Positions 1 to 64,000 of a DNA stretch of 64,000 nt are shown here, piece after piece. Source of the DNA: Moorella sp. Hama-1 (lineage in GTDB: Bacteria > Bacillota > DSM-521 > Neomoorellales > Neomoorellaceae); the NCBI RefSeq assembly GCF_023734095.1, contig NZ_AP024620.1, positions 2,972,501-3,036,500 on the forward strand, given 5' to 3'. The position numbers and the translations under genes were made by a program. Under the pieces are notes generated by a model that was not told the origin of the DNA, did no database searches, and worked only from the letters and a program-made list of their open reading frames with translations. Position 1 is the stretch's first letter. Every line of letters begins with the position of its first letter.

Positions 1-231
1 CTTTAGGTAGCCAGATACCAGCTTTCTTAATCCAACCCGTTCACCGCATTTTGATAGGTCTTTGACCTGGGTTCTTTGGGCTGTGCTTTCTATTCGCTTC
101 GCTGGTACGTAACTTGAGCAGGGTCGGAAAACGTTTTCCTTAGTTGTAAGTCTACCACGCCCGGGGAGGGATGTCAATACTCTTCCTACGGAAAACGTTA
201 CCCTTTTTATTTATATTTAAGGTTATCGTTT
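1..231. other. Left-edge stretch without a recognised gene
   Basis: No complete gene is visible before the FadR-type regulator. A minus-strand frame stays open from about base 165 to the left edge but has no ATG, GTG or TTG start and I do not recognise its translation. The stretch carries two operator-like palindromes listed separately. A gene controlled by them would lie off the left edge. Confidence 0.4.
126..203. promoter_or_regulatory. Pair of CG-centred palindromes (LacI/CcpA-like operators)
   Basis: GGAAAACGTTTTCC at 126-139 is a perfect 14-base palindrome, and GGAAAACGTTACCC at 190-203 is a near copy 64 bases away (centre to centre). A central CG with AAAACGTTTT arms is typical of LacI/GalR-family and CcpA (cre) operators. 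Two sites at this spacing could support looping. The regulator and the target gene are not in the window, so the assignment is by resemblance only. Confidence 0.45.
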
Positions 232-284
232 GCCATAAATAAAAACCTCCCTGCTTGGGCCGAGAGGCTGCCACTGCCGGGAGG
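232..284 (-). terminator. Terminator after the FadR-type regulator
   Basis: On the minus strand CCTCCC (279-284) pairs with GGGAGG (246-251) and is followed by TTTTTATTTA. It lies about 90 bases past the regulator stop codon. Confidence 0.55.
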
Positions 285-373
285 CCAACACCCGTTTAAT
301 ATATCCCGCGTAATATATCCCACGGCACTGCTTTCCTTTTCCAGCATTGCTGGTGCCGCCAGAACCCCTTTTG

Positions 374-1072
374 TTACTTCTTCAACTTCCGGGCGACAAA
401 ACGCAGATGCTTGGTCATGGCCCGGCGGGCGGAATCGGCCGCCCCGGAGATAATGGCCTGGGTGATCTCGCTATGCTGCTCGTAAAGAAGCCTGGCGTTT
501 TCCTGGTTGGAGTAGAGCTGCTGGCGCTTGTTGGCCAAGGTCTGGGCAATGGTATCGGCGATGGTGTACATCAGCCGGGAGACAATGGGGTTATGGGTCA
601 TGCCGGCTATGGCCAGATGAAACCTGACGTCAGTATCCTCCTGGAGAAAGCCCCGGGCAAGTTCGTTAGCCATCTCCTGGACGATACCCACCAGCTTCTC
701 CTTTTCCTCGGTGGTCGCCCGCCGCGCCGCCAAGTGGACTATTTCCCGCTCCAAGATCTGCCGGGCCTCCAACAGGTAGAGGACCTGCTGCTCCTCCAGG
801 AGCAGGGCCATCACCAGGGGCTGGACTATATCGCTATCCCGGACCTGGCGAACAAAGGTCCCCTCCCCGGCCTTTACTTCCAGGATACCCATGGTGGTCA
901 AAGCGCGGATAGCCTCCCGTACCGAGGCCCGGCTGACCCCCAGTTTCTCCGACAGCTCCCTTTCGGAGAAGAAGCGCTCCCCGGGCATAAGCTTGCCTTC
1001 ACTCAGGGACTTTTTCACCTGCTCGACGATTTCTTCGTAGATCTTCTTGGTTTTAATGGGCTGTAATTCCAT
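374..1072 (-). CDS. GntR/FadR-family transcriptional regulator
   Basis: 232 residues, the normal length for the FadR subfamily. An N-terminal winged helix-turn-helix spans about residues 8-75, with the GntR signature FSERELSEKLGVSRASVREA. A helical FCD ligand-binding domain follows (about 95-225), with His residues in FHLAIA, YEQHSE and KHLR that in this family bind a metal and a carboxylate. The ATG follows a GAGGT ribosome site. FCD regulators usually respond to organic acids. The gene lies just beyond the KorABC-SucCD operon, in the same direction but separated from it by two small plus-strand genes, so it may control that operon, although no operator was identified with confidence. Family assignment is firm; the ligand is unknown. 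Confidence 0.88.
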   Translation of the reverse strand: MELQPIKTKKIYEEIVEQVKKSLSEGKLMPGERFFSERELSEKLGVSRASVREAIRALTTMGILEVKAGEGTFVRQVRDSDIVQPLVMALLLEEQQVLYLLEARQILEREIVHLAARRATTEEKEKLVGIVQEMANELARGFLQEDTDVRFHLAIAGMTHNPIVSRLMYTIADTIAQTLANKRQQLYSNQENARLLYEQHSEITQAIISGAADSARRAMTKHLRFVARKLKK

Positions 1073-1149
1073 TAGCGTTACCTCAGGTTGTTTTTGATTA
1101 TTATCACATTTTTTTGAGGTGATGGCAACTACCTTGTCCCTATCTTGAG

Positions 1150-1569
1150 ATGGAAAGTTCGAAGGATACGTTTATCGCCGATAATGATAACTTCGCGATT
1201 GCCGAACACCACCTGCGTCGCTCCCTGGAGCCCCTTCTGGACATTGGCCGACATATTGCCGCCAAGAAGGGGCTTGGCCGGCCCGAGGATTATAAAAGTA
1301 TAATCACCTTGCTGGGAAAAAACGGCGTGATCCCTTGGGAGTTTATGATCAAAATCCAGGGTATGGCCGGTTACCGTAATCGCCTGGTACATGGTTATGC
1401 CAATGTTACGGCAGAGGAGATTTATGACCTCCTTAAAAATAATCTATCCGACTTTGCAGAGTTTGTAAATTATATAATTGAGTACCTGAATAAAGAGAAT
1501 CCGGCTCAGAAAGGTGGGACAGATGATGGCGCCAAAGGTTGTTCCCGATCTCCAACCCCAGGCCATTGA
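1150..1569 (+). pseudogene. HepT-like RNase toxin, N-terminally truncated orphan
   Basis: The translation matches the HepT (DUF86) family from about residue 3 on. It ends with the catalytic RX4HXY motif as RNRLVHGY (about residues 76-83) and the usual C-terminal helix. HepT proteins normally have another 20-25 residues forming a first helix. Here the frame is closed by TGA at 1120-1122, and no good ribosome site precedes the ATG. No nucleotidyltransferase (MNT) antitoxin gene is next to it. It is best read as a 5'-truncated remnant, but the active-site motif is intact, so a residual product cannot be excluded. Its tail overlaps the next small ORF by about 47 bases. Confidence 0.6.
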
Positions 1570-1762
1570 TTATGAAACATACAGTGAGGCAGTTCCGGAG
1601 AAAATGGAGTTAATTGAAGGGTTCCTGATCAGTGGCCCTGAATATCCTGATTCAAGGGAAAAACTTTTATGGGCGCTTCTGATCAATGTCGGCCTGGAGC
1701 GGGCGGTGAAACTGGCCCCAAAGGAAAAATGGGAAGCAGCCCTGCGGGAGATGGACAAATAA
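1523..1762 (+). CDS. Small hypothetical protein (79 aa)
   Basis: The ATG at 1523 follows AAGGTGGG at good spacing, although a GTG at 1514 is possible. The product is acidic in the middle (PEKMELIEGF) and helical and basic at the end (LERAVKLAPKEKWEAAL). I do not recognise a family with certainty; the ELIEG stretch faintly recalls the start of Uma2-type nucleases but the rest does not. It overlaps the end of the HepT remnant and may be translationally coupled to it. Confidence 0.5.
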   Translation: MMAPKVVPDLQPQAIDYETYSEAVPEKMELIEGFLISGPEYPDSREKLLWALLINVGLERAVKLAPKEKWEAALREMDK

Positions 1763-1792
1763 AAAAGGAAGAGCCCAGAATATGGTTCTTCC
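1756..1792 (-). terminator. Terminator of the kor-suc operon
   Basis: Minus-strand hairpin GGAAGA (1787-1792) with TCTTCC (1767-1772), inner CC/GG pairs, then TTTTTTATTTG. It lies about 45 bases beyond the sucD stop codon. Confidence 0.75.
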
Positions 1793-1836
1793 CAAAGTAA
1801 TGGGGGAAACTACTACCTATCTATTATTAATTAAAG

Positions 1837-2715
1837 CTAAACTATCTCTCTTAATAGTCGGCCCACCTCAGAAGGTCGCCGGGCAATCTCAACGCCAGCT
1901 GACTGCAGGGCGCTTTCTTTACTCTGCACCGAACCACGGCCCAGGGTCATAATGGCGCCGGCGTGACCCATCTTTTTCCCCGGCGGCGCCGAACGGCCGG
2001 CAATAAAGGCCACCGCCGGTTTGGTAAAGCCACCTGCCTTCATAAAATCGGCCGCATCCTCTTCCATACTACCGCCCACTTCGCCGATGATTACTACACC
2101 GCTGGTATGCTCATCAGCCTGGAAAACGGCCAGGACTTCAGTGAGGGTTGTCCCGGGGACCGGATCTCCCCCCAAGCCGATACAGGTACTGATACCTAGC
2201 CCGGCGGCCACAATCTGGGAGCATACCTCGTTAATCAGACTACCGCTGCGGGCAATTACGCCAATATTACCAGGCTGGTAGACATCGGCGAGCCAGACGG
2301 GTATAAAACCCAGCATAGCCTCGCCAATGGTAGCCATACCCGGGTTGTTGGGTCCAATCACGTAGGCCCCTCTTTCCCTGGCATAAGTCCTAACCTCCAG
2401 GGCGTCCTGAACCGGCAGGCCGTCCACCAGTAATACGATCAGTTTTAGACCGGCTTCCAGGGCTTCGAAGGTGGCATCTTTAGCGAAGGGCGGCGGCACA
2501 AAGATTACCGAAGCCTCAGCACCCTGCTTTTCTACTACCTCCCGGACGGTATTATATACCGGTACTCCATAGACTTTGGCCCCTCCTTTACCCGGGGTCA
2601 CCCCGCCCACGATCCTGGTCCCGGCAGCCAGCATGCGTTCCGTCCAGAAGCTGCCTTCGTTACCGGTAATACCCTGCACTAGAACCTTAGTTTCCTTGCC
2701 CAAGAGGATCCCCAT
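1837..2715 (-). CDS. sucD: Succinate-CoA ligase (ADP-forming) alpha subunit
   Basis: 292 residues, the family length. It has an N-terminal CoA-binding Rossmann domain (about 1-125) and a ligase domain whose catalytic His251 lies in KKMGHAGAIM and is phosphorylated during acyl-CoA + ADP + Pi = acid + CoA + ATP. The E. coli motif GPNCPG reads GPNNPG here (121-126). The start is set by AGGAGGTC upstream and the gene overlaps the end of sucC by 29 bases, so the two subunits are translationally coupled. As the last gene of the kor-suc operon it probably conserves energy from the acyl-CoA made by KorABC. The substrate could be succinyl-CoA or another acyl-CoA. Confidence 0.9.
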   Translation of the reverse strand: MGILLGKETKVLVQGITGNEGSFWTERMLAAGTRIVGGVTPGKGGAKVYGVPVYNTVREVVEKQGAEASVIFVPPPFAKDATFEALEAGLKLIVLLVDGLPVQDALEVRTYARERGAYVIGPNNPGMATIGEAMLGFIPVWLADVYQPGNIGVIARSGSLINEVCSQIVAAGLGISTCIGLGGDPVPGTTLTEVLAVFQADEHTSGVVIIGEVGGSMEEDAADFMKAGGFTKPAVAFIAGRSAPPGKKMGHAGAIMTLGRGSVQSKESALQSAGVEIARRPSEVGRLLREIV

Positions 2716-3850
2716 GGCTTTGACCTCCTGCTAGTTTTACCGCTGCCTGGACGGCTGCTTCTACATTGGCGTAAGGCTCAATGCCGGCCTCTTCCTTCAA
2801 AATGCGCCGGGCTTCCTCCTCCCCGGTGCCGCGGATGGAGGCGACAATGGGTTGACGGGGTTTAAGTTCCTTGATTGCCTGGGCCAGGCCCTGGCTAATG
2901 ACATCCGCCCGGGCCACCAGGCCGAAGGTATTGATTAATATCACCTTGACATCGGGGTCTTCCAGTACCAGTTGCATGGCATAATAGGAGTTTTTATAAG
3001 TCGCACCGCCAAATTCCAGGAAATTGGCCGGCTGACCACCATAGTATTTAATTAAGTCCAGAACGGTCATGGTCAAGCCCGCACCGGTACAAAGGACGCC
3101 AATATTACCATCCAGTTTAACATAACCCAGGCCGTACTGGGCCGCCTGGTATTCACGCTCGTTATCATAACGCTCTGGCCCTTTAACAAACTCCTTCTGG
3201 CGGAATAAAGCACCGTCATAGATGTTGACCTTGGCGTCCGCAGCTAGCATTTTACCTTCGTTGGTAATGACCAGGGGGTTAATTTCCACTAGCTCGGCGT
3301 CGTAAGAACGGAAAACCTGATAAAGTTTCAATAGGATAGCTGCGAAAGCATTGACTTCTTTTCCCGTCAAACCCAGTAGGAAGGCTATCCTCCGGGCCTG
3401 GAAGGGCATGAGGCCACGGAAAATAGGAATGGTTTCTTTTATTATGCCCTCTGGTGTCTCCCGGGCAACCTCCTCGATATCCATTCCCCCGGTGGCGCTG
3501 GCCATAATAAGGGGTGAAGCCTGAACCGGATCGATGGTAATCGATAGATAGAGTTCCCTGGCAATAGCCAGCCTTTCTTCGATTAACAGTTTGCTCACTG
3601 TTTCCGCCTTGAGGGTAGTCCCTAGAATGGCTGCTGCTTTTTCCCGGGCCTCTTCCGGTGAGGTGGCAAACTTAATCCCCCCGGCCTTGCCCCGGCCGCC
3701 TTGCAAAATCTGGGATTTAATGACAACCTCGCCTCCGAGCTGGGTGGCGGCCTCTGCGGCCGCCTCAGCTGAGGTTACCATCATCCCCCGGGGGACGGGG
3801 AGCCCCTTTTCCCTAAAAAGCCCTTTGCCCTCGTATTCATAAAGTTTCAT
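2687..3850 (-). CDS. sucC: Succinate-CoA ligase (ADP-forming) beta subunit
   Basis: 387 residues, normal for SucC. An N-terminal ATP-grasp domain (about 1-235) opens with the typical MKLYEYEGK start, and a C-terminal flavodoxin-like ligase domain follows (about 240-385). Nucleotide- and Mg-binding residues lie around VEINPLVIT and DAKVNIYD. The beta subunit binds the nucleotide and accepts phosphate from the His of SucD. It starts 7 bases after korC and overlaps sucD, so it belongs to the same operon. Whether it is a true TCA enzyme or a ligase for other acids cannot be told from the sequence. Confidence 0.9.
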   Translation of the reverse strand: MKLYEYEGKGLFREKGLPVPRGMMVTSAEAAAEAATQLGGEVVIKSQILQGGRGKAGGIKFATSPEEAREKAAAILGTTLKAETVSKLLIEERLAIARELYLSITIDPVQASPLIMASATGGMDIEEVARETPEGIIKETIPIFRGLMPFQARRIAFLLGLTGKEVNAFAAILLKLYQVFRSYDAELVEINPLVITNEGKMLAADAKVNIYDGALFRQKEFVKGPERYDNEREYQAAQYGLGYVKLDGNIGVLCTGAGLTMTVLDLIKYYGGQPANFLEFGGATYKNSYYAMQLVLEDPDVKVILINTFGLVARADVISQGLAQAIKELKPRQPIVASIRGTGEEEARRILKEEAGIEPYANVEAAVQAAVKLAGGQSHGDPLGQGN

Positions 3851-3857
3851 CTCAGCA

Positions 3858-4391
3858 CTACTCCTTTGATATAAGGGAATAACCTATTTCAAAGGCCTTT
3901 TTGTTTTCTTCATGGAAGCGAGGGATCCTTTCCAGCATGGCTTTCAGGATGTTTTCTTTATCCACCAGGCCGGTCATCATTTTGGCCATGGCCCCCAGGA
4001 CAATGGCGTTGGCGTAAAGTTCCCGGCCCAGTTCCCGTTCGGCCGTATCCCGGGCCGCCAGGGGAATATGCTTTACCGTCAGGGAAGAATCCGGTTCTAC
4101 ATAGGCCGGGTCATAAATGACGAGACCTTTTTTCGCCAGATGAATAAAGCGGTTATAAGCAGCCTTGGAGAGGGCAACAAAGTAATCCGGGTTCTCGACC
4201 ACCGGGCTGTCGATGGTTTCCGGTGAGATTACCACCTGGGTCCGGACATAGCCGCCCCTGGTTTCCGTCCCATGGCTGACCAGCATGGTTGTCTTCAGAT
4301 CCTGGTAAACGGCCGCGGTGCTGAGGGTCTGGCCGATACGTACAACCCCCTGCCCGCCAAAGCCGCTCACCAGTACTTCCGTTCTGGCCAT
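3858..4391 (-). CDS. korC: 2-oxoacid:ferredoxin oxidoreductase gamma subunit
   Basis: 177 residues, typical of the separate gamma subunit (POR domain). It begins with the characteristic VLVSGFGGQGVVR (about 6-18), which helps hold CoA and closes the active site of the KorABC complex, and contains SHGTETRGG. The complex oxidatively decarboxylates a 2-oxoacid to acyl-CoA, reducing ferredoxin, and can run in reverse. The start codon is within one base of the korB stop. Four-gene 2-oxoglutarate-type systems use this layout, so 2-oxoglutarate is likely but branched or aryl oxoacids are possible. Confidence 0.87.
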   Translation of the reverse strand: MARTEVLVSGFGGQGVVRIGQTLSTAAVYQDLKTTMLVSHGTETRGGYVRTQVVISPETIDSPVVENPDYFVALSKAAYNRFIHLAKKGLVIYDPAYVEPDSSLTVKHIPLAARDTAERELGRELYANAIVLGAMAKMMTGLVDKENILKAMLERIPRFHEENKKAFEIGYSLISKE

Positions 4392-5227
4392 TAGTTATAC
4401 CTCCTTTGAACTTCGGCAACAAAGTTCCTGATATACTCGGAAAACTCGGGGCGGGTATTGCTGGCGTCATAGTAAATGCCGGTACGGAAAGCAAAATCAT
4501 CAGGACCTTTATCCTTTAAGCCGCAGGTATGCTCCTCGAACCATTTATAGATAACCAGGGGCTTACGGCTACCCAGGGCCCGGTCGGCAAAATTGGTCAC
4601 ACAGGGATAAGGCATATGCACCAGGGAGAAGCCCCGGTTCAGAATGGCCTTTTTGATGCTCTCCACGGCCTCCTGACCCTGGAGACTGGTATGGCGGGCC
4701 AGGAAGGTTGCCCCGGCTTCCCGCAGGATGTTGAGGACATCCCGGCCCTCGGAGGTCCAGTTATTTTCATAGTTACCATAAGGGCTGCTGTCGGTATGGA
4801 TACCCCGGGGAGTAGTCCAGCCGTACTGGCCGCCGGTAGATTGGTAACCCAGATTATCACATACAATTACCGTCATATCCACATTGCGGCGGGCGCAATT
4901 TAACAAGTGGAGAAAACCGATACCAAAGGCATCGCCATCGCCCACGGTAAGAATTATCTTTTTATCCGGGGGCAGGGCCAGGCGCAAACCCGTTGTTATG
5001 GCATAGACCCGGCCATGGGTGCCGGCAAAGTTGTCGCCCTTCCAGGTATTAAAGGTCTGCCGGCCGGCGCAGCCGATACCGGTGCCCCAGACAACGTCAC
5101 CGATTTCCAGGCCCAATTCATCGATAGCCTTAACTACTTTTTTGTGGACCTGGCCGAGACCGCAACCGCTACAAGCCGTGCTCGGTATTTTCCGCGGCCG
5201 TAAATACTTAGTAGCTAAATAATCCAT
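4391..5227 (-). CDS. korB: 2-oxoacid:ferredoxin oxidoreductase beta subunit (TPP-binding)
   Basis: 278 residues. The TPP motif starts at GDGDAFGIG (96-104) and continues through the Asn of CDNLGYQSTGG. Cysteines at CSGCG (19-23) and IGCAG (51-55) match those that coordinate the single Fe-S cluster of this subunit class. It lies one base from korA and one base from korC, so the order alpha-beta-gamma is tightly coupled. It forms the catalytic core with KorA. The identification of the subunit is firm; the preferred oxoacid is inferred only from the neighbouring sucCD. Confidence 0.88.
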   Translation of the reverse strand: MDYLATKYLRPRKIPSTACSGCGLGQVHKKVVKAIDELGLEIGDVVWGTGIGCAGRQTFNTWKGDNFAGTHGRVYAITTGLRLALPPDKKIILTVGDGDAFGIGFLHLLNCARRNVDMTVIVCDNLGYQSTGGQYGWTTPRGIHTDSSPYGNYENNWTSEGRDVLNILREAGATFLARHTSLQGQEAVESIKKAILNRGFSLVHMPYPCVTNFADRALGSRKPLVIYKWFEEHTCGLKDKGPDDFAFRTGIYYDASNTRPEFSEYIRNFVAEVQRRYN

Positions 5228-5228
5228 T

Positions 5229-6401
5229 TTACCACGCCTCCCATTCCCAGTTCCGCGCCTGGATTTCTTTACCTGTCAGCAATGCCTGCATTAATTCTTC
5301 CAGTTCAGCCACCGTCGGCAGTTCGCCGCATTTGCCGAAGAAATGAACCTCGCTGCCCTTAGGAACGGCCCGTTGAATCTCCCGCACCAGCTGACCATCG
5401 TAATTTAATTCCACACTCAAATACTTGGCCTGTACTTTAAAAATCTCATCAGGAAATGGCCACAGGGAGATAAGCCTCAGGGCGCCTACTTTCAATCCTT
5501 GCTCGCGGGCCTGTTTAACGGCACTGATAACCACCCGCGAAGGACTGCCATAGGCAACCAGGACTAGCTCCGGATTATCATCAACAAAATAGGATTCATA
5601 ACGAGTTATCAGGTCCTTATGGTTTCTTACCTTATAAATTAAGCGATAAGCGTGTTTATGCTGGAAGTCTACTTCCTCGGTGTCGTAACCCTCCGGGGTG
5701 GGAGTCCAGTCGGAACAGGCGGCGCCGGTGTTATGGCCCAGAACTACTGGCGGAATATCAATTTCATCGGTGGCCGGGTAGAATTCCGGCCCTTCTTTGA
5801 TCCGGCGGGGAATTACTTTCAAGCCCATAGCCTCTATTTCTTCCGGCGTTTCCGGTATACTCAAACTCTCCCAGCCATCGGTGACCAACTGGTCGGCCAG
5901 GATGATCACCGGCATGCGGAAACGTTCGGCCAGATAAAAGGCTTCTACAGTGGTGGAAAAGGCCTCCTGGACACTATTGGGAGCCAGAACAATGGTCTCG
6001 TAATTACCCCCCTGGGTCGGATAACGGCTCAGGTAAAATTCGCCCTGCCCCGGGGCACCAGTAATACCGCTCACCGGCCCCACCCGCTGGGCATTAACTA
6101 CTACCAGGGGTATTTCACTGCCCAGGGCCCAGCCCATGGGGTCGGCATAAAGGATGAAACCAGGCCCGGAAGTGGCGGTCATGGCCTTTAATCCTCCCAG
6201 GGAACCACCTATACAGACGTGCAGGGCTGTTAATTCATCTTCAGCTTGGACGTAATAACCGCCTATCTGGGGTAAGCGCCGGGACATATTTTCGGCAATC
6301 TCCGTTGCCGGGGTTATGGGGTAACCGGCAAAGAGTTTACACCCGGCGATAATCGCCCCTTCAGTAATGGCCGCATTACCGGTATCCAGTGTTTTTCGCA
6401 T
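5229..6401 (-). CDS. korA: 2-oxoacid:ferredoxin oxidoreductase alpha subunit
   Basis: 390 residues, the length of the free alpha subunit. The pyrimidine-binding domain begins with GYPITPATEIAE (about 26-37) and has the family's conserved substrate-pocket segment ATSGPGF. A second domain (from about 250) is transketolase-C-like. It pairs with KorB to bind TPP. The gene follows the flavoprotein/ferredoxin gene by 14 bases. There is no separate small delta ferredoxin gene in the operon, so the 4Fe-4S domain at the end of the upstream flavoprotein is the obvious electron carrier (inference). Confidence 0.88.
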   Translation of the reverse strand: MRKTLDTGNAAITEGAIIAGCKLFAGYPITPATEIAENMSRRLPQIGGYYVQAEDELTALHVCIGGSLGGLKAMTATSGPGFILYADPMGWALGSEIPLVVVNAQRVGPVSGITGAPGQGEFYLSRYPTQGGNYETIVLAPNSVQEAFSTTVEAFYLAERFRMPVIILADQLVTDGWESLSIPETPEEIEAMGLKVIPRRIKEGPEFYPATDEIDIPPVVLGHNTGAACSDWTPTPEGYDTEEVDFQHKHAYRLIYKVRNHKDLITRYESYFVDDNPELVLVAYGSPSRVVISAVKQAREQGLKVGALRLISLWPFPDEIFKVQAKYLSVELNYDGQLVREIQRAVPKGSEVHFFGKCGELPTVAELEELMQALLTGKEIQARNWEWEAW

Positions 6402-6415
6402 ATCCTTCCTTCCCC

Positions 6416-8038
6416 CTATGCATTCTTCTCAATACTAATGGCGAAGTCGGGGCAAACAAAGAAGCACTTCAGACACCCCATACATTTTTCGGGATGTACA
6501 GCTACCATGGGTTTATAGCCGCGATCATTGAAATAATCGGCCGGGGCGTAGACGCCCAGGGTACATACGTTGGCACAATAACCGCATTCTTTACAGCCAT
6601 GAGGATCGACCTCTACCTTATAGCAGCGCCGGTCGCAGGCCAGGCAGCGTTTGGCCTCCTTTTGCGCTCTGGAAGTATCGAAACCCAGTTCTACCGGGGC
6701 AAAACTGTGCAAACGTTCTCTCAGGGGTAGAATGGGTACATAGGTCCGTTCCGTAATGGTTAAAACCTCAGGTGCTTCTACCTCACCTGTAGCTGCCGCT
6801 TCGGTCCTGGCCAGTTCGCCTGTGCCGCCCAGGAATTTGTCCATAGCGCCGGCTGCTTTCTTACCCTGGGCAATGGCTTCTATAATCGAGGCTGGTCCGG
6901 TAACTACGTCACCGGCGGCGTAAATACCTTCTTTCCCGGCAGCCAGGGTTTCCCTGCAAGCTTCGATTTGACTGCCTTCGCCTTTGGTCAGGCCCCAGTT
7001 TTTAGGTACGTCAGGCACCTGGCCGATAGCGACGATGATCTGGTCAAACTCGGTCGTAAAATCGCTGCCAATAACAGGTACCGGTTTTGGCCTGCCGCTG
7101 GCGTCCTTACCCTTAAGCTGCATCCGCTGGCAGGTCAGGGCTACACTGTCATCCCCTTGTGCTATATTAACTGGCGCCGCCAGGAACTCAATTGCCACCC
7201 CTTCCTCCAGGGCTCCATTAACCTCTTCCTCACTGGCGGGCATCTCTGCCCGGGTTCGGCGGTAAAATATGGTGACATTCTTGGCGCCCAGGCGGCGGGC
7301 CGTCCGGGCGGCATCTATAGCTGTGTTGCCGCCGCCGATTACGGCTACCGTTTTCCCAATAGATACTGATTGACCGCCATTAACTGCCTGCAATAAATCC
7401 AACCCGTCCTTGACTCCCGGCAGATCTTCTCCGGGGATGCCCAGTCTGCTACTCTTCCAGCTCCCGCAGGCCACCAGGACGGCGTCATAATCTTTTCTAA
7501 GATCTTCTAGAGAAGTAACCGGACTATTAACTTTAATCTCAACACCGGCAGCCTGGATAGCCTTGATTTCTTTATCTAAAATTTCCCTCGGCAGGCGATA
7601 GGCCGGGATCCCATAACGCATCATGCCACCTGCCTCAGGCTTGGCCTCAAAAACCGTAACCTGGTGGCCGCGGCGGGCCAGGTAATAGGCTGCCGTCAGC
7701 CCGCTGGGACCAGCACCGATGACGGCTACTTTTTTACCTGTTGCTACCTGGCTGGCTCCACCCTGGCAGCGACCCTCCACTGCACCGTTTTCTGCTGCAA
7801 AACGCTTTAATAACCTGATAGCCACCGGTTCATCCAGCTGGTTGCGGGCACACTTGCTTTCGCAGGGGTGCACGCAGGCATAGCCGCAGATAGCAGGGAA
7901 AGGAATACTTTCCCTGATGACCCCCAGTGCTTTTTGCAATTCTCCTTGCTGGATATACCTGACATAGCGCGGTACATCGACGCCGGCAGGGCAGGCCTCC
8001 TGGCAGGGGGCCATTTTTCTACAATTTGCTTCTCCCAT
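6416..8038 (-). CDS. GltD-like FAD/NAD(P) oxidoreductase with C-terminal 2[4Fe-4S] ferredoxin domain
   Basis: 540 residues from the ATG at 8038, chosen because GGAAAGGAGTG precedes it; an upstream in-frame extension to 8131 has no ribosome site. The N-terminus has the cysteine-rich domain of glutamate-synthase small subunits (MAPCQEACPAGVDVP and CGYACVHPC). A FAD Rossmann motif (VIGAGPSGLTAAYY) and an NAD(P) motif (VIGGGNTAIDAARTARR) follow. The C-terminus carries CLACDRRC, then CKECGYCANVC and CMGCLKCFFVC, two classical 4Fe-4S binding sets. As first gene of the kor-suc operon it probably moves electrons between NAD(P)H and the KorABC ferredoxin site. Partner and direction are inferred. Confidence 0.85.
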   Translation of the reverse strand: MGEANCRKMAPCQEACPAGVDVPRYVRYIQQGELQKALGVIRESIPFPAICGYACVHPCESKCARNQLDEPVAIRLLKRFAAENGAVEGRCQGGASQVATGKKVAVIGAGPSGLTAAYYLARRGHQVTVFEAKPEAGGMMRYGIPAYRLPREILDKEIKAIQAAGVEIKVNSPVTSLEDLRKDYDAVLVACGSWKSSRLGIPGEDLPGVKDGLDLLQAVNGGQSVSIGKTVAVIGGGNTAIDAARTARRLGAKNVTIFYRRTRAEMPASEEEVNGALEEGVAIEFLAAPVNIAQGDDSVALTCQRMQLKGKDASGRPKPVPVIGSDFTTEFDQIIVAIGQVPDVPKNWGLTKGEGSQIEACRETLAAGKEGIYAAGDVVTGPASIIEAIAQGKKAAGAMDKFLGGTGELARTEAAATGEVEAPEVLTITERTYVPILPLRERLHSFAPVELGFDTSRAQKEAKRCLACDRRCYKVEVDPHGCKECGYCANVCTLGVYAPADYFNDRGYKPMVAVHPEKCMGCLKCFFVCPDFAISIEKNA

Positions 8039-8235
8039 GTTCGGTTGCACTCCTTTCCATTTCCTTAATTCATCATGAGAACAATTTTCTCTCCAGGCAG
8101 TTTTAATGATAAAATAGCCTAGATTGTACAAGTTACTTCAATCATTTTTTACATTGTCTCCCTCCTCCTCTATATATTTTAAGTTAATTACTTTCTAATG
8201 GTAAATTAAAGATTTTTATCGTTATATAATCATGT

Positions 8236-8251
8236 CTTATCTATAGATAAG
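8236..8251. promoter_or_regulatory. Perfect 16-base palindrome upstream of the kor-suc operon
   Basis: CTTATCTATAGATAAG is a perfect dyad, about 200 bases before the flavoprotein start codon, in an AT-rich leader. It could be an operator for the kor-suc operon or for the end of the MFS unit. The binding protein is unknown; the nearby FadR-type regulator is one candidate. Confidence 0.4.
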
Positions 8252-8293
8252 TTTTATATATTATTTTAGAGAAGCAATTATCCTATACTTAAG

Positions 8294-9643
8294 TTATACT
8301 CCCTCTATTCGTGACATTGAACTATATACCACGGTCGATTCTGGATTGACTATTAAAATTGTCAGAGCTCCAATAAGAAGCAGACAATTACTTACCATAA
8401 ACGGCAGTATCCAAGAATTGGTGGCATCCACAATCGCCCCGAAAATTACCGGGGAAACCATCCCAGCTACCCCAAAACCTGTATTCATAATACCAGAAAC
8501 TGTCCCAGAAAATTCGGTACCGCCTAGATCCATTGATGTTGCCCAAAGATTTGCATTAGCACATTCAAGAAAGAAAAAGGCAATGGTTAAATAAATAACA
8601 GCAGCGATACCATTGGGTGTAAATGCGCCAAATAAAGTAAAAACGAGTGACATAAGCATGGCTCCACAAACAGTCAGCCGTCGGGCGATCTTCAAACTAC
8701 CAGTTTTTTTCCATAGGTAATCAGAAAGCACTCCGCCGACAATATCTCCTAACATGCCACCTAATAAAGGAAGCATGGCATAAAAACCCATTTTAACGAT
8801 GGCAAAATGACGTCCATTAACCAAATATGTTGGAAGCCAGGTGAGATAAACCCATAGGCTGTAGCCATAACAGAAATCTGAAAAAACCAATGCCCAAATA
8901 TCCTTACTACGTACAATCTTGTGCCATGGTATGGTATTTTTTTGTACTGTCAGACTTTTAGGCGCCATCCCCGCAGGCCAGAAAATCTCTTGTAGTTCTT
9001 CTGGGTTGACCCCTGGATGTTGAGCAGGATTATCGCGATAATACCACAAGAAAATTATTGACCACAAGATACCAACAGCACCTAACATATAGAAAGGCAT
9101 TTGCCAACCTTTCCAAACCATAATTGCAACTACAATCGGAGGAGCAATGGCTCCACCAAAACGAGAGGCAGCATGGGTTATCCCCTGTAAAAAGCCTCTA
9201 GCTTCAGGAGGAAACCACGATGCCATTGCTCTGGTCGCCACTGGGAATCCACCAGCTTCCCCAAAACCGAAGAGAAGTCTGAAAACAAATAGAGAACTAA
9301 AACTCCAAGCGATTCCAGTAAGCATAGTAAAAATAGACCACCAACTCATCAATATACTCAAAACTTTTCGTGGCCCAAACCGGTCGCCCAAGGCACCACC
9401 TATAATTTGTAAAAGAGCATATGGCCAAGCGAAAGCTGAAAAAATCAAACCCATATCTGTTTTATTAAAATGGAATACCTTCATCATTGTAGGGGCTGTA
9501 ACTGATATATTTACCCGATCAAGATAAGAAATCAAATAAAGCAGACATAAAAGAAAGAGAACTATATATCGTTTTTTACTAGCGCCAGGAACTCGCATTC
9601 CTCTTATCGCTCCATGATTTGTTATGTCACTCATTTTTACCAC
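8294..9643 (-). CDS. MFS transporter, anion:cation symporter (ACS) family
   Basis: 449 residues with 12 predicted membrane helices. The segment YLDRVNISVTAP after the first helix and the DRFGPRK loop between helices 2 and 3 are the signature of the ACS family, which takes up organic anions such as glucarate, phthalate or hexuronates with protons. It starts at an ATG behind TAGGAG. It lies downstream of the LysR and LUD genes on the same strand but after a 390-base gap, so it may have its own promoter. Codon use looks more AT-rich than the genes around it, which hints at acquisition. The substrate is unknown. Confidence 0.82.
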   Translation of the reverse strand: MVKMSDITNHGAIRGMRVPGASKKRYIVLFLLCLLYLISYLDRVNISVTAPTMMKVFHFNKTDMGLIFSAFAWPYALLQIIGGALGDRFGPRKVLSILMSWWSIFTMLTGIAWSFSSLFVFRLLFGFGEAGGFPVATRAMASWFPPEARGFLQGITHAASRFGGAIAPPIVVAIMVWKGWQMPFYMLGAVGILWSIIFLWYYRDNPAQHPGVNPEELQEIFWPAGMAPKSLTVQKNTIPWHKIVRSKDIWALVFSDFCYGYSLWVYLTWLPTYLVNGRHFAIVKMGFYAMLPLLGGMLGDIVGGVLSDYLWKKTGSLKIARRLTVCGAMLMSLVFTLFGAFTPNGIAAVIYLTIAFFFLECANANLWATSMDLGGTEFSGTVSGIMNTGFGVAGMVSPVIFGAIVDATNSWILPFMVSNCLLLIGALTILIVNPESTVVYSSMSRIEGV

Positions 9644-10033
9644 TCCTATTTAAAATTGCTAATCAAAGAAATCTAACGAAATGAGAGCCTTCTCTCACTC
9701 ACCATGTTATATCTTGCCTATCAAACTAAGCGTTATTTCATGTCTCTTATGGACCCGAAATAATGGAGAAGGTAACCCCGATAAATGTCTGCATTAAACC
9801 CTGCTATAAATTTACCCTGCGTTACTCATAGCTACTATTTCTCATTTAAATAAAAACTTGGCCACCTCCTTCTGCGCTATGTTCATGAGGTAACATTCAT
9901 TAACAAATAAAACTCCTCACCTCCGATTTTTATTTTATCGTAATAATAATTTACCAGACAAATCAATATTAATTATAGCCCTATAAAAACCATTTATAAT
10001 GCCGCTAATGTATATCAAAATTGCAGTCTTTTT
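9644..10033. other. AT-rich intergenic region, no gene supported
   Basis: Leader of the MFS gene. On the minus strand two strong ribosome-like sites (AAGGAGGTGG near 9870 and GGAGGTGAGG near 9920) precede only frames of fewer than ten codons (MNVTS then stop is one). They may be relics of a lost small gene or leader peptides. I found no terminator or riboswitch that I would defend. Confidence 0.35.
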
Positions 10034-10696
10034 CTAATAACCTAGTTCCTCCCCAATAAGTACGACATAAAAATCCTGGTTGCCATCCGGGCACATTTCA
10101 ATAATTGTCGTAACCCGGCACGATTTATCAGGTAAGTTACATTCAATGCAATGCCCGGCCACGGCACAGGCTTTACCCCACTGGCGGCGGTGGGAGTTGA
10201 GGGGTGTAGCCACATCCTTAATGCGCCTGAGGCCGGCCTCAACATTGGGTACTACTTTATTGATACCGGCGACCATTATCGTACGCCGGGGGCCAAAAAT
10301 CATGGCCGCCACTCTATTGCCCGTAAAATCAGTGTTCAATAACCGACCATCCAAAGTAATAGCATTACAGCCGGTCAAAAAAACGTCGGCTGTAAGCTGG
10401 TTCCGGCGCACGGCCATATTCTCTTCCTTCGTAAGCCCTGGTGCCCAATGATCATATACTATATGGCCACGTTTTTTTAACTCTTCTACTAATCCCAGTT
10501 CACGAATGGTTACCGATCCACTGATGCCCACGCTGCTTCCTGCAGGTGTCAATTTAAGTACTTCCTCCCTGGCCTCCTGGGTAGTCATAACATAGCTGGC
10601 CTGGAAACCCCTTTTTTGCAAGGCTTCCCTTACCTTCTGACCAATTTGCCCGTTTCGCCAATCCCTGCTTTGATTAAAGCTATCTGACAGGCTCAT
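10034..10696 (-). CDS. LUD-domain (DUF162, LutC/YkgG-like) protein
   Basis: 220 residues. The LUD domain fills most of the protein, with the typical segments GISGSVTIRELGL and VFLTGCNAITLDG. The C-terminal part has a cysteine group, CAVAGHCIECN then CR and CP, that may hold a metal or Fe-S centre. LutC-type proteins belong to the LutABC lactate-oxidation complex, but LutA and LutB are absent here and this is the stand-alone form common in anaerobes. It follows the LysR gene in the same direction, so it could be part of a regulated unit with the MFS carrier. The function is not established. Confidence 0.75.
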   Translation of the reverse strand: MSLSDSFNQSRDWRNGQIGQKVREALQKRGFQASYVMTTQEAREEVLKLTPAGSSVGISGSVTIRELGLVEELKKRGHIVYDHWAPGLTKEENMAVRRNQLTADVFLTGCNAITLDGRLLNTDFTGNRVAAMIFGPRRTIMVAGINKVVPNVEAGLRRIKDVATPLNSHRRQWGKACAVAGHCIECNLPDKSCRVTTIIEMCPDGNQDFYVVLIGEELGY

Positions 10697-10764
10697 AATT
10701 CTTACCCTCCCATAAAATATTCACAAAAATACTCATAGATAGGCTGCCGCCAATCCTTGCCATT

Positions 10765-11682
10765 TTAATCCTGCTCATTAATCATCTTCCAAAAACGCTT
10801 TTTGTTGCTCCGGCAAAATTGCAAAAACTGCTCCGCCAATGGATGTCGCAGGTCTCTGGAGTAAATAAGATTGATATTGCGCTTAAGACACAAGCCTTGT
10901 ACACTAACCTTGGCCAGGGTCTTCAAACGTACTTCTCTAGCTACCACCCATTCGGAAAGGACAGCTACGCCGAAATTAAGTTCCACCCACTTTTTAATGG
11001 CCTCATGGCTATTTAATTCTAGGAAGACACTTAGCTTTTCTGGATCAAAACCTGCTTCCTTTAAAGCGTTTTCCCAAAGCTGCCGGGAGCTGGAACCCAC
11101 TTCTCGCAAAATAAACCTTTCTTCATAAACCTCGGCCGGGGTAATACTACCCCGTTCAGCCCAGGGATGATCACTATTAACGATGATGACCAGGTTATCC
11201 GTTAACCAGTGGTCACAAACGAGATTCCTATTCTGGCAGTCGCCGGCAACAATTGCCATATCGCTTTCATCCTCTAAAATAGATCGATAGACTTCATCTC
11301 TATTACCCAGGAAGATAGCAATTTCGGCTTGCGGAAATTCATTTTTAAAAAAGCCTACCACCTGTGGTAGAATATATTCAGCAATGGTATAGGTCGCGCC
11401 GATGCGTAAATGACCGCGTAAAATCCCTCCCAGTGTTTCAAGCTCGGCCTGGGCCCGGTTGTAAAGAGCAATAATTTGCTGGGCATAAAGGTAAAGTTTT
11501 CTGCCCGCCGGTGTGGGTACCACGGATTTATTATCACGTTGCAATAATTTAATGCCATAATACTTTTCAAGATTACGGATCTGGGTGGTAACGGCCGGCT
11601 GGGTTAAATGCAATTCCTGGGCAGCGTGAGAAAAACTCTTCTTTTCCACCACAGTAATAAAGGTTAAAAGCTGGCCGTCCAG
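10765..11682 (-). CDS. LysR-family transcriptional regulator (probable CTG start)
   Basis: The helix-turn-helix is clear (FSHAAQELHLTQPAVTTQIR) and is followed by a periplasmic-binding-type effector domain (about 95-295). The nearest GTG start (11652) would remove the first helix of the domain. Reading upstream in frame gives LDGQLLTFITVVEKKSF, which matches the canonical LysR N-terminus, and the only start-like codon with correct spacing from the perfect AAAGGAGGTG is CTG at 11680-11682. The product is then 305 residues. It is divergent from the TSUP exporter, the usual arrangement in which LysR controls the divergent gene. Effector unknown. Confidence 0.82.
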   Translation of the reverse strand: MDGQLLTFITVVEKKSFSHAAQELHLTQPAVTTQIRNLEKYYGIKLLQRDNKSVVPTPAGRKLYLYAQQIIALYNRAQAELETLGGILRGHLRIGATYTIAEYILPQVVGFFKNEFPQAEIAIFLGNRDEVYRSILEDESDMAIVAGDCQNRNLVCDHWLTDNLVIIVNSDHPWAERGSITPAEVYEERFILREVGSSSRQLWENALKEAGFDPEKLSVFLELNSHEAIKKWVELNFGVAVLSEWVVAREVRLKTLAKVSVQGLCLKRNINLIYSRDLRHPLAEQFLQFCRSNKKRFWKMINEQD

Positions 11683-11760
11683 GGCCCCTCACCTCCTTTG
11701 TCATCGTTCACTTAAACTATTCGCTGTTTCACATTAATTACCTTCTTTGGCTGAAAGGGG

Positions 11761-12501
11761 ATGAAAGACTTTATGCTTTTGACATGGTTGACTGCCTCCC
11801 TGGCAATCGCCCTGGCAGCCACTTTACAGGGAATAACGGGTTTCGGTTTTGCCCTCATCGCGGTCCCCCTGTTGATGCTCGTTTTTGATGCCCATACGGC
11901 AGTTGTTTTAAATCTGCTTATTTCCTTCTGTACCCAGTTAGCTTTAAGCCTCCGGGTGCGGGAGGGGGTTGTTCGCCCTTTACTTATCCATCTCTTCGGA
12001 GGTAGCCTTATTGGTATACCGGTGGGTTTGTATGTTTTTCTCCATTTCAATATGCAAAACCTGAAGATATTCATCAGCGCCATTACTATTTTCTTTGCCT
12101 TAGCTTTGCTTAAAAACATAAGGATCGAAAAACTGGCTGGCCGGTGGGTGGAAAACCTGGTCGGGAGCCTCTCCGGTTTTTTAAGTACCAGCGTGGGGAT
12201 TCCCGGGCCACCAGTGGTCCTGTTTTTAAACCATCAAGATCTATGTAAAGAGAACTTCCGGGCAACAGCATCGGCCTATTTCACCTTTCTCTATAGTGTC
12301 AGCCTTATTTTCCTGGGTTTTTCCGGCAGTGTTAGCCAGAGTATTGCCGCCAAGGCCTTCACCCTTTTACCATTTGCCTTTTTAGGCAGCTACCTGGGGG
12401 TTTACCTCTTCCCCCGGGTTTCCCAGAGGCACTTCCAGTACGGCGTACCCCTGCTGGTTGTAGCCACCGGAATTTACTCCTTGCTGACAACTATACTCTA
12501 A
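11761..12501 (+). CDS. TSUP (TauE/SafE) family anion exporter
   Basis: 246 residues, about eight membrane helices in two repeats, beginning with the typical GITGFGFALIAVPLLML segment and repeating a shorter SVGIPGPPVVLFL in the second half. The family exports sulfite, sulfoacetate or related small anions. The ATG is preceded by GAAAGGGG. An ATG at 11773 is an alternative start. It is divergent from the LysR gene across 78 bases, so it is the likely LysR target. The substrate cannot be read from sequence. Confidence 0.8.
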   Translation: MKDFMLLTWLTASLAIALAATLQGITGFGFALIAVPLLMLVFDAHTAVVLNLLISFCTQLALSLRVREGVVRPLLIHLFGGSLIGIPVGLYVFLHFNMQNLKIFISAITIFFALALLKNIRIEKLAGRWVENLVGSLSGFLSTSVGIPGPPVVLFLNHQDLCKENFRATASAYFTFLYSVSLIFLGFSGSVSQSIAAKAFTLLPFAFLGSYLGVYLFPRVSQRHFQYGVPLLVVATGIYSLLTTIL

Positions 12502-12570
12502 ACGGCCCCGGTTCAAATAACAATCCTAGTAAAAGTTCCAGGCCCGGCAATAATTTATGGCCAGCCCAAC

Positions 12571-14037
12571 TTACCCCCCGATTACCTCATACACCAGGGG
12601 TTGCGGGGCGGGCGGTGCGGCGGCCAGGGTATAGGCCGCCAGGAACCTCTGCCGCGCCGCCGCCAGGTTGGTCCGGTCGTTGACGTGGAAGACGGCCAGG
12701 GGTTCACCGGCGCGGACGTAATCGCCACGGCGTTTCTTCAGTTCAATACCCACCGCCAGGTCGATGGGGCTTTCTTTAGTCATCCGCCCGGCCCCCAGGA
12801 GCATGGCCGCTTCGCCCACCAGGTGCGCCTGGACGGCGCTAATGTAGCCGCTCCCCGCAGCGGCTATCATCACTTGTTCCCTGGATGCAGGCAGGAGTTC
12901 CGGCCGGTCGACTACCGCCGGGTCGCCGCCCTGGGCGGCGATGAACTGCCGGAATTTGGCCAGGGCGGCGCCGCTGGCCAGGAGGTCCTCCAGGCGCCGG
13001 CGCGCCTCTTCTACATTGCTGGTGGCTTCAGGGAGCGATCCCTCCCGGCCCTGGTACACCTCCCCGGCGCGGCCGGCTGCTCCAGGCGGAAATCCTTCAA
13101 GGCGCTGGTCCGCCTTTCTGGTACCAGGGGTAGTTCCAGCCGATATTCCTTCCCATTGCCGGCACACGTCCCCGCTATCGCCTACTCCGGCCAGCAGGAG
13201 CATCTGGCTGCCCAGGGTCAGGCAGACCTCCCGCAGCTCCCGCGGCCCGCCTCCGGACAAAACGGCGATGGCCTCCCGGACCTCCAGGGCATTGCCTACC
13301 ATCATCCCCAGGGGTTCGTCCATGTTGGTGATAACGGCCACTACCCGCCGCCCGACGTCCCGGCCCAATTCCACCATAGTCCGGGCGAGTTCCCGGGCGG
13401 AATCCAGGTCGGGCATAAAGGCGCCGCTGCCCACCTTGACGTCCAGGACGATGGCGTCGGCGCCGGCGGCGATCTTCTTGCTCATGACACTGCTGGCAAT
13501 GAGGGGGATACTCTCTACCGTCGCCGTGACGTCCCGCAGGGCGTAAAGTTTGCCGTCGGCCGGGGCGAGTTGCCCCGTCGGGGCGGTGACGGCCAGGCCG
13601 ATGGCCTTTACCTGACGGACCATTTCTTCCCGTTCCAGCTGCACCCGGAAGCCGGGGATGGACTCCAGCTTGTCAATGGTACCGCCGGTATGCCCCAGGC
13701 CACGGCCGGACATCTTGACCACCGACACCCCGGCGGCGGCCACCAGGGGCGCCAGCACCAGGGTGGTGGTGTCGGCCACGCCACCGGTGCTGTGCTTGTC
13801 GACCTTGACGCCGGGGATGGCACTCCAGTCGACCTGCTCCCCGGAGGCCACCATGGCCCGGGTGAGTGCCGCCGTTTCCTCCCGGCTCAGGCCGCGGAAA
13901 TAGACGGCCATGAGGAAAGCAGCCATCTGGTAGTCGGGAATTGCCCCGGCCGTATAATCGCCAATCATGGCCTCGATTTCCGCCGGCTCCAGGGCTTGCC
14001 CCTCGCGCTTGCGGCGGATTAAGTCGAGCATTTGCAT
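12571..14037 (-). CDS. pdp: Pyrimidine-nucleoside (thymidine) phosphorylase with a linker insertion
   Basis: The signature SGRGLGHTGGTIDKLE (about 110-125) and the phosphate site KHSTGGVADTT are intact. The enzyme splits uridine or thymidine with phosphate to base and (deoxy)ribose-1-phosphate. At 488 residues it is about 50 longer than usual (433-440). The extra length is a Gly/Arg/Glu-rich segment of about 55 residues near residues 280-335, between LLLAGV and EEARRRLEDLLASGAAL, where homologues have a short turn. The segment keeps the frame and has the same GC-rich base use. A monocistronic gene, it starts after GAGGTTAC. Whether uridine or thymidine is preferred is open. Confidence 0.88.
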   Translation of the reverse strand: MQMLDLIRRKREGQALEPAEIEAMIGDYTAGAIPDYQMAAFLMAVYFRGLSREETAALTRAMVASGEQVDWSAIPGVKVDKHSTGGVADTTTLVLAPLVAAAGVSVVKMSGRGLGHTGGTIDKLESIPGFRVQLEREEMVRQVKAIGLAVTAPTGQLAPADGKLYALRDVTATVESIPLIASSVMSKKIAAGADAIVLDVKVGSGAFMPDLDSARELARTMVELGRDVGRRVVAVITNMDEPLGMMVGNALEVREAIAVLSGGGPRELREVCLTLGSQMLLLAGVGDSGDVCRQWEGISAGTTPGTRKADQRLEGFPPGAAGRAGEVYQGREGSLPEATSNVEEARRRLEDLLASGAALAKFRQFIAAQGGDPAVVDRPELLPASREQVMIAAAGSGYISAVQAHLVGEAAMLLGAGRMTKESPIDLAVGIELKKRRGDYVRAGEPLAVFHVNDRTNLAAARQRFLAAYTLAAAPPAPQPLVYEVIGG

Positions 14038-14164
14038 TTATGTAACCTCCTCGTCATATTTTAGCTGCCCCCTACTTATTAATCATCTGTCACTGTTCCC
14101 AGTAAATACTAATACAATAACATTTTAGATTCTCCTGTTAACCATAACTTAATACCCCGAACAC

Positions 14165-14193
14165 TTGCAGTAATGGTTACTATTAGTTATAAT
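14165..14193 (+). promoter_or_regulatory. Promoter of the chemoreceptor gene
   Basis: TTGCAG (14165-14170), a 17-base spacer and TATAAT (14188-14193), 42 bases before the ATG, which is itself preceded by GGAAGGGG. Confidence 0.75.
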
Positions 14194-14235
14194 ACCGGGA
14201 GAGATAGCTATTAGTTTAGGAAGGGGCATTAGATA

Positions 14236-15654
14236 ATGCGTCTATTTACAAAAAATATTGACCCATCAACTGCAATGGAAGAAATACCTGTCAGCCGGGC
14301 CGGGCTGGATGAACTGCGGGCAACCCTGGCTGCCGTCCAGGAGGGTGACCTCCGGGACGGCAGCCTGCATCCGGCGGTAACCGGGCCCCTGCAGGGGGTA
14401 TATGACGGTATCCGCGCCTGCCGGGAGCACCTGAACAATCTCTTTATCGAAGTAACTGTTTCCCTGAGCCGGGTCGTCAATTTCGCCGCCAACACCAACA
14501 TCTTCGCCGGCCAGATGGCCACGGCCGCCGCCGACCAGGCCGAACAGCTCCAGGAGGCCACGGCCGCCATGGAGGAAATGGCCGCCAACGCCGACGACCT
14601 GGCCACCCGGACGGCGGCCCTGGCCCGGGAGGCGGCGGAAGGCCGGGAGAACCTGGCCGCCAACATCCAGGTGGTCCATGCGGCCCTGGGTGAGTTCCGT
14701 TCCCTCAAGGCCACCATGGCCGGGCTGGCCGGGCAGGTCCAGGCCTGGCAGGAGCAAGCCGAAGCAGCCCGGGAGATTATCAAGAGCATTGCTGCCATCG
14801 CCGCCAGAACCCGCCTGCTGGCCCTGAACGCTAGCATCGAGGCTGCCCGGGCCGGGGCCGCCGGTAGAACTTTTACCGTCGTGGCTGATGAGGTCAAAAA
14901 GCTGGCCGAAGCCGCGACTGGAGCTGCTGACAACGTCCGCGATCGGATTAATGCTATGGCCGCCACCGCGGAGCAAACAACGGCTATGGTCCAAAACGCC
15001 GTCCAGGCGGCCGGCCGGGGCGCCGGCCTGGCCGGGGACGCCTCCGACCGCCTGCAGGAGGTCCTGGCTATTTTCGATGGCATCAACGCTAAGACCCAGC
15101 ACATCTCCGCCGGGGTGGAGGAGTCGGCTTCCCTGGTGGAGGAGCTGGCTACCAGCGTCAGCAACATCGCCGCCCTGGCCGACCGGGTGGGGGACGACGC
15201 CGGCCAGACCGTCGACCAGGTGGTGGCCGTAACCCGCCAGGCGGAAGACTTGCGCCAGCTCCTGGGCCGCCTGCGCCTGAACCTTGGTACCTGGGACCTC
15301 CTGGAGCTGGCCAAGACCGACCACCTGCTGTGGATGCAGCGGGTTTATAACTTCATGCAAGGGCGTGTAGAACTGACCCCGGAAGCAGTTACCTCCCATC
15401 ACGCCTGCCGCCTGGGCCGCTGGTACGACGCCGAGGCCAACCCGGCTGTAACCAATCATCCCGCCTTCCGCGAGCTGGATGCACCCCACCGCCAGGTCCA
15501 CGACCTGGCGCGGCAGATCGTCCAGGCCGCCCGGTCCGGCGACCGGGATACTGCCAGTCGGTTGCAGCAGCAACTGGGGTCCGCCTCCCACCAGGTTATC
15601 GACCTGCTGGGCCAGCTCCAGGAGCAGGTGGCATTAAAGAAAATAAGCGCTTAA
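14236..15654 (+). CDS. Soluble methyl-accepting chemotaxis protein with C-terminal CZB zinc domain
   Basis: 472 residues without signal peptide or membrane segment. A short N-terminal part is followed by a long methyl-accepting coiled coil (about 75-360) whose hairpin tip contains the conserved [18 protein letters not shown]. The C-terminal domain (about 370-460) is a chemoreceptor zinc-binding (CZB) domain: [11 protein letters not shown], then CRLGRWYD, then [12 protein letters not shown] supply the His-Cys-His-His set. CZB receptors sense cytosolic zinc or oxidants. No che genes are adjacent. It has its own promoter. The role in taxis or another signalling path is inferred. Confidence 0.85.
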
Positions 15655-15680
15655 AACAAAAGCCTGGTAAGTTCCAGGCT
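15654..15680 (-). terminator. Terminator of toxin mRNA, copy 1
   Basis: Minus-strand hairpin AGCCTGG-AACTTA-CCAGGCT (15680 down to 15661) followed by TTTGTTTT. It faces transcripts coming from the small toxin gene and would give a messenger of about 385 nt with a 3' UTR of about 225 nt. Confidence 0.7.
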
Positions 15681-15749
15681 AGAGCTAGCAGGTCCGTTTA
15701 GGAGTAGCCAGGTTTTCGAGTAAGAGCATACTGAGCATACTCAAAACTC

Positions 15750-15778
15750 TTGACAACAACCGGAAACTGGTGGATAAT
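15750..15778 (+). promoter_or_regulatory. Promoter of antisense RNA, copy 1
   Basis: TTGACA (15750-15755), exactly 17 bases, GATAAT (15773-15778). The second copy at 18849-18877 has the same hexamers and the same spacing although the spacer sequence differs. Confidence 0.85.
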
Positions 15779-15784
15779 AAAGGT

Positions 15785-15880
15785 AAGAAAGGGAACGCTA
15801 AGAACCGAGCCTGGTGAGGCCCCACCATACGGGGTTCATGTAAGGCCCTTGATGCTGCTCCTACAGCATCAAGGGTTTTT
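15785..15880 (+). ncRNA. Antisense small RNA (candidate type I antitoxin), copy 1
   Basis: An RNA of about 96 nt is predicted from a strong promoter to a perfect 12-bp terminator (stem 15846-15857 with 15864-15875, then TTTTT). It has no credible coding frame. A conserved 5' hairpin, GGCCCC with GGGGTT around a 7-base loop, lies at 15818-15836. The RNA runs convergent to the toxin gene and stops three bases before its stop codon, so it is antisense to the whole predicted 3' UTR, as in txpA/RatA and bsrG/SR4 of Bacillus. Its GGCCCCACC stretch can also pair with the toxin ribosome site. Expression and action are inferred. Confidence 0.75.
15846..15880 (+). terminator. Terminator of antisense RNA, copy 1
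   Basis: CCCTTGATGCTG, loop CTCCTA, CAGCATCAAGGG, then TTTTT. Stem bases differ from copy 2 with pairing kept. Confidence 0.9.
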
Positions 15881-15882
15881 CA

Positions 15883-15972
15883 CTACTTCCGCAGCATGGT
15901 GATAGCTATAACCAGGGTTAGGAGGGACAGGATAGTTCCGATGATTTGAAGCATCGCGGATACTGTAACCAT
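15883..15972 (-). CDS. Small hydrophobic peptide, candidate type I toxin, copy 1
   Basis: 29 residues, MVTVSAMLQIIG at the start and ITMLRK at the end, with one predicted membrane helix (about 7-26) and a basic tail. This is the layout of the TxpA/BsrG and holin-like type I toxins of Firmicutes. The ATG follows AAGGGAGG. Copy 2 encodes the same peptide with three substitutions (V2I, A6E, I14L) but many silent third-base changes, strong evidence that the peptide is translated and selected. It follows iorB on the same strand with its own promoter. Toxicity is inferred, not shown. Confidence 0.8.
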   Translation of the reverse strand: MVTVSAMLQIIGTILSLLTLVIAITMLRK

Positions 15973-15973
15973 C

Positions 15974-16015
15974 GGTCCCACCTCCCTTCAGGTTAATACC
16001 CCGGCAGGTGGGACC
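15974..16015 (-). promoter_or_regulatory. Leader hairpin that hides the toxin ribosome site, copy 1
   Basis: In the toxin messenger GGTCCCACCT (16015-16006) is the exact complement of AGGTGGGACC (15983-15974). The second arm overlaps the Shine-Dalgarno sequence and ends one base before the ATG. Such a stem keeps translation low until the leader is remodelled, a common feature of type I toxin messengers. Confidence 0.8.
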
Positions 16016-16045
16016 TTTCCCCGGTTTTAGACGTTCCCTGTATTT

Positions 16046-16074
16046 ATTTTACCTTATTCTACATAGTTTGCCAA
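16046..16074 (-). promoter_or_regulatory. Promoter of toxin gene, copy 1
   Basis: Minus strand TTGGCA (16074-16069), 17 bases, TAAAAT (16051-16046). Copy 2 has TTGGCA-N17-TAGAAT in the same place relative to its gene. The predicted start is near 16039. Confidence 0.75.
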
Positions 16075-16086
16075 TAAAAATTTCTA

Positions 16087-16671
16087 CTAAGCACCTTCCT
16101 CCCACCCCAGCTGGAAGGCTTTTTTATTTACCTCCAGAAATCTCCCTGGCACTGAAGAGGCCAGGGCCGCTTCCCAGGCCGCCCGGCTGATGGGCAGCCG
16201 CCGCGCCAGGGCGCCCATGAGGACCATATTAACAGCTTTGACGTTGCCGGCCCGGCGGGCTAGATCCAGGGCGTCCAGGGCCAGGGTATGCTTAACCAGC
16301 CGGCCCATCTCCCCCACCAGGTCCTCCGGGTAGGTAGCCGCACCGGTGAGGACGGGGAGGGGCGGCAGCTCCTGATCGTTGACAATCAGCCAGCCGTCGG
16401 CCCGCAGGTAGGGCAGCCAGCGCCGCGCCTCCAGCTTTTCAAAGGCTACCATGAAATCGGCCGTACCGGGAGCCATGACCGGGGCGAAGACCCGGGGGCC
16501 GAAACGCACCTGGGTCACCACGCTGCCGCCCCGCTGGGCCATGCCGTGGATATCGGAAACTTTGACCTCGCCCCCCAGGGAAAGGGCCGCCCGGGAGAGG
16601 ACGCGGCCGGCGAGGATGGTTCCCTGGCCGCCGACACCGACCAGCAGGACGTTGATTACATCTTCAGGCAT
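16087..16671 (-). CDS. iorB: Indolepyruvate:ferredoxin oxidoreductase beta subunit
   Basis: 194 residues from the ATG at 16671, which overlaps the iorA stop by eight bases (ATGCCTGA). A longer frame upstream lies inside iorA. The POR gamma-type domain begins with VLLVGVGGQGTILAGRVLSRAA, split here as VLLVGVGGQGTI and what follows, and contains SDIHGMAQRGG, a hallmark of IorB. With IorA it converts aryl pyruvates (from Trp, Phe, Tyr) to aryl-acetyl-CoA with reduced ferredoxin. The toxin copy 1 promoter starts just after its stop codon. Confidence 0.9.
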   Translation of the reverse strand: MPEDVINVLLVGVGGQGTILAGRVLSRAALSLGGEVKVSDIHGMAQRGGSVVTQVRFGPRVFAPVMAPGTADFMVAFEKLEARRWLPYLRADGWLIVNDQELPPLPVLTGAATYPEDLVGEMGRLVKHTLALDALDLARRAGNVKAVNMVLMGALARRLPISRAAWEAALASSVPGRFLEVNKKAFQLGWEEGA

Positions 16672-18628
16672 CTTCTTCACCCGCCTTCCTGATAGCCTCA
16701 GCCGGGCACACCCGGGCGCAGAGGCCGCAGCCGTTGCACTGGACCAGGTCAATAACCGCCTGCTCGCCGTTAAAGGAGAGGGCCGGGCAACCCAGGTCCA
16801 GGCAGTACCGGCAGGCCAGGCAGGCCTCCGGGTCGACGGTATAAACGGCTTCCTTCTCCTTCTTTAGAAGCGCGCAAGGCTGGCGGGCGATAATCACCGA
16901 CGGCTCCCGGGCCGCCGTTTCCTCCTGGATGGCCCTTTCCACCGCCTCCAGGTCGTAGCTGTCCACCACCTGCACCCGCCGTACCCCCAGGCCGCGGGCG
17001 ATTTGTTCCAGGTCGGCCTTCGGGGCCGGCTGGTGGGCGGCGGTATAACCCGTTCCCGGGTGATCCTGATGGCCGGTCATGGCCGTAGTGCTGTTGTCCA
17101 GGATGATCAGGGTGCCCGTGCCGCCGTTATAGACCATGTCCAGGAGGCCGGTCATACCCGAGTGCAGGAAAGTAGAGTCACCAATAACCCCCACCACCCG
17201 GCGGGCAAACTCCGCTCCCCGGGCCTTCTCCAGGCCCATGGCCACCCCCAGGCTGGCCCCCATGCAGATGCAGGTATCCATGGCCTGGAGGGGCGGGGTG
17301 GCCCCCAGGGTGTAGCAACCGATATCACCGGCCACCACCAGCCGGAGTTTCTTCAGGACGTAAAAGACGCCGCGGTGGGGACAGCCGGGGCACATGAGGG
17401 GCGGCCGGCCGGGGAGATCTGCCGGCACTGCCGTAGCCGCCGCTTCCTTTACCGGCTCCGACCCGGCATCTTTGGTCCTTGCATCTATGGCCCTTTGAGC
17501 AAGGGCCGGAGCTGCTTCCCTGGCCGCCAGATCACCGGCTGCCTCGGTTTCGCTCAGCGCCGGTGTCGCTGGCCTCTCTGTCCCGGTCATTGGCCCGGCC
17601 GTTGGGGCCGTTCCCGCTAAAGCCGCTGCGGCCAGGTCCGGATCAACCAACCCCGGGTCCAGGTTCGCCACCTGCGCGCCCACCGTCCGGGCGACAATGA
17701 TACTGCTCAATTCGTCTACCCGCGGTACCAGCTCCTTGCCGGTCACCGCCAGGCCCAGGGCCCGGAGCTGGTCTTCAATAAAAGGCTCCAGCTCCTCCAC
17801 CACATAGCAAGTTTCCACTGCATTTACAAAACCACGCACTAGCTTTTCCGGTAAGGGATAGGTCAAGCCCAGCTTTAGTACCGAAACCCCCGGTAAAGCC
17901 TCTTTAACATACTGGTAGGCAATCCCCGCCGTAATTACACCCACGCGGCGATCGGCCCATTCCACCCGGTTTAAGGAGGTCGTTTCCGCATAAGCCAGGA
18001 GCTTTTGCCGCCGCTCCTCCACCACCCGGTGGCGGGCTTTACCAAATACCGGCAGCATGACGTACTTGGCCGGCTGCTTGACATAATCCCTGAGGGGTAT
18101 TTCCCTGCGCTCACCCGATTCCACCGGGCTATAGGAATGGGCTATCCGCGTCGTCAGGCGCAGCATCACCGGAGTATCAAATTTCTCACCCAGGTCAAAG
18201 GCCAGTTTGGTCATATCCTTGACCTCCTGGCTGTCGGCCGGCTCCAGGCAGGGAATCTGGGCCATCCGGGCGTAAAAGCGGTTGTCCTGCTCGTTCTGGG
18301 AGCTAAAAAGCCCCGGGTCGTCGGCCGAAACCAGGACCAGGCCGGCGTTGACGCCGGTATAGGCCAGGGTCATCAGGGGGTCGGCGGCCACATTGACCCC
18401 CACGTGCTTCATGGCCGCCAGGGACCGGGCGCCGCCGATAGCCGCGCCGATGGCCACTTCCAGGGCGACTTTTTCATTGGGGGCCCATTCAGCATAAACT
18501 TCCGGGTACCGGGCCAGGGCCTCGATGATCTCCGTACTCGGCGTCCCCGGGTAAGCGGCGGCCACCCGCAACCCCGCCTCCCAGGCACCCCGCGCCAGGG
18601 CATGATTACCGATTAATAATTCCTGCAC
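16664..18628 (-). CDS. iorA: Indolepyruvate:ferredoxin oxidoreductase alpha subunit
   Basis: 654 residues. The N-terminal pyrimidine-binding domain starts GNHALARGAWEAGLRVAAAYPG, shown here only by its core AAYPGTPSTEI. The TPP domain has MCPGCPHRGVFYVL and GDIGCYTLG. The C-terminus carries CLACRYCLDLGCPAL and CNGCGLCARVCPAEAI, the two 4Fe-4S sets of IorA. Between the domains (about residues 340-415) lies a linker rich in Ala, Thr, Pro and Glu that is not needed for the fold and makes the protein longer than most homologues. It is coupled to iorB and has its own promoter. It fits the downstream position after paaK, whose product would handle the same aryl acids. Confidence 0.92.
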   Translation of the reverse strand: MQELLIGNHALARGAWEAGLRVAAAYPGTPSTEIIEALARYPEVYAEWAPNEKVALEVAIGAAIGGARSLAAMKHVGVNVAADPLMTLAYTGVNAGLVLVSADDPGLFSSQNEQDNRFYARMAQIPCLEPADSQEVKDMTKLAFDLGEKFDTPVMLRLTTRIAHSYSPVESGERREIPLRDYVKQPAKYVMLPVFGKARHRVVEERRQKLLAYAETTSLNRVEWADRRVGVITAGIAYQYVKEALPGVSVLKLGLTYPLPEKLVRGFVNAVETCYVVEELEPFIEDQLRALGLAVTGKELVPRVDELSSIIVARTVGAQVANLDPGLVDPDLAAAALAGTAPTAGPMTGTERPATPALSETEAAGDLAAREAAPALAQRAIDARTKDAGSEPVKEAAATAVPADLPGRPPLMCPGCPHRGVFYVLKKLRLVVAGDIGCYTLGATPPLQAMDTCICMGASLGVAMGLEKARGAEFARRVVGVIGDSTFLHSGMTGLLDMVYNGGTGTLIILDNSTTAMTGHQDHPGTGYTAAHQPAPKADLEQIARGLGVRRVQVVDSYDLEAVERAIQEETAAREPSVIIARQPCALLKKEKEAVYTVDPEACLACRYCLDLGCPALSFNGEQAVIDLVQCNGCGLCARVCPAEAIRKAGEEDA

Positions 18629-18732
18629 ACTTCCACCTCTCCAATATTCGGGCCCGTATTAATCCGGGCCATCGCTTTATTTGTTTAAATTTCAATACCA
18701 AGGGCGAAGCATACAGCTACGCTGGCCTTAAC

Positions 18733-18761
18733 ATAATAATACACATGAAAATGGGCGTCAA
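18733..18761 (-). promoter_or_regulatory. Promoter of iorAB
   Basis: Minus strand TTGACG (18761-18756), 17 bases, TATTAT (18738-18733). It lies about 105 bases before the iorA start; the leader contains a GGCCCG/CGGGCC hairpin near 18650-18670 of unknown role. Confidence 0.65.
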
Positions 18762-18765
18762 TGAG

Positions 18766-18792
18766 CAAAATAAAACCTGCTCTGGCAGCAGG
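18766..18792 (-). terminator. Terminator of toxin mRNA, copy 2
   Basis: Minus-strand hairpin CCTGCT-GCCAG-AGCAGG (18792-18776) followed by TTTTATTTTG. It separates the toxin transcript from the iorAB promoter just downstream. Confidence 0.7.
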
Positions 18793-18848
18793 TAAGCATA
18801 TAGTGAACAACAGGCAACAGGCCTGACGCATGACAGGCAAAATAATCC

Positions 18849-18877
18849 TTGACACGCCCTCTAAAATGAGGGATAAT
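18849..18877 (+). promoter_or_regulatory. Promoter of antisense RNA, copy 2
   Basis: TTGACA (18849-18854), 17 bases, GATAAT (18872-18877), preceded directly by AGGCAAAATAATCC (18835-18848), the same 14 bases that precede the -35 box of the drrAB-type exporter at 48730-48743. Confidence 0.85.
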
Positions 18878-18883
18878 TCTTTT

Positions 18884-18983
18884 TAAGAGGGGAACAATTA
18901 TAACCGAAGTGACCTCTGGTGGCCCCACCAACCGGGGTTCATCGCAAGCCCTTGAAGTTGTTAGCGCAACTTCAAGGGCTTTT
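18884..18983 (+). ncRNA. Antisense small RNA (candidate type I antitoxin), copy 2
   Basis: About 100 nt from promoter to terminator. It shares with copy 1 the GGCCCC-loop-GGGGTT hairpin (18921-18939) and the position of the terminator, while the bases of the terminator stem differ and stay paired. It ends two to three bases before the stop codon of toxin copy 2 and is antisense to that messenger's 3' UTR. The GGCCCCACC segment is a perfect complement of GGTGGGGCC at the copy 2 ribosome site. Confidence 0.75.
18948..18983 (+). terminator. Terminator of antisense RNA, copy 2
   Basis: GCCCTTGAAGTTG, loop TTAGCG, CAACTTCAAGGGC, then TTTT. Confidence 0.9.
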
Positions 18984-18985
18984 AA

Positions 18986-19075
18986 CTACTTCCGCAGCAT
19001 GGTAATGGCTATTACCAGAGTCAGAAGAGACAGCAGAGTTCCGATGATTTGAAGCATCTCGGATACTGTAATCAC
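18986..19075 (-). CDS. Small hydrophobic peptide, candidate type I toxin, copy 2
   Basis: 29 residues starting with GTG: MITVSEMLQIIG at the start and ITMLRK at the end, one membrane helix. It differs from copy 1 at positions 2, 6 and 14 only, whereas silent third-position changes are spread along the gene. The SD GGGAGG lies in the leader hairpin. The gene follows paaK with its own promoter. Use of GTG in place of ATG may give lower translation than copy 1. Confidence 0.8.
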   Translation of the reverse strand: MITVSEMLQIIGTLLSLLTLVIAITMLRK

Positions 19076-19076
19076 C

Positions 19077-19119
19077 GGCCCCACCTCCCTTCGGGTAATA
19101 TCCCCCGGCAGGTAGGGCC
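19077..19119 (-). promoter_or_regulatory. Leader hairpin that hides the toxin ribosome site, copy 2
   Basis: GGCCCTACCT (19119-19110) pairs with AGGTGGGGCC (19086-19077), one pair being U-G. Compared with copy 1 the arms have changed while pairing was retained. The second arm covers the Shine-Dalgarno region. Confidence 0.8.
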
Positions 19120-19151
19120 TTTTTCTTCGGCGTTATTGTTCCCCAGCCATT

Positions 19152-19180
19152 ATTCTACCTTATATCTTATAATTTGCCAA
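19152..19180 (-). promoter_or_regulatory. Promoter of toxin gene, copy 2
   Basis: Minus strand TTGGCA (19180-19175), 17 bases, TAGAAT (19157-19152), placed directly after the paaK stop codon. Confidence 0.75.
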
Positions 19181-19192
19181 TATTTTTTACGC

Positions 19193-20491
19193 CTATTTAC
19201 CCCGCAAATCCACCACCCGCTGGGCCTTGCCTTCGCTGCGGGCGAGGCTGTGGGGTTCCACCAGGCGCACCCTGGCCTTCAGTTGCAGTACCGTGTGCAG
19301 GCGGTCCATGACCTTTTCCTCCAGTTCTTCCAGGTGGCGGTAACGGTCGCTGAAAAAGTCAGGATCTACCTCCACCCGCACCTCCAGCTCGTCGAGGTAG
19401 TTGCGCCGGCTGACGATGAGCTGGTAGTGGGGCGATACGCCGTCTACTTCCATGAGGACGCTCTCCACCTGGGAGGGGAAGACGTTGACGCCGCGGATAA
19501 TGAGCATGTCGTCGGTGCGGCCGGTGATTTTGGCCAGGCGCGCCGTGGTGCGGCCGCAGCGGCAGGGGGCAAAATTCAGGGAGGAAATATCCCGGGTGCG
19601 GTAACGCAGCACCGGCAGGGCTTCCTTGGTCAGGGTGGTAATAACTACCTCCCCCTTGACCCCCGGCGGGCAAGGCTCGCCGGTAGCCGGGTCCAGGATT
19701 TCCACCAGGAAATGGTCTTCGGCCACGTGCTGGCCGTCCTGGTACTCGCATTCGCCGGACACGCCGGGTCCCATAACTTCCGACAGGCCGTAATTATCCG
19801 TGGCCAGCATCCCCCAGCGCCCCTCGATCTCTTTGAGCATCTCTCGGCTGGAGGCCTCACCGCCAAAGAGACCCAGGCGCACGGGGAGGGCCAGGGGATC
19901 AATGCCCTCCGCTGCCGCCACCTCGGCCAGGTGCAGAACATAAGAAGGTGTGCCCACAAGCACGGTGGTGCCGAAGTCGCGCATTAACATAATATGCCGC
20001 TTGGAATTGCCGGCCGAGGCCGGAACGACGGTGGCTCCCACCCGTTCCAGGCCGTAGTGGAGGCCGAAGCCGCCGGTAAAGAGGCCGTAACCGAAGACCA
20101 CCTGGGCGACATCATCAGCAGTCACCCCGGCCAGGGAAACCAGCCGCGCCACCAGGTCCGTCCAGGTCTCCATGTCCCGCCGGGTATAACCTACCACCAC
20201 CGGCCGGCCGGTGGTGCCGGAAGAGGCGTGGACCCGGACCACTTCCTTCAGAGGTACGGCGAATAAACCGTAGGGGTAATTCTGGCGGAAGTCCTCTTTG
20301 GTGGTCATGGGTAACAAACGCACGTCGGCCAGGCTGCGGATGTCAGATGGCCGGACACCACGAGCGTCCAGGGCCTGGCGGTAGAAAGGCACCCGCTCGT
20401 AGACCCTGGCTACCGTCTCCTGGAGGCGGGCCAGCTGCAAGGCCTCAATCTCCGCCCGGGGGCGGCACTCATTTGCCGAATCCCAGATCAT
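19193..20491 (-). CDS. paaK: Phenylacetate-CoA ligase
   Basis: 432 residues, the standard PaaK length. The AMP-binding loop is VHASSGTTGRPVVVGYT (about 90-106), with YGLSEVMGPGVS later and the C-terminal domain containing ITGRTDDMLIIRGVNVFPSQ as its hinge. It activates aryl-acetates to CoA esters with ATP giving AMP and PPi. The start overlaps the end of the symporter gene by 23 bases. Together with the symporter upstream and IorAB downstream it suggests interconversion of aryl acids, aryl-acetyl-CoA and aryl pyruvates. The preferred acid (phenyl- or indole-acetate) is not known. Confidence 0.92.
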   Translation of the reverse strand: MIWDSANECRPRAEIEALQLARLQETVARVYERVPFYRQALDARGVRPSDIRSLADVRLLPMTTKEDFRQNYPYGLFAVPLKEVVRVHASSGTTGRPVVVGYTRRDMETWTDLVARLVSLAGVTADDVAQVVFGYGLFTGGFGLHYGLERVGATVVPASAGNSKRHIMLMRDFGTTVLVGTPSYVLHLAEVAAAEGIDPLALPVRLGLFGGEASSREMLKEIEGRWGMLATDNYGLSEVMGPGVSGECEYQDGQHVAEDHFLVEILDPATGEPCPPGVKGEVVITTLTKEALPVLRYRTRDISSLNFAPCRCGRTTARLAKITGRTDDMLIIRGVNVFPSQVESVLMEVDGVSPHYQLIVSRRNYLDELEVRVEVDPDFFSDRYRHLEELEEKVMDRLHTVLQLKARVRLVEPHSLARSEGKAQRVVDLRGK

Positions 20492-21983
20492 CAGTCACCA
20501 GTCCTTTAGATGTTGCTGTACTCACCCTGCCGGAGCCAAAAACCCTGGCCAGGTGCTCCCGGGAAAAAGCTGGGGTGGCCAGGCTCACCAGGGGGACCAC
20601 CCCCAGGGGGATGATCATGGCCAGGGAGCCGATGGTCGGGATAACGCCGCCGTCAAGGTGGTAGTAAAAAGATAAACCCAGGGATATAACCAGCCCGCTC
20701 AGGAGTCCCGCCCAGGCCCCGGCTCTGGTGGTTCGTGGCCAGTAGAGGCCGTAGAGGTAGGGCGCCAGGAAAGCCCCGGCCACCGTACCCCAGGAGAGGG
20801 ACATGAGCACCAGAATAATAGTAGGCTTCAAGGCGATATAGACCGACAGGCCGATAAAGAAGACACACAGGAAGCGCAACAGGGCCATTACCGCCCGCCG
20901 CGATACGCCCGGCGCCGCCCCCTGCACCAGGTCGATGGCCACGGCCGAGCTGGAGACCAGCACCAGGGAGGCCAGGGTGGACATGGAGGCCGCCAGTACC
21001 AGCAAGAGCAGGAGAACTCCCACCCAGGGCGGCAGGTACTGATTGATAATCTGGGGCATGACCAGATCCGGGTTGGGCTTGCCGTTAAGTAAGGGCATCT
21101 GGTTATTAAAAAAGAGGCGGCCAAAGGCGCCGGTGAAATAAGCACCGGTAGCTATAATTAAGGCAAACAGGGTCGAAACCACTGTCGCCGGCCAGATGGA
21201 ACGCTCATCCCTAATAGCGTAAAACTTCTGCACCATCTGGGGCAGGCCCCAGGGCCCCATGCTGGTGAGCAATACCAGGGAAAGAAGAGCGAACCAGTTA
21301 GGCCCCACCGGGGAAACCAGCTGTGGGTTAATAGCCGCCAGGCGGCTGATACCGGTCGTCAGCCCGCCCACCGGCGGTGCGGCCAGGACATAATATATCA
21401 GGACAAAGACACCGCCGATCATAATCAGGCCCTGGATAAAATCCGTCAGGGTGACGGCAATATACCCACCCAGGACCAGGTAGGCTGCCGTAAAAACAGC
21501 CATGGCGATCAGGGCTGTAGTAAAGTTAATATGAAAGACCTGCTCAAAGAGGTAGCTCAGGCCCATGTAAACCGAAGCCGAATAGGGGACCAGGAAGATA
21601 AAGATTATCAGCGCCCCGATTGTGCGCAGGGCCGGGCTGTCATAGCGCGCCGCCAGGAATTCGGGCATGGTCATGGCTTGCAAGCGCGCCGTCATCTGCC
21701 GGGTCGGCCGGGCCAGCACCTTCCAGGCCAGGAAGCTGCCGATAAAGGCGTTACCGATGACGATCCACAAATCCGAGAGGCCGAAGCCCCAGCCCACCTT
21801 GCCGGCGTAGCCAATAAAAATAACGGCGGAGAAGTAGGTCGTCCCGTAGGCGAAGGCCGATATCCAGGGGCCCACGGTCCGGTTACCCAGGAAAAACCCG
21901 CCGACATCCCGTGATTTTTTTAAACTGTAGAAACCAATAATAATAAGAGCAGCAAAATAGAGACTTAAAATAAAAAACTTCAT
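20469..21983 (-). CDS. Sodium:solute symporter (SSS family)
   Basis: 504 residues from the ATG at 21983, chosen because GGGAGG lies eight bases upstream and because a membrane helix starts at once (MKFFILSLYFAALIIIGFYS). About 13 membrane helices. The early FFLGNRTVGPWISAFAYGTTYFSA segment, here noted by GNRTVGPW, contains the Na+-site helix 1 of the SSS family. The gene overlaps paaK, so aryl-acetate or a related acid is the likely cargo (inference). Long frames on the other strand are shadows. Confidence 0.85.
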   Translation of the reverse strand: MKFFILSLYFAALIIIGFYSLKKSRDVGGFFLGNRTVGPWISAFAYGTTYFSAVIFIGYAGKVGWGFGLSDLWIVIGNAFIGSFLAWKVLARPTRQMTARLQAMTMPEFLAARYDSPALRTIGALIIFIFLVPYSASVYMGLSYLFEQVFHINFTTALIAMAVFTAAYLVLGGYIAVTLTDFIQGLIMIGGVFVLIYYVLAAPPVGGLTTGISRLAAINPQLVSPVGPNWFALLSLVLLTSMGPWGLPQMVQKFYAIRDERSIWPATVVSTLFALIIATGAYFTGAFGRLFFNNQMPLLNGKPNPDLVMPQIINQYLPPWVGVLLLLLVLAASMSTLASLVLVSSSAVAIDLVQGAAPGVSRRAVMALLRFLCVFFIGLSVYIALKPTIILVLMSLSWGTVAGAFLAPYLYGLYWPRTTRAGAWAGLLSGLVISLGLSFYYHLDGGVIPTIGSLAMIIPLGVVPLVSLATPAFSREHLARVFGSGRVSTATSKGLVTDDLGFGK

Positions 21984-22082
21984 CCTGCCGTCCTCCCATC
22001 CTGCCTGGAAGTTTTGTTGGGTTAACATATTCCACACCGGGGCTTAAAATCCTGCCAGGTTGATGGAATTTCCTTAATGCTA

Positions 22083-22184
22083 TTATTTAGTCCTAAACTT
22101 CTGCAGCCGCGTGCACTCGAGCAAGTGGTCGAGAGTCTTCAAAGTAAAAACCTTGCCCCGCGTCGCCATCAACAGCTTCTTCAT
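22083..22184 (-). CDS. Small basic ORF (33 aa) after the methyltransferase cluster
   Basis: Starts with ATG overlapping the stop of the preceding small ORF (ATGA), which favours coupled translation. The product, MKKLLMATRGKVF at its start, is basic and has no recognised domain. It could be the out-of-frame tail of the preceding ORF if that gene carries a frameshift. Evidence is context only. Confidence 0.35.
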   Translation of the reverse strand: MKKLLMATRGKVFTLKTLDHLLECTRLQKFRTK

Positions 22185-22417
22185 ATCTTCTTTGCGGACG
22201 CCAAAACCACGGCCGGTACGTCGGGGTGTAAAGAAATGAAGCCATTGGTGGCTTGCTTAAGGGCCTCATAGGCCCTGGCAAAAACCGGATATTCAATAAA
22301 CCCCCGGCCTTTGGGTATAACCATGAATTCAGATTCCAGGCAAGAAAAAACTACCTCCACATAGGTGTCCAGGTCAGCCTGTAATTCCTCCAGTGGGGCT
22401 TCAAAAGGATACTTCAT
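22181..22417 (-). CDS. Small hypothetical protein (78 aa) coupled to the methyltransferase
   Basis: The ATG at 22417 follows GGAG at nine bases and lies inside the last codons of the methyltransferase. An in-frame GTG-type extension to 22450 is possible. The product is acidic, starts MKYPFEAPLEELQADLD and contains FMVIPKGRGFIEYPVFARAY. I do not recognise the family. Position suggests an accessory to the methyltransferase. Confidence 0.5.
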   Translation of the reverse strand: MKYPFEAPLEELQADLDTYVEVVFSCLESEFMVIPKGRGFIEYPVFARAYEALKQATNGFISLHPDVPAVVLASAKKI

Positions 22418-24608
22418 CACTACCTGCTCCATATTCAGATTCACCTTCACATACGATGGCTTCGCGTCTGGTCTTCAGCTGCACGCCATTTTCCTCTAAA
22501 TAAGCCTCGATAGCGCTGGCACCCCCCAGTTCATCAATCATCCTGGCAATCAGGGCGAACTTTTTGTCCCAGTTCAGACTTTTATCCCATGTCGCCCGCA
22601 AATACCAGACGGCCAGCCGGATTAAGTGGCCGTAAATAATGCAACGAGTATCTCCCCGGGTGACAGGCACCCCGCCCTTTTCCAGTTCCTCTAGTTCCTT
22701 CATGATTAAGGCCGCAATTTTCTCCGGTTCTCTCATCAGCAGGCGCCGGGAAATGACACCGGTAGTCCGGCAGATGAAAACCGTATCTATAATGGAAGAA
22801 CCGGTACCGTTGATATGGATGGATGCCGCCATTTCCGCCGGGCAGGGTAAAGTAGCCGTACAGGCCAGGCCGGCATCCAGCAGGGCCACGGCTACCGGGT
22901 AGTAAGCTTCAAGCCTGTTATGGTGATAAGTAAAAACAAAGGGGGCGCCCGGTTTTAAGGCTGCTGTCATATTTGAAAAAACCCGGCTAAGTCCCGTAGT
23001 AAAATCATCGATCCCCCGGGACATGGTAGTATTACCGGTGAGTTCTTCAGGGTTACGGGTTGTCCGGGCCGTAAACGCAGGATTACCAGCCCCGACCAAG
23101 CGCCTCAGCCATACATAACAAAAATCCATAAGCTCGGCATACTGCACATTGGCGAAGTAAGGAGGGTCGGTAAGAACGGCGTCCAGGGAAGAGGGTTCCA
23201 GTACGGCCGTGGTCGCGCTGGCGCACCTTAAATCAACTTCCCGCTGTTGCGTCATCCCCTGGTGGCGCTCCCCTATCCATTCTCCTTTGATCCATAACTG
23301 CTGTTTACGACCATTTACATGCCTGATTTCAAAAGGCCGCTGACAATAATCTTTAGCCTTTAAATATTTATCGACAATGTTGGTCCAGCCGCCGCTGCCA
23401 ATATTTACGCCCGTTTTTCCTCCTGGTATCCCAAGCAGGTTGGATTCGCACTGGATTAAGCCGACGGGGAAACCGTGGACGGAGAAAATATCCAGGGATT
23501 TAAGGGCATAGGGATCGTAACGACAAAGCATGTTCTGGTAGCGGAGCAGGTCGGAAAGGTTGGTCGCTAGGGCATTTTTTAGGCGTTCATTAGAATGATG
23601 GCTGATTTTCCGGGCGAGGAGTTCCAAACCCAGGAGCTGGCGTTCGTTAAACATCTCTCGATAGTAGCGATAACCCCAACGATGGAGCCTGTCGGTCTCA
23701 TCACCAGCGGGTATTTCTTCTTCGGGAACATACTGCGACTGGAGCGCTTCCCAGGCACCAGCGGCTGCTGCAAATTTTGCCAGATCCTCCCTATCCGGTT
23801 TTTTAAAAAAGCGGCCCCGATGCCCCGGTTTACAATAGGGGCAGTGATATTCAATGGCCACCATCCGTTGCCCGGGAGGGCCACTTTCCGGATCGGGATA
23901 AGAATTGCTATGACCACAATGGGGGCAAGGGCAATGGTTACGGCCAGCAGGGCCTTTCGTTTTTAATTCTTCGCCGCAATTATAGCAGTGGCCGGGATTT
24001 CTTCTATCCCCAATTTCGTTAAGGTCACCGCAGGCGGAACAGATTACGACATCTTGGGGGTGACGCCCCTTTTGCGCCAGGATATATCCTGGAAAGAGAT
24101 CAAATTCCCGGCCGCAATTATGACAGCGCTGCACCTTTACCCAGAGGAAGTATTTTACCAGGGCATCCTGGCGCCCACATATAGGACATCTAGTCCGGTA
24201 ATAAGAGCCGACCTTTTCCTCCAAAAAGTCGCCGACTTCCCTGGCGGCCTGCTGGTAGGCTGCCAGGTCCAGGTGTTCAAGCTCCTGGCGTACAATCCAG
24301 TAAGCCATGGGGTTAATATCATAGCCCAGGACATGGCAGCCGAGCCTGTTGGCCTCAATAAGGGGTGTTCCCCCGCCCATAAAGGGATCTGCTACCCTGA
24401 GACCCGGAAAATTATGAGATCGATAGTAATTGTCGGCTAAATTGCCTTGGGCAAACTCGACCAGTAATAAGCTGCGAAACAACGTGCCCGGCCGGCGGGC
24501 AAACCATTTGTGCACAGCAATAATGGGTCGGTAATTCTGCTGGATTTGTTTTTCATGGAGGGCCAGGTCGGACACAAAGGCTATGTCGAAGTTACGTTCG
24601 ATGCTCAT
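22401..24608 (-). CDS. DUF1156-type adenine-specific DNA methyltransferase with zinc-ribbon insert
   Basis: 735 residues. The N-terminal DUF1156 segment contains AVHKWFARRPGTLFRS (about 31-46). The SAM-binding motif DPFMGGGTPL is at 74-83 and the catalytic DPPY is far downstream, in LTDPPYFANVQYAELMD near residue 495, so the order is motif I then IV. Between them lie at least six CxxC pairs (CPICG, CHNCG, CSACG, CYNCG, CPHCG, CPYCK), forming several zinc ribbons. DUF1156 methyltransferases occur in phage-defence islands, often with a DUF499 ATPase; none is present here. Target site and role are unknown. It is followed by two coupled small ORFs and preceded by a broken MNT/HepT pair. Confidence 0.8.
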   Translation of the reverse strand: MSIERNFDIAFVSDLALHEKQIQQNYRPIIAVHKWFARRPGTLFRSLLLVEFAQGNLADNYYRSHNFPGLRVADPFMGGGTPLIEANRLGCHVLGYDINPMAYWIVRQELEHLDLAAYQQAAREVGDFLEEKVGSYYRTRCPICGRQDALVKYFLWVKVQRCHNCGREFDLFPGYILAQKGRHPQDVVICSACGDLNEIGDRRNPGHCYNCGEELKTKGPAGRNHCPCPHCGHSNSYPDPESGPPGQRMVAIEYHCPYCKPGHRGRFFKKPDREDLAKFAAAAGAWEALQSQYVPEEEIPAGDETDRLHRWGYRYYREMFNERQLLGLELLARKISHHSNERLKNALATNLSDLLRYQNMLCRYDPYALKSLDIFSVHGFPVGLIQCESNLLGIPGGKTGVNIGSGGWTNIVDKYLKAKDYCQRPFEIRHVNGRKQQLWIKGEWIGERHQGMTQQREVDLRCASATTAVLEPSSLDAVLTDPPYFANVQYAELMDFCYVWLRRLVGAGNPAFTARTTRNPEELTGNTTMSRGIDDFTTGLSRVFSNMTAALKPGAPFVFTYHHNRLEAYYPVAVALLDAGLACTATLPCPAEMAASIHINGTGSSIIDTVFICRTTGVISRRLLMREPEKIAALIMKELEELEKGGVPVTRGDTRCIIYGHLIRLAVWYLRATWDKSLNWDKKFALIARMIDELGGASAIEAYLEENGVQLKTRREAIVCEGESEYGAGSDEVSF

Positions 24609-24812
24609 AAAAGCGCTCCGGTAAAATTTTTCATTACCGACAATATATTCGACGCGTTCTATTGGTTACCTGCCTGATTGGCAAACTTTACGGAACCCCC
24701 CAATAAAATTTCCTTGTGTACCATTTTTGGTATAAAAATCTTGCTCCATAGCTTTTTCACCAGCCCCAGGCTCTCCGCCAAGACAGGTAATTTTTGGCGT
24801 TGCTACTATCAT
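24609..24812. other. Leader of the methyltransferase, no gene seen
   Basis: About 200 bases between the methyltransferase start and the HepT remnant. No clear terminator or promoter pair that I would defend; AT-rich with a possible AAGGAGG on the plus strand near 24817 that has no useful frame after it. Confidence 0.3.
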
Positions 24813-24917
24813 CTAAAGGAGGAAGACCTCCGGTGTTTGCAACCGCCCTCCCACCGCAGGGGCAGGTCTAACCACATGCCGGAAACCCCGGTATTCATCC
24901 AGGCTGCTCCTTGTTTC
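24813..24917 (-). pseudogene. 3' fragment of a HepT-like gene cut by the insertion sequence
   Basis: Continuing the frame of the fragment at 26805-27108 across the removed element and one copy of the 7-base duplication gives RSSLDEYRGFRHVVR (24910 down to 24867), which fits the RX4H region expected after LSRET in the HepT-like family. After HVVR the translation no longer resembles the family and stops at 24813-24815, so the gene was also damaged past this point. Confidence 0.75.
24911..24917. repeat. Target-site duplication of the IS1634-like element (left)
   Basis: TTGTTTC, repeated exactly at 26805-26811 on the other side of the element. Confidence 0.75.
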
Positions 24918-26804
24918 TCACATTCCGCACCCTGTGAGCAACTAAAAATGATTTTTAGGCGCAGAAGAAAATAAAAGTAGAGAGAATCTTCTAACCAGGA
25001 ATTACTAATTCCATGTCGAATCATTTCTCCAAGAGAATTCTGGAGGAATGTTCGATGCCCGTAGCCATCGATAATATGCGCTTCTTCCGGGCCGGTCCCG
25101 CAGCCCTGATCGCCAGGCTATGTGACGTCCTAAAGATAACAGAAATCATTGATGCCGTAGTCGAATGGGACCCGGTCCAGTGCCATCTTTCCCCGGGCAC
25201 TCGGGTTAAGGCGCTGATCATTAATCTCCTAGTAGACCGGGAGGCCCTTTATCATGTCGAGCGCTTTTTTGAGAACCAGGACCTGGAGGTCTTGTTTGGA
25301 ACTGAGCAACAGATCCGGGCTGAAGATTTTAACGACGACGCCTTGGGTCGGGCCCTGGATAAACTCTTCGCCAGCGGCCAGTTAAAGAAGTTGTTCTCCA
25401 GCATTGCCTTAACTGCCGCCGCAACTCACAACGTGCCTATCGAAGGCATCCACGTCGATACTACCTCCATTTCCGTGCAGGGAGCCTATGAGGGTGAAGG
25501 AGATTTAGATATCACCTTCGGTTTTAGCAAAGATCATCGCCCCGACCTCAAGCAGTTTCTCATCGGTTTAACCGTAAACAAGGACGGGTTACCCATTTTA
25601 GGTCAGAGCCTGGACGGCAATACGAGTGATAAGTCCTGGTATCCTCAGGTTATTGAGGAATTGGTGCAAAACTTCAGCCCGGCAAAGCTTAAAGAGATCA
25701 TCTTTGTGGCGGACTGCGCCCTGGTAACCAAGGATAACCTGGCGCTGCTGGTCCAGGAGGAAGAAAACAAACCAGCCCTCCAATTCATCTCCCTGTTACC
25801 GGAGAACTTTGGCCTTAACAAGGAGATCAAAGCCGAGGCCTTTCACACCGGCGCCTGGCAGGAGATCGGGAATTTAAGCCAGAAGGAAGACGCCGCCAGG
25901 TATAAAAGCCAGAGCTTTGTCCGGGAAATAGACGGCAAGGACTTCCGGTTAATCGTAGTTCACTCCACGACCTTGGATAAACGCAAAGAGAAGAGCCTCT
26001 TAAAAAAGTGGGCCAAGCAAAAGGAAACTTTAGCAAAGGCCGCCCGGGAACTCTCCCGGCGTCCCTTCGCCTGTGATGCCGATGCCAGGAAAGCCATAGA
26101 GCTCTTCTGCCAGGAATACCGCCACCAACCTTTCATCTTCAAGGGTACAGTTACTGAAGAGATAGAGAGCAGCTATGCCAAACGGGGGCGGCCCAAGAAA
26201 GAAGAGCAGCCCCAGAACACAGTTGTTTACCATGCCTACATCCAGGTAGATGAAGATCCGGAAGCAATGGCCCAGGAGAAGGACCTGGCTTCCACCTTCG
26301 TCCTTATTACCAATCTCATGGATACCGCAGCCTACCCCGACGGGGAAGTGCTCAAGGAGTATAAGGAACAGAACGCTGTCGAGAGGCAGTTCCGTTTTCT
26401 TAAACAGCCGGTCCTCCTGGGGCCTATCTTTCTCAAAAACAAGGACCGGGTAGAAGCCATGTCCTTCGTCTTTCAGTTAGCCCTTCTGGTGGCAGCTTAC
26501 CTGGAGTATCGGGTTAGAAAAAATCTGGAGCAACAAGAGGCTCCTTTAATCCTGCCGGGGAAGAGGAAAAGTACTAACCCTACGGCCCGGGCACTCCTGG
26601 AGATGTTTGATTATCTCCTGGTAGTTAAACAAGGTCCGGACAGGGCGTTAATCAATTACCACGGTTCGGAGGTGATTAGAGCCCTTGAACTCGCGGGGTT
26701 CGGTAAGGAAATCTACCTTTTCCCACCTAGCGGTGGTGGGTAGGAATATTTTTTAAGGCCCCCCAAAAATGTTGGTAACTATATCCAGAGGTGCGGAATG
26801 TGGG
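24918..26804 (+). mobile_element. IS1634-like (IS4 superfamily) insertion sequence
   Basis: 1,887 bases between two copies of TTGTTTC. The terminal inverted repeats include CACATTCCGCACC (24919-24931) and its exact complement GGTGCGGAATGTG (26790-26802). One transposase gene fills the element. Removing the element and one duplication rejoins an open reading frame of a HepT-like gene, which confirms the boundaries. Confidence 0.88.
25055..26743 (+). CDS. Transposase, IS1634 family
   Basis: 562 residues from the ATG at 25055, preceded by GGAGG at eight bases; an upstream in-frame ATG-type extension to 25013 lacks a ribosome site. The DDE catalytic residues can be placed in HVDTTSISVQG, IIFVADCALVT and NAVERQFRFLK, with the Y-2-R-3-E-6-K-like pattern of IS4 relatives around the last. 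The frame is intact, so the element may still be active. It lies on the opposite strand to the gene it interrupts. Confidence 0.9.
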   Translation: MPVAIDNMRFFRAGPAALIARLCDVLKITEIIDAVVEWDPVQCHLSPGTRVKALIINLLVDREALYHVERFFENQDLEVLFGTEQQIRAEDFNDDALGRALDKLFASGQLKKLFSSIALTAAATHNVPIEGIHVDTTSISVQGAYEGEGDLDITFGFSKDHRPDLKQFLIGLTVNKDGLPILGQSLDGNTSDKSWYPQVIEELVQNFSPAKLKEIIFVADCALVTKDNLALLVQEEENKPALQFISLLPENFGLNKEIKAEAFHTGAWQEIGNLSQKEDAARYKSQSFVREIDGKDFRLIVVHSTTLDKRKEKSLLKKWAKQKETLAKAARELSRRPFACDADARKAIELFCQEYRHQPFIFKGTVTEEIESSYAKRGRPKKEEQPQNTVVYHAYIQVDEDPEAMAQEKDLASTFVLITNLMDTAAYPDGEVLKEYKEQNAVERQFRFLKQPVLLGPIFLKNKDRVEAMSFVFQLALLVAAYLEYRVRKNLEQQEAPLILPGKRKSTNPTARALLEMFDYLLVVKQGPDRALINYHGSEVIRALELAGFGKEIYLFPPSGGG

Positions 26805-27108
26805 TTGTTTCCCGGGAAAGGACGGGCGGCCGCACCCTTTCAATTTCGACCGCCATTTGTCGTAATAGCTCCTGGTGCCAGTTCTCTCCCTCCGGCTTGC
26901 TCTGTTCGATATTTACGGCGATTAATTCAAAGATCCTTTCCAGCCCCGTGTAAAAACTATGAAGGTTAAAGGCCACGCTGTCCAGATAAAAATCATCGCC
27001 TGTCAAGTTATAGCGTTCCCACCCGGTTTTAGCGCGGTCGACAGCTCTTGGGATTTCAGCGAGTTCTTCCCGTATTCTGCCGATCAGGGTAAGATATTTC
27101 TTGTTCAT
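26805..27108 (-). pseudogene. HepT-like toxin gene, 5' part, interrupted by the insertion sequence
   Basis: About 100 residues of genuine HepT-like sequence (MNKKYLTLIGRIREELAEIP at the start, LHSFYTGLERIFELIA in the middle). The last residues of the open frame (after LSRET) come from the element. The start codon overlaps the original end of the MNT gene through ATGA. HepT toxins are RNases or targets of AMP transfer by the MNT partner. With its catalytic tail removed this copy should be inactive. Confidence 0.8.
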
Positions 27109-27505
27109 ATCTCCATCCCTTCGCTTTCAATAGCTTGCCGTAGAGAATCCCGGCAGTCTATGGGTCAACCAAATCTACTTTAAATCTTTCGCTCAGGCCC
27201 GTCACCGCCCCTACCGCCGCGTAAAACCGATCGTCGGGGATGCCCCAGGCCGCCAGGTCGACATCAGACCAGCGTGTAAACCGGGAACGATCAACAAGGG
27301 AGCCAAAGACCGCCACTTTTTTAGCAGAGTATCTTCCTTTTAAGATAGTCGCAGCTCTTTTCGCCACTTGCCAGGCTTCTTGGTAACGCTCGGCTAGATA
27401 TGTGTCAGCAGGCGACAAACTGTCAGCAAGAGCTAAAGGATATTTTTTAGCGTAATAGGTAGCCAGTTCGTCTGATTGTGTACCCAATTTTAGCTCCCTC
27501 CCCAT
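27105..27505 (-). pseudogene. MNT-type nucleotidyltransferase antitoxin, frameshifted near its end
   Basis: The minimal nucleotidyltransferase motif is present as VAVFGSLVDRS followed by WSDVDLAAWG (GS-X10-12-DVD). The frame stops at TAG (27158-27160) after FKVDLVDP. A one-base change at that point restores the family-like ending IDCRDSLRQAIESEGMEI and a TGA (27105-27107) that overlaps the HepT start. The start is set at the ATG 27505 behind AGGCGGG. In MNT/HepT pairs the antitoxin adds AMP groups to the toxin. Loss of the last 20 residues may or may not abolish activity. Confidence 0.7.
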
Positions 27506-27612
27506 AATTAACATCCCGCCTGATGGTGAGAATAATTCAAAGAAATCACTCGCCGCCTTTTTGTCTCCATTTTACCCCAGGGCTACCAGATTATCAATAT
27601 AACCATCTTACC

Positions 27613-27649
27613 TGCAAAATAGCGCCCGGCTAAAAGTAAAGCCAGGCGC
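27613..27649 (-). terminator. Terminator of the fumarase-type operon
   Basis: Minus-strand GCGCCTGGCT (27649-27640) pairs with AGCCGGGCGC (27631-27622), one wobble, followed by TATTTTGC. It is 38 bases past the beta-subunit stop. Confidence 0.8.
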
Positions 27650-27686
27650 CTGCAGGCCAGGATAATATTTGCCGTTAAGAACCTAA

Positions 27687-28316
27687 CTACACCCTATACC
27701 TGGCCAGGGCTTCGGTATAAAGGTCGCCGCCGTAGCAGTCGTTGATTACGGTGACCGGCAGGTCCTCGACCTCCAGGAGGCGCAGGGCCTCGGGCCCCAG
27801 GTCGGGATAGGCGATTACTTCCGCCCTTTTAATGCACCTGGCGATTAAAGCTCCGGCGCCACCTACGGCGGCAAAGTAAACGGCTTTATGGTCCACCAGG
27901 GCTTTCTTGACTTCCGCCGAACGATAACCCTTACCAATCATGCCCTTCAGGCCGGTGGCGGCGATTAACCGCGGGGTATAGGGGTCCATGCGGCCGCTGG
28001 TGGTAGGCCCGGCGGAGCCAATAACCCGGCCGGGCGCAGCCGGGGCCGGACCCACGTAGTAAATAACCTGCCCCCGCAGGTCAACAGGTAATTCCTCGCC
28101 CCGGTCCAGGAGCTCGATTAACCTTTTGTGGGCGCTATCCCGGGCGGCGTAGATGACGCCGCTGACCAGCACCCGGTCCCCGGCCCGGAGGTCTGCGACA
28201 ACGGCATCTACCAGGGGGGTACGGATTCGCTTTTCCTCTGTTACCGGCGCCCCCTGGCGGCAGGAGGGGTTACCCTCCATGGGTGCCGCCCGGCGGCATA
28301 GATGTTTAACCTTCAT
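27687..28316 (-). CDS. Fumarase/L-tartrate dehydratase beta subunit (class I, Fe-S)
   Basis: 209 residues matching the C-terminal domain of class I fumarases (Fumarase_C). It contains GSAGPTTSGRMDPYTP, KGMIGKG and the end VINDCYGGDLY. It provides the mobile swivelling domain over the Fe-S site of the alpha subunit. The ATG follows GGGGAG. A 20-residue N-terminal extension precedes the conserved part, so a start closer to VTEEKRIRTPL is possible. It lies 104 bases after the alpha gene, probably in one operon. Fumarate, tartrate or a methylated relative could be the substrate. Confidence 0.87.
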   Translation of the reverse strand: MKVKHLCRRAAPMEGNPSCRQGAPVTEEKRIRTPLVDAVVADLRAGDRVLVSGVIYAARDSAHKRLIELLDRGEELPVDLRGQVIYYVGPAPAAPGRVIGSAGPTTSGRMDPYTPRLIAATGLKGMIGKGYRSAEVKKALVDHKAVYFAAVGGAGALIARCIKRAEVIAYPDLGPEALRLLEVEDLPVTVINDCYGGDLYTEALARYRV

Positions 28317-28420
28317 CTCCCGGTCTCCCCTTAAGGCGGAGGTTTATAAATACCATCCACCACGTAACAAATCGCTCAATCGTTTCGACAGTGTTGATAC
28401 TCGAATTTACTCCCTAACTG

Positions 28421-29266
28421 TTACAGGGTAACGCTCTTATGCCGGGCGGCGTGGCACTGGATATTTACGGCCACAGGCAGGCTGGCAATATGCCGGGCAA
28501 AGATTTCAACGTGCACCGCCAGGGCTGTGACCCGGCCGCCGAAGCCCTGGGGGCCGATGCCCAGGTTATTGATGGCCGCCAGCAGTTCCCTCTCCAGGGA
28601 GGCAACCTCCGCTAAAGGGTGGGGCTGTCCCAGGGGCCGCAGCAGGGCCTCCTTGGCCAGGAGGGCGCATTTTTCGAAGTTGCCGCCGATGCCCACCCCG
28701 ACGATAATTGGCGGGCAGGGGTTGGGACCGGCCTTTTTGACGGTATCAAGGACAAACTCCTTTACACCCCGGACGCCGGCGGCCGGCGTCAGCATGGCCA
28801 CCGCGCTCATATTCTCGCTGCCGCCGCCCTTGGGCGCCACGGTGATGGTCAGTTTATTGCCGGGAACAATTTTCGTATGAATAATAGCCGGCGTATTGTC
28901 CCCTGTATTCCGGCCGTCCAGGGGCGGGTAGACCAGGGATTTGCGCAGGTAACCCTCTGTATACCCCTGGTGGACGCCGGCGTTAATGGCGTCGTAGAGA
29001 AAGCCGCCCTGAACCTGCACCTCCTGGCCCAACTCGAGGAAAACTACCGCCGCCCCTGTATCCTGGCAGATGGGCACCTGCTCGGCGGCGGCGATGGCGG
29101 CATTCTCCAGGAGCTGGTGCAAGACGTCCTTCCCCTGGGGCGAGACTTCCCGGGCCAAAGCCCCTGCCAGGGCTTCCCGCACGTCCTCACCCAGGTAATA
29201 ATTGGCCTCCCGGCAGAGGTCGGCCACCGCCCGGGTAATCTCATCGCAGGTAATGATCCTGGTCAT
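28421..29266 (-). CDS. Fumarase/L-tartrate dehydratase alpha subunit (class I, Fe-S)
   Basis: 281 residues, the usual length of the separate alpha subunit. The three cysteines expected to hold the 4Fe-4S cluster are in VPICQDTGAAV, GPNPCPPIIVGVG and NIQCHAARH. The segment APKGGGSENMSA binds substrate. With the beta subunit it catalyses reversible hydration of fumarate, or dehydration of a tartrate. In an anaerobe it could feed the reductive or oxidative branch around KorABC-SucCD. It lies downstream of argH, which releases fumarate, a sensible metabolic neighbour. Confidence 0.9.
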   Translation of the reverse strand: MTRIITCDEITRAVADLCREANYYLGEDVREALAGALAREVSPQGKDVLHQLLENAAIAAAEQVPICQDTGAAVVFLELGQEVQVQGGFLYDAINAGVHQGYTEGYLRKSLVYPPLDGRNTGDNTPAIIHTKIVPGNKLTITVAPKGGGSENMSAVAMLTPAAGVRGVKEFVLDTVKKAGPNPCPPIIVGVGIGGNFEKCALLAKEALLRPLGQPHPLAEVASLERELLAAINNLGIGPQGFGGRVTALAVHVEIFARHIASLPVAVNIQCHAARHKSVTL

Positions 29267-29469
29267 CCGTTTCCCCCCTGACTGAACATCGCCGCATTCA
29301 CTTTATAAGTCTAATACGGTTTAAGGGCCAGAAAATCACAACGGCCTTCCCGACAACAAATTCCCGCTCCAGGGTCCCCCATGCCGGCTATCGTTGTAAC
29401 TATTATTATGGTCATCACCCATCCAAAAAAAATTGCTAGGGCGGCACTTTAAGGCCCGGGTCGGGCCAG

Positions 29470-30846
29470 TCAAATCCCGCCCAGGAGCCGCCTGGCCCGT
29501 TCTATGGCCTTCGCCACAGCTTCCGGGGCCGGACCGCCGGGGAGGTTGCGGCCCCGGACGCAGGCCTCTGCCGCAAGGTACCCAAAAATATCATTGCCAA
29601 ATAGCGGCGAAAAGGACTGCCACTCCGCCAGGCTTAGATCCTGGAAGCTGCGGCCCTCCTGCAGGCAGTGCAGGACCAGGGAGCCGACTACGGCGTGGGC
29701 CTCGCGGAAGGGCAGGCCCTTGCGTACCAGGTACTCGGCCACATCGGTGGCCGCGGCAAACCCGCTGGCGGCGCCGGCCTGCATACGGTCTACCTGGAAT
29801 CTGGCCGTGGCCAGCATGGGGGTAAAGACCAGGAGGCAGCCCTTAACCGTATCCAGGGCGTCAAAAAGGGTTTCCTTGTCCTCCTGCAGGTCTTTGTTAT
29901 AGGCCAGGGGCAAGCCCTTTAAAACCGTCAGCATACCCATCAGGTGGCCGTACACCCGGCCGGTCTTACCCCGCACCAGTTCCGCCACGTCGGGGTTCTT
30001 CTTCTGGGGCATCATACTGGAGCCGGTGCTGTAGGCGTCGTCCAGCTCCAGGAAGCCAAACTCCTCGCTGGACCAGAGGATAATCTCCTCGGCCAGGCGG
30101 CTCAGGTGCATCATGATCAGGGCGGCGGCGGCCAGGAAATCGACGACAAAATCGCGGTCGGCCACGGCATCCAGGGAGTTGGCGCTGATAGCCTTAAAGC
30201 CCAGCTCCCGGGCCACCATCTCCCGGTCGATAGGCAGGGTGGTCCCGGCCAGGGCGCCGGCGCCCAGGGGCATGACGTCCACCCGGGCCAGGCAGCCGTC
30301 CAGGCGCTGCTGGTCGCGGTAAAACATCTCGAAGTAGGCCAGGAGGTGGTGGGCCAGGGTGACAGGCTGGGCCTTCTGCAGGTGGGTGTAACCGGGCATG
30401 ACGGTGTGGAGATGTTGCACGGCCAGGTCCACCAGGACCTGCTGCAGGCCGGCCAGAAGCTTTTTGACGGCGGGAATCTCTTCTTTTAAATAGAGCCGCA
30501 GGTCCAGAGCCACCTGGTCGTTGCGGCTGCGGGCCGTATGCAGCTTCTTACCGGCCGCGCCGATGCGCTCCGTGAGGAGCTTTTCGATATTCATGTGGAT
30601 GTCCTCAGCGCCCACATCAAAGGTCACCCGGCCGGCTTCGATGTCGGCCCGGATTTCCTCCAGGCCTTTGATTATGGTTTCACCTTCAGCCGGGGTAATG
30701 AGGCCCACCGCCGCCAACATGCGGGCGTGGGCGATGGAACCGGCGATATCCTCTTTATAGAGGCGCTGATCAAAGCTGATGGAGGAATGGAAATCCTCCA
30801 CCAGGTGATCCGTAGTTCTGGTAAAGCGTCCGCCCCAGAGCTTCAT
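29470..30846 (-). CDS. argH: Argininosuccinate lyase
   Basis: 458 residues. Starts MKLWGGRF as in canonical ArgH, contains HTARSRNDQV and the family signature GSSMMPQKKNPD with the catalytic serine in the flexible loop. It splits argininosuccinate to arginine and fumarate, the last step of the pathway. It is the seventh and last gene of the arginine operon, 51 bases after argG. No strong terminator lies immediately after it; a GGCCC/GGGCC hairpin occurs near 29455-29470 with a T-run about 25 bases later. Confidence 0.96.
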   Translation of the reverse strand: MKLWGGRFTRTTDHLVEDFHSSISFDQRLYKEDIAGSIAHARMLAAVGLITPAEGETIIKGLEEIRADIEAGRVTFDVGAEDIHMNIEKLLTERIGAAGKKLHTARSRNDQVALDLRLYLKEEIPAVKKLLAGLQQVLVDLAVQHLHTVMPGYTHLQKAQPVTLAHHLLAYFEMFYRDQQRLDGCLARVDVMPLGAGALAGTTLPIDREMVARELGFKAISANSLDAVADRDFVVDFLAAAALIMMHLSRLAEEIILWSSEEFGFLELDDAYSTGSSMMPQKKNPDVAELVRGKTGRVYGHLMGMLTVLKGLPLAYNKDLQEDKETLFDALDTVKGCLLVFTPMLATARFQVDRMQAGAASGFAAATDVAEYLVRKGLPFREAHAVVGSLVLHCLQEGRSFQDLSLAEWQSFSPLFGNDIFGYLAAEACVRGRNLPGGPAPEAVAKAIERARRLLGGI

Positions 30847-30897
30847 TTCATAAGTTTCTCCTTTAAGGCCCTATCCAGTAACTTTAAGAATCCTATC

Positions 30898-32106
30898 TTA
30901 CTTCAGTCCGGCCTTCTGCTCCATCAACGCCCGGACCTTCAAGGGCAGGCCGAAGAGGTTGATGAAACCGGTGGCGTCTTTGTGGTCGTAGTCGCCGCCG
31001 GCGCCGAAGGTGACCAGGTCCTCACTGTAGATAGAATAAGGCGATTTAGCTCCGGCCGGGGTGCAGCTACCTTTATAGAGCTTCAGGCGTACCGTACCGG
31101 TCACCGTCTCCTGGGTGCTGTCCACAAAGGCGTCCAGGGCCTTTTTCAAGGGAGAAAACCAGTTGCCGTCATAGACCAACTCGGCGTATTTGGCGGCTAC
31201 TATTTCCTTGAAGTGCATGGTCATGCGGTCCAGGGTCAGGTACTCCAATTCCCGGTGGGCGGTATAGAGGATGGTCCCCCCCGGGGTTTCATAAACGCCC
31301 CGGGATTTCATGCCCACCAGGCGGTTCTCGACAATGTCGTCGATGCCTACGCCATTGGCTGCCGCCAGGTCATTGAGCTTTGTTACCAGGGCGACGGCGT
31401 CCAGTTTTTCCCCGTCCACGGCCACGGGAACACCCTTTTCGAAGTCAATGGTCACGTAAGCCGGCTTATCGGGGGCCTGCTCCGGCGGGGTGATGATGAG
31501 GTAGAGGTCGTCCTTCGGTTCGTTCAAGGGGTCCTCCAGGTCGCCGCCCTCGTGGCTCAGGTGCCAGAGGTTGCGGTCCATGCTGTAGGGCCGGTCTTTG
31601 GTCACCGGCACCGGGATGCCCCGGGCGGCGGCGTAATCCATGGCCTCTTCCCGGGAGCGGATGTTCCAGACGCGCCAGGGGGCGATGACCTTTAAGCGGG
31701 GGTTTAAGGCCTTGACCCCCAGTTCGAAGCGGACCTGGTCGTTGCCCTTCCCGGTGGCGCCGTGGGCTACGGCCGTGGCCCCTTCCTTTTCCGCAATTTC
31801 CACCAGGCATTTGGCAATAAGGGGCCGGGCAAAGGAAGTGCCCAGGAGGTACTTGCCCTCATAAATGGCCCCGGCCTTGAGGGTGGGCCAGATGTACTCC
31901 TCCACGAATTCCTTCTTTTTATCCAGGATGTAGATCTTGCTGGCCCCGGTCTTGATGGCCTTTTCCTCCAGGGGCTCCAATTCCTCGCCCTGGCCGACAT
32001 CGACGGCCACGGCGATGACGTCATAACCGTAGGTTTCTTTGAGCCAGGGGATAATTATGGAAGTATCTAACCCGCCGGAATAGGCCAGGACTACTTTTTC
32101 AGCCAT
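30898..32106 (-). CDS. argG: Argininosuccinate synthase
   Basis: 402 residues. The N-terminal PP-loop is [18 protein letters not shown], with the citrulline- and aspartate-binding segments [16 protein letters not shown] following. It joins citrulline and aspartate with ATP. Starts 17 bases after argF. Standard length and motifs; nothing unusual. Confidence 0.97.
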
Positions 32107-32123
32107 TATAAAAGCTCCTTTCC

Positions 32124-33065
32124 TTACATCAACGCCGCCATAATGGCCTTGTGGGCGTGGAGACGGTTCTCGGCCTCGTCAAAGACGGCCGACTGGGGTC
32201 CATCCATAACCTCATCGGTGATCTCCTCGCCCCGGTGGGCGGGCAGGCAATGGAGGACCATGGCGTCGGGTTTAGCCAGTTGGAGGAGCTCGCCGTTGAT
32301 CTGGAACTTGCGGAAGGCCTGGCGCCGTTTCTCGGCCTCTTCCTCCTGGCCCATGCTCGCCCAGACGTCGGTGTACAGGATATCGGCGCCTTCAGCCGCC
32401 TCTTTGATGTTGTTAGTGACGGCGATCTGGCAGCCGTTGTCGGCGGCCATGCGCCGGGCCTCTTCCACCACCTGGGGCATGGGTTCATATCCGGAGGGGC
32501 AGGCGATGGTGACGTTGAGGCCCACCCGGGCGCCGCCGTACATCAGGGAGTGGGCTACGTTATTGCCGTCACCGATAAAGGTCAGGTTCAGTCCTTTAAT
32601 CTTACCCTTCCACTCCCGGATGGTCATGATATCCGCCAGGACCTGGGTGGGGTGCAGGAAATCCGTCAAGCCGTTAATGACCGGGATGGAGGCGTGCTCC
32701 GCCAGTTCCTCCACATCCCGGTGGGAATAGGTCCGGATCATGATCCCGTCCAGGTAACGGGAAAGGACCCGGGCGGTGTCGGCAATGGTCTCCCCCCGGC
32801 CCAACTGCAGGTCGTCTTTGGTGAGGAAAAGGGGGTATCCCCCCAGCTGGTACATACCTACTTCAAAGGAGACCCTGGTGCGGGTGGAACGTTTGGTAAA
32901 GATCATCCCCAGGCTTTTACCGGCCAGCAGGGGGTGGGGTTCTCCCCTCTTGAGTTTGGCCTTGAGGTCGTCGGCCAGGTCTAAAAGGTAGATAATCTCT
33001 GCGGTGGTAAAATCCTTCAGAGAAATGAAGTCGCGGCCTTTAAGGCTCCCGGCAAGATCGGCCAT
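32124..33065 (-). CDS. argF: Ornithine carbamoyltransferase
   Basis: 313 residues from the ATG at 33065, set by AAAGGGGTG seven bases upstream; two in-frame TTG codons precede it. Carbamoyl-phosphate binding STRTR is in [17 protein letters not shown] in [10 protein letters not shown], and the ornithine-binding [13 protein letters not shown] loop is intact. It forms citrulline from ornithine and carbamoyl phosphate. It follows argD after a 175-base gap, which may contain a secondary promoter. Confidence 0.96.
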
Positions 33066-33240
33066 CAACAAGCACCCCTTTCATCCTTATGTTTCCTTTT
33101 ATGTTCCTTTATTTTAAATCAAACTCACTCTTAATTTTACCCTAAATTTCCCTTAAAACCATAATAACTTATTGAAGTAACTCTAATAGTTTTCAAGCTG
33201 CTACTATCGGCCTGCGGCAGCCCGGCACAACTCCAAATTT

Positions 33241-34449
33241 CTATTTCTGGCCCTCGCCCAGGACTTCCTGCAGGGCTTCCCTTAAGATGGCCACCGCCTG
33301 ATCAATCTCCCCGCGGCCGACAATCAAAGGCGGCAGGAAGCGGAGAACATGGCCGTGGATGGCGTTGATTAAGAGGCCCCGCTCCTGGCAGGCGGCCACC
33401 ACCTCCGCCGCCGAGCCGTCAATCTCCACCCCCAGCAGGAAGCCGCGGCCCCGCACCTCAGTCAACTGCGGGAATTCCCGGACCAGTCCCTCCAGCTGCC
33501 GGCGAAAATACTCCCCCTGCACCCGGGCGTTCTCGACAATCCCCTCTTCCAGCAGGGCCTTGAAGGCTGCCACCCCGGCCGCCGTCGCCAGGGGGTTGCC
33601 GCCGAAGGTGGAGGCATGGTCCCCGGGGGCAAAGGCGGCCGCCGCCTTTTCTTTGGCCAGCATGGCGCCGATGGGCACGCCGCCAGCCAGGGCCTTGGCC
33701 AGGGTAAGGATGTCGGGCTCGACTGCGTAATACTGGTAAGCGAAGAGGTACCCCGTCCGGCCCAGGCCGCACTGGACTTCGTCAAAGATGAGCAAGAGTC
33801 CTTCGTCGTCGCAGAGGGCGCGGACGGCCTGGAGGTAGTCCTTATTAGCCGCGTAGACGCCGCCTTCTCCCTGGACGGGTTCCAGCATGACGGCGCAGGT
33901 GCGGGGGCCGACCGCCGCCCGGAGGCTGGAGAGGTCGTTGAAGGGGACGTATCTAAAGCCTGCCGGCAGGGGGGCAAAGCCGCGGTGGAATTTCTCTTGA
34001 CCGGTGGCCGTCAGGGTGGCCAGGGTGCGGCCGTGGAAGGAACGGCGCATGGTGATAATCTCGTAGCTCTCCGGTCCCCGGTGCTCCTTGGCATATTTGC
34101 GGGCGAGCTTGATGGCCGCCTCGTTGGCCTCGGCGCCGCTGTTGCAGAAAAAGACCTTATCCAGGGCCGAGTTATCCACCAGCAGTTGGGCCAGCTCGAC
34201 CTGGGGCTCAATCCAGTAAAGGTTGGAGCAGTGCAGGAGCTGGCCGGCCTGTTCCCGGATGGCTTCCACTACCCGGGGATGGCAGTGCCCCAGGGAGTTA
34301 ACGGCCAGGCCGGCGACAAAGTCCAGGTATTCCTTGCCATCGGCATCCCAGACCCGGGCGCCCTCGCCCCGGACAATGGCCATGGGGTAGCGCCCGTAAG
34401 TCCGCATGACGTACTTTTCTCCCTGGGCGACAATGGTCGCGTTATCCAT
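33241..34449 (-). CDS. argD: Acetylornithine aminotransferase
   Basis: 402 residues, class III PLP aminotransferase. The cofactor lysine is in LTLAKALAGGVPIGAML, the PLP-phosphate loop NSGAEANEAAIKLARKY and the DEVQCGLGRTG segment are typical of ArgD. It makes N-acetylornithine from the semialdehyde and glutamate. A hairpin-rich repeat (34471-34582) separates it from argB. Confidence 0.95.
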   Translation of the reverse strand: MDNATIVAQGEKYVMRTYGRYPMAIVRGEGARVWDADGKEYLDFVAGLAVNSLGHCHPRVVEAIREQAGQLLHCSNLYWIEPQVELAQLLVDNSALDKVFFCNSGAEANEAAIKLARKYAKEHRGPESYEIITMRRSFHGRTLATLTATGQEKFHRGFAPLPAGFRYVPFNDLSSLRAAVGPRTCAVMLEPVQGEGGVYAANKDYLQAVRALCDDEGLLLIFDEVQCGLGRTGYLFAYQYYAVEPDILTLAKALAGGVPIGAMLAKEKAAAAFAPGDHASTFGGNPLATAAGVAAFKALLEEGIVENARVQGEYFRRQLEGLVREFPQLTEVRGRGFLLGVEIDGSAAEVVAACQERGLLINAIHGHVLRFLPPLIVGRGEIDQAVAILREALQEVLGEGQK

Positions 34450-34470
34450 CTTCGTCCCCCTCCAAAATAA

Positions 34471-34582
34471 GATGTGAGAATTGAGAGGTGGGAGGCTGGT
34501 GGAAACTGGCTATGCCAGTTTCTGATTAAAGTCTGCCAAACTCTCATTTCTCCTGTTCGTTGGTGGCGATGTGCCACCATGA
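34471..34582. repeat. Dispersed intergenic hairpin repeat, copy A
   Basis: About 110 bases between argB and argD, closely related to 52373-52475. Both begin GATGTGAGAA, contain AACTGGC-T(G)A(C)TG/GC-CCAGTT and GTTGGTGGCG....GCCACCATGA hairpins and CTCATTT..TCTCC. The outer parts (GAGAATTGAGAG and CTCTCATTTCTC) are also nearly complementary. It lies just upstream of a minus-strand start codon in both places. Confidence 0.7.
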
Positions 34583-34598
34583 ACGGCTCCACCCGGCC

Positions 34599-35489
34599 TT
34601 ACCCTGGCACCACCATGGTCCCCACGCCGGTATCGGTGAAGATCTCCAGGAGAATGGAGTGGGGGATGCGGCCGTCGATAATATGGGTTTTCTTGACGCC
34701 GCCCTCCAGGGCGCGGATGCAGCAGTTGACTTTAGGGATCATGCCGCCGGCAATAACGCCCTGCTGGATCAGTTCTGGTACCCGGCCAACCTCCAGGGAG
34801 GAGATCAGGGAGGCGGGGTCGTCCCGGTCGGCCAGGATGCCCTCGACGTCCGTCAGCAGGACCAGTTTATCAGCCTGAAGGGCTACGGCCAGCTCGCCGG
34901 CCACCAGGTCGGCGTTGATGTTATAGCTCTCCCCCTCCGGCCCCACGCCGATGGGCGCGACCACGGGGATATAGCCCTCGGCGATGACGGTCTCAATGAT
35001 GCCAGGGTTGATCTGCTCCACCTGGCCGACATAACCCAGGTCCAGGTCAATTTCAGCGCCGTCCTTCTGGACGTGGGCCACCTGTTTACTGGCTTCGATA
35101 AGGTGGGCGTCCTTGCCGCAGAGGCCGATGGCCTTGCCGCCGTAGCGGTGGAGATTGGCGACAATCTCCTTATTAATCTTCCCTACCAGGACCATTTCCA
35201 CAATCTCCATGGTCTCGGCGTCGGTTACCCGCTGGCCCTGGATAAACTGGGACTGCTTGCCCAGGCGCTTTAGCATGCTGGTGATTTCCGGCCCGCCGCC
35301 ATGGACGATGACCGGTCGCATGCCTACCAGGTGCATGAGGACAGCGTCCTGCATGACGGCCTTTTTTAGCTCGCAGTTGACCATGGCATGGCCGCCGTAT
35401 TTGATGACGACGGTTTTGCCGTAGAACTGGCGGATATAGGGCAGGGCTTCGATTAAGATGCCCGTCTTTTCCAGGGGCGAAAGGGTCAT
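34599..35489 (-). CDS. argB: Acetylglutamate kinase
   Basis: 296 residues. Contains the amino-acid kinase core: VIKYGGHAM, the substrate loop IVHGGGPEI and the nucleotide segment LTDVEGILADRDDP. The extra N-terminal helix (MTLSPLEKTGILIEALPYI) is typical of arginine-inhibited hexameric forms, so feedback control at this step is likely (inference). It follows argJ after 24 bases. Confidence 0.96.
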   Translation of the reverse strand: MTLSPLEKTGILIEALPYIRQFYGKTVVIKYGGHAMVNCELKKAVMQDAVLMHLVGMRPVIVHGGGPEITSMLKRLGKQSQFIQGQRVTDAETMEIVEMVLVGKINKEIVANLHRYGGKAIGLCGKDAHLIEASKQVAHVQKDGAEIDLDLGYVGQVEQINPGIIETVIAEGYIPVVAPIGVGPEGESYNINADLVAGELAVALQADKLVLLTDVEGILADRDDPASLISSLEVGRVPELIQQGVIAGGMIPKVNCCIRALEGGVKKTHIIDGRIPHSILLEIFTDTGVGTMVVPG

Positions 35490-35513
35490 CCTTCCGGCCT
35501 CCCTCGCAAGTAA

Positions 35514-36728
35514 TTATGTCCGGTACGAGGCGTTGATCTTTACATAATCGTAGGTCAAGTCGCAGCCCCAGGCGGTGGCGGTGGCGGCACCCTGGTTCAG
35601 GTCCAGGATAATGGTTATTTCATCTTCCTTTAAGATGGCCGCTGCCCTTGCCTCGCTGAAGGGCAGGGGTTCGCCGCCGGCGGCCATCTCCTCGCGGCCG
35701 GCGCGGCTGGCCAGGTAGATATCGATTTTTTCCGGGTCTACGGCTGCGCCGGAGTAACCGGCAGCGCAGATGATGCGGCCCCAGTTGGCGTCGGCGCCAA
35801 AGATGGCGCTCTTGACCAGGTTGGAACCGGCTACGGCCCGGGCCACCTGGCGGGCCTCCACCTCGGTGGCGGCGCCGTGAACCTCCACAGTTATCAATTT
35901 GCTGGCCCCCTCTCCGTCCCGGGCAATAAGGCGCGCCAGGTAACGGCAGACGTACTCCAGCCCGGTACGGAAGGCCGCGTGTTCCTCAATGGTCAGGGGG
36001 GCATTATCAGCGCAGCCGTTGGCCAGGATGACGGCCATATCATTGGTGCTGGTGTCGCCGTCGACGGTGACCATGTTGAAGGTCCGGTCCACCACCGTCC
36101 GCAGGGCCTGTTCCAGGTCCTCCCGCTCCATAGCCGCGTCGGTGGTCAGGAAGCAGAGCATGGTGCCCATATTGGGGTGGATCATGCCGGAACCCTTGGC
36201 GATGCCGGCGATGGTCACCGTCTCCCCTCCCAGAGAGAGCTGGACGGCAATCTCTTTAACCCGGGTGTCGGTGGTCATGATGGCTGCCGCCGCATTGGCA
36301 CCACCCTCAACCGCCAGGCCGGCGGCCGCGGCCTGGATACCGGCGGTGATTTTGTCCATGGGCAGGGGCACGCCGATGACCCCCGTGGAGGCCACCACCA
36401 CCTGCCAGGGTTCGCAGCCAACGGCCGCTGCCGTGACGGCGGCCATTTCGCGGGCATCCCGGTAGCCGCGCTCCCCGGTGCAGGCGTTGGCGTTGCCGCT
36501 ATTGGCGACAATGGCCCGGGCCCTGCCGGACTTCAGGTGTTCGGCCGTAACCAGCAGGGGAGCGGCCTTGACCCGGTTGCGGGTATAGACGGCTGCTGCC
36601 GTGGCCGGTACCTCGCTGACAATAAGGGCCAGGTCCAGTTTCTCTTTTTTCAAACCGGCGTGGACGCCGGCAGCGACAAATCCCCGCGGGGCGGTAATGC
36701 CGCCGGCAACCGGCTGCAAGTCTTGCAT
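35514..36728 (-). CDS. argJ: Bifunctional glutamate N-acetyltransferase / amino-acid acetyltransferase
   Basis: 404 residues. ArgJ is made as a proenzyme that cuts itself before a threonine that becomes the nucleophile of the beta chain. The site here is KGSGMIHPNMGTMLCFLTTD, with Gly rather than the commoner Ala before the catalytic Thr. The oxyanion residues STGVIGVPLP are present. Presence of argJ and absence of argE/argA make a cyclic arginine pathway. Start ATG after a GGAGG-like site. Confidence 0.96.
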   Translation of the reverse strand: MQDLQPVAGGITAPRGFVAAGVHAGLKKEKLDLALIVSEVPATAAAVYTRNRVKAAPLLVTAEHLKSGRARAIVANSGNANACTGERGYRDAREMAAVTAAAVGCEPWQVVVASTGVIGVPLPMDKITAGIQAAAAGLAVEGGANAAAAIMTTDTRVKEIAVQLSLGGETVTIAGIAKGSGMIHPNMGTMLCFLTTDAAMEREDLEQALRTVVDRTFNMVTVDGDTSTNDMAVILANGCADNAPLTIEEHAAFRTGLEYVCRYLARLIARDGEGASKLITVEVHGAATEVEARQVARAVAGSNLVKSAIFGADANWGRIICAAGYSGAAVDPEKIDIYLASRAGREEMAAGGEPLPFSEARAAAILKEDEITIILDLNQGAATATAWGCDLTYDYVKINASYRT

Positions 36729-36793
36729 CTTTTTCAGCCTCCAAAGGGCCCATGAGGGCTAAATACAAGTATCTTCAGGCGGTCTGCTCGTCT

Positions 36794-37834
36794 TTACGGA
36801 CACAGGCCCGGCCCTGCCAGGGCCATGGTCTCCGGGAAGCCAAACATCAGGTTCAAATTCTGCACTGCCTGGCCGGAGGCACCCTTGGTCAGGTTGTCAA
36901 TAGCGCTGGCGACTACCACCCGGCCGGTACGGCTGTCGAGGGCCAGGTTGATATGGCAATTGTTGCTGCCGTAAACCCAACGGGTGTGGGGCCACTGGCC
37001 CGGGGGCAGGAGATGGACAAAGGCGGCGCCGGCGTAAAACTCTTGATAGGCCTGACGGAGTTCTGTTTCGGTCGCCGGCCGCGTCAGGGAGGCATACATG
37101 GTGCTCAAGATCCCCCGGCTGATGGGCAGGAGGTGGGGGGTAAAGGTCACCCTGAGCGCCCTGCCGGCCAGGGCGCCCAATTCTTGTTCAATCTCCGGGG
37201 TATGGCGGTGCCCGGCGACACCGTAGGGGTTGATATTCTCGTTACACTCAACAAAGAGGCTGGTAACCTTCGCTCCCCGTCCGGCCCCGGAAACCCCGGA
37301 CTTGGAGTCAATAATAATGGTCGCCGGGTCAATATAGCCGCCTTTAAGTAAGGGCGCCAGGCCCAGGATGGCGCTGGTGGGGAAACAACCGGGATTGGCT
37401 ACCAGGCCAGCACTGCGGATGGCCTCCCGGTGGATTTCCGGCAGGCCATAGACAGCCCGGGCCGCCAGCTCATGGTTGCCGTGCGGGACTTTGTACCACT
37501 CCTCGTAAGTCCCGGCATCCCGGAAGCGCCAGTCGGCACCCAGGTCAATTACCTTGATCCCTCGCTCCCGGGCTCTAGTAGCTACCGGGACGGCATGGCC
37601 GTGGGGCAGGGCGATAAAGATTACTTCGGCCCGGTCCATAACCTCCTCGGGGGTTAAATCCTCACAGGTAAGATCCGTGGAGCCGGTCAGGGCCGGATAA
37701 ACGCCGGCCATCTCTTCCCCGGCGTAGCTGCGTGAAGAAAGGGCCACCAGTTCCACCTGCGGGTGCCGGCTCAAGATTCGCACCAGCTCCGCTCCTGTAT
37801 ACCCGGTGGCGCCGATGATTCCTGCTTTAATCAA
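36794..37834 (-). CDS. argC: N-acetyl-gamma-glutamyl-phosphate reductase
   Basis: 346 residues from a TTG at 37834, chosen because GGAGGAGGT lies seven bases upstream and the protein then begins directly with the NADP motif IKAGIIGATGYTGAEL. The longer frame to 37894 would run through the promoter. The catalytic cysteine is in LVANPGCFPTSAI. First gene of the argCJBDFGH operon. Confidence 0.95.
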   Translation of the reverse strand: MIKAGIIGATGYTGAELVRILSRHPQVELVALSSRSYAGEEMAGVYPALTGSTDLTCEDLTPEEVMDRAEVIFIALPHGHAVPVATRARERGIKVIDLGADWRFRDAGTYEEWYKVPHGNHELAARAVYGLPEIHREAIRSAGLVANPGCFPTSAILGLAPLLKGGYIDPATIIIDSKSGVSGAGRGAKVTSLFVECNENINPYGVAGHRHTPEIEQELGALAGRALRVTFTPHLLPISRGILSTMYASLTRPATETELRQAYQEFYAGAAFVHLLPPGQWPHTRWVYGSNNCHINLALDSRTGRVVVASAIDNLTKGASGQAVQNLNLMFGFPETMALAGPGLCP

Positions 37835-37864
37835 GGGAGAAACCTCCTCCGGTTTGCGCTTATA

Positions 37865-37894
37865 ATTATACAACATAGATGTATAAAAATGCAA
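37865..37894 (-). promoter_or_regulatory. Arginine operon promoter with overlapping ARG-box-like dyad
   Basis: Minus strand TTGCAT (37894-37889), 18 bases, TATAAT (37870-37865). TGCATTTTTATACA (37893-37880) spans the -35 box and the spacer and resembles the ArgR/AhrC half-site TGNATWWWWATNCA. Binding there would block the polymerase. The argR gene is not in the window. Confidence 0.7.
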
Positions 37895-37926
37895 TGGGGC
37901 GGGTAAAATTTTACTTTACCTTAACA

Positions 37927-37955
37927 TTGACAGCCATTACCAGAGGGAATAAGAT
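37927..37955 (+). promoter_or_regulatory. Promoter of the MFS drug-type transporter
   Basis: TTGACA (37927-37932), 17 bases, TAAGAT (37950-37955), 24 bases before the ATG, divergent from argC. Confidence 0.65.
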
Positions 37956-37979
37956 ATAAAGCGTGAGAGGGATGAGACC

Positions 37980-39215
37980 ATGCCGGAGTGGCAACGCAAT
38001 CTTTACCTTCTGGCTTTAATCCAGCTGCTGGTAACCGGAACCTTTCAGATCGCCACCCCCTTCCTGCCCTTTTTTGTTACCGAGCTGGGGGTTACCGACC
38101 CCCGCCAACTCAAGGCCTGGGCCGGTATCCTGATTGGCGTCAATGCCCTCTTCGCCGGGCTGCTCTCCCCCTTCTGGGGTAACCTGGCCGACCGCCACGG
38201 TCGCAAGCCCATGCTCATCCGCTCGGCTGCCAGCATCGCCATCTTTACCATGTTGCCCGCCTTTGTCACCAGTCCTTATCAACTGTTGCTATGCCGCATC
38301 CTCATGGGGGTTTTCAGTGGTTATTCTGCTGCCGCCCTGGCTATGGCTGCCACCTCTACCCCGGAGAATCGCCTCGGTTTCGCCCTGGGCTGGCTGCAGA
38401 CCGGACAGGTCGTCGGCCTGGTAACGGGGCCCCTCATCGGCGGTGTCCTGGCTGATATTTTTCCCTTCCGGGTGGTCTTCATGCTGGCCGGTTTGCTGGC
38501 CACTTCCGGGGTCATCCTGGCGATCACCCTGGTCCATGAAGACTTCCACCCCATCGAAGGGAGTGCCAGTACAGCGGTTGCCGCAACCAAAGAAAAAAAC
38601 GGCCTGGTAGGTCTGCTCTCCTGGCCGTTGATTATCTATATTCTCTTTGTGGTCATTTTCTTGTCCCAGTTTTCCACCCGGGGCGTGGAACCCCTGATGC
38701 CCCTCTATGTGCAGGAGCTGGCTGCCGGCAGTTCCAATTTCAACACCATCGTCGGCATTGTGGTGGCCGTGACGGGCCTGGCCCAGGTAATCGCCGTAAC
38801 TATCCTGGGCCGCCAGGCCTCCTGCTGGGGTTATAAACGCTGCCTCATGGTCTGCCTGGCCGGTTCGGCCCTCTTCTGCCTTCCCCAGGCCCTGATCAGC
38901 CGGGTGCTGCCCCTCATTGCCCTGCGCTTTCTCCAAGGTCTCTTCCTGGGTGGGCTGTTGCCCATGGCCAATTCCCTCATCGGCCTCTTTACTCCCCCGG
39001 AAAAACGGGGCCGGGTCTACGGTCTCACCCAGAGCGCCTTCTTCCTAGGCAATTTCTCCGGCCCCCTGGCCAGCGGCTTCTGGGCGGCCCTCTTCGGTTT
39101 ACGCTCGGTCTTTTATGCTACGACCATTATCCTGCTGCTGAACCTGATCTGGGTCTGGCGGGAAATCCGGGAACCGCGTCCCGCCCACCCCTCTGTTGAC
39201 GGCCACAGGGCCTGA
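37980..39215 (+). CDS. MFS transporter, multidrug-efflux type (DHA1-like)
   Basis: 411 residues with 12 helices. The loop motif GNLADRHGRKPML between helices 2 and 3 and the motif C-like GLVTGPLIGGVLAD in helix 5 are typical of drug:proton antiporters of the DHA1 group (MdtG/YfkF-like). Monocistronic and divergent from argC. A CATCCTG/CAGGATG hairpin follows at 39232-39257 without a T-run. The cargo is unknown. Confidence 0.8.
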   Translation: MPEWQRNLYLLALIQLLVTGTFQIATPFLPFFVTELGVTDPRQLKAWAGILIGVNALFAGLLSPFWGNLADRHGRKPMLIRSAASIAIFTMLPAFVTSPYQLLLCRILMGVFSGYSAAALAMAATSTPENRLGFALGWLQTGQVVGLVTGPLIGGVLADIFPFRVVFMLAGLLATSGVILAITLVHEDFHPIEGSASTAVAATKEKNGLVGLLSWPLIIYILFVVIFLSQFSTRGVEPLMPLYVQELAAGSSNFNTIVGIVVAVTGLAQVIAVTILGRQASCWGYKRCLMVCLAGSALFCLPQALISRVLPLIALRFLQGLFLGGLLPMANSLIGLFTPPEKRGRVYGLTQSAFFLGNFSGPLASGFWAALFGLRSVFYATTIILLLNLIWVWREIREPRPAHPSVDGHRA

Positions 39216-39292
39216 GTATTGGTCGTAGCCACATCCTGCGGAGCTTGATACAGGATGGAGCCAGGAAAAGGGTGGCGTAACCTTACATCTCC

Positions 39293-40261
39293 CTATGCCG
39301 GGCCCTGGATCAGGTCCAGCTGGGTTTTCAGGATATAGCCCACCTGGCCGCCCTTCGTCTTCACCCGCCAGTAGGCCGGCTCCTCAGGGTGGAGCCAGGA
39401 GAGCAAATCTTCATCCTCCAGAACGGCTATCTTTTCCCCGGCCGCCAGCTGCCCGCGGTCTACATACTTATTCCCTTTGCGTTCCTTTAAAGGAGCGGTA
39501 ACGTTTAGCCGGCCTTCGGCCATGACCATGGATCCCCAGGCCGGTTCCCAGCGATAGGTGTGGGTGACCGTGCGGCTCTGGATTTTGGTCCGGGGACCGT
39601 CTACCGCCGGTGCCGACCACAGAATTTGATTGCTTATAGCCTTAATAGCCAGTTTACCTTCCGAGCGGGTAAAATCGGTAGTCACCTGCTCGCTAACCCC
39701 CTGCCAGCCTTCCCCCCTGGCTAGCCACTTTTTGTTCCAGCGCTCTTCGTTTCCGGCCACCTTGCGCCAGATCTCCTGCAGTTTGTCACCCTCCCAGGTG
39801 TACAGGGCATAAAAACTACTCAGAAAATAGGCCCCGAAGCGTTCGTCCAGGAGCTCCCGGATCAAAATCGCGTTACGCCCCGTCTCCAGCTGGACGACCT
39901 TGACCTCCTGGAGGGGCAGGGTATTCAGGGTAATCAGCAGTACCGGTTGCCCGTCTTTCTGGCTGAAGACCCCCAGCAAGCCCTTATCTTTAGATAAAGT
40001 GACGCCGATGATCTTTTCCACCCCGGCGGCCGGAGCTACATCCCCCTCGGCCTGCAGGTTGTAGACCCCCGCCTGCCGGCCCTGCGCCAGTTCCTCCAGG
40101 ATCTCTTGCCCTCCCCGGGCCTCCTGGCCCATTACCGCCAGCTCCCGCGCCTCATAAGGACCCGGTTGTCCCGTGGTCGTACGCTGCCAGAAAACGAAGG
40201 TCGCTATCGCCAGGATTACCAGGGCTCTGAGCCATAACCAATTATGCCAGCGACGAGTCAT
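39293..40261 (-). CDS. Membrane-anchored protein with C-terminal SH3-like domain
   Basis: 322 residues from the ATG at 40261, preceded by GGGAGGGG. One N-terminal membrane segment (WLRALVILAIATFVFW) puts the rest outside the membrane. The middle part, with VEKIIGVTLSKDKGLLGVF and FGAYFLSSFYALYTWEG, is not a family I recognise. The last 65 residues (KYVDRGQLAAGEKIAVLEDE to VGYILKTQL) look like a bacterial SH3 fold. It may bind the cell wall. No neighbour gives a firm clue. Confidence 0.6.
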   Translation of the reverse strand: MTRRWHNWLWLRALVILAIATFVFWQRTTTGQPGPYEARELAVMGQEARGGQEILEELAQGRQAGVYNLQAEGDVAPAAGVEKIIGVTLSKDKGLLGVFSQKDGQPVLLITLNTLPLQEVKVVQLETGRNAILIRELLDERFGAYFLSSFYALYTWEGDKLQEIWRKVAGNEERWNKKWLARGEGWQGVSEQVTTDFTRSEGKLAIKAISNQILWSAPAVDGPRTKIQSRTVTHTYRWEPAWGSMVMAEGRLNVTAPLKERKGNKYVDRGQLAAGEKIAVLEDEDLLSWLHPEEPAYWRVKTKGGQVGYILKTQLDLIQGPA

Positions 40262-40527
40262 GTCCACCCCTCCCATCCTTTAAATTTTTATGCGTCAGGA
40301 TGGCAGGTATGAACGACCCGGGCCGTGGAATCGCAATTTTGGGTTAACAGCCACAGGGATAACCTTCAGTATCAAGGTTGACCCCTGCTATTGAACGTAT
40401 CCCGAAAATAACATCCTGCCCTTTTCATCAACTGCTGGTGCCGCCTGGCTGCATGGATGTCTACCCCAACATGAACCAGACGGCGGCCGGTCCCCGATAG
40501 TGATTCCCCTTTACCTGGCATCTATGT

Positions 40528-41703
40528 TTACTTAGTTACCTGCCCGCCGGCAAACTCCTCTTTAATCCTGGCCAGCAGCTCCCGGTCGAGCATGACGTCG
40601 GCCGCCGTCCAGGCTAAGGCCCTGGCAGCCAGGACAGCCAGCTGCCGGCCGGCTTCGCCCCGGACGACTCGGGCAAACTGGCGGGTATGGGGCACCAACC
40701 GGCCGGCATTCAGGGAGAGGTAGGGGTGGATGGCCGGTACCAACCGGCTGACATTGCCCATATCCAGGGAGCCCCGGCTGCGGGAAGCCGGCGCCAGGTC
40801 GGTTACTCCCAGTTCCTGCAGGTTGCGCTGCCAGGCGGCCGCCAGGGTGCGGTTGACCAGCATGGCTTCATAGGATGGTTCGTAGTTGTGGTACCAGAAA
40901 CGGGTGCCCGTAGCCAGGGCTGCCGCTGTAGCGCAATCCTCCACCCGCTGGGCCACGCGGTTTAAAGCCTCCCTGGTGCGGGCGCGCAGGTAAAAACGGG
41001 CCACTGCCCGTTCGGGAATAATATTAGGCGAGACGCCGCCCTCGACAATAATGCCGTGGATGCTGGCCTCATCCTTCAAGTAGGGCCGCAGGGCATTGAT
41101 ATTGTTAAAGAGCTGGATGACTGCCTCCAGGGCGTTGGCCCCCTCTTCCGGGCAGGAGGCAGCATGGGCAGCCCGGCCTTCGAAAATAAACTCCAGGGCC
41201 TCCAGGGCCAGGGAGGAAACTTCTACTATATTGGCGTCCCCGGGGTGAAACATCAAGGCTACATCCAGGTCGTCCAGGACACCATCGCGGACAAGTAACA
41301 CCTTGGCGCCACAGCTCTCCTCCGCCGGCGTGCCGAGAACGACAATACTCCCCCGCAGCTCGTCCTTTACCGCCGCCAGGCCCAGGGCCGCGCCCAGGCT
41401 GGCAGCGGCGATGAGGTTATGGCCGCAGGCGTGACCCAGCCCCGGCAGGGCGTCATACTCGGCCAGCAGGCCCACCACCGGTCCCGGGGCTATGGCCATT
41501 TGGGCCCGGAAGGCTGTGGGCAGCTGGCCTAGGGGCCTGGTGATGCGAAAACCCTTCTCTGTGAGTATCCCGGTGAGGAGATCGGCGGCAAAGTACTCCT
41601 GGTTGCCGGTTTCGGGGTGATCAAAGATGGCTTCAGCCACCTGGATAATCTGGCTTTTAATAGCATCAATAGCCTGGTTGATTTTTCCTTTAACGACGTG
41701 CAT
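40528..41703 (-). CDS. M20-family amidohydrolase (AbgB/M20D-like)
   Basis: 391 residues. Metal ligands and catalytic residues are in LLAEYDALPGLGHACGHN and GTPAEESCGAKV, followed by a dimerisation domain with the conserved HAASCPEEGANAL and the final metal His in the C-terminal half (GRLVPHTRQFA). Relatives hydrolyse N-acyl amino acids, aminobenzoyl-glutamate or indole-acetyl conjugates. Only weak ribosome-site sequence precedes the ATG. Substrate unknown. Confidence 0.85.
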   Translation of the reverse strand: MHVVKGKINQAIDAIKSQIIQVAEAIFDHPETGNQEYFAADLLTGILTEKGFRITRPLGQLPTAFRAQMAIAPGPVVGLLAEYDALPGLGHACGHNLIAAASLGAALGLAAVKDELRGSIVVLGTPAEESCGAKVLLVRDGVLDDLDVALMFHPGDANIVEVSSLALEALEFIFEGRAAHAASCPEEGANALEAVIQLFNNINALRPYLKDEASIHGIIVEGGVSPNIIPERAVARFYLRARTREALNRVAQRVEDCATAAALATGTRFWYHNYEPSYEAMLVNRTLAAAWQRNLQELGVTDLAPASRSRGSLDMGNVSRLVPAIHPYLSLNAGRLVPHTRQFARVVRGEAGRQLAVLAARALAWTAADVMLDRELLARIKEEFAGGQVTK

Positions 41704-41821
41704 ACATGGCCCCCAATCACCCGGAGATTAGATTCCCGGGCGATGGAAATAATACTACCCGAAAGAACTGGCGCCGCTAACACCCACGCCAGTGAACCAG
41801 GAAAAAACGGTCTGGGGCAAG

Positions 41822-42060
41822 GGGCTGGCGGGTATAGCTCCGGGCTCCGGTGGTTCTCGGCGAGCAAACTTGGTGCTCAGCCTTGCTCGACGGCGGGGGT
41901 GGCTTGACTTTATCTCTTTGAATAATCGCAGCGAGGAGCGGAACTCTCAGTTTCTCAACTTACGTTACGATCCCCATCCCGTTCACCGCCGCCTCGCTAC
42001 GGCTTCGCTGAGTTTGCTTATGCCTCGAACCAAGTCGCCCTCCGCTATACCCGCCAGCCC
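41822..42060. repeat. 239-base element with long terminal inverted repeats (MITE-like)
   Basis: GGGCTGGCGGGTATAGC (41822-41838) is the exact complement of the sequence at 42044-42060. The next 35-40 bases inside each arm are also complementary in part (GTGGTTCTCGGCGAGCAAACT against TTGGTTCGAGGCATAAGCAAACT after inversion). There is no coding frame with a domain. No target duplication is visible. It fills most of the 41704-42126 gap. Confidence 0.7.
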
Positions 42061-42126
42061 ATAACAAGGTGTTTGTTAACAGTAACTATTTAAGGTAGAA
42101 CCCTGTTTTCAAAGGAGGTTTGCTCC

Positions 42127-42360
42127 GTGTCCCTGGCAACCTGTAGCTGCCAGTGTACCTATTATAATGACGGCCTGTGTGAGCTGGCCAGCCACCTGGA
42201 CCAGGGCCAGCCCGTTATCTGCCCTTACCAGCAGCCGGCCACCGCCAGCGCCCGGCCCGGCCCGCCAACCCCGGGGTGGGAGGGGCTGCCGCCCGCCTTT
42301 ACCACCACCAGGCACCACCGCTACCCCGGGCCTACAGCACCTGTTGCCCGTCAACGCTGA
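42127..42360 (+). CDS. Small cysteine-rich protein (77 aa), DUF1540-like start
   Basis: The GTG follows a perfect AAAGGAGG at good spacing, strong support for translation. The product starts MSLATCSCQCTYYNDGLCEL and has a further Cys in VICPY, giving five cysteines in the first 35 residues, as in DUF1540-type metal-binding peptides. The tail is Pro/Gly-rich and overlaps the end of the convergent aminopeptidase gene by 29 bases. Probably metal-binding; function unknown. Confidence 0.6.
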   Translation: MSLATCSCQCTYYNDGLCELASHLDQGQPVICPYQQPATASARPGPPTPGWEGLPPAFTTTRHHRYPGPTAPVARQR

Positions 42361-43264
42361 GGCTCGGCCGCAGGAGAATGCCGTCCAGGTGGCTGGGGGC
42401 CTCCACTTGACCGCCGAAGGTGCTGTTATCCCCCAGGGCGATGTGGACCGTGCCCTTGACCTTTTCATCCTCCAGGACATTGCCCGTCAGTTTGGCCAGG
42501 GGGTTCAGACCGATACCCAGCTCGGCGATGTTACGGCTCGCCTCACCGTAACGGTCCAGCATCTCCTTCAGGGCCGTGGCCGTCTCCCCGCCGGCAACCG
42601 CCACGACCCGGCCATGCTCTACCTGGAGCCGTAGAGGTTCTTTGAGAGAACCAAAGCCGGCCAGGGCACCGTCAATGACCAGGGTGCCCCGGGCGGTACC
42701 CTCCACCGGGGCAATATAGGCCTCGCCGGCCGGGAGGTTGCCAAAGTCACCCGGTTGGCGATAGAGTCCCGTGTCAGGTTGGCCCTGCCGCCCGGCAATG
42801 CTGAAGGTTAAATCCGTACCCGCCGGGGTCGTCAGATGTACCTCTTTGCCCCGGGTAAGAATGGCAGCGTAGCGTTCGCAATCAACAGTCATGGCCTGGT
42901 AGTCGACGGCCAGGGTGCGTACCAGCATGTCGGCCGTAGCCCCGGGGAGGGAAGCGATGCGGGCGCCGGTGTCGTTGGCCGCCCGCCGCGCCCGGGTGTG
43001 GGAGAGGGATTTGGCGGTTACCAGGACGACTACCTGGCTCTTGAGCATAGCCGCCGCCACCATGGCCGGCGGCTCCTGGCCGTGGTTGGTCCGGGGCAAA
43101 ATTGTTATGTAAACCACCTCGGCTCCGAGTTCCCGGGCAGCCTGGAAGAAGGCCTCGCCCAGGGGCTGTAGTTCGGTATCAGTAACTATAAGAACCTGCT
43201 CCCCCGCCTTGACGGCCAGGCACTCGGCCAGGGCCAGGCGGCAGGATTGGGTGAGATCGGGCAT
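42332..43264 (-). CDS. M29-like aminopeptidase (short form)
   Basis: 310 residues, ATG after AGGAGCTG. The sequence has the repeated layout of the M29 (AmpS/PepS) family, with the metal-binding region near the end: GNVLEDEKVKGTVHIALGDN followed by HLDGILLRPSL. The family's full members are about 400 residues, so this is the shorter type seen in clostridia and thermophiles. It probably trims N-terminal residues from peptides in the cytoplasm. Long frames on the opposite strand are shadows. Confidence 0.75.
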   Translation of the reverse strand: MPDLTQSCRLALAECLAVKAGEQVLIVTDTELQPLGEAFFQAARELGAEVVYITILPRTNHGQEPPAMVAAAMLKSQVVVLVTAKSLSHTRARRAANDTGARIASLPGATADMLVRTLAVDYQAMTVDCERYAAILTRGKEVHLTTPAGTDLTFSIAGRQGQPDTGLYRQPGDFGNLPAGEAYIAPVEGTARGTLVIDGALAGFGSLKEPLRLQVEHGRVVAVAGGETATALKEMLDRYGEASRNIAELGIGLNPLAKLTGNVLEDEKVKGTVHIALGDNSTFGGQVEAPSHLDGILLRPSLSVDGQQVL

Positions 43265-43363
43265 AATAACAGCTCCTTTGGGAATAGGGTTCTGCTAAAA
43301 ATGGTTGCACCTTACAGCAACCGCTACGGGGCTGGCGGTACAGGCTCCATGAGGGGCTCCTTA

Positions 43364-44329
43364 TTACCTTATAATAGCCAGCTCGCTGCCGCAGGCGCGG
43401 CAGCGGCGGCCCTCCAGGCCGGGCCAGGAAACCTGGTAGCCAGTACGGCGGATGACCAGTTCACCGCATACCGGGCAATAGGTGTTATTGGCCTCCGGAT
43501 CGGCCACATTACCCAGATATACATAATGTAAGTGCTCCCGGGCCATCTCCCGAACGCGGCGCATGGTGGCCAGGGGGGTCGGCGGCGCCTGCAGCCGGTA
43601 CTGGGGGAAATAGCGGGAAAAGTGCAGGGGCGTATCCACTCCCAGGTTGCCGGCCACCCAGCGCACCAGTTCCCCCAGTTCGTCCAGGTTGTCATTGAGG
43701 CCGGTGACCAGGAGGGTCGTTATCTCCACATGACTGCCGGCCGCCACCGCTGCTGCCGCCGTCTGGAGGACGGGGCGGTAGTCGCCGTGAACTACTTTAC
43801 GGTAAAACTCCAGGCTGAAGCCCTTGACATCAATATTCCAGGCATCAATCCAGGGCAGGAGTTCTTGTAGCGGCTCCTCCTGGATAAAACCGTTAGTTAC
43901 CATAACGTTCTTCAGACCGGCTTCCCGGGCCTGCCGGGCCGAATAGGTATAAGCGATGCCCAGACTTCCAACTTCCCGGGCCTTGTGCACCAGGTCCGCC
44001 GGGGTAATAACCGCCGTTTCCGGTTCATCCTGGGCGATCTCCCAGTTCTGGCAGAACTGGCAGCTGAAGTTGCAGCCAACGGTCCCGGCCGAAAGGATCC
44101 GGCTGCCGGGATAAAAGTGGTAAAGGGGCTTTTTTTCAATAGGGTCCAGGGCCAGGGAGGAGCAGCGGCCGTAGTTACGGGTAATGAGGCGCCCCGCGCG
44201 GTTTTCCCGCACCCGGCAGACACCCCGTTTGCCGGGGGCGATGACGCAGGTATGGGGGCAGAGGCGACATTCCACCTTCTCCCCGGGTAACTTTACATAA
44301 TATTGGGCTTCATGCAGGGCTTGGACCAT
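43364..44329 (-). CDS. amrS: AmmeMemoRadiSam system radical SAM enzyme
   Basis: 321 residues from the ATG at 44329, spaced six bases from AGAAGGTG; a GTG at 44338 is too close to that site. The radical SAM motif is CNFSCQFCQNW. N-terminal cysteines in CRLCPHTCVI and C-terminal ones in CPVCGELV and CRACGSEL add metal sites. The family is defined by co-occurrence with AMMECR1 and Memo domains, found here in the next gene upstream. The reaction is not established. Confidence 0.87.
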   Translation of the reverse strand: MVQALHEAQYYVKLPGEKVECRLCPHTCVIAPGKRGVCRVRENRAGRLITRNYGRCSSLALDPIEKKPLYHFYPGSRILSAGTVGCNFSCQFCQNWEIAQDEPETAVITPADLVHKAREVGSLGIAYTYSARQAREAGLKNVMVTNGFIQEEPLQELLPWIDAWNIDVKGFSLEFYRKVVHGDYRPVLQTAAAAVAAGSHVEITTLLVTGLNDNLDELGELVRWVAGNLGVDTPLHFSRYFPQYRLQAPPTPLATMRRVREMAREHLHYVYLGNVADPEANNTYCPVCGELVIRRTGYQVSWPGLEGRRCRACGSELAIIR

Positions 44330-44390
44330 AGGTGACACCTTCTTTACCGGACAGACGTGCCACTAAATAAGAAATGAAAATGGTAGACGT

Positions 44391-44422
44391 CCATGCCGGG
44401 ATGACACCCGGCATTATTTTTT
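44391..44422 (+). terminator. Hairpin with T-run between amrS and the Memo-AMMECR1 gene
   Basis: ATGCCGGG-ATGACA-CCCGGCAT followed by TATTTTTT on the plus strand, where no gene is visible upstream within 50 bases. It could be the leader structure of amrS on the minus strand or end an unseen plus-strand transcript. Confidence 0.4.
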
Positions 44423-44524
44423 AACCACTATAGTTAAACCTTACTTAACTAGTCAACACCCACCAGCCCCCTACCTTCTCCGTCTCTCCTCCGTTTTATG
44501 GACACTTGGCTTATAAAGCGAGAT

Positions 44525-46039
44525 TTAATGATAGCGCGTCACCTTGAACCGCTCCAGCTGGTAGGGTTCATCGGGGCCGATACCGCCCTTCTGGCGGGCA
44601 ATGGCCACCTGTTCTTCGACGGTATCCACCCCTTCCAGGTCGGGCAGGAGCAAGCCCCGTCGCCGGCCACGGCTGACGATGACGCCGTAAACCCTGGGGT
44701 CCAAGTCGGCCAGGGTGGCCGGTTCCGGTGCACCCAGGACATCTACTGAATACTGGAGTTCGGGCAGTTCGTCCACTGTGACCGGGGGAAAGCGGGGGTC
44801 CTCCAGGCCGGCGGCCAGGGCGTTATAAATTATCTCCTGGGCCAGGTTTTCCCTGGTAGGGCCGATGGTACCGATGCAGCCCCTTAAGCTTCCGTGCTTC
44901 TTCAAAGAGACGAAGGCTCCGGCCCGGCCGGCCAGTTCCAGGGGTAGGTGGTCAGGTACGGGTAGCACCCGGCCGGTTCGCAGGTAGTGCTCCAGGCTCT
45001 GACGGGCCAGGCGCACCGGCAGGGATTCCCCGGCGTTCCTGGCTTCCCCGGGTTTCCCGGTTTCCCCCGTTTCCCCGGACCCCTCTGTTTCCCCGGATTC
45101 CCCGCTTTCCCAGGACGCCCCGTTTTCTGCCGCTTCCCCTCCGGCTGCTCCGGGCTTGCCGGTTTTCCCGGGGCTTTGCCCTTTCCCGGCCAGCAGGCTG
45201 GTCGCCGGGTCTTCCCCTACCGGTTCCAGGTGGGCCACCAGGTAGCCGACACCAAAGGGCCCTTCATAGGATAAAACCTCGCCCCTGACTTTATGGCCGT
45301 CCAGGGCGCCCAGGCCCATGATGAAGGAACGCAGGCCGCATTCGCCGGCCTCCTCGGCCAGGTCTTCGGGCAGGGCCAGGATTCCTTCGACATCCAGGGC
45401 CGCCAGCAGCCCTTTCACCCTGGCGTCAAACACCTTACCCCGGGGGCTATAACCCGCCGGCGCCCCCGGCAGCAGGCGGTGGGACATATCGCCGCTGGCC
45501 ACCAGGAGGGCCCGGCGGGGGCTGGCTTCGACAGCTTCCGCCAGGGCGGCGCCGAAGGCGTAGAGCTTCTCCCTTTCCATCAAGCTCATGCCCATGGCTA
45601 CCAGGGGCAACGCCAGGCCCGCCCGGCGCAGGTAATAAAGGGGTACCATCATGCCGTGGTCCAGCTCCGGGGTTATATCGTAACGCCGGCAGGCAGCCTC
45701 GTCCAGCCAGACCACTGGCAAACCGGCTTCCCGGGCTTGAGCCGCGATTTTTTGGCCCAGGTCCAGGTCCAGGGAATAGGTAAACTTTACTTCCCCGGCC
45801 CGGAAGGCTCCCAGGTCACCCTTCAGCCTGTCGACGGCCCAGAGGCCCACGGCATCCCGGAAGACCGGCCCGTGGGGGGAAATTATAATCATGACCTCCG
45901 GGTGGTGGGCCGCTACCCTGTTTGCCAGCTCTTGGGCCGCCGTCACCGTGGCTTGAATCCTGGCTACCTCATCACGCCCGACCTCCGGCACCATAATAGG
46001 CGGGTGGGGCATAAAGACCACATCCAGCAACTGTCCCAT
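44525..46039 (-). CDS. AmmeMemoRadiSam protein B-A fusion (Memo + AMMECR1)
   Basis: 504 residues from the ATG at 46039, set by AAGGGGTG; the extension to 46081 has no ribosome site. The N-terminal part (about 1-270) is the Memo/AMMECR1-associated dioxygenase-like domain ([47 protein letters not shown]). The C-terminal part (about 345-504) is AMMECR1 with the hallmark [12 protein letters not shown]. They are joined by a linker of about 65 residues with Gly-Glu-Thr/Ser-Gly repeats. Fusion and amrS next to it form the AmmeMemoRadiSam set. Function unknown. Confidence 0.87.
45035..45180. repeat. Imperfect tandem repeats coding the Gly/Glu linker
   Basis: Units of about nine bases close to TTYCCCGG recur on the plus strand; on the coding strand they give [20 protein letters not shown]-type sequence. 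Such tracts expand and shrink by slippage. Confidence 0.65.
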
Positions 46040-46401
46040 AAAATCACCCCTTTTAATATGGCCCGGTGCCGATTCTTTCATGTAATTACCGGTACCGGGT
46101 CTTTATCCTCGTAAGTACTCCCTTAAGGATTACTTTACCACATCATCCAGCATTTTGACAGGGTATAAAAAATACTGCTTTTTCGCCGCTGGACTTGACA
46201 GGGGAGGCAGCTTAATAATCTGGAATATCAACAACATCCACGTAGAATTAAGAAGCAGTCTTAACCGGCTGCTTCTTTCTATAGAAAAAAGCCGCCCGCC
46301 GGGACGGCCCCACTATGGTTATCATAACAAAATTTCGGGCTCGCGTAAGGGAAAAAGTCGGGCACGGCTTTTTCGCCGCTGGGAAATCGCCAGGGCTGGC
46401 A
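46040..46401. other. Intergenic region after cwlD
   Basis: Holds the cwlD terminator, a hairpin AAGAAGCAG/CTGCTTCTT (46250-46277) with a poor T-run, and a 16-base direct repeat GCTTTTTCGCCGCTGG at 46177-46192 and 46367-46382. A 92-codon plus-strand frame across it has no ribosome site or recognised domain and is not accepted. Confidence 0.5.
46285..46308 (-). terminator. Terminator of cwlD
   Basis: Minus strand GCCGTCC-CGGC-GGGCGGC (46308-46291) followed by TTTTTT. Confidence 0.75.
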
Positions 46402-47151
46402 TCATGGCCCTTTCTTTTGCGCCTGCCCGGTAGTACCTGCTCCCCCCGGCCCCTTCCCTGCCAGGTAGTTAACAACGCCGGCGTAGATAGCCAAGGCCAT
46501 CTGGCGCTGGTAGTGGGGGTCGGCCAGGAGCTTTTCTTCCTGGGGATTGGAGATAAAGCCGACCTCGACGATGACGGCCGGGATCTGCTGGGTACGCAGG
46601 ACAAAGGCGTCAATGCTCAAGGGTACCCGGTCGGTGTTGGCCAGCCGGCGCTTGATCTCCGCCTGGATGGCTTCCGCCAGCTTTTTCCCCTCCGGTGATT
46701 GGGGGTCATAGAAGAGCTGGGCGCCTTTCTCCCGGCTGTCAAAGGCGTTGCAGTGGATGGAGACAAACATATCAGCGCCGACCTTTTTCGCCAGCTTGAC
46801 CCTCTCTACCAGGTCGTCACCGGATTCCCCTTCATGAACGTTGTCATCCTGGCGGGTCAGGAAAACCCTGGCCCCGCCGCGGCTTAAGAACCCGGCTAGG
46901 TCCTTGCTGATGGCCAGATTGACCCGGTGCTCCGGCGTGCCCCCTGGTCCCATGGCGCCGGAATCAATGCCCCCGTGGCCCGGGTCGACGACCACCACCT
47001 GGTTGGCCACCGCCCAGGAGAGGGCCTGAACGGCCTGTTCCTCCTTTAAGCCCTGGTACCAACCCCAGGCCCACAGGGCGCCCAGTACCACCAGGGCTCC
47101 CATTAAAAGGCTCCGGACGCGCCGCCGGCGAACAACCACTACCCGCGCCAT
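46402..47151 (-). CDS. cwlD: N-acetylmuramoyl-L-alanine amidase
   Basis: 249 residues from the ATG at 47151 behind GGGGAGG. An N-terminal membrane anchor (SLLMGALVVLGALWAWGW) precedes an Amidase_3 domain with zinc ligands in VVDPGHGGIDSGA, the Glu of PEHRVNLAI, FVSIHCNAF and the catalytic Glu of IPAVIVEVGFIS. Size and anchor match CwlD of spore formers, which prepares muramic-delta-lactam in spore cortex. That would imply a sporulating organism, although other anchored amidases look alike. Confidence 0.82.
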   Translation of the reverse strand: MARVVVVRRRRVRSLLMGALVVLGALWAWGWYQGLKEEQAVQALSWAVANQVVVVDPGHGGIDSGAMGPGGTPEHRVNLAISKDLAGFLSRGGARVFLTRQDDNVHEGESGDDLVERVKLAKKVGADMFVSIHCNAFDSREKGAQLFYDPQSPEGKKLAEAIQAEIKRRLANTDRVPLSIDAFVLRTQQIPAVIVEVGFISNPQEEKLLADPHYQRQMALAIYAGVVNYLAGKGPGGAGTTGQAQKKGP

Positions 47152-47269
47152 GGCCCCGCCTCCCCACAATTAACCCCCTAATAAATATGCTCCTGGATAA
47201 TTCGCTAAACCAGGGAAGTATTACCTGCTAAGGGGATAAAATAATTGGGGGCATATTCTTGGGGATGCT

Positions 47270-47285
47270 CAAGGCAAAATAATCC
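47270..47285. repeat. 16-base target duplication of the ISNCY element (left)
   Basis: CAAGGCAAAATAATCC, repeated exactly at 48728-48743 directly after the element. Confidence 0.88.
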
Positions 47286-48727
47286 TGTCAAGGGACAATG
47301 AAAATGTCACTATAAAAACGCCTTAAGGAGACAACGAAAATGTCACCCCCCTTGACTAACAGGCAAGGGATTATCATTGGGTAAAGGCGCTGCTTTTTTA
47401 GTCTGGTTGATAGGCATCCGACGCCAGGGATGATCCGGAGCAGGCTTATGAGCCTTACTGGCCGGAGCTTTTTTAGGGCCTTCAGCTATCACCTTGGGCG
47501 GCTGGGTAAACTCCTGCAGTGCGTAGCAATTACCGCCGTAAAGGGCGCTGAAAGAACCATCCAGATGAGTCAGCACCTCTACTGTAGCCCTTGGGCGCAA
47601 AGGAACGACAGTATTTCCGGTATCCAGTAACTGGTAGGTATGACCCAGGTAGGAGATAGAAGAACCGCGGGACGCCTTGCGTTCCTGGCGCAATGATAGG
47701 ATTTGCTTTAACCTAGCCGGCGCCGGGCAAGGAGCATAAGCCGGTTCCGGGTTGGCTGGGGTAACGGCGAAACGCCGGTTAAACCTCTCGATAAAGCCCG
47801 GCAGGAAGGCGTTGGCCGCCTCCAGGGTAGAGATACCAGCCAGGCGGAGTTCAATCATCAGGCGGCCCTGCAGAGTGCCCCAGAGGCGCTCCACGCGCCC
47901 TTTAGCCTGGGGGGAACGAGCGGGTATATGATTGATCCCCAGCTCGGTAAGGGCCCGGCCAAATTGCGTTAAAGGAGCAGTCTGGCCAGCCAGTTCCTCC
48001 TCGATCGAGAGCCTGTCCTCCTTAGGTGAAAAGAAAATAGTGTGACGGTCGCTGTATAAACTTCTAGGTACCCCAAAGTTTTGCACCAGTTGTAACAGCA
48101 GCTGCAAGTAGCCGTGGAGGCACTCATGAAGTTCAAAATGTAACCCTTGAACCTTGCTGGTAGCATCGTCAATGGAACCGTGCAAAGAAAGTTCCGGGCC
48201 GCGATCCTCCAGCCAAGCAAAAGGGCTGGCGTCGACCTGAGAAAGCAGGCCCGCCTGGGGTAAACGGTCACGCGATTTCTGGCGTTTGGGCGACCTGTGG
48301 GTATGGGCCAAAGGAATACCAGCCCCCTTCAGGATCCGGCCAACAGTCTTAGCAGAAAGGGTTATACCATAGAACTCCTCCAGGAGCTCAGCTACCTGCT
48401 GGCAGCTAGCATCACGAAGAGGGCCCCGGGCCAACATGACCACCTTTTCTCTAGTTTCTTTAGGCGCAGCCTTCTTGGGCGTCCGACCTCTGTTTTTATG
48501 AGCCAGGCCCGCAACACCTTCAGCCTCCATCCTCTCCTTCAAGCGGATGACCTGGCGTTCACTTAAGTCCAGAACCTCAGCAGCTTGCCGGTTAGTGATT
48601 TTGCCTTTAACGGCTTGCTCGATTACAAACACCCTACGCGACTCTTTGGCACTCAAAAAGATTTCTCCCCTCATAGTGACATTATCGCTGTCCGCTTATA
48701 GGGTGACAATATCACTGTCCGGTGACA
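47286..48727 (-). mobile_element. ISNCY/IS1202-like insertion sequence
   Basis: 1,442 bases. The ends match over 25 positions after inversion (TGTCAAGGGACAATGAAAAT against TGTCACCGGACAGTGATATT, then GTCAC in both) and subterminal copies of GACA-N7-TGTCAC repeat inside each end. The flanks are an exact 16-base duplication; long duplications are known for the IS1202 group. The right end lies directly upstream of the -35 box of the ABC exporter, so the element now separates that promoter from its former upstream DNA. Confidence 0.88.
47343..48674 (-). CDS. Transposase, ISNCY/IS1202-like
   Basis: 443 residues. An N-terminal helix-turn-helix (ITNRQAAEVLDLSERQVIRL) is followed by a second HTH-like stretch and an RNase H-type integrase core: LSQVDASPFAWL, LYSDRHTIF and AKGRVERLWGTLQGRL supply the D-D-E residues. 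The frame is intact. The C-terminal tail is basic and Pro-rich. The ATG lies 50 bases inside the right terminal repeat. Confidence 0.9.
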   Translation of the reverse strand: MRGEIFLSAKESRRVFVIEQAVKGKITNRQAAEVLDLSERQVIRLKERMEAEGVAGLAHKNRGRTPKKAAPKETREKVVMLARGPLRDASCQQVAELLEEFYGITLSAKTVGRILKGAGIPLAHTHRSPKRQKSRDRLPQAGLLSQVDASPFAWLEDRGPELSLHGSIDDATSKVQGLHFELHECLHGYLQLLLQLVQNFGVPRSLYSDRHTIFFSPKEDRLSIEEELAGQTAPLTQFGRALTELGINHIPARSPQAKGRVERLWGTLQGRLMIELRLAGISTLEAANAFLPGFIERFNRRFAVTPANPEPAYAPCPAPARLKQILSLRQERKASRGSSISYLGHTYQLLDTGNTVVPLRPRATVEVLTHLDGSFSALYGGNCYALQEFTQPPKVIAEGPKKAPASKAHKPAPDHPWRRMPINQTKKAAPLPNDNPLPVSQGG

Positions 48728-48743
48728 CAAGGCAAAATAATCC
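48728..48743. repeat. 16-base target duplication of the ISNCY element (right)
   Basis: CAAGGCAAAATAATCC; the next base starts the -35 box TTGATC. Confidence 0.88.
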
Positions 48744-48772
48744 TTGATCCGGATACTCCCGGCTGCTAAAAT
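48744..48772 (+). promoter_or_regulatory. Promoter of the DrrAB-type ABC exporter
   Basis: TTGATC (48744-48749), 17 bases, TAAAAT (48767-48772), 52 bases before the GTG start. Confidence 0.7.
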
Positions 48773-48824
48773 TGATTATTAATATCTCCAATCTCACCAC
48801 TAGTTGCCAAAGGAGAGGGGCCCC

Positions 48825-49802
48825 GTGGCCATAATCAGTGTTCAAGACCTGGTCAAGCGCTTCAACGACCTGGAAGCCGTGGCCGGCGTGAGCTTTACCG
48901 TAGAGGAAAAGGAGATTTTTGGTTTCCTGGGCCCCAACGGCGCCGGCAAATCGACGACCATCAAAATGCTCTGCACCCTCTTACGCCCCACGGCGGGCCG
49001 CATCACCCTGGCCGGATTCGACGTGGCCGGCCAGCCGGACGCCGTCCGCCGCGCCATTGGCCTGGTCTTCCAGGACAACTCCCTGGACGACCGCTTAACA
49101 GCGGAAGAGAATTTGCTCTTCCACGGCCTCCTCTACGGCCTCTCCCGGGCGGAAATAAGGGAAAGGATGGAGGAAGTCCTGACCATGGTCGACCTGGCCG
49201 ATCGCCGCCGGGATATTGTCCGCACCTTTTCCGGTGGCATGCGCCGGCGCCTGGAGATTGCCCGCGGCCTCCTGCACCATCCGCAGGTGCTTTTCCTGGA
49301 CGAGCCGACGGTAGGTCTGGATCCCCAGACCCGCAGCGCCATCTGGCAGCATATTCACCGCCTGCGGCAGGAAAAGGACATCACCCTTTTTATGACCACC
49401 CACTATATGGACGAAGCGGAGAACTGCGACCGCATCGCCATCATCGACCACGGCCGCATCCAGGCCCTGGACACCCCGGATAACCTGAAACGCCAGCTGG
49501 GGGGCGACGTGGTCACCATGATGACCGTGGACGATTCCCGGCTCCAGGAGGAGCTAGCCACCCGTTACGGGGTCAAGGTTATTAAGGATGAGGAAGGCCT
49601 GCGCCTGCAGGTGGACGACGGGGCCACCTTTATCCCCCGGGTAGCCGCCGACTTCCGGGGGCAGATCAACAGCATCTCCCTGCGGCGACCCACCCTGGAC
49701 GACGTTTTCTTAAGCCTTACCGGCCGGGCCATCCGGGACGAAAAGCTCTCCGGCGCCGAACGCATGCGCCTAAACCGCCGCCACGGCCGGAGGCGACATT
49801 AG
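48825..49802 (+). CDS. ABC transporter ATP-binding protein (DrrA-like)
   Basis: 325 residues from the GTG at 48825, set by AAGGAGAGGGG; the TTG at 48804 overlaps that site. Walker A GPNGAGKSTTIKML, signature FSGGMRRRLEIARGL, Walker B LFLDEPTVGLDP and the H-loop MTTHYMDEAE are complete. The C-terminal DUF4162-like extension is typical of drug or lipid exporters of the DrrA/NatA group. It is followed after 11 bases by its membrane partner. Confidence 0.92.
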   Translation: MAIISVQDLVKRFNDLEAVAGVSFTVEEKEIFGFLGPNGAGKSTTIKMLCTLLRPTAGRITLAGFDVAGQPDAVRRAIGLVFQDNSLDDRLTAEENLLFHGLLYGLSRAEIRERMEEVLTMVDLADRRRDIVRTFSGGMRRRLEIARGLLHHPQVLFLDEPTVGLDPQTRSAIWQHIHRLRQEKDITLFMTTHYMDEAENCDRIAIIDHGRIQALDTPDNLKRQLGGDVVTMMTVDDSRLQEELATRYGVKVIKDEEGLRLQVDDGATFIPRVAADFRGQINSISLRRPTLDDVFLSLTGRAIRDEKLSGAERMRLNRRHGRRRH

Positions 49803-49813
49803 GAGGAAAATCT

Positions 49814-50608
49814 ATGCAACCCGCTTGGCGTGCCATTTACACCATCTGGTACCGGGAATTTATCCGCTTTATCCGCGAGCGCAGCCGGATCATCGGCATG
49901 ATCGGCCAGCCCCTCCTCTACCTCCTCATCGTCGGCCAGGGAATTTCGGCGGCCATGGGCTTCCGGGGGGTACCGGTCAACGTCCCGGTCAATTATGTCC
50001 AGTTCATGTACCCGGGTATCCTGGGGATGTCCGTCCTCTTTACTTCTATCTTCTCCGGCGTATCCATCATCTGGGACCGGGAGTTTGGCTTCTTAAAGGA
50101 GGTCCTGGTGGCCCCGGTACCTCGCTGGGCTACAGCCCTGGGCAAGGCCCTGGGGGGCAGCACGGTAGCCCTTATCCAGGCCGCCATCATGCTCATCCTG
50201 GCGCCCTTTATCAAGGTGCCCTTGACGCCCCTGATGATCCTCCAGCTCCTGGGGACCCTGTTCTTGATCTCCCTGGCCCTGACCTTTTTCGGCATCGCCA
50301 TCGCCAGCCGCATGGAGACCATGGAGGGTTTCCAGATGATCATGAACTTCCTGGTTATGCCCCTCTTTTTCTTAAGTGGCGCCATCTTCCCCATGACCAA
50401 CCACCCCGGCTGGATGAATTTCCTGATGAAAATCGACCCCTTAACTTACGGGGTCGACGCCCTGCGGCGGATTATCTATGCCGGCGCCGATCCCCGGGTG
50501 CTGGAGTTCCTGGTCCACTACAGCCTGGGCTTCGACCTGGCTATAATCGCCGTTATGGCCTTTGCGCTGGCCATCATCGGCTCCTGGTCCTTCAGCCGGC
50601 AGGAGTAA
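49814..50608 (+). CDS. ABC-2 type transporter permease (DrrB-like)
   Basis: 264 residues, six membrane helices, with the ABC-2 motif around MEGFQMIMNFLVMPLFFLSG near residue 180. The ATG follows AGGAGG. It forms the export channel with the ATPase just upstream. Substrates of DrrAB-type pairs include antibiotics and lipids; none is indicated here. A long overlapping frame on the same strand is a Pro/Gly-rich shadow. Confidence 0.9.
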   Translation: MQPAWRAIYTIWYREFIRFIRERSRIIGMIGQPLLYLLIVGQGISAAMGFRGVPVNVPVNYVQFMYPGILGMSVLFTSIFSGVSIIWDREFGFLKEVLVAPVPRWATALGKALGGSTVALIQAAIMLILAPFIKVPLTPLMILQLLGTLFLISLALTFFGIAIASRMETMEGFQMIMNFLVMPLFFLSGAIFPMTNHPGWMNFLMKIDPLTYGVDALRRIIYAGADPRVLEFLVHYSLGFDLAIIAVMAFALAIIGSWSFSRQE

Positions 50609-50629
50609 AAAAACGGCCCCGAAGGGCCG
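50605..50629 (-). terminator. Terminator of the osmC-type/symporter operon
   Basis: CGGCCC-TTCG-GGGCCG (50629-50614) followed by TTTTTTTAC on the minus strand, about 60 bases after the symporter stop; on the plus strand it follows the exporter stop. Confidence 0.8.
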
Positions 50630-50690
50630 CCCAAAAAACTCTTTCTGGAAAAAAGTTGTCTTCCCGGACCCTCTTATTTTATTCCAAAGT

Positions 50691-52349
50691 TTAGCCCACA
50701 GGCTCTTCCTGGGTCCGGGTTCCCTTTAAATGGCTCTTTTCCTTCACCAGTTTGGCTTCTGCGGCCTCCCTGGTAAAGGCAATCACCATGCAGAAAGCGG
50801 CGATGAAGATCAGGAAGAGGACCATGCCGAAAACACCCTTGGTGTAAAGCCAGCCGAACCTGGTAACGGCCAGGATGATTAAGGCCAGACCGGCGATTAG
50901 GGCGCCGAGGCCGACATTTTTGGCTGCTCCCTCACGGGGTATCACCCAGCGATAACTCCCGGCCCTTTCGATTAAGGTTACCAGGGTCAGGGCCGAGACA
51001 TTAAAGATCATACCGATCCAGACGGGGTGGATGTTCAGGTAGAATCTGGCCGGATCCCAGGCTCCCAGGTGGTACCAGGCGATCCCGGAAACAAAGCCGG
51101 CCACGAGGGAGCTTACGGCCGCCTTCCGGGTGGCCAGGGGCCAGAAAAGCACGCCGATGATGGGGGCAAAGGTGGCGCCGTTACGGACCGTCCAGGCCAG
51201 GACATTCCACCAGGCAGCCTGCTCCGTCCGCAGGAAGCCAAAGACGATCATCAGCAGGGTCAGGACGACCAGGGACCATTTAGTATAAGTCACCATCTGC
51301 TGGTCCGTCACCCGGGGGTTGAGGGAAGAAACTACATCCCGGCCCAGGCTGGTGGCTCCGGAGAACTGGCAGGGGGCCCCCCAGCCCAGGGCACAGGCCC
51401 AAATACCCATGAAGAAAATACCTACCAGCGGTGCGGGTAAAACCTGGGCCAGGTATTTGGGTACGGCCACCAGGCCGCGGCCCAGACCGGGGGCTGCTAC
51501 CGCCGCCGCCATGCCGAAGAGGACTCCCAGGACGATAAAAACAATGTTGAAACCGGCGGCCCAGAGGAGGCCCCTCTTCCCTTCTTCCGGCGTCCGGCAG
51601 GAGAGGGCCATCTGGAAGGCCGCCTGGGCTAGGAAGACGTTGACCAGGAAGGTGCCGAACCAGGCGAGGATGGTTTGCAGGCCAACTGTGGTCAGGCCGA
51701 ACATGGCCGGTTTGGCCGCCGCCAGCTGGGCCAGGCCGGCAAAACCGGGTTTAATAAAGAAGGCCACCAGGCCGATGATAAACATCAGGGTAAAGGCCAC
51801 GGCATTGGCTGTCTGGGTGAAGACCACCGACCACATGCCCCCGGCCTGGAGGTAAACCAGGAGCAGCAGGGCGCTGAAGATTACCCAGGTGGAGAGGGAT
51901 ATGCCGGTAAAGGCGCTCATGGCGGCGGCAAAGGCCAGGGCGTTGGCCGTCGCATACATGGGAAAGGTAAAGGCCGTAACGGCACCGGCGATGGCTTTGG
52001 CTGTTCGACCGTACCGGTCACCGATCAACCCGGATATGGTAACTACCAGGCGTTTCCGGAAGGGGACCACAAAGAACAGGGCGATAATGAGGACATGTAT
52101 CATTTCGGCCACGCCGTACCAGCCGGCGGAGATACCGGTGGTGTAGGACAGTTCCAGGATGGCTATATAGGAAGAACCGGAAAAAAGGCCGGTAATACAA
52201 ACAGCGACCATCCAGGGTTTAAAGCAGCGGCCGCCGACCCAGAAATCCTCGCCGCGGGCGGCCTTGCTTTTGGCCACATTGCCGGCGATGATTAAGACCG
52301 CCGTATAAATGACAGCCATGACTAAGATCCAGAAAGCATAGGCATTCAA
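50691..52349 (-). CDS. Sodium:solute symporter (SSS family)
   Basis: 552 residues with about 13-14 membrane helices. The early GEDFWVGGRCFKPWMVAVC segment and the LSYTTGISAGWYG region follow the SSS pattern, and the C-terminus is a charged cytosolic tail. It lies 156 bases after the OsmC gene in the same direction, with one copy of a hairpin repeat between, so it may share the sigma-54 promoter. The cargo could be an organic acid; nothing closer can be said. Confidence 0.82.
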   Translation of the reverse strand: MNAYAFWILVMAVIYTAVLIIAGNVAKSKAARGEDFWVGGRCFKPWMVAVCITGLFSGSSYIAILELSYTTGISAGWYGVAEMIHVLIIALFFVVPFRKRLVVTISGLIGDRYGRTAKAIAGAVTAFTFPMYATANALAFAAAMSAFTGISLSTWVIFSALLLLVYLQAGGMWSVVFTQTANAVAFTLMFIIGLVAFFIKPGFAGLAQLAAAKPAMFGLTTVGLQTILAWFGTFLVNVFLAQAAFQMALSCRTPEEGKRGLLWAAGFNIVFIVLGVLFGMAAAVAAPGLGRGLVAVPKYLAQVLPAPLVGIFFMGIWACALGWGAPCQFSGATSLGRDVVSSLNPRVTDQQMVTYTKWSLVVLTLLMIVFGFLRTEQAAWWNVLAWTVRNGATFAPIIGVLFWPLATRKAAVSSLVAGFVSGIAWYHLGAWDPARFYLNIHPVWIGMIFNVSALTLVTLIERAGSYRWVIPREGAAKNVGLGALIAGLALIILAVTRFGWLYTKGVFGMVLFLIFIAAFCMVIAFTREAAEAKLVKEKSHLKGTRTQEEPVG

Positions 52350-52372
52350 CCTCGTTCCCTCCTTCGAAAATT

Positions 52373-52475
52373 GATGTGAGAAATGAGAGGTTAGATATTG
52401 GATGCTTGCCGGAACTGGCTGCGCCAGTTCCCCCTCATTTTTCTCCCCTTCGTTGGTGGCGGCTTGCCACCATGA
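52373..52475. repeat. Dispersed intergenic hairpin repeat, copy B
   Basis: Related to 34471-34582: GATGTGAGAAATGAGAGGTT at the start, the hairpins GGAACTGGC-TGCG-CCAGTTCC and GGTGGC-GGCTT-GCCACC, and CTTCGTTGGTGGCGGCTTGC at the end. Changes in the first stem (AACTGGC/GCCAGTT to GGAACTGGC/GCCAGTTCC) keep or extend pairing. It sits just before the symporter start codon on the minus strand. Confidence 0.7.
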
Positions 52476-52505
52476 TTAGCTTCTTAGTTATATCCCTAAT
52501 ATATC

Positions 52506-52964
52506 TTAGGCGTTGCTGGCCTTTTCCAGGTACGGGTAGGGATACTTCTGATCGTTGATGATGAAGGCATACTCGATTTTACCAGCCGCCCTCATCATGT
52601 TGGCTGCCGAACAGTAAACCTCATCGGCCAGTTTAATGGCCTGGGCTACCTTCGCCGGAGGCAGGTTTTTCCCCCGGAAGTGATAGCTTACCCGCATCCG
52701 GGTAAAAATCTTCGGGTGGTCGTCCGCCCTTTCCCCTTCAACAGTTATAACCAGGCTGTCAAAACTCACCCGCATCTTCTGGAGGATATGACTCACTTCA
52801 ATACCGGTACACCCCCCCAGGGCCATGAGCATTAGATCCATAGGCCTGGTGCCCTGGTTCTCCCCGCCGTAGACGGGGCTGGCATCCATAGCCACCTGGT
52901 GGCCGGCGCCGTCATCGCCGATAAACTGCATCTTACCGGCCCAATTAATTGTTACTTTTCCCAT
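52506..52964 (-). CDS. OsmC/Ohr-family protein
   Basis: 152 residues from the ATG at 52964, preceded by AAAGGAG. The two redox cysteines of the family are present, in ALGGCTGIEVSHIL and DEVYCSAANMM. OsmC/Ohr proteins reduce organic peroxides with lipoyl-protein electrons, and some members act on other thiol chemistry. It is expressed from a sigma-54 promoter (53033-53048) just downstream of the sigma-54 activator gene, which is unusual for this family and suggests a metabolic rather than a general stress role (inference). Confidence 0.88.
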   Translation of the reverse strand: MGKVTINWAGKMQFIGDDGAGHQVAMDASPVYGGENQGTRPMDLMLMALGGCTGIEVSHILQKMRVSFDSLVITVEGERADDHPKIFTRMRVSYHFRGKNLPPAKVAQAIKLADEVYCSAANMMRAAGKIEYAFIINDQKYPYPYLEKASNA

Positions 52965-53032
52965 ACAAACCTTCTCCTTTCGCATGATATCCGGATTAGC
53001 CCGTATATCCTTGTTATCTCTATCACATCTAT

Positions 53033-53048
53033 TGCAATAATTGTGCCA
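53033..53048 (-). promoter_or_regulatory. Sigma-54 (-24/-12) promoter of the OsmC gene
   Basis: Minus strand TGGCACAATTATTGCA matches the consensus TGGCAC-N5-TTGCA at every fixed position. The predicted start is near 53022, 58 bases before the ATG. The adjacent upstream gene encodes a sigma-54-dependent activator. Confidence 0.88.
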
Positions 53049-53051
53049 GGC

Positions 53052-53090
53052 TATAAAAAATCCCCTGAAACCTGTAAGAGTCCCAGGGGA
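53052..53090 (-). terminator. Terminator after the sigma-54 activator gene
   Basis: Minus strand TCCCCTG (53090-53084) pairs with CAGGGGA (53067-53061), then TTTTTT. It sits between the activator gene and the sigma-54 promoter and insulates the two transcripts. Confidence 0.75.
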
Positions 53091-53214
53091 ATGGTATTAA
53101 GAAAGAACGCCCGCGGTCCATTGACGAACCATCCCGGCAGGCCATGGCATTAGTTCTTGTGCTCGCATTCCTTGTATCTTTAAAGGAAAATCCCGGTGCA
53201 CGTCCGGACCATTA

Positions 53215-53232
53215 TGGTTCAATTATAGACCA
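53215..53232. promoter_or_regulatory. Candidate upstream activator site for the sigma-54 regulator
   Basis: TGGTTCAATTATAGACCA, identical over 18 bases to 55607-55624. It is an imperfect dyad (TGGT...ACCA) centred about 200 bases before the predicted sigma-54 start, a normal place for an enhancer. A further ACC/GGT half-site group (ACCACCGAACCACC) follows directly at 53229-53242. Confidence 0.7.
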
Positions 53233-53367
53233 CCGAACCACCCTATCGCGCCCAGCGCTCCCCGCCGAAACCTGCCAAGTGGCAATGTACATAGGATGGG
53301 TGAAACTTTTTTATCCGCAGCCTGAAGCAGATTTCAGTTGCACCGGCCTGCCGTACCAGCTCCCATC

Positions 53368-55536
53368 TTATACTTCCTGCCTGGCCCGGCGGCGCTTTTT
53401 AGACACTTCAGTTCCTGCCCGCAGACCGTGACCCGCCACCGCCAAAACAGACGGCGTATCCAAACCGTATTGCTGGGCCTTACGTAAAAGGGTTGAATGG
53501 GAAACGCCCAGAGCCCGTGCCGCCTGGCGCAGGCTGCCATACCGCTCCAGGGCCATGGCAATTAGCTGCTGCTCTACCTGTTCCCTGGCCTCCTGAAGGG
53601 GCAGGAGTTCCTTAAGGACCAGGGGCCGGCCGGCGTTCACGACCTCCGCCTCCAGGTCCAGGGGCAGGTACTCCGGTTGAATTAAGTCATCCTCCCCCAT
53701 AATGACCAAGCGCTCCATTACGTTCTGCAGCTCCCTGACGTTCCCGGGCCAGGGATAGGCCTCCAGGGCCCGACCGGCTGCCAGGGAGAGGCGCTTAGCA
53801 GCACCGTACTTAGCATTATAAATACCCAGGAAGTGACGGGCCAGGGGCAGGATATCCTCCCGCCGCTCCCGCAGGGGCGGGAGGATGATGGGTACTACAT
53901 TCAAGCGATAGTAGAGGTCCTCCCGGAAGGCCTTTTCCTTGACCATCCGGCTCAGGTCCTTGTTGGTGGCCGCCAGGATGCGGACATTGAGTTTGATCTC
54001 GTGACAACCCCCCAGACGGTAGATTTTTTGTTCCTGGAGAAAGCGCAAAAGCTTGACCTGTAACCCCAGGGGCAGGTCGCCGATTTCATCCAGGAAAAGG
54101 GTGCCGTTGTTGGCCACCTCCAGGAGGCCGACCTTGCCTTCCTTGCTGGCGCCGGTAAAGGCCCCCTTCTCATAACCGAAAAGTTCCGATTCCAGCAGGT
54201 TCTCCGGGATGGCGCCGCAGTTTATTTCCATAAAGGGGCCCTCCCGCCGCTGGCTGTGACGGTGAATGAGCTTGGCGACGACCTCCTTGCCGGCTCCCGA
54301 TTCCCCGGTGATCAGGACGGTAGAATCAACAGCCGCCACCCGCAGGGCCTGGTCAACCACCCGCTCCATGGCCGGACTCTGGTAGATAATTTCCGGCGCC
54401 GCCAGGTGGCGGGCCCGCAGGGCCTGGAGTTCGGCCGCCGCCCGCTGGGCTTCTTCCTTCAAGCGGCGCAGTTCGGTCATATCGCGGATGTTGATCACCA
54501 CCTGGGAAACAGCACCCTGTTCGTCCAGGACCGGGTTACCCGTCAGGATGACCTCCCTGCCGGCCGGGGTATGGTACATAATGGTAGCCGCCTTGCCGCT
54601 CTCCCGGACCAGGCGGCAGAGCTGGCCGATCTGGGCCTCGGCCTCACCGGCTTCCGGTCGCAGGGGTTGATCCTTGAGAATACCGGAGCTGCCGCCGGCC
54701 ATAATGCGCTTGCAGGCCTCATTCAAACCCAGGACTTTATCTTCCCGATCGATTACCAGCATGCCGTCGTAGCAGGCTTCAATTACGCTTTGTAATTGCC
54801 GGTTTAAGGATTTAACTACATTCAGCTCGCTGGATATGGTCTCCAGCTCGGAGATGTCCTGGAGGACCAGGACGGCCCCCTGTTCCCGCCCCTCCCGGGT
54901 AATGGGGTTGCGGCGGATGGCCAGGGTCCTGCCGCCCACCCATGCTTTATGGAACTGCTCCCCGGCTATTTCCGTTAAAAAAGGGCTCAAGCCGGGTGGC
55001 GCCAGGATCGTAGCCGCCGGCTGGCCCAGGGCCACGGCAACAGGCAGACCAATCAACCGGGATGCCGCCGGGTTGAGATGGCAGACCCTCCCTTCCCCGT
55101 CAACGGCAATAATGCCGCTGGGCACGGCCTCCAAGACCGCCGCCAGCTCCAGTTCCGTCTTCTCCAGGGCCCGGTGGACCTTCTTAATCAGGGTAATCCG
55201 CGTCAGGACGCCGCTCAGGCGCCGGTTCCTGTTGAGAACAATCAGGCGGTCAATGGGCAGGTCGGCCACCTGGTCAAAGCCGGTGTCTTCATCAATACAG
55301 ACCAGTTTCCGGTCCATGACCTCCTCAATGCGCGTGGCCAGGGTGGCCCCTTGCTGCAGGGCCTCCAGCAGTCGAAAGACGGTGATAATACCCACCACCT
55401 CGCCGTCGGCATCCAGGACCGGGGCGCAGTTGACCTGCTGGCGCTGGTAGACGGCCACGGCATCAGCCAGGGTCTGCCAATAATGGAGGGTCTCCGGGTC
55501 ATTGAGCATAACCTCTTTAACCTGCACCGGATGCAC
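53368..55536 (-). CDS. Sigma-54-dependent transcriptional activator, CBS-PAS-PAS-AAA-Fis
   Basis: 722 residues, GTG start. Two CBS motifs (about 1-120) may bind an adenine nucleotide. Two PAS domains follow (about 130-240 and 245-365). The central AAA+ domain (about 395-630) has Walker [15 protein letters not shown], the sigma-54 contact loop as [13 protein letters not shown] and Walker B in [14 protein letters not shown] Fis-type helix-turn-helix is near 675-705 ([20 protein letters not shown]). Its own promoter region and the region before the osmC-type gene share an 18-base dyad, so it probably controls both. The signal is unknown. Confidence 0.92.
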
Positions 55537-55582
55537 CTACCCTTAAAAGAAATGGGGGTAGCCTGGGTACTACTTTACCTCT

Positions 55583-55624
55583 CGCGGCTATCCCCATTAT
55601 AACAGTTGGTTCAATTATAGACCA
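55583..55624 (-). promoter_or_regulatory. Promoter region of the sigma-54 activator with its dyad
   Basis: The dyad TGGTTCAATTATAGACCA (55607-55624) lies directly upstream of, and partly overlaps, a TATAAT box (minus strand, about 55601-55596) with a TGGTCT at -35 distance of 17 bases. Binding there would repress or tune the activator's own gene. Confidence 0.6.
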
Positions 55625-55635
55625 GATCAAAAACG

Positions 55636-56403
55636 TCAATAGCACATAGGCCAGCCTTCGTCCCTGTTTGCTTTACCCTGGAGCTGCCTGGACGCCGCCC
55701 GGTCCAGGATCACTGTTACCCGCGGATGCAATTGCAACAGGGAGGCCGGCACCCTGGTGGTCACCGGCCCCTCCAAAGCCGCAGCCACCGCCCAGGCTTT
55801 ATCACGGCCACTGGCCAGGAGCAGGATCCGCCGCGCCTTCATAATGCTGCCCATACCCATGGAGATGGCCTGGCGCGGCACGGCGTTAATACTGGCAAAA
55901 AACCGGGCATTGGCGCGGATGGTTTCCGGCGCCAGGTCGATGAGGTGCGTGGTAGCGTTCAAGGCCGCCCCTGGCTCATTGAAGCCTATATGGCCGTTCC
56001 GGCCAATACCCAGCACCTGCAGGTCAATACCCCCTGCCGCGGCAATGGCCGCCTCATAGGCGGCGCAGGTTGCCGTTACATCCTCTGCCCGGCCCGGCGG
56101 CAGGTGAATATTCTCACGCCGCAAGTTGACGTGCTGGAAAAAATTTGTTTCCATATAGTAATGGTAGCTACAGGGGTCATCAGGGAACAGCCCGTAATAT
56201 TCATCCAGGTTAAAGGTGACCACCTGGCTAAAATCCAATTCGCCCTCCTGGTAAAGCCTTACCAGCTCCCGATAGAGACCTAAAGGTGTAGCCCCTGTAG
56301 CCAGGCCAAGGGTCAAAGCGGGCTTCTCTTTAATCGCTGCGGCTACCAGCCGGGCTGCCATCTGGCTCAACTGGTGATAATCCCTGGCCAGCAGGACCTC
56401 CAT
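55636..56403 (-). CDS. nagB: Glucosamine-6-phosphate deaminase-type sugar isomerase
   Basis: 255 residues from the ATG at 56403 behind AGGGGGTGG; a GTG at 56412 is possible. GATPLGLYREL binds phosphate, NLDEYYGLFPDDPCSY and the catalytic GIGRNGHIGFNEPG are canonical NagB. It converts glucosamine-6-phosphate to fructose-6-phosphate and ammonia. It is the last gene of the ROK-ABC-lyase-kinase operon, three to twelve bases after the kinase, and might act on a related amino sugar there. Confidence 0.9.
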   Translation of the reverse strand: MEVLLARDYHQLSQMAARLVAAAIKEKPALTLGLATGATPLGLYRELVRLYQEGELDFSQVVTFNLDEYYGLFPDDPCSYHYYMETNFFQHVNLRRENIHLPPGRAEDVTATCAAYEAAIAAAGGIDLQVLGIGRNGHIGFNEPGAALNATTHLIDLAPETIRANARFFASINAVPRQAISMGMGSIMKARRILLLASGRDKAWAVAAALEGPVTTRVPASLLQLHPRVTVILDRAASRQLQGKANRDEGWPMCY

Positions 56404-56415
56404 TCTTACCACCCC

Positions 56416-57381
56416 CTATGCTGACAGATACCCATCCATTTTTAATCCCTGACCCCGCAGGAATGCCTGCACCTCCGCCGCTGTGGGTGCTGCCTCAGCC
56501 CCGCCCCACCTGGTAGCTGCCAGGGCTCCGCAGGCGCTGGCCCACAAAACACAATTCTTAAGCTCCCAACCCTGCAGGTAGGAGTGCAGGAAGCCGGCTG
56601 CGAAGGCATCGCCAGCCCCCACGGCATCCACACTCTGGACGGTAAAAGCCGGCAGGTACAAACGCTCTTGGCCATTTTGAACCACCACACCCTGCCTGCC
56701 CCTGGTAATGACAGCCACGCCTACCAGACCCGCCAGGGTCCCCAGGGCACCTTCCCAGCTAGTCGCCCCGGTAAGGGCCAGGGCCTCAGCCTCATTGGGG
56801 AAGAAGACATCGACCATTGTTAAGAGGTTAAAGATTTCCTCCCGCACCAGAGCAAACTCAAACCAACCTGTATCCAGGGAGGTGCTTACTCCTTCTTCCC
56901 GGGCGGCCTGCAACAGCTGCCCGTAGGCGGCTATATTCTCCTTCCAGTTCAGGGCGGAGATATGCAGGTGAGTGAAAGGCTTTAATTCTAGGGGCTGTAG
57001 CAACGGCCTGTAAACTGCGTTGCTGCCCTGATAGCTGATAAAAGAGCGGTCCTTATTAGAAGTAATGGCTATACTGAGGCCGGTTTTTGTATCGGGGGCA
57101 GGGTGTAATAAAGATGTGTCCACCCCGGCCCCTGCCAGTTTTTCTCTTATATACTGGCTGAAAAAGTCGTCACTCCGGTAACCGTGCAGGCTAACCTGAG
57201 TCCCTAACCTGGCCAGGGCTACGGCCGTATTGGCTGCACTCCCCCCCACTGAAAAATATATATCAGGTATAAAGACCTCCTGGCCCGGTGCAGGTACAAA
57301 ATTTAGCTCCTTAATAATAAGATCCAGGTTAAGATCGCCGGTAACTAAGACTCTGGAGTTATAGCGCAACCTTGCCCTCAC
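56416..57381 (-). CDS. PfkB-family carbohydrate kinase
   Basis: 321 residues, GTG start after GGGGAAG. N-terminal VTGDLNLDLIIKEL and the GG of FSVGGSAANTAVALARLG, plus the ATP and catalytic motif DAVGAGDAFAAGFLHS, define the family. The substrate is probably a sugar or sugar conjugate imported by the ABC system upstream; the pairing with NagB suggests phosphorylation to a 6-phosphate that NagB can use (inference). Confidence 0.87.
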   Translation of the reverse strand: MRARLRYNSRVLVTGDLNLDLIIKELNFVPAPGQEVFIPDIYFSVGGSAANTAVALARLGTQVSLHGYRSDDFFSQYIREKLAGAGVDTSLLHPAPDTKTGLSIAITSNKDRSFISYQGSNAVYRPLLQPLELKPFTHLHISALNWKENIAAYGQLLQAAREEGVSTSLDTGWFEFALVREEIFNLLTMVDVFFPNEAEALALTGATSWEGALGTLAGLVGVAVITRGRQGVVVQNGQERLYLPAFTVQSVDAVGAGDAFAAGFLHSYLQGWELKNCVLWASACGALAATRWGGAEAAPTAAEVQAFLRGQGLKMDGYLSA

Positions 57382-57445
57382 TTCCCCATACCATATATCT
57401 TTTTTCCAGCAAGCTTTAACAGCCGGCCTGCCACTGCCGCCCCAA

Positions 57446-58954
57446 CTATCCCTGCAGGGCCTGACAAGCAGTAGCCAGCCTGGTCCTGGCTTCCTGCAGC
57501 CTTTGCCGGGCTGTGGCCACCCAGGCGCTCAGGGCGGTTTCCCTGCTGGCCCGTTCAGCCAGCATACGTTTAACTTCTACCGGGGCTACCCCGCCCCGTA
57601 CCTGGCGCACCGCTACAAAGTGCTGCGGGTCCAGGGCTTGCTCGAACTGCTGCGGTTTTAACCCCAGGTTGTGGTCGAGGATCTCCCGGGCCGCTTCCTC
57701 CAGGAGTTCTGGTTCTAGCTGGCGCACATCCCCACAACCGCGCTGCAGGGCTTTCTTCACTGCCACGGCCACAACCCGGTGGGCGGTCCTGAAGGGGAGT
57801 CCGCAGTCCCGCACCAGGGTATCGGCCAGTTCGGTCACGTTGGCGTAACTGGCCCGGGCCTGGTCCAACAAGCGGCCGCGATCTACTTCCATGGTAATTA
57901 TTACCGCAGCCAGCAGGTGAAAAACCCTCTTTACAGTCTCCAGGGAGCGCCAGAGATAGGGTTGCATATCGTCCTCGGTGTCGACTATATCGCCAAAGGG
58001 GGTATTGTGCAGCATCTGCAGGACGGTGGTGGCGTTACCGGCCGCGCTGCTTAAAAGGGCGCGGGAGTGCTCCAGGGAAACCGGATTGCGCTTCTGGGGC
58101 ATAATGCTACTGATCTGAAAATAGGGATCAGCCACCCGGACCCGACTGAATTCGTTGGTACACCACTGCAGCAGGTCCTGTACCACCCGTCCTGTGTGCA
58201 GGGAGATAAGGATAATAGCTGCCGCTGTCCCGCTCAGGTAGTCGGCACCGGCAATGGCGTCGTAGGAGTTTTCCACCAGGCCATCAAACCCCAGTAAATC
58301 CGCCACTAGTTCCCGCTTAATGGCAAACCCTGAGGTGCTGAAGGCGGCCGCCCCCATGGGGCTGAGATTAACTGTACCATAGGCCTCCTGCAACCGCCCG
58401 ATATCCCGTCCCAGGACGTCGGCAGCAGCCAGGAGCCAGTGCCCCAGGGTGGTAGGCTGGGCCTGTTGGGTATGGGTATGGGCCAGCATGACGGTGCCGG
58501 CATGCTCCTCTGCCATTGCCAGTAGTGCTTCATATAATTGTATCGCGGCGTCAACGGCTTCCAGGATTCTCTCCCTCAGTACCATCCGGTACATGGTTAC
58601 TCCCATGTCGTTCCGGCTACGAGCAATATGCAGATTGCCGGCGACCTCCCCCGCATATTGAAACAGCAGGTCTTCCACCCGGAAGAATAAATCTTCGTGC
58701 TGCCAGTCATAAACAGACCTGGCTAACGCCTCCAAATCCAGGCTGTTCAGGGCCGCTACGATTTTTCGGGCTGCTTCCCGTCCCACTATTCCCTGTTCCA
58801 CCAGCATTACGAGGTGGGCCTTATGAATATCCATCATGGGCAAAAGCAAATTTGTTTTGGCCTCATCATACATAGGCCGCAGTACGGCTTCGACAAAGCT
58901 CCTGCCCGGAAAGGCAACTCCTTCCCGGGCCACAATTTCTGAGCGCAACTTCAA
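57446..58954 (-). CDS. Argininosuccinate-lyase-like C-N lyase (not ArgH)
   Basis: 502 residues, TTG start behind AGAGGTG. It has the aspartase/fumarase superfamily regions: HIARSRNDMGVTMYRM, LAHTHTQQAQPTTLGHWLL and the mobile serine loop ISSIMPQKRNPVSLEH. It is only distantly like the true argH at 29470-30846 and is about 45 residues longer, with an extended C-terminus. It lies in a catabolic operon with an importer, a kinase and NagB. Relatives outside arginine synthesis include lyases that release fumarate from N-substituted aspartates, such as EDDS lyase. The substrate here is unknown. Confidence 0.82.
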   Translation of the reverse strand: MKLRSEIVAREGVAFPGRSFVEAVLRPMYDEAKTNLLLPMMDIHKAHLVMLVEQGIVGREAARKIVAALNSLDLEALARSVYDWQHEDLFFRVEDLLFQYAGEVAGNLHIARSRNDMGVTMYRMVLRERILEAVDAAIQLYEALLAMAEEHAGTVMLAHTHTQQAQPTTLGHWLLAAADVLGRDIGRLQEAYGTVNLSPMGAAAFSTSGFAIKRELVADLLGFDGLVENSYDAIAGADYLSGTAAAIILISLHTGRVVQDLLQWCTNEFSRVRVADPYFQISSIMPQKRNPVSLEHSRALLSSAAGNATTVLQMLHNTPFGDIVDTEDDMQPYLWRSLETVKRVFHLLAAVIITMEVDRGRLLDQARASYANVTELADTLVRDCGLPFRTAHRVVAVAVKKALQRGCGDVRQLEPELLEEAAREILDHNLGLKPQQFEQALDPQHFVAVRQVRGGVAPVEVKRMLAERASRETALSAWVATARQRLQEARTRLATACQALQG

Positions 58955-59003
58955 GAATGTTCACCTCTTTATACTCTTACCCCTGGCGTATTTGAACCTC
59001 AAC

Positions 59004-60725
59004 TCAAATTATATTGCTGGTGCTACCCTGCTCCATGCGTTTCGTGAGGAACAGTGCTACTAAGATCAGGAGTATCTGCAAAACGCCATAGGCTGCCGCA
59101 GTGCCAAATTCAAAGGAATACATGCGATTATTAATCTCTACGGATATGGGCCGGCTGCTGTGGGTATAGATCAAAATCGAAGCGACAAACTCCCCTACGC
59201 CCTGGACAAAGGCCATGAGCGCGCCTCCAACTACGCCGCGCAACATTAAAGGCAGGGTCACCCGGCGGAAACTATAGCACCAGCTGGCGCCCAGGTTGCG
59301 TGCAGCTTCCTCAAGGCTGGGGTCTAGCTGGGCCAGGGCTGCCGCACTGGAGCGGAATACAAGGGGGGCAAAACGGACAAAGTAGGCCAGGGGTAAAATC
59401 CAGAAAGTTCCTACCAGTACCTGTCCCAGGCTAAACATAGAAGGCCGGTTGAAGGCTGTAATCAGGTTAATACCCACCACCGTGCCGGGCAGGGCCCATG
59501 GCAGCATGACGGCAGCGTCTAAGAGCCCTTTCCCCTTAAAGGCCAAGCGCGTCACCACGTAAGCAGCGGCAACGCCCAGAATAATATCTCCGCCGGCGGC
59601 AATAGTACTCATTTCCAGGCTGTTGCGGATGGGCTCCCAGGCACGGGGATCGGTAAACAGGCGGACGTAATTCTCCAGGGTATATTGGGGAGGCAAAACC
59701 TGCACCGTCCAGGTAGTATCTTTGGAAAAGGATATCAGTACCAAGGTCAGGATTGGCAACAGCAGTAAAATGACGGCGAGTACCGCCCCTGTTATGGCCA
59801 GGTAGCGCATAACCGGATTCCGGACTTCCATGCGGAGGGCAGTCACCCCTTTAGACAGGCTACGGTAGGTCCGCCTCCCCTGATACCAGCGCATCAGCAC
59901 CAGGAAGGTAATGGAAACCGCCGAAAGGATGGTTGACTGGGCTGAAGCCAGAGCCAGATTGCCATTGGTCCGGGAGATATAGATTTGCATGGTCATAGTC
60001 CGGTCGACGCCAAAAATCAGCGGGGCAGTGTACGAAGCCATAGAGATCATAAAAACCAATAGCGAGCCGGCAACCAGCGCGGGAGTAAGCATGGGCAGGA
60101 TTACCCTCGTCCAGACCTGCCAGCGGCGCGCCCCCAGGTTATAAGCCGCCTCTTCTATTGAAGGGTCCATCCCTGCAAAAGCCGCCGCAGCGGATAAATA
60201 AAAGTAGGGATACATGGTAAAGGTGTGGACCATCAGGACGCCGCCAATGCCCTTGAGGGCAAACGGAACTCTTTCCAGCCCGAACAGTACTTGCAAGCCG
60301 CGGGGAATTATACCGCTTTCGGAAAAGAGGAACATAAAAGTGAGAACACCAATCAGCGGCGGTAGGGCCATAGGTACCAGGGCCAGGGTTTCCAGCAACT
60401 TTCGCCCTGGAAACTCGAAACGGTGGAGTAAAAACGCCAGGCCGACACCAACCGCGCTTGTGGTTAACACGCTAAGAACTGAAATCAAGAGGCTGGTAAA
60501 AAGGGCCTCCAGGTTAGCACCCCAATGAAAAAATTCCCGGTAATGCGCAAGGGTTAAGCCACCTTCAGGGGTAGTAACGCTGGATAAAAATGTGGCCAGC
60601 AAAGGTTGCACCACATAGCCCCAGAGCACCAGCACCAGGGGGGCTATGATAACATAGGTAAATAGGGGGGAGGTAGTGGCGCGCTGCCAGCTATCGGTCC
60701 AGGTGTGCCTTGACATCCTTCTCAC
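59004..60725 (-). CDS. ABC importer permease, two fused BPD domains (FbpB-like)
   Basis: 573 residues with 12 predicted helices in two homologous halves. Each half has the EAA loop that meets the ATPase: EEAAYNLGARRWQVWTRVIL and EEAARNLGASWCYSFRRVTL. Such fused permeases serve the iron(III), thiamine, phosphonate and related importers. The start overlaps the ATPase stop through GTGA. An ATG at 60716 is an alternative start. Confidence 0.9.
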   Translation of the reverse strand: MRRMSRHTWTDSWQRATTSPLFTYVIIAPLVLVLWGYVVQPLLATFLSSVTTPEGGLTLAHYREFFHWGANLEALFTSLLISVLSVLTTSAVGVGLAFLLHRFEFPGRKLLETLALVPMALPPLIGVLTFMFLFSESGIIPRGLQVLFGLERVPFALKGIGGVLMVHTFTMYPYFYLSAAAAFAGMDPSIEEAAYNLGARRWQVWTRVILPMLTPALVAGSLLVFMISMASYTAPLIFGVDRTMTMQIYISRTNGNLALASAQSTILSAVSITFLVLMRWYQGRRTYRSLSKGVTALRMEVRNPVMRYLAITGAVLAVILLLLPILTLVLISFSKDTTWTVQVLPPQYTLENYVRLFTDPRAWEPIRNSLEMSTIAAGGDIILGVAAAYVVTRLAFKGKGLLDAAVMLPWALPGTVVGINLITAFNRPSMFSLGQVLVGTFWILPLAYFVRFAPLVFRSSAAALAQLDPSLEEAARNLGASWCYSFRRVTLPLMLRGVVGGALMAFVQGVGEFVASILIYTHSSRPISVEINNRMYSFEFGTAAAYGVLQILLILVALFLTKRMEQGSTSNII

Positions 60726-61801
60726 TCCACCAGGTAGATTCTTTCCGGGGGAAGCTTTAGCTTAATGGGATCATCCTTGCGCCGTAGCTCGCCCTCGGAG
60801 GCCGCAACTGAAGCCACCAGCTTTAAATTATTAACACCGACGGTATATTCAGTGTAGGCGCCGCCAAATTCCACCCCTAAAACCGTTCCCGCCAGCACAT
60901 TATCCATTTCGCCGGGTTGCGCCAACTGAATTCCTTCCGGTCGCACCGCCAGCAAGACGCGGTTGCCGGGGATTACTTTCACCGGCGGGTTACGGCGCTC
61001 CAGCTCTACCCGGATTACAAGATCGTCAGCAACCTTCACCAACCCCCGGTGTCCATCTATCCTGTCAACAACACCCTCGAGCAGGTTGCTCTTACCAATA
61101 AAGGTGGCTACAAACCGGGTAGCCGGCCGGTGATAAATCTCCGGTGGTGTGCCCACCTGGTGAACCCGCCCCCCCTCCATGACGGCAATGCGGTCGGAAA
61201 TGGCCATGGCTTCTGCCTGGTCGTGGGTGACATAAATGGCTGTAATGCCAGACGCCAACTGTAACCGTCGAATTTCTGTGCGCGTTTCTTCTCGCAGTTT
61301 GGCATCAAGATTGGAAAGGGGTTCATCTAAAAGAAGTAAATTAGGTTGAATCACCAGCGCCCTGGCCAAGGCCACCCGCTGCTGTTGCCCCCCCGAAAGC
61401 TGGTCAATACGGCGCCCTTCCATCCCGGCGAGCCTTACCTGGGCAAGGGCGGCAGCAACACGCTGGCGAATTTGGGCCTGCGGGATCTTGCGGACCCGCA
61501 GGCCAAAGGCTACATTTTCAAATACCGTCATGTGAGGAAAGAGGGCGTAGTTTTGGAAGACCATCCCCGTACCGCGATCGTTGGGCGGTACATGAGTGAC
61601 ATCGCGGTCGTCAAAGAAAATACTCCCCGCCGAAGGATAATTAAAACCGGCTATCATACGCAAAGTGGTTGTTTTGCCGCAACCAGACGGCCCCAGGAGA
61701 GTAAAAAACTCGCCGGCGCGAATGGTCAGGTTGATATCCTTGACCACAACGTTGCCACCGGGAAAGACTTTAGAAACGTCTTTCAGGATAACTGTAATCA
61801 C
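60722..61801 (-). CDS. ABC importer ATP-binding protein (PotA/FbpC/UgpC type)
   Basis: 359 residues, GTG start. Walker A GPSGCGKTTTLRMIAG, signature LSGGQQQRVALARAL, Walker B LLLLDEPLSNLD and the H-loop VTHDQAEAMAISD are complete. The C-terminal TOBE domain (about 270-355) is typical of the CUT1/FbpC/PotA group. It starts three bases after the binding-protein gene and overlaps the permease gene. Confidence 0.93.
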   Translation of the reverse strand: MITVILKDVSKVFPGGNVVVKDINLTIRAGEFFTLLGPSGCGKTTTLRMIAGFNYPSAGSIFFDDRDVTHVPPNDRGTGMVFQNYALFPHMTVFENVAFGLRVRKIPQAQIRQRVAAALAQVRLAGMEGRRIDQLSGGQQQRVALARALVIQPNLLLLDEPLSNLDAKLREETRTEIRRLQLASGITAIYVTHDQAEAMAISDRIAVMEGGRVHQVGTPPEIYHRPATRFVATFIGKSNLLEGVVDRIDGHRGLVKVADDLVIRVELERRNPPVKVIPGNRVLLAVRPEGIQLAQPGEMDNVLAGTVLGVEFGGAYTEYTVGVNNLKLVASVAASEGELRRKDDPIKLKLPPERIYLVE

Positions 61802-61803
61802 AG

Positions 61804-62886
61804 TTATTGCCCGCCTTTACCCTTGATATTTTGATCCCAGTACTCGATCCATTCCTTCTCTTTAGCCGCCATCATATCCCAGTTCAAGTCCAAGGCCTTT
61901 AAATTTACCCCTTTCAGCCACTGGGGTAGTTGGGCCTCGTCTATCTTTATAGCCGGGATCTGGAATGCCTTCTCGGCTAACTCCACCTGCATTTTCTCTT
62001 CAAATAAGAACTCAAGAAACTTCTCTGCCGCTTTGGGATGTTTGGCTCCTTTTATCATCGCCACCCCGTCAACCAGGATGGGAGCCCCGCTGGTAGGTAT
62101 CACATAGCCAAATGGCATTCCCTTCTGGTCTTTTTGAATAAGGATATCCTGCATATTCCAAAGGCTCAGGATACCCTCTTGCCGCGCCAGCTTCAAATAC
62201 AGCGTCGTTGGATTAGGCGTATACTCCTTGGTATTCGCATCCAACTTCTTCAGCCATTCAAATCCCCGGTCAGGTTTCCCGTCTTCTTTGAAAAAGCGAT
62301 AAATCATCGCCGCATAAATCGTGCGCATCGTCCCGGAAGCAGCAACACCGCGAATCACAATCTTGTCCTTCCATTTAGCATCCAGCAAATCGTCCCAGTC
62401 TTTAGGCACTTCCTGGGGCTTAAGCGCCTCGGTGTTATACATGATTACTTCAGGCAGGAGAATTTCTCCATACCACACCCCGTTAGGATCTTTATACGCA
62501 GCTGGTATCTTTTCGGCAAAGCTAGGCTTCAACGTTGCCAGCAATCCTTCTTTCGCCGCCAGCCCCAGCGCTTGCTGCGTACCACCCCACCACACGTCTC
62601 CCTGCGGGTTCTCCTTCTCGGCCCTGACACGCTCCAGAATTTCCTGCCCCCCCATGCTCAGCACCTGGATCTGGCCTTTGTACTCCGGGTACCTCTCCTC
62701 AAACCTGGGTATCACTATATCGGTGACTCCTTTTTCCCGGGCGGTATAAATCACCAGCTTGTTCTCTTCTGCTCCCTGTCCTGCTTTGCTTCCCGGCGTC
62801 TGGCTCGCCTTTTGCCCGCCGCATCCTGTTGTGATGACAGCCAGTAGCAACAGTACGCTAAATACCCATAATTTTCGCCTTTGCAT
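61804..62886 (-). CDS. ABC importer substrate-binding lipoprotein
   Basis: 360 residues from the ATG at 62886, set by GGAAGGAGTG. The longer frame to 63027 is non-coding leader. The signal peptide ends in a lipobox, LLAVITTGCGG, with the acylated cysteine. The mature part belongs to extracellular solute-binding family 1, the group of iron(III), phosphonate and small-polyol binding proteins (VIYTAREKGVTDIVIPRFEE at the start). It lacks an obvious pair of adjacent tyrosines for Fe3+, so a non-iron cargo is plausible, but this is weak evidence. Confidence 0.88.
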   Translation of the reverse strand: MQRRKLWVFSVLLLLAVITTGCGGQKASQTPGSKAGQGAEENKLVIYTAREKGVTDIVIPRFEERYPEYKGQIQVLSMGGQEILERVRAEKENPQGDVWWGGTQQALGLAAKEGLLATLKPSFAEKIPAAYKDPNGVWYGEILLPEVIMYNTEALKPQEVPKDWDDLLDAKWKDKIVIRGVAASGTMRTIYAAMIYRFFKEDGKPDRGFEWLKKLDANTKEYTPNPTTLYLKLARQEGILSLWNMQDILIQKDQKGMPFGYVIPTSGAPILVDGVAMIKGAKHPKAAEKFLEFLFEEKMQVELAEKAFQIPAIKIDEAQLPQWLKGVNLKALDLNWDMMAAKEKEWIEYWDQNIKGKGGQ

Positions 62887-62998
62887 CAATAACGCACTCC
62901 TTCCCTTTTTCTTTTTGCCTGTTTCTGTTGACTTAAATGCCCAACACCTGCTTGCCTTTCTCCGGATATCACCCCCTCCAGGCGCTATCTGTAGAGGT

Positions 62999-64000
62999 TT
63001 AAAACAAGTTATCATAAACGTAATCAAGGGCTACGGCAAAAGTTCCGAACAGTCCTGTTTTTTCCTGAAGAGAAGAGAAAAGGATTTGGGGCGACTGACT
63101 AATAATCGCGCTTACAGTCTCCCGTAGTTTAGTCAAAAAAATTTCCCCTGCCGCCAGCACTTCGCCCCCCACAACAATCAATTCCACATCCAGCACCTGC
63201 TGCAGGTTGGCCACGGCCAGGCCTACCCACCCGGCCATCCTTTCCAGCAGCTCCCGGGCGTCTTCATCCCCCAGGCTGGCAGCCTGGCAAACCAGGCGAA
63301 AATCCAGACGGCTGATTTCACCGCGGCAGAGGCCCAGGAGCAGGCCGGGTTTGCCGGTAGTGACTACCCGCCGCGCCTGTTCGACTACTGCGGCCGTCGA
63401 GGCAATTGTCTCCAGGTGGCCATACTGGCGATAAGTGGCTTGCAGGGCTTCTGCCCCCAGGGCCATAAACCCAATCTCGCCGGCAGCCCCGCGGCAACCT
63501 TCCAGCAGTTGCCCGTTGAGAATAATACCCGCGCCAATACCCAGACCCACGCTGATATAAGCCAGGTTATTTATACCCCGGCCTTGTCCCCGCCAGAACT
63601 CGCCCAGGGCGGCGGTATTAACGTCGTTTTTGACAATAACCGGAGCGGTAAAGTGGGCCTGGAAGGCTTTTTCCGGGCGCAGCCCCTCCCAGTCAAAGGA
63701 ACGAGCCACCATTTTTACCAGGCCGGTGGCCGGGTCGTAAACGCCGGGCACGGCCAGGGCAATGGCTGCCAGCAACTGGCTATCAATACTTTTAGCGCGG
63801 CACAGGTCTTTTATAGCCCCGGCCACCCGGTTGATGACGCTTTCCCCCGCTTCCCCGTGGGTAAAGGTTAATGTTGTCTCGCCAATCAGATCCCCGTTCA
63901 GGTTGCCCAGGGCAATGCCAATTTCCTGCTTGCCCAGATCCACACCGGCGACATAGCGGTAGTTAGGATTCAGGGCCAGGAGGATTGGCCGGCGACCACC
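62999..64000 (-). CDS. ROK-family regulator (partial, cut by the right edge)
   Basis: The open frame continues to the last base with no start, so the N-terminal part is outside. What is visible is the ROK fold: GVDLGKQEIGIAL for ATP/phosphate, VKNDVNTAALGEF, a glycine-rich ISVGLGIGAGIILNG and the C-terminal half. The sequence before GVDLG (LALNPNYRYVA) looks like the link from an N-terminal helix-turn-helix in NagC/XylR-type repressors, so a regulator is more likely than a kinase. The usual ROK zinc cysteines (CxCGxxGC) are missing after the EIGF segment. It probably controls the operon that follows on the same strand. Confidence 0.8.
   Translation of the reverse strand, partial: GGRRPILLALNPNYRYVAGVDLGKQEIGIALGNLNGDLIGETTLTFTHGEAGESVINRVAGAIKDLCRAKSIDSQLLAAIALAVPGVYDPATGLVKMVARSFDWEGLRPEKAFQAHFTAPVIVKNDVNTAALGEFWRGQGRGINNLAYISVGLGIGAGIILNGQLLEGCRGAAGEIGFMALGAEALQATYRQYGHLETIASTAAVVEQARRVVTTGKPGLLLGLCRGEISRLDFRLVCQAASLGDEDARELLERMAGWVGLAVANLQQVLDVELIVVGGEVLAAGEIFLTKLRETVSAIISQSPQILFSSLQEKTGLFGTFAVALDYVYDNLF

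Follow-up and report, generated by a model that had tools for sequence, protein, structure and literature searches.

A study of sigma-54 regulation in the Clostridiales distinguished 39 activator groups, many of them with TGT...ACA operators, and described a pattern in which multiple operators lie at a distance of 100-250 bp and the activator is encoded beside its target (PMC6615313). As far as the main text and Table 1 of that study go, the Moorella locus described here follows the same plan, with an adjacent activator, multiple upstream operators, a -24/-12 promoter, CBS/PAS sensors and a Fis-type HTH, but differs in its operator, which reads GGT-N10-ACC instead of the common TGT-N10-12-ACA. 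Table 1 of PMC6615313 names no OsmC, SSS or lipoyl targets for any activator group, and its main text does not mention Moorella. The locus is set apart from these groups by their named targets, and because the targets of two groups are unnamed, e.g., XhpR (hyp-memP), an overlap with one of them is possible. A further described relative is PrdR, the sigma-54 regulator of proline reductase genes, which is the best NCBIfam match of the Moorella activator (462 bits over residues 245-691, below the family cut-off of 795 bits); unlike in the PrdR system, no prd genes are present at the Moorella locus.

Regarding the target genes, Ohr/OsmC peroxidases receive their electrons from NADH through lipoylated proteins (PMC5962072, PMC4069020), and the activity of the YhfA subfamily is not established (PMC5962072). 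The OsmC protein of the Moorella locus shares with these peroxidases the OsmC fold family and two conserved cysteines, and lipoyl reductant genes are linked to it in relatives; it differs from them in that its nearest subfamily is YhfA and in being linked with a symporter and sigma-54 instead of OhrR. For Trichomonas hydrogenosomes, a title cited in PMC10332631 reports detoxification of peroxides by OsmC acting with the H and L proteins of glycine cleavage. This OsmC/incomplete glycine decarboxylase complex resembles the module studied here in combining OsmC with an H- and an L-protein in an anaerobe, but belongs to a eukaryotic organelle and comes without a symporter. Open-licence papers on sigma-54 and OsmC, Moorella and OsmC, or OsmC and a symporter contained nothing on this system. 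As a sigma-54 regulon, the switch is of an ordinary kind, and its target module, consisting of OsmC and a symporter and often lipoyl genes, appears to be undescribed so far.

The promoter and its surroundings in Moorella

Moorella is a heat-loving, acetate-making bacterium, and the closest named genomes are those of Moorella mulderi, stamsii and sulfitireducens. In the window, i.e., the whole 64-kb stretch of DNA analysed, the predicted sigma-54 promoter TGGCACAATTATTGCA is located on the minus strand at 53033-53048. It agrees with TGGCAC-N5-TTGCW at every fixed base, with GG at -24 and GC at -12 lying 10 bp apart, exactly where the earlier note had reported a near-consensus site. Compared with the longer form of the consensus, TGGCACG-N4-TTGCW, there is a single departure, A instead of G. 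The -24/-12 geometry predicts the transcription start of the osmC operon at 53022, the same position as proposed before. A second, weaker sigma-54-like site, TGGTGCAACCTTTGCT, was observed at 60598-60613 on the minus strand.

The next gene upstream of the promoter, on the same strand (53368-55536, minus), encodes a sigma-54 activator (enhancer-binding protein) of 722 aa, in which Pfam identifies two CBS domains, two PAS domains, an AAA+ domain and a Fis-type HTH. It contains the motifs GESGAGK (Walker A), GAFTGA and LDEIG, and thus combines Walker A/B and GAFTGA within an AAA+ domain with an HTH, as is typical of enhancer-binding proteins. An intact RpoN is encoded in the genome by a 461-aa ORF with the activator-interacting region and the RRTVAKYR box. 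The C-terminal tail of the activator (53368-53460) is approximately 20-25 aa longer here than in other Moorella, so that the operators lie 136 bp past the stop codon, whereas in other Moorella they overlap it.

Between the activator gene and the promoter, three GGT-N10-ACC inverted repeats were found on the minus strand, with the consensus GGTGCA-N4-TGCACC in the gap alignment of Moorella: operator 1, GGTCTATAATTGAACC, at 53216-53231 (centre about -201), operator 2, GGTCCGGACGTGCACC, at 53195-53210 (centre approximately 180 bp before the predicted start) and operator 3, GGTTCGTCAATGGACC, at 53115-53130 (centre about -100). All three are aligned in 8 out of 8 Moorella, and operators 1 and 2 are spaced by exactly 21 bp, which corresponds to two helical turns. 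A fourth operator, a 16-mer identical to operator 1, is located at 55608-55623 (minus), immediately in front of the activator gene's promoter. When a weight matrix built exclusively from other Moorella genomes was run on the window, its four best sites were these four operators, with operator 1 joint top, operator 3 third and operator 2 fourth. The single scores of operators 2 and 3 (11.8 and 13.4 bits) are not significant, because many Markov controls reach them; the chance of three operators in one 317-bp gap is roughly 3e-8 by such controls, and the two weaker sites are convincing as putative operators only through clustering and conservation. The operator type is kept past the activator stop codon in other families too. 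A pattern search of the 3.32-Mb genome, with the reversed pattern as control, gave 17 operator matches versus 10, and only two of them lie beside this activator, both at this locus, so that no second target is claimed.

The activator gene has a housekeeping promoter with the extended -10 element TGTTATAAT at 55596-55604 (minus), whose TATAAT is invariant in all eight Moorella. The fourth operator abuts this -10 box, and since the pairing is conserved in 8/8 Moorella, the activator gene is probably autoregulated via this operator. Just upstream of the -24 box, an intrinsic terminator was identified at 53061-53090 (minus) with a 12-bp stem, a 6-base loop and a T run (-19.2 kcal/mol, z -3.8). Hairpins of differing sequence occupy this position in seven relatives, one of them weak (L083). 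The terminator would end the activator transcript and shield the operon from read-through. An Rfam scan of the window found no riboswitch in the 300-bp gap.

Every one of the eight Moorella genomes with this locus has the promoter, the activator and the operators, and the gene order activator-promoter-OsmC-symporter is kept across the other Moorella, split over contigs in one draft genome. One Moorella genome (G004) has an insert of approximately 340 bp between the promoter and OsmC, which counts against the proposed sigma-54 control of the operon; this insert (L081, about 9230-9640) is GC-rich with inverted repeats by eye, and may be a small mobile element. Upstream of the activator, the gene content varies among Moorella loci, and the upstream NagB, PfkB and argH-like genes were rejected as parts of the system, their adjacency not being conserved.

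How far the promoter match itself can be trusted depends on its chance level. Dinucleotide shuffles predict 0.09 exact matches to TGGCAC-N5-TTGCW per window, and TGGCACAATTATTGCA is the only one present; taken by itself it is only suggestive, because 8 out of 100 shuffled windows also contain at least one. Genome-wide, the pattern search yielded seven exact matches versus two for the reversed control, four of the seven being near a sigma-54 activator gene; two others, one in a CRISPR-like array and one within a kdpD-like gene, look like chance, and a match alone consequently proves little. The CRISPR-like repeat array in question lies within 618594-621609 of the same genome (L002). The -24/-12 match might accordingly be fortuitous, with OsmC transcription due to the housekeeping polymerase or to transcripts running on from the activator gene, an explanation that we consider very improbable: CCTGGCA[C/T]-N5-TTGCA stands at the same place in 8/8 Moorella genomes with the locus amid drifting flanking bases, the activator gene and the operators adjoin it, no sigma-70-like promoter was found in 52300-53500, and the terminator would block read-through. 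A chance match was rejected on this conservation, which is the decisive sequence evidence for a sigma-54 promoter at 53033-53048. We therefore favour, with high confidence, a working sigma-54 promoter that drives the osmC-symporter operon under the control of the neighbouring upstream activator. The earlier note's proposal that the OsmC gene is under sigma-54 control is strongly supported by the adjacent activator gene, the operators, the terminator, rpoN and the conserved arrangement; the strongest support comes from the activator gene and its putative binding sites, neither of which that note had contained.

Acting together, these elements would form a switch. The CBS-PAS activator may sense an intracellular signal, either a ligand or the redox state, and would bind the tandem GGT-N10-ACC operators 100-200 bp upstream of the start; its GAFTGA loop would then contact the sigma-54 polymerase, and ATP hydrolysis would open the promoter at 53033-53048. 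With the activator's own transcript stopped by the terminator before the -24 box, the operon would be off unless activated, and the operator over the activator's housekeeping promoter would add autoregulation. A specific substrate-driven response, also put forward earlier, is plausible in view of the activator's CBS and PAS sensor domains and of the transporter in the operon.

OsmC, the symporter and their relatives

The first gene of the operon (52506-52964, minus) encodes a YhfA-like OsmC-family protein of 152 aa; its likely start is the ATG at 52964, behind AGGAG, with an alternative ATG at 52985. It clearly belongs to the OsmC superfamily (Pfam OsmC 1.2e-20; 74.2 versus a gathering threshold of 27.5 bits), and its best NCBIfam match is PRK10738 (YhfA) with 91 bits, below the equivalog cut-off of 138 bits. 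Relatives of solved structure are PDB 1vla and 1ml8 (E. coli). C52 and C118, corresponding to the peroxidatic and resolving cysteines, are present and invariant in an alignment of six orthologs.

The second gene (50691-52349, minus) encodes a 552-aa sodium:solute symporter of the SSS family (Pfam SSF 1.2e-13; 51.2 versus 22.8 bits gathering), for which no substrate-specific NCBIfam model was reached and the only solved-structure match was a weak one to a choline transporter. Symporter relatives next to OsmC are 59-88% identical. The gap between the two genes is 156 bp here, contains a hairpin and is longer than in relatives, which counts against co-transcription; the hairpin is a perfect inverted repeat, GGAACTGGCTGCGCCAGTTCC, at 52411-52431 and may influence co-expression. 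Nevertheless, the symporter is likely co-transcribed with osmC, as had been supposed, given that in every Moorella locus it is the next gene after OsmC, on the same strand, and that the two genes are neighbours in the other lineages as well.

Symporter orthologs are present in other families of the phylum. We examined six non-Moorella loci (L104-L109) from four other families, all of which contain the activator, the sigma-54 promoter, the symporter and OsmC (44-61% identical) in changed order, with sigma-54 sites preceding the symporter-OsmC operon. Five of the six encode dihydrolipoyl dehydrogenase, a GcvH-like lipoyl carrier (lipoylation motif ESVKS) or both, and in two the lipoyl synthase LipS1/LipS2 is added after the GcvH-like gene. 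A sigma-54-like site of its own lies directly before the GcvH-like gene in L105 and L109, and a one-mismatch version in L104. In Moorella, the lipoyl genes are off-locus; our genome encodes GcvH three times and dihydrolipoyl dehydrogenase once at other positions, and no sigma-54 sites were found before these four genes. In a sample of 398 genomes, all 11 with an OsmC match at E <= 1e-42 have the symporter adjacent, and in a class sample, which has genomes in common with the former, 11 out of 11 OsmC orthologs of at least 54% identity adjoin a symporter, compared with none of four at 43-45%. Separate OsmC paralogs (about 40-45%) exist without a symporter neighbour, and no sigma-54 site stood out near the coding start of other OsmC paralogs. 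Together, the recurrence of the module in several Bacillota families suggests an unrecognised uptake-and-reduction pathway.

Clusters paralogous to the window module, with a related activator and a sigma-54 site, were observed in L080 (2140-10454), L081 (255-6803), L085 and L110. They encode a UroD-type methyltransferase, a corrinoid protein, a methyl-THF methyltransferase and an SSS symporter, the symporters being 54-68% identical. Elsewhere in our genome, an activator and an exact -24/-12 site lie directly before a gene that is MtaB-like by eye (L004, 2053697-2056712), for which, as a methanol:corrinoid methyltransferase, no NCBIfam match was obtained at 1e-10. Three further exact sites, with gene identities likewise assigned by eye, were seen: one precedes a gene for a CooC-like ATPase, one a gene for an iron-hydrogenase-like ferredoxin protein, and the third is close to a ferredoxin/oxidoreductase cluster that has an activator next to it (L003, L006 and L008).

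Possible functions of the operon

For the function of the operon, our tentative reading, possible rather than probable, is that a compound is imported by sodium symport and that OsmC performs lipoyl-dependent thiol chemistry on this compound or on its by-products. Such chemistry is the likeliest role for OsmC, held with some reserve, because lipoyl genes are linked in relatives. The same linkage of H-like and L genes would also fit a stress-defence operon, in which a lipoyl-dependent OsmC peroxidase acts against organic hydroperoxides, induction occurs through PAS redox sensing and the symporter is incidental. Ohr and OsmC are indeed lipoyl-reduced peroxidases (PMC5962072, PMC4069020), and the Trichomonas precedent (cited in PMC10332631) points the same way, but the protein is closer to YhfA, a subfamily without shown peroxidase activity, and the symporter is hardly incidental, because it adjoins OsmC in every ortholog even where the gene order has changed; we consider stress defence unlikely. 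Import of a methylated compound, with the module serving corrinoid-dependent methyl metabolism, draws on the paralogous modules, which pair the same activator type, a sigma-54 promoter and the symporter with methyltransferase/corrinoid genes, so that the symporter family perhaps carries small, methylated compounds, and on the weak match to the choline transporter. However, the OsmC-type operons have no methyltransferase genes and none lies beside the locus in our genome, and the methyltransferase subfamily scores in the paralogous clusters fall below the cut-offs; the methylated-substrate hint is a lead only, and we doubt that methyl metabolism is what the module serves.

Returning to lipoyl-dependent thiol chemistry, a more specific version, which we regard as somewhat unlikely in full, would be a hitherto undescribed sigma-54 pathway of anaerobic Bacillota in which a dedicated sodium symporter imports a compound and the YhfA-type OsmC reduces it, with electrons passing from NADH via dihydrolipoyl dehydrogenase to a GcvH-like lipoyl carrier dedicated to this purpose.

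In conclusion, this analysis defines a complete, testable sigma-54 regulon in acetogenic Moorella, comprising a predicted activator, operator, promoter and operon, with an operator type distinct from the common TGT...ACA. Moreover, it provides a lead on YhfA-type OsmC proteins, which are linked across families to a transporter and to lipoyl-carrier/lipoyl-reductase genes, some with sigma-54-like sites of their own. If true, the proposed reduction pathway would be the first biochemical role assigned to the YhfA subfamily.
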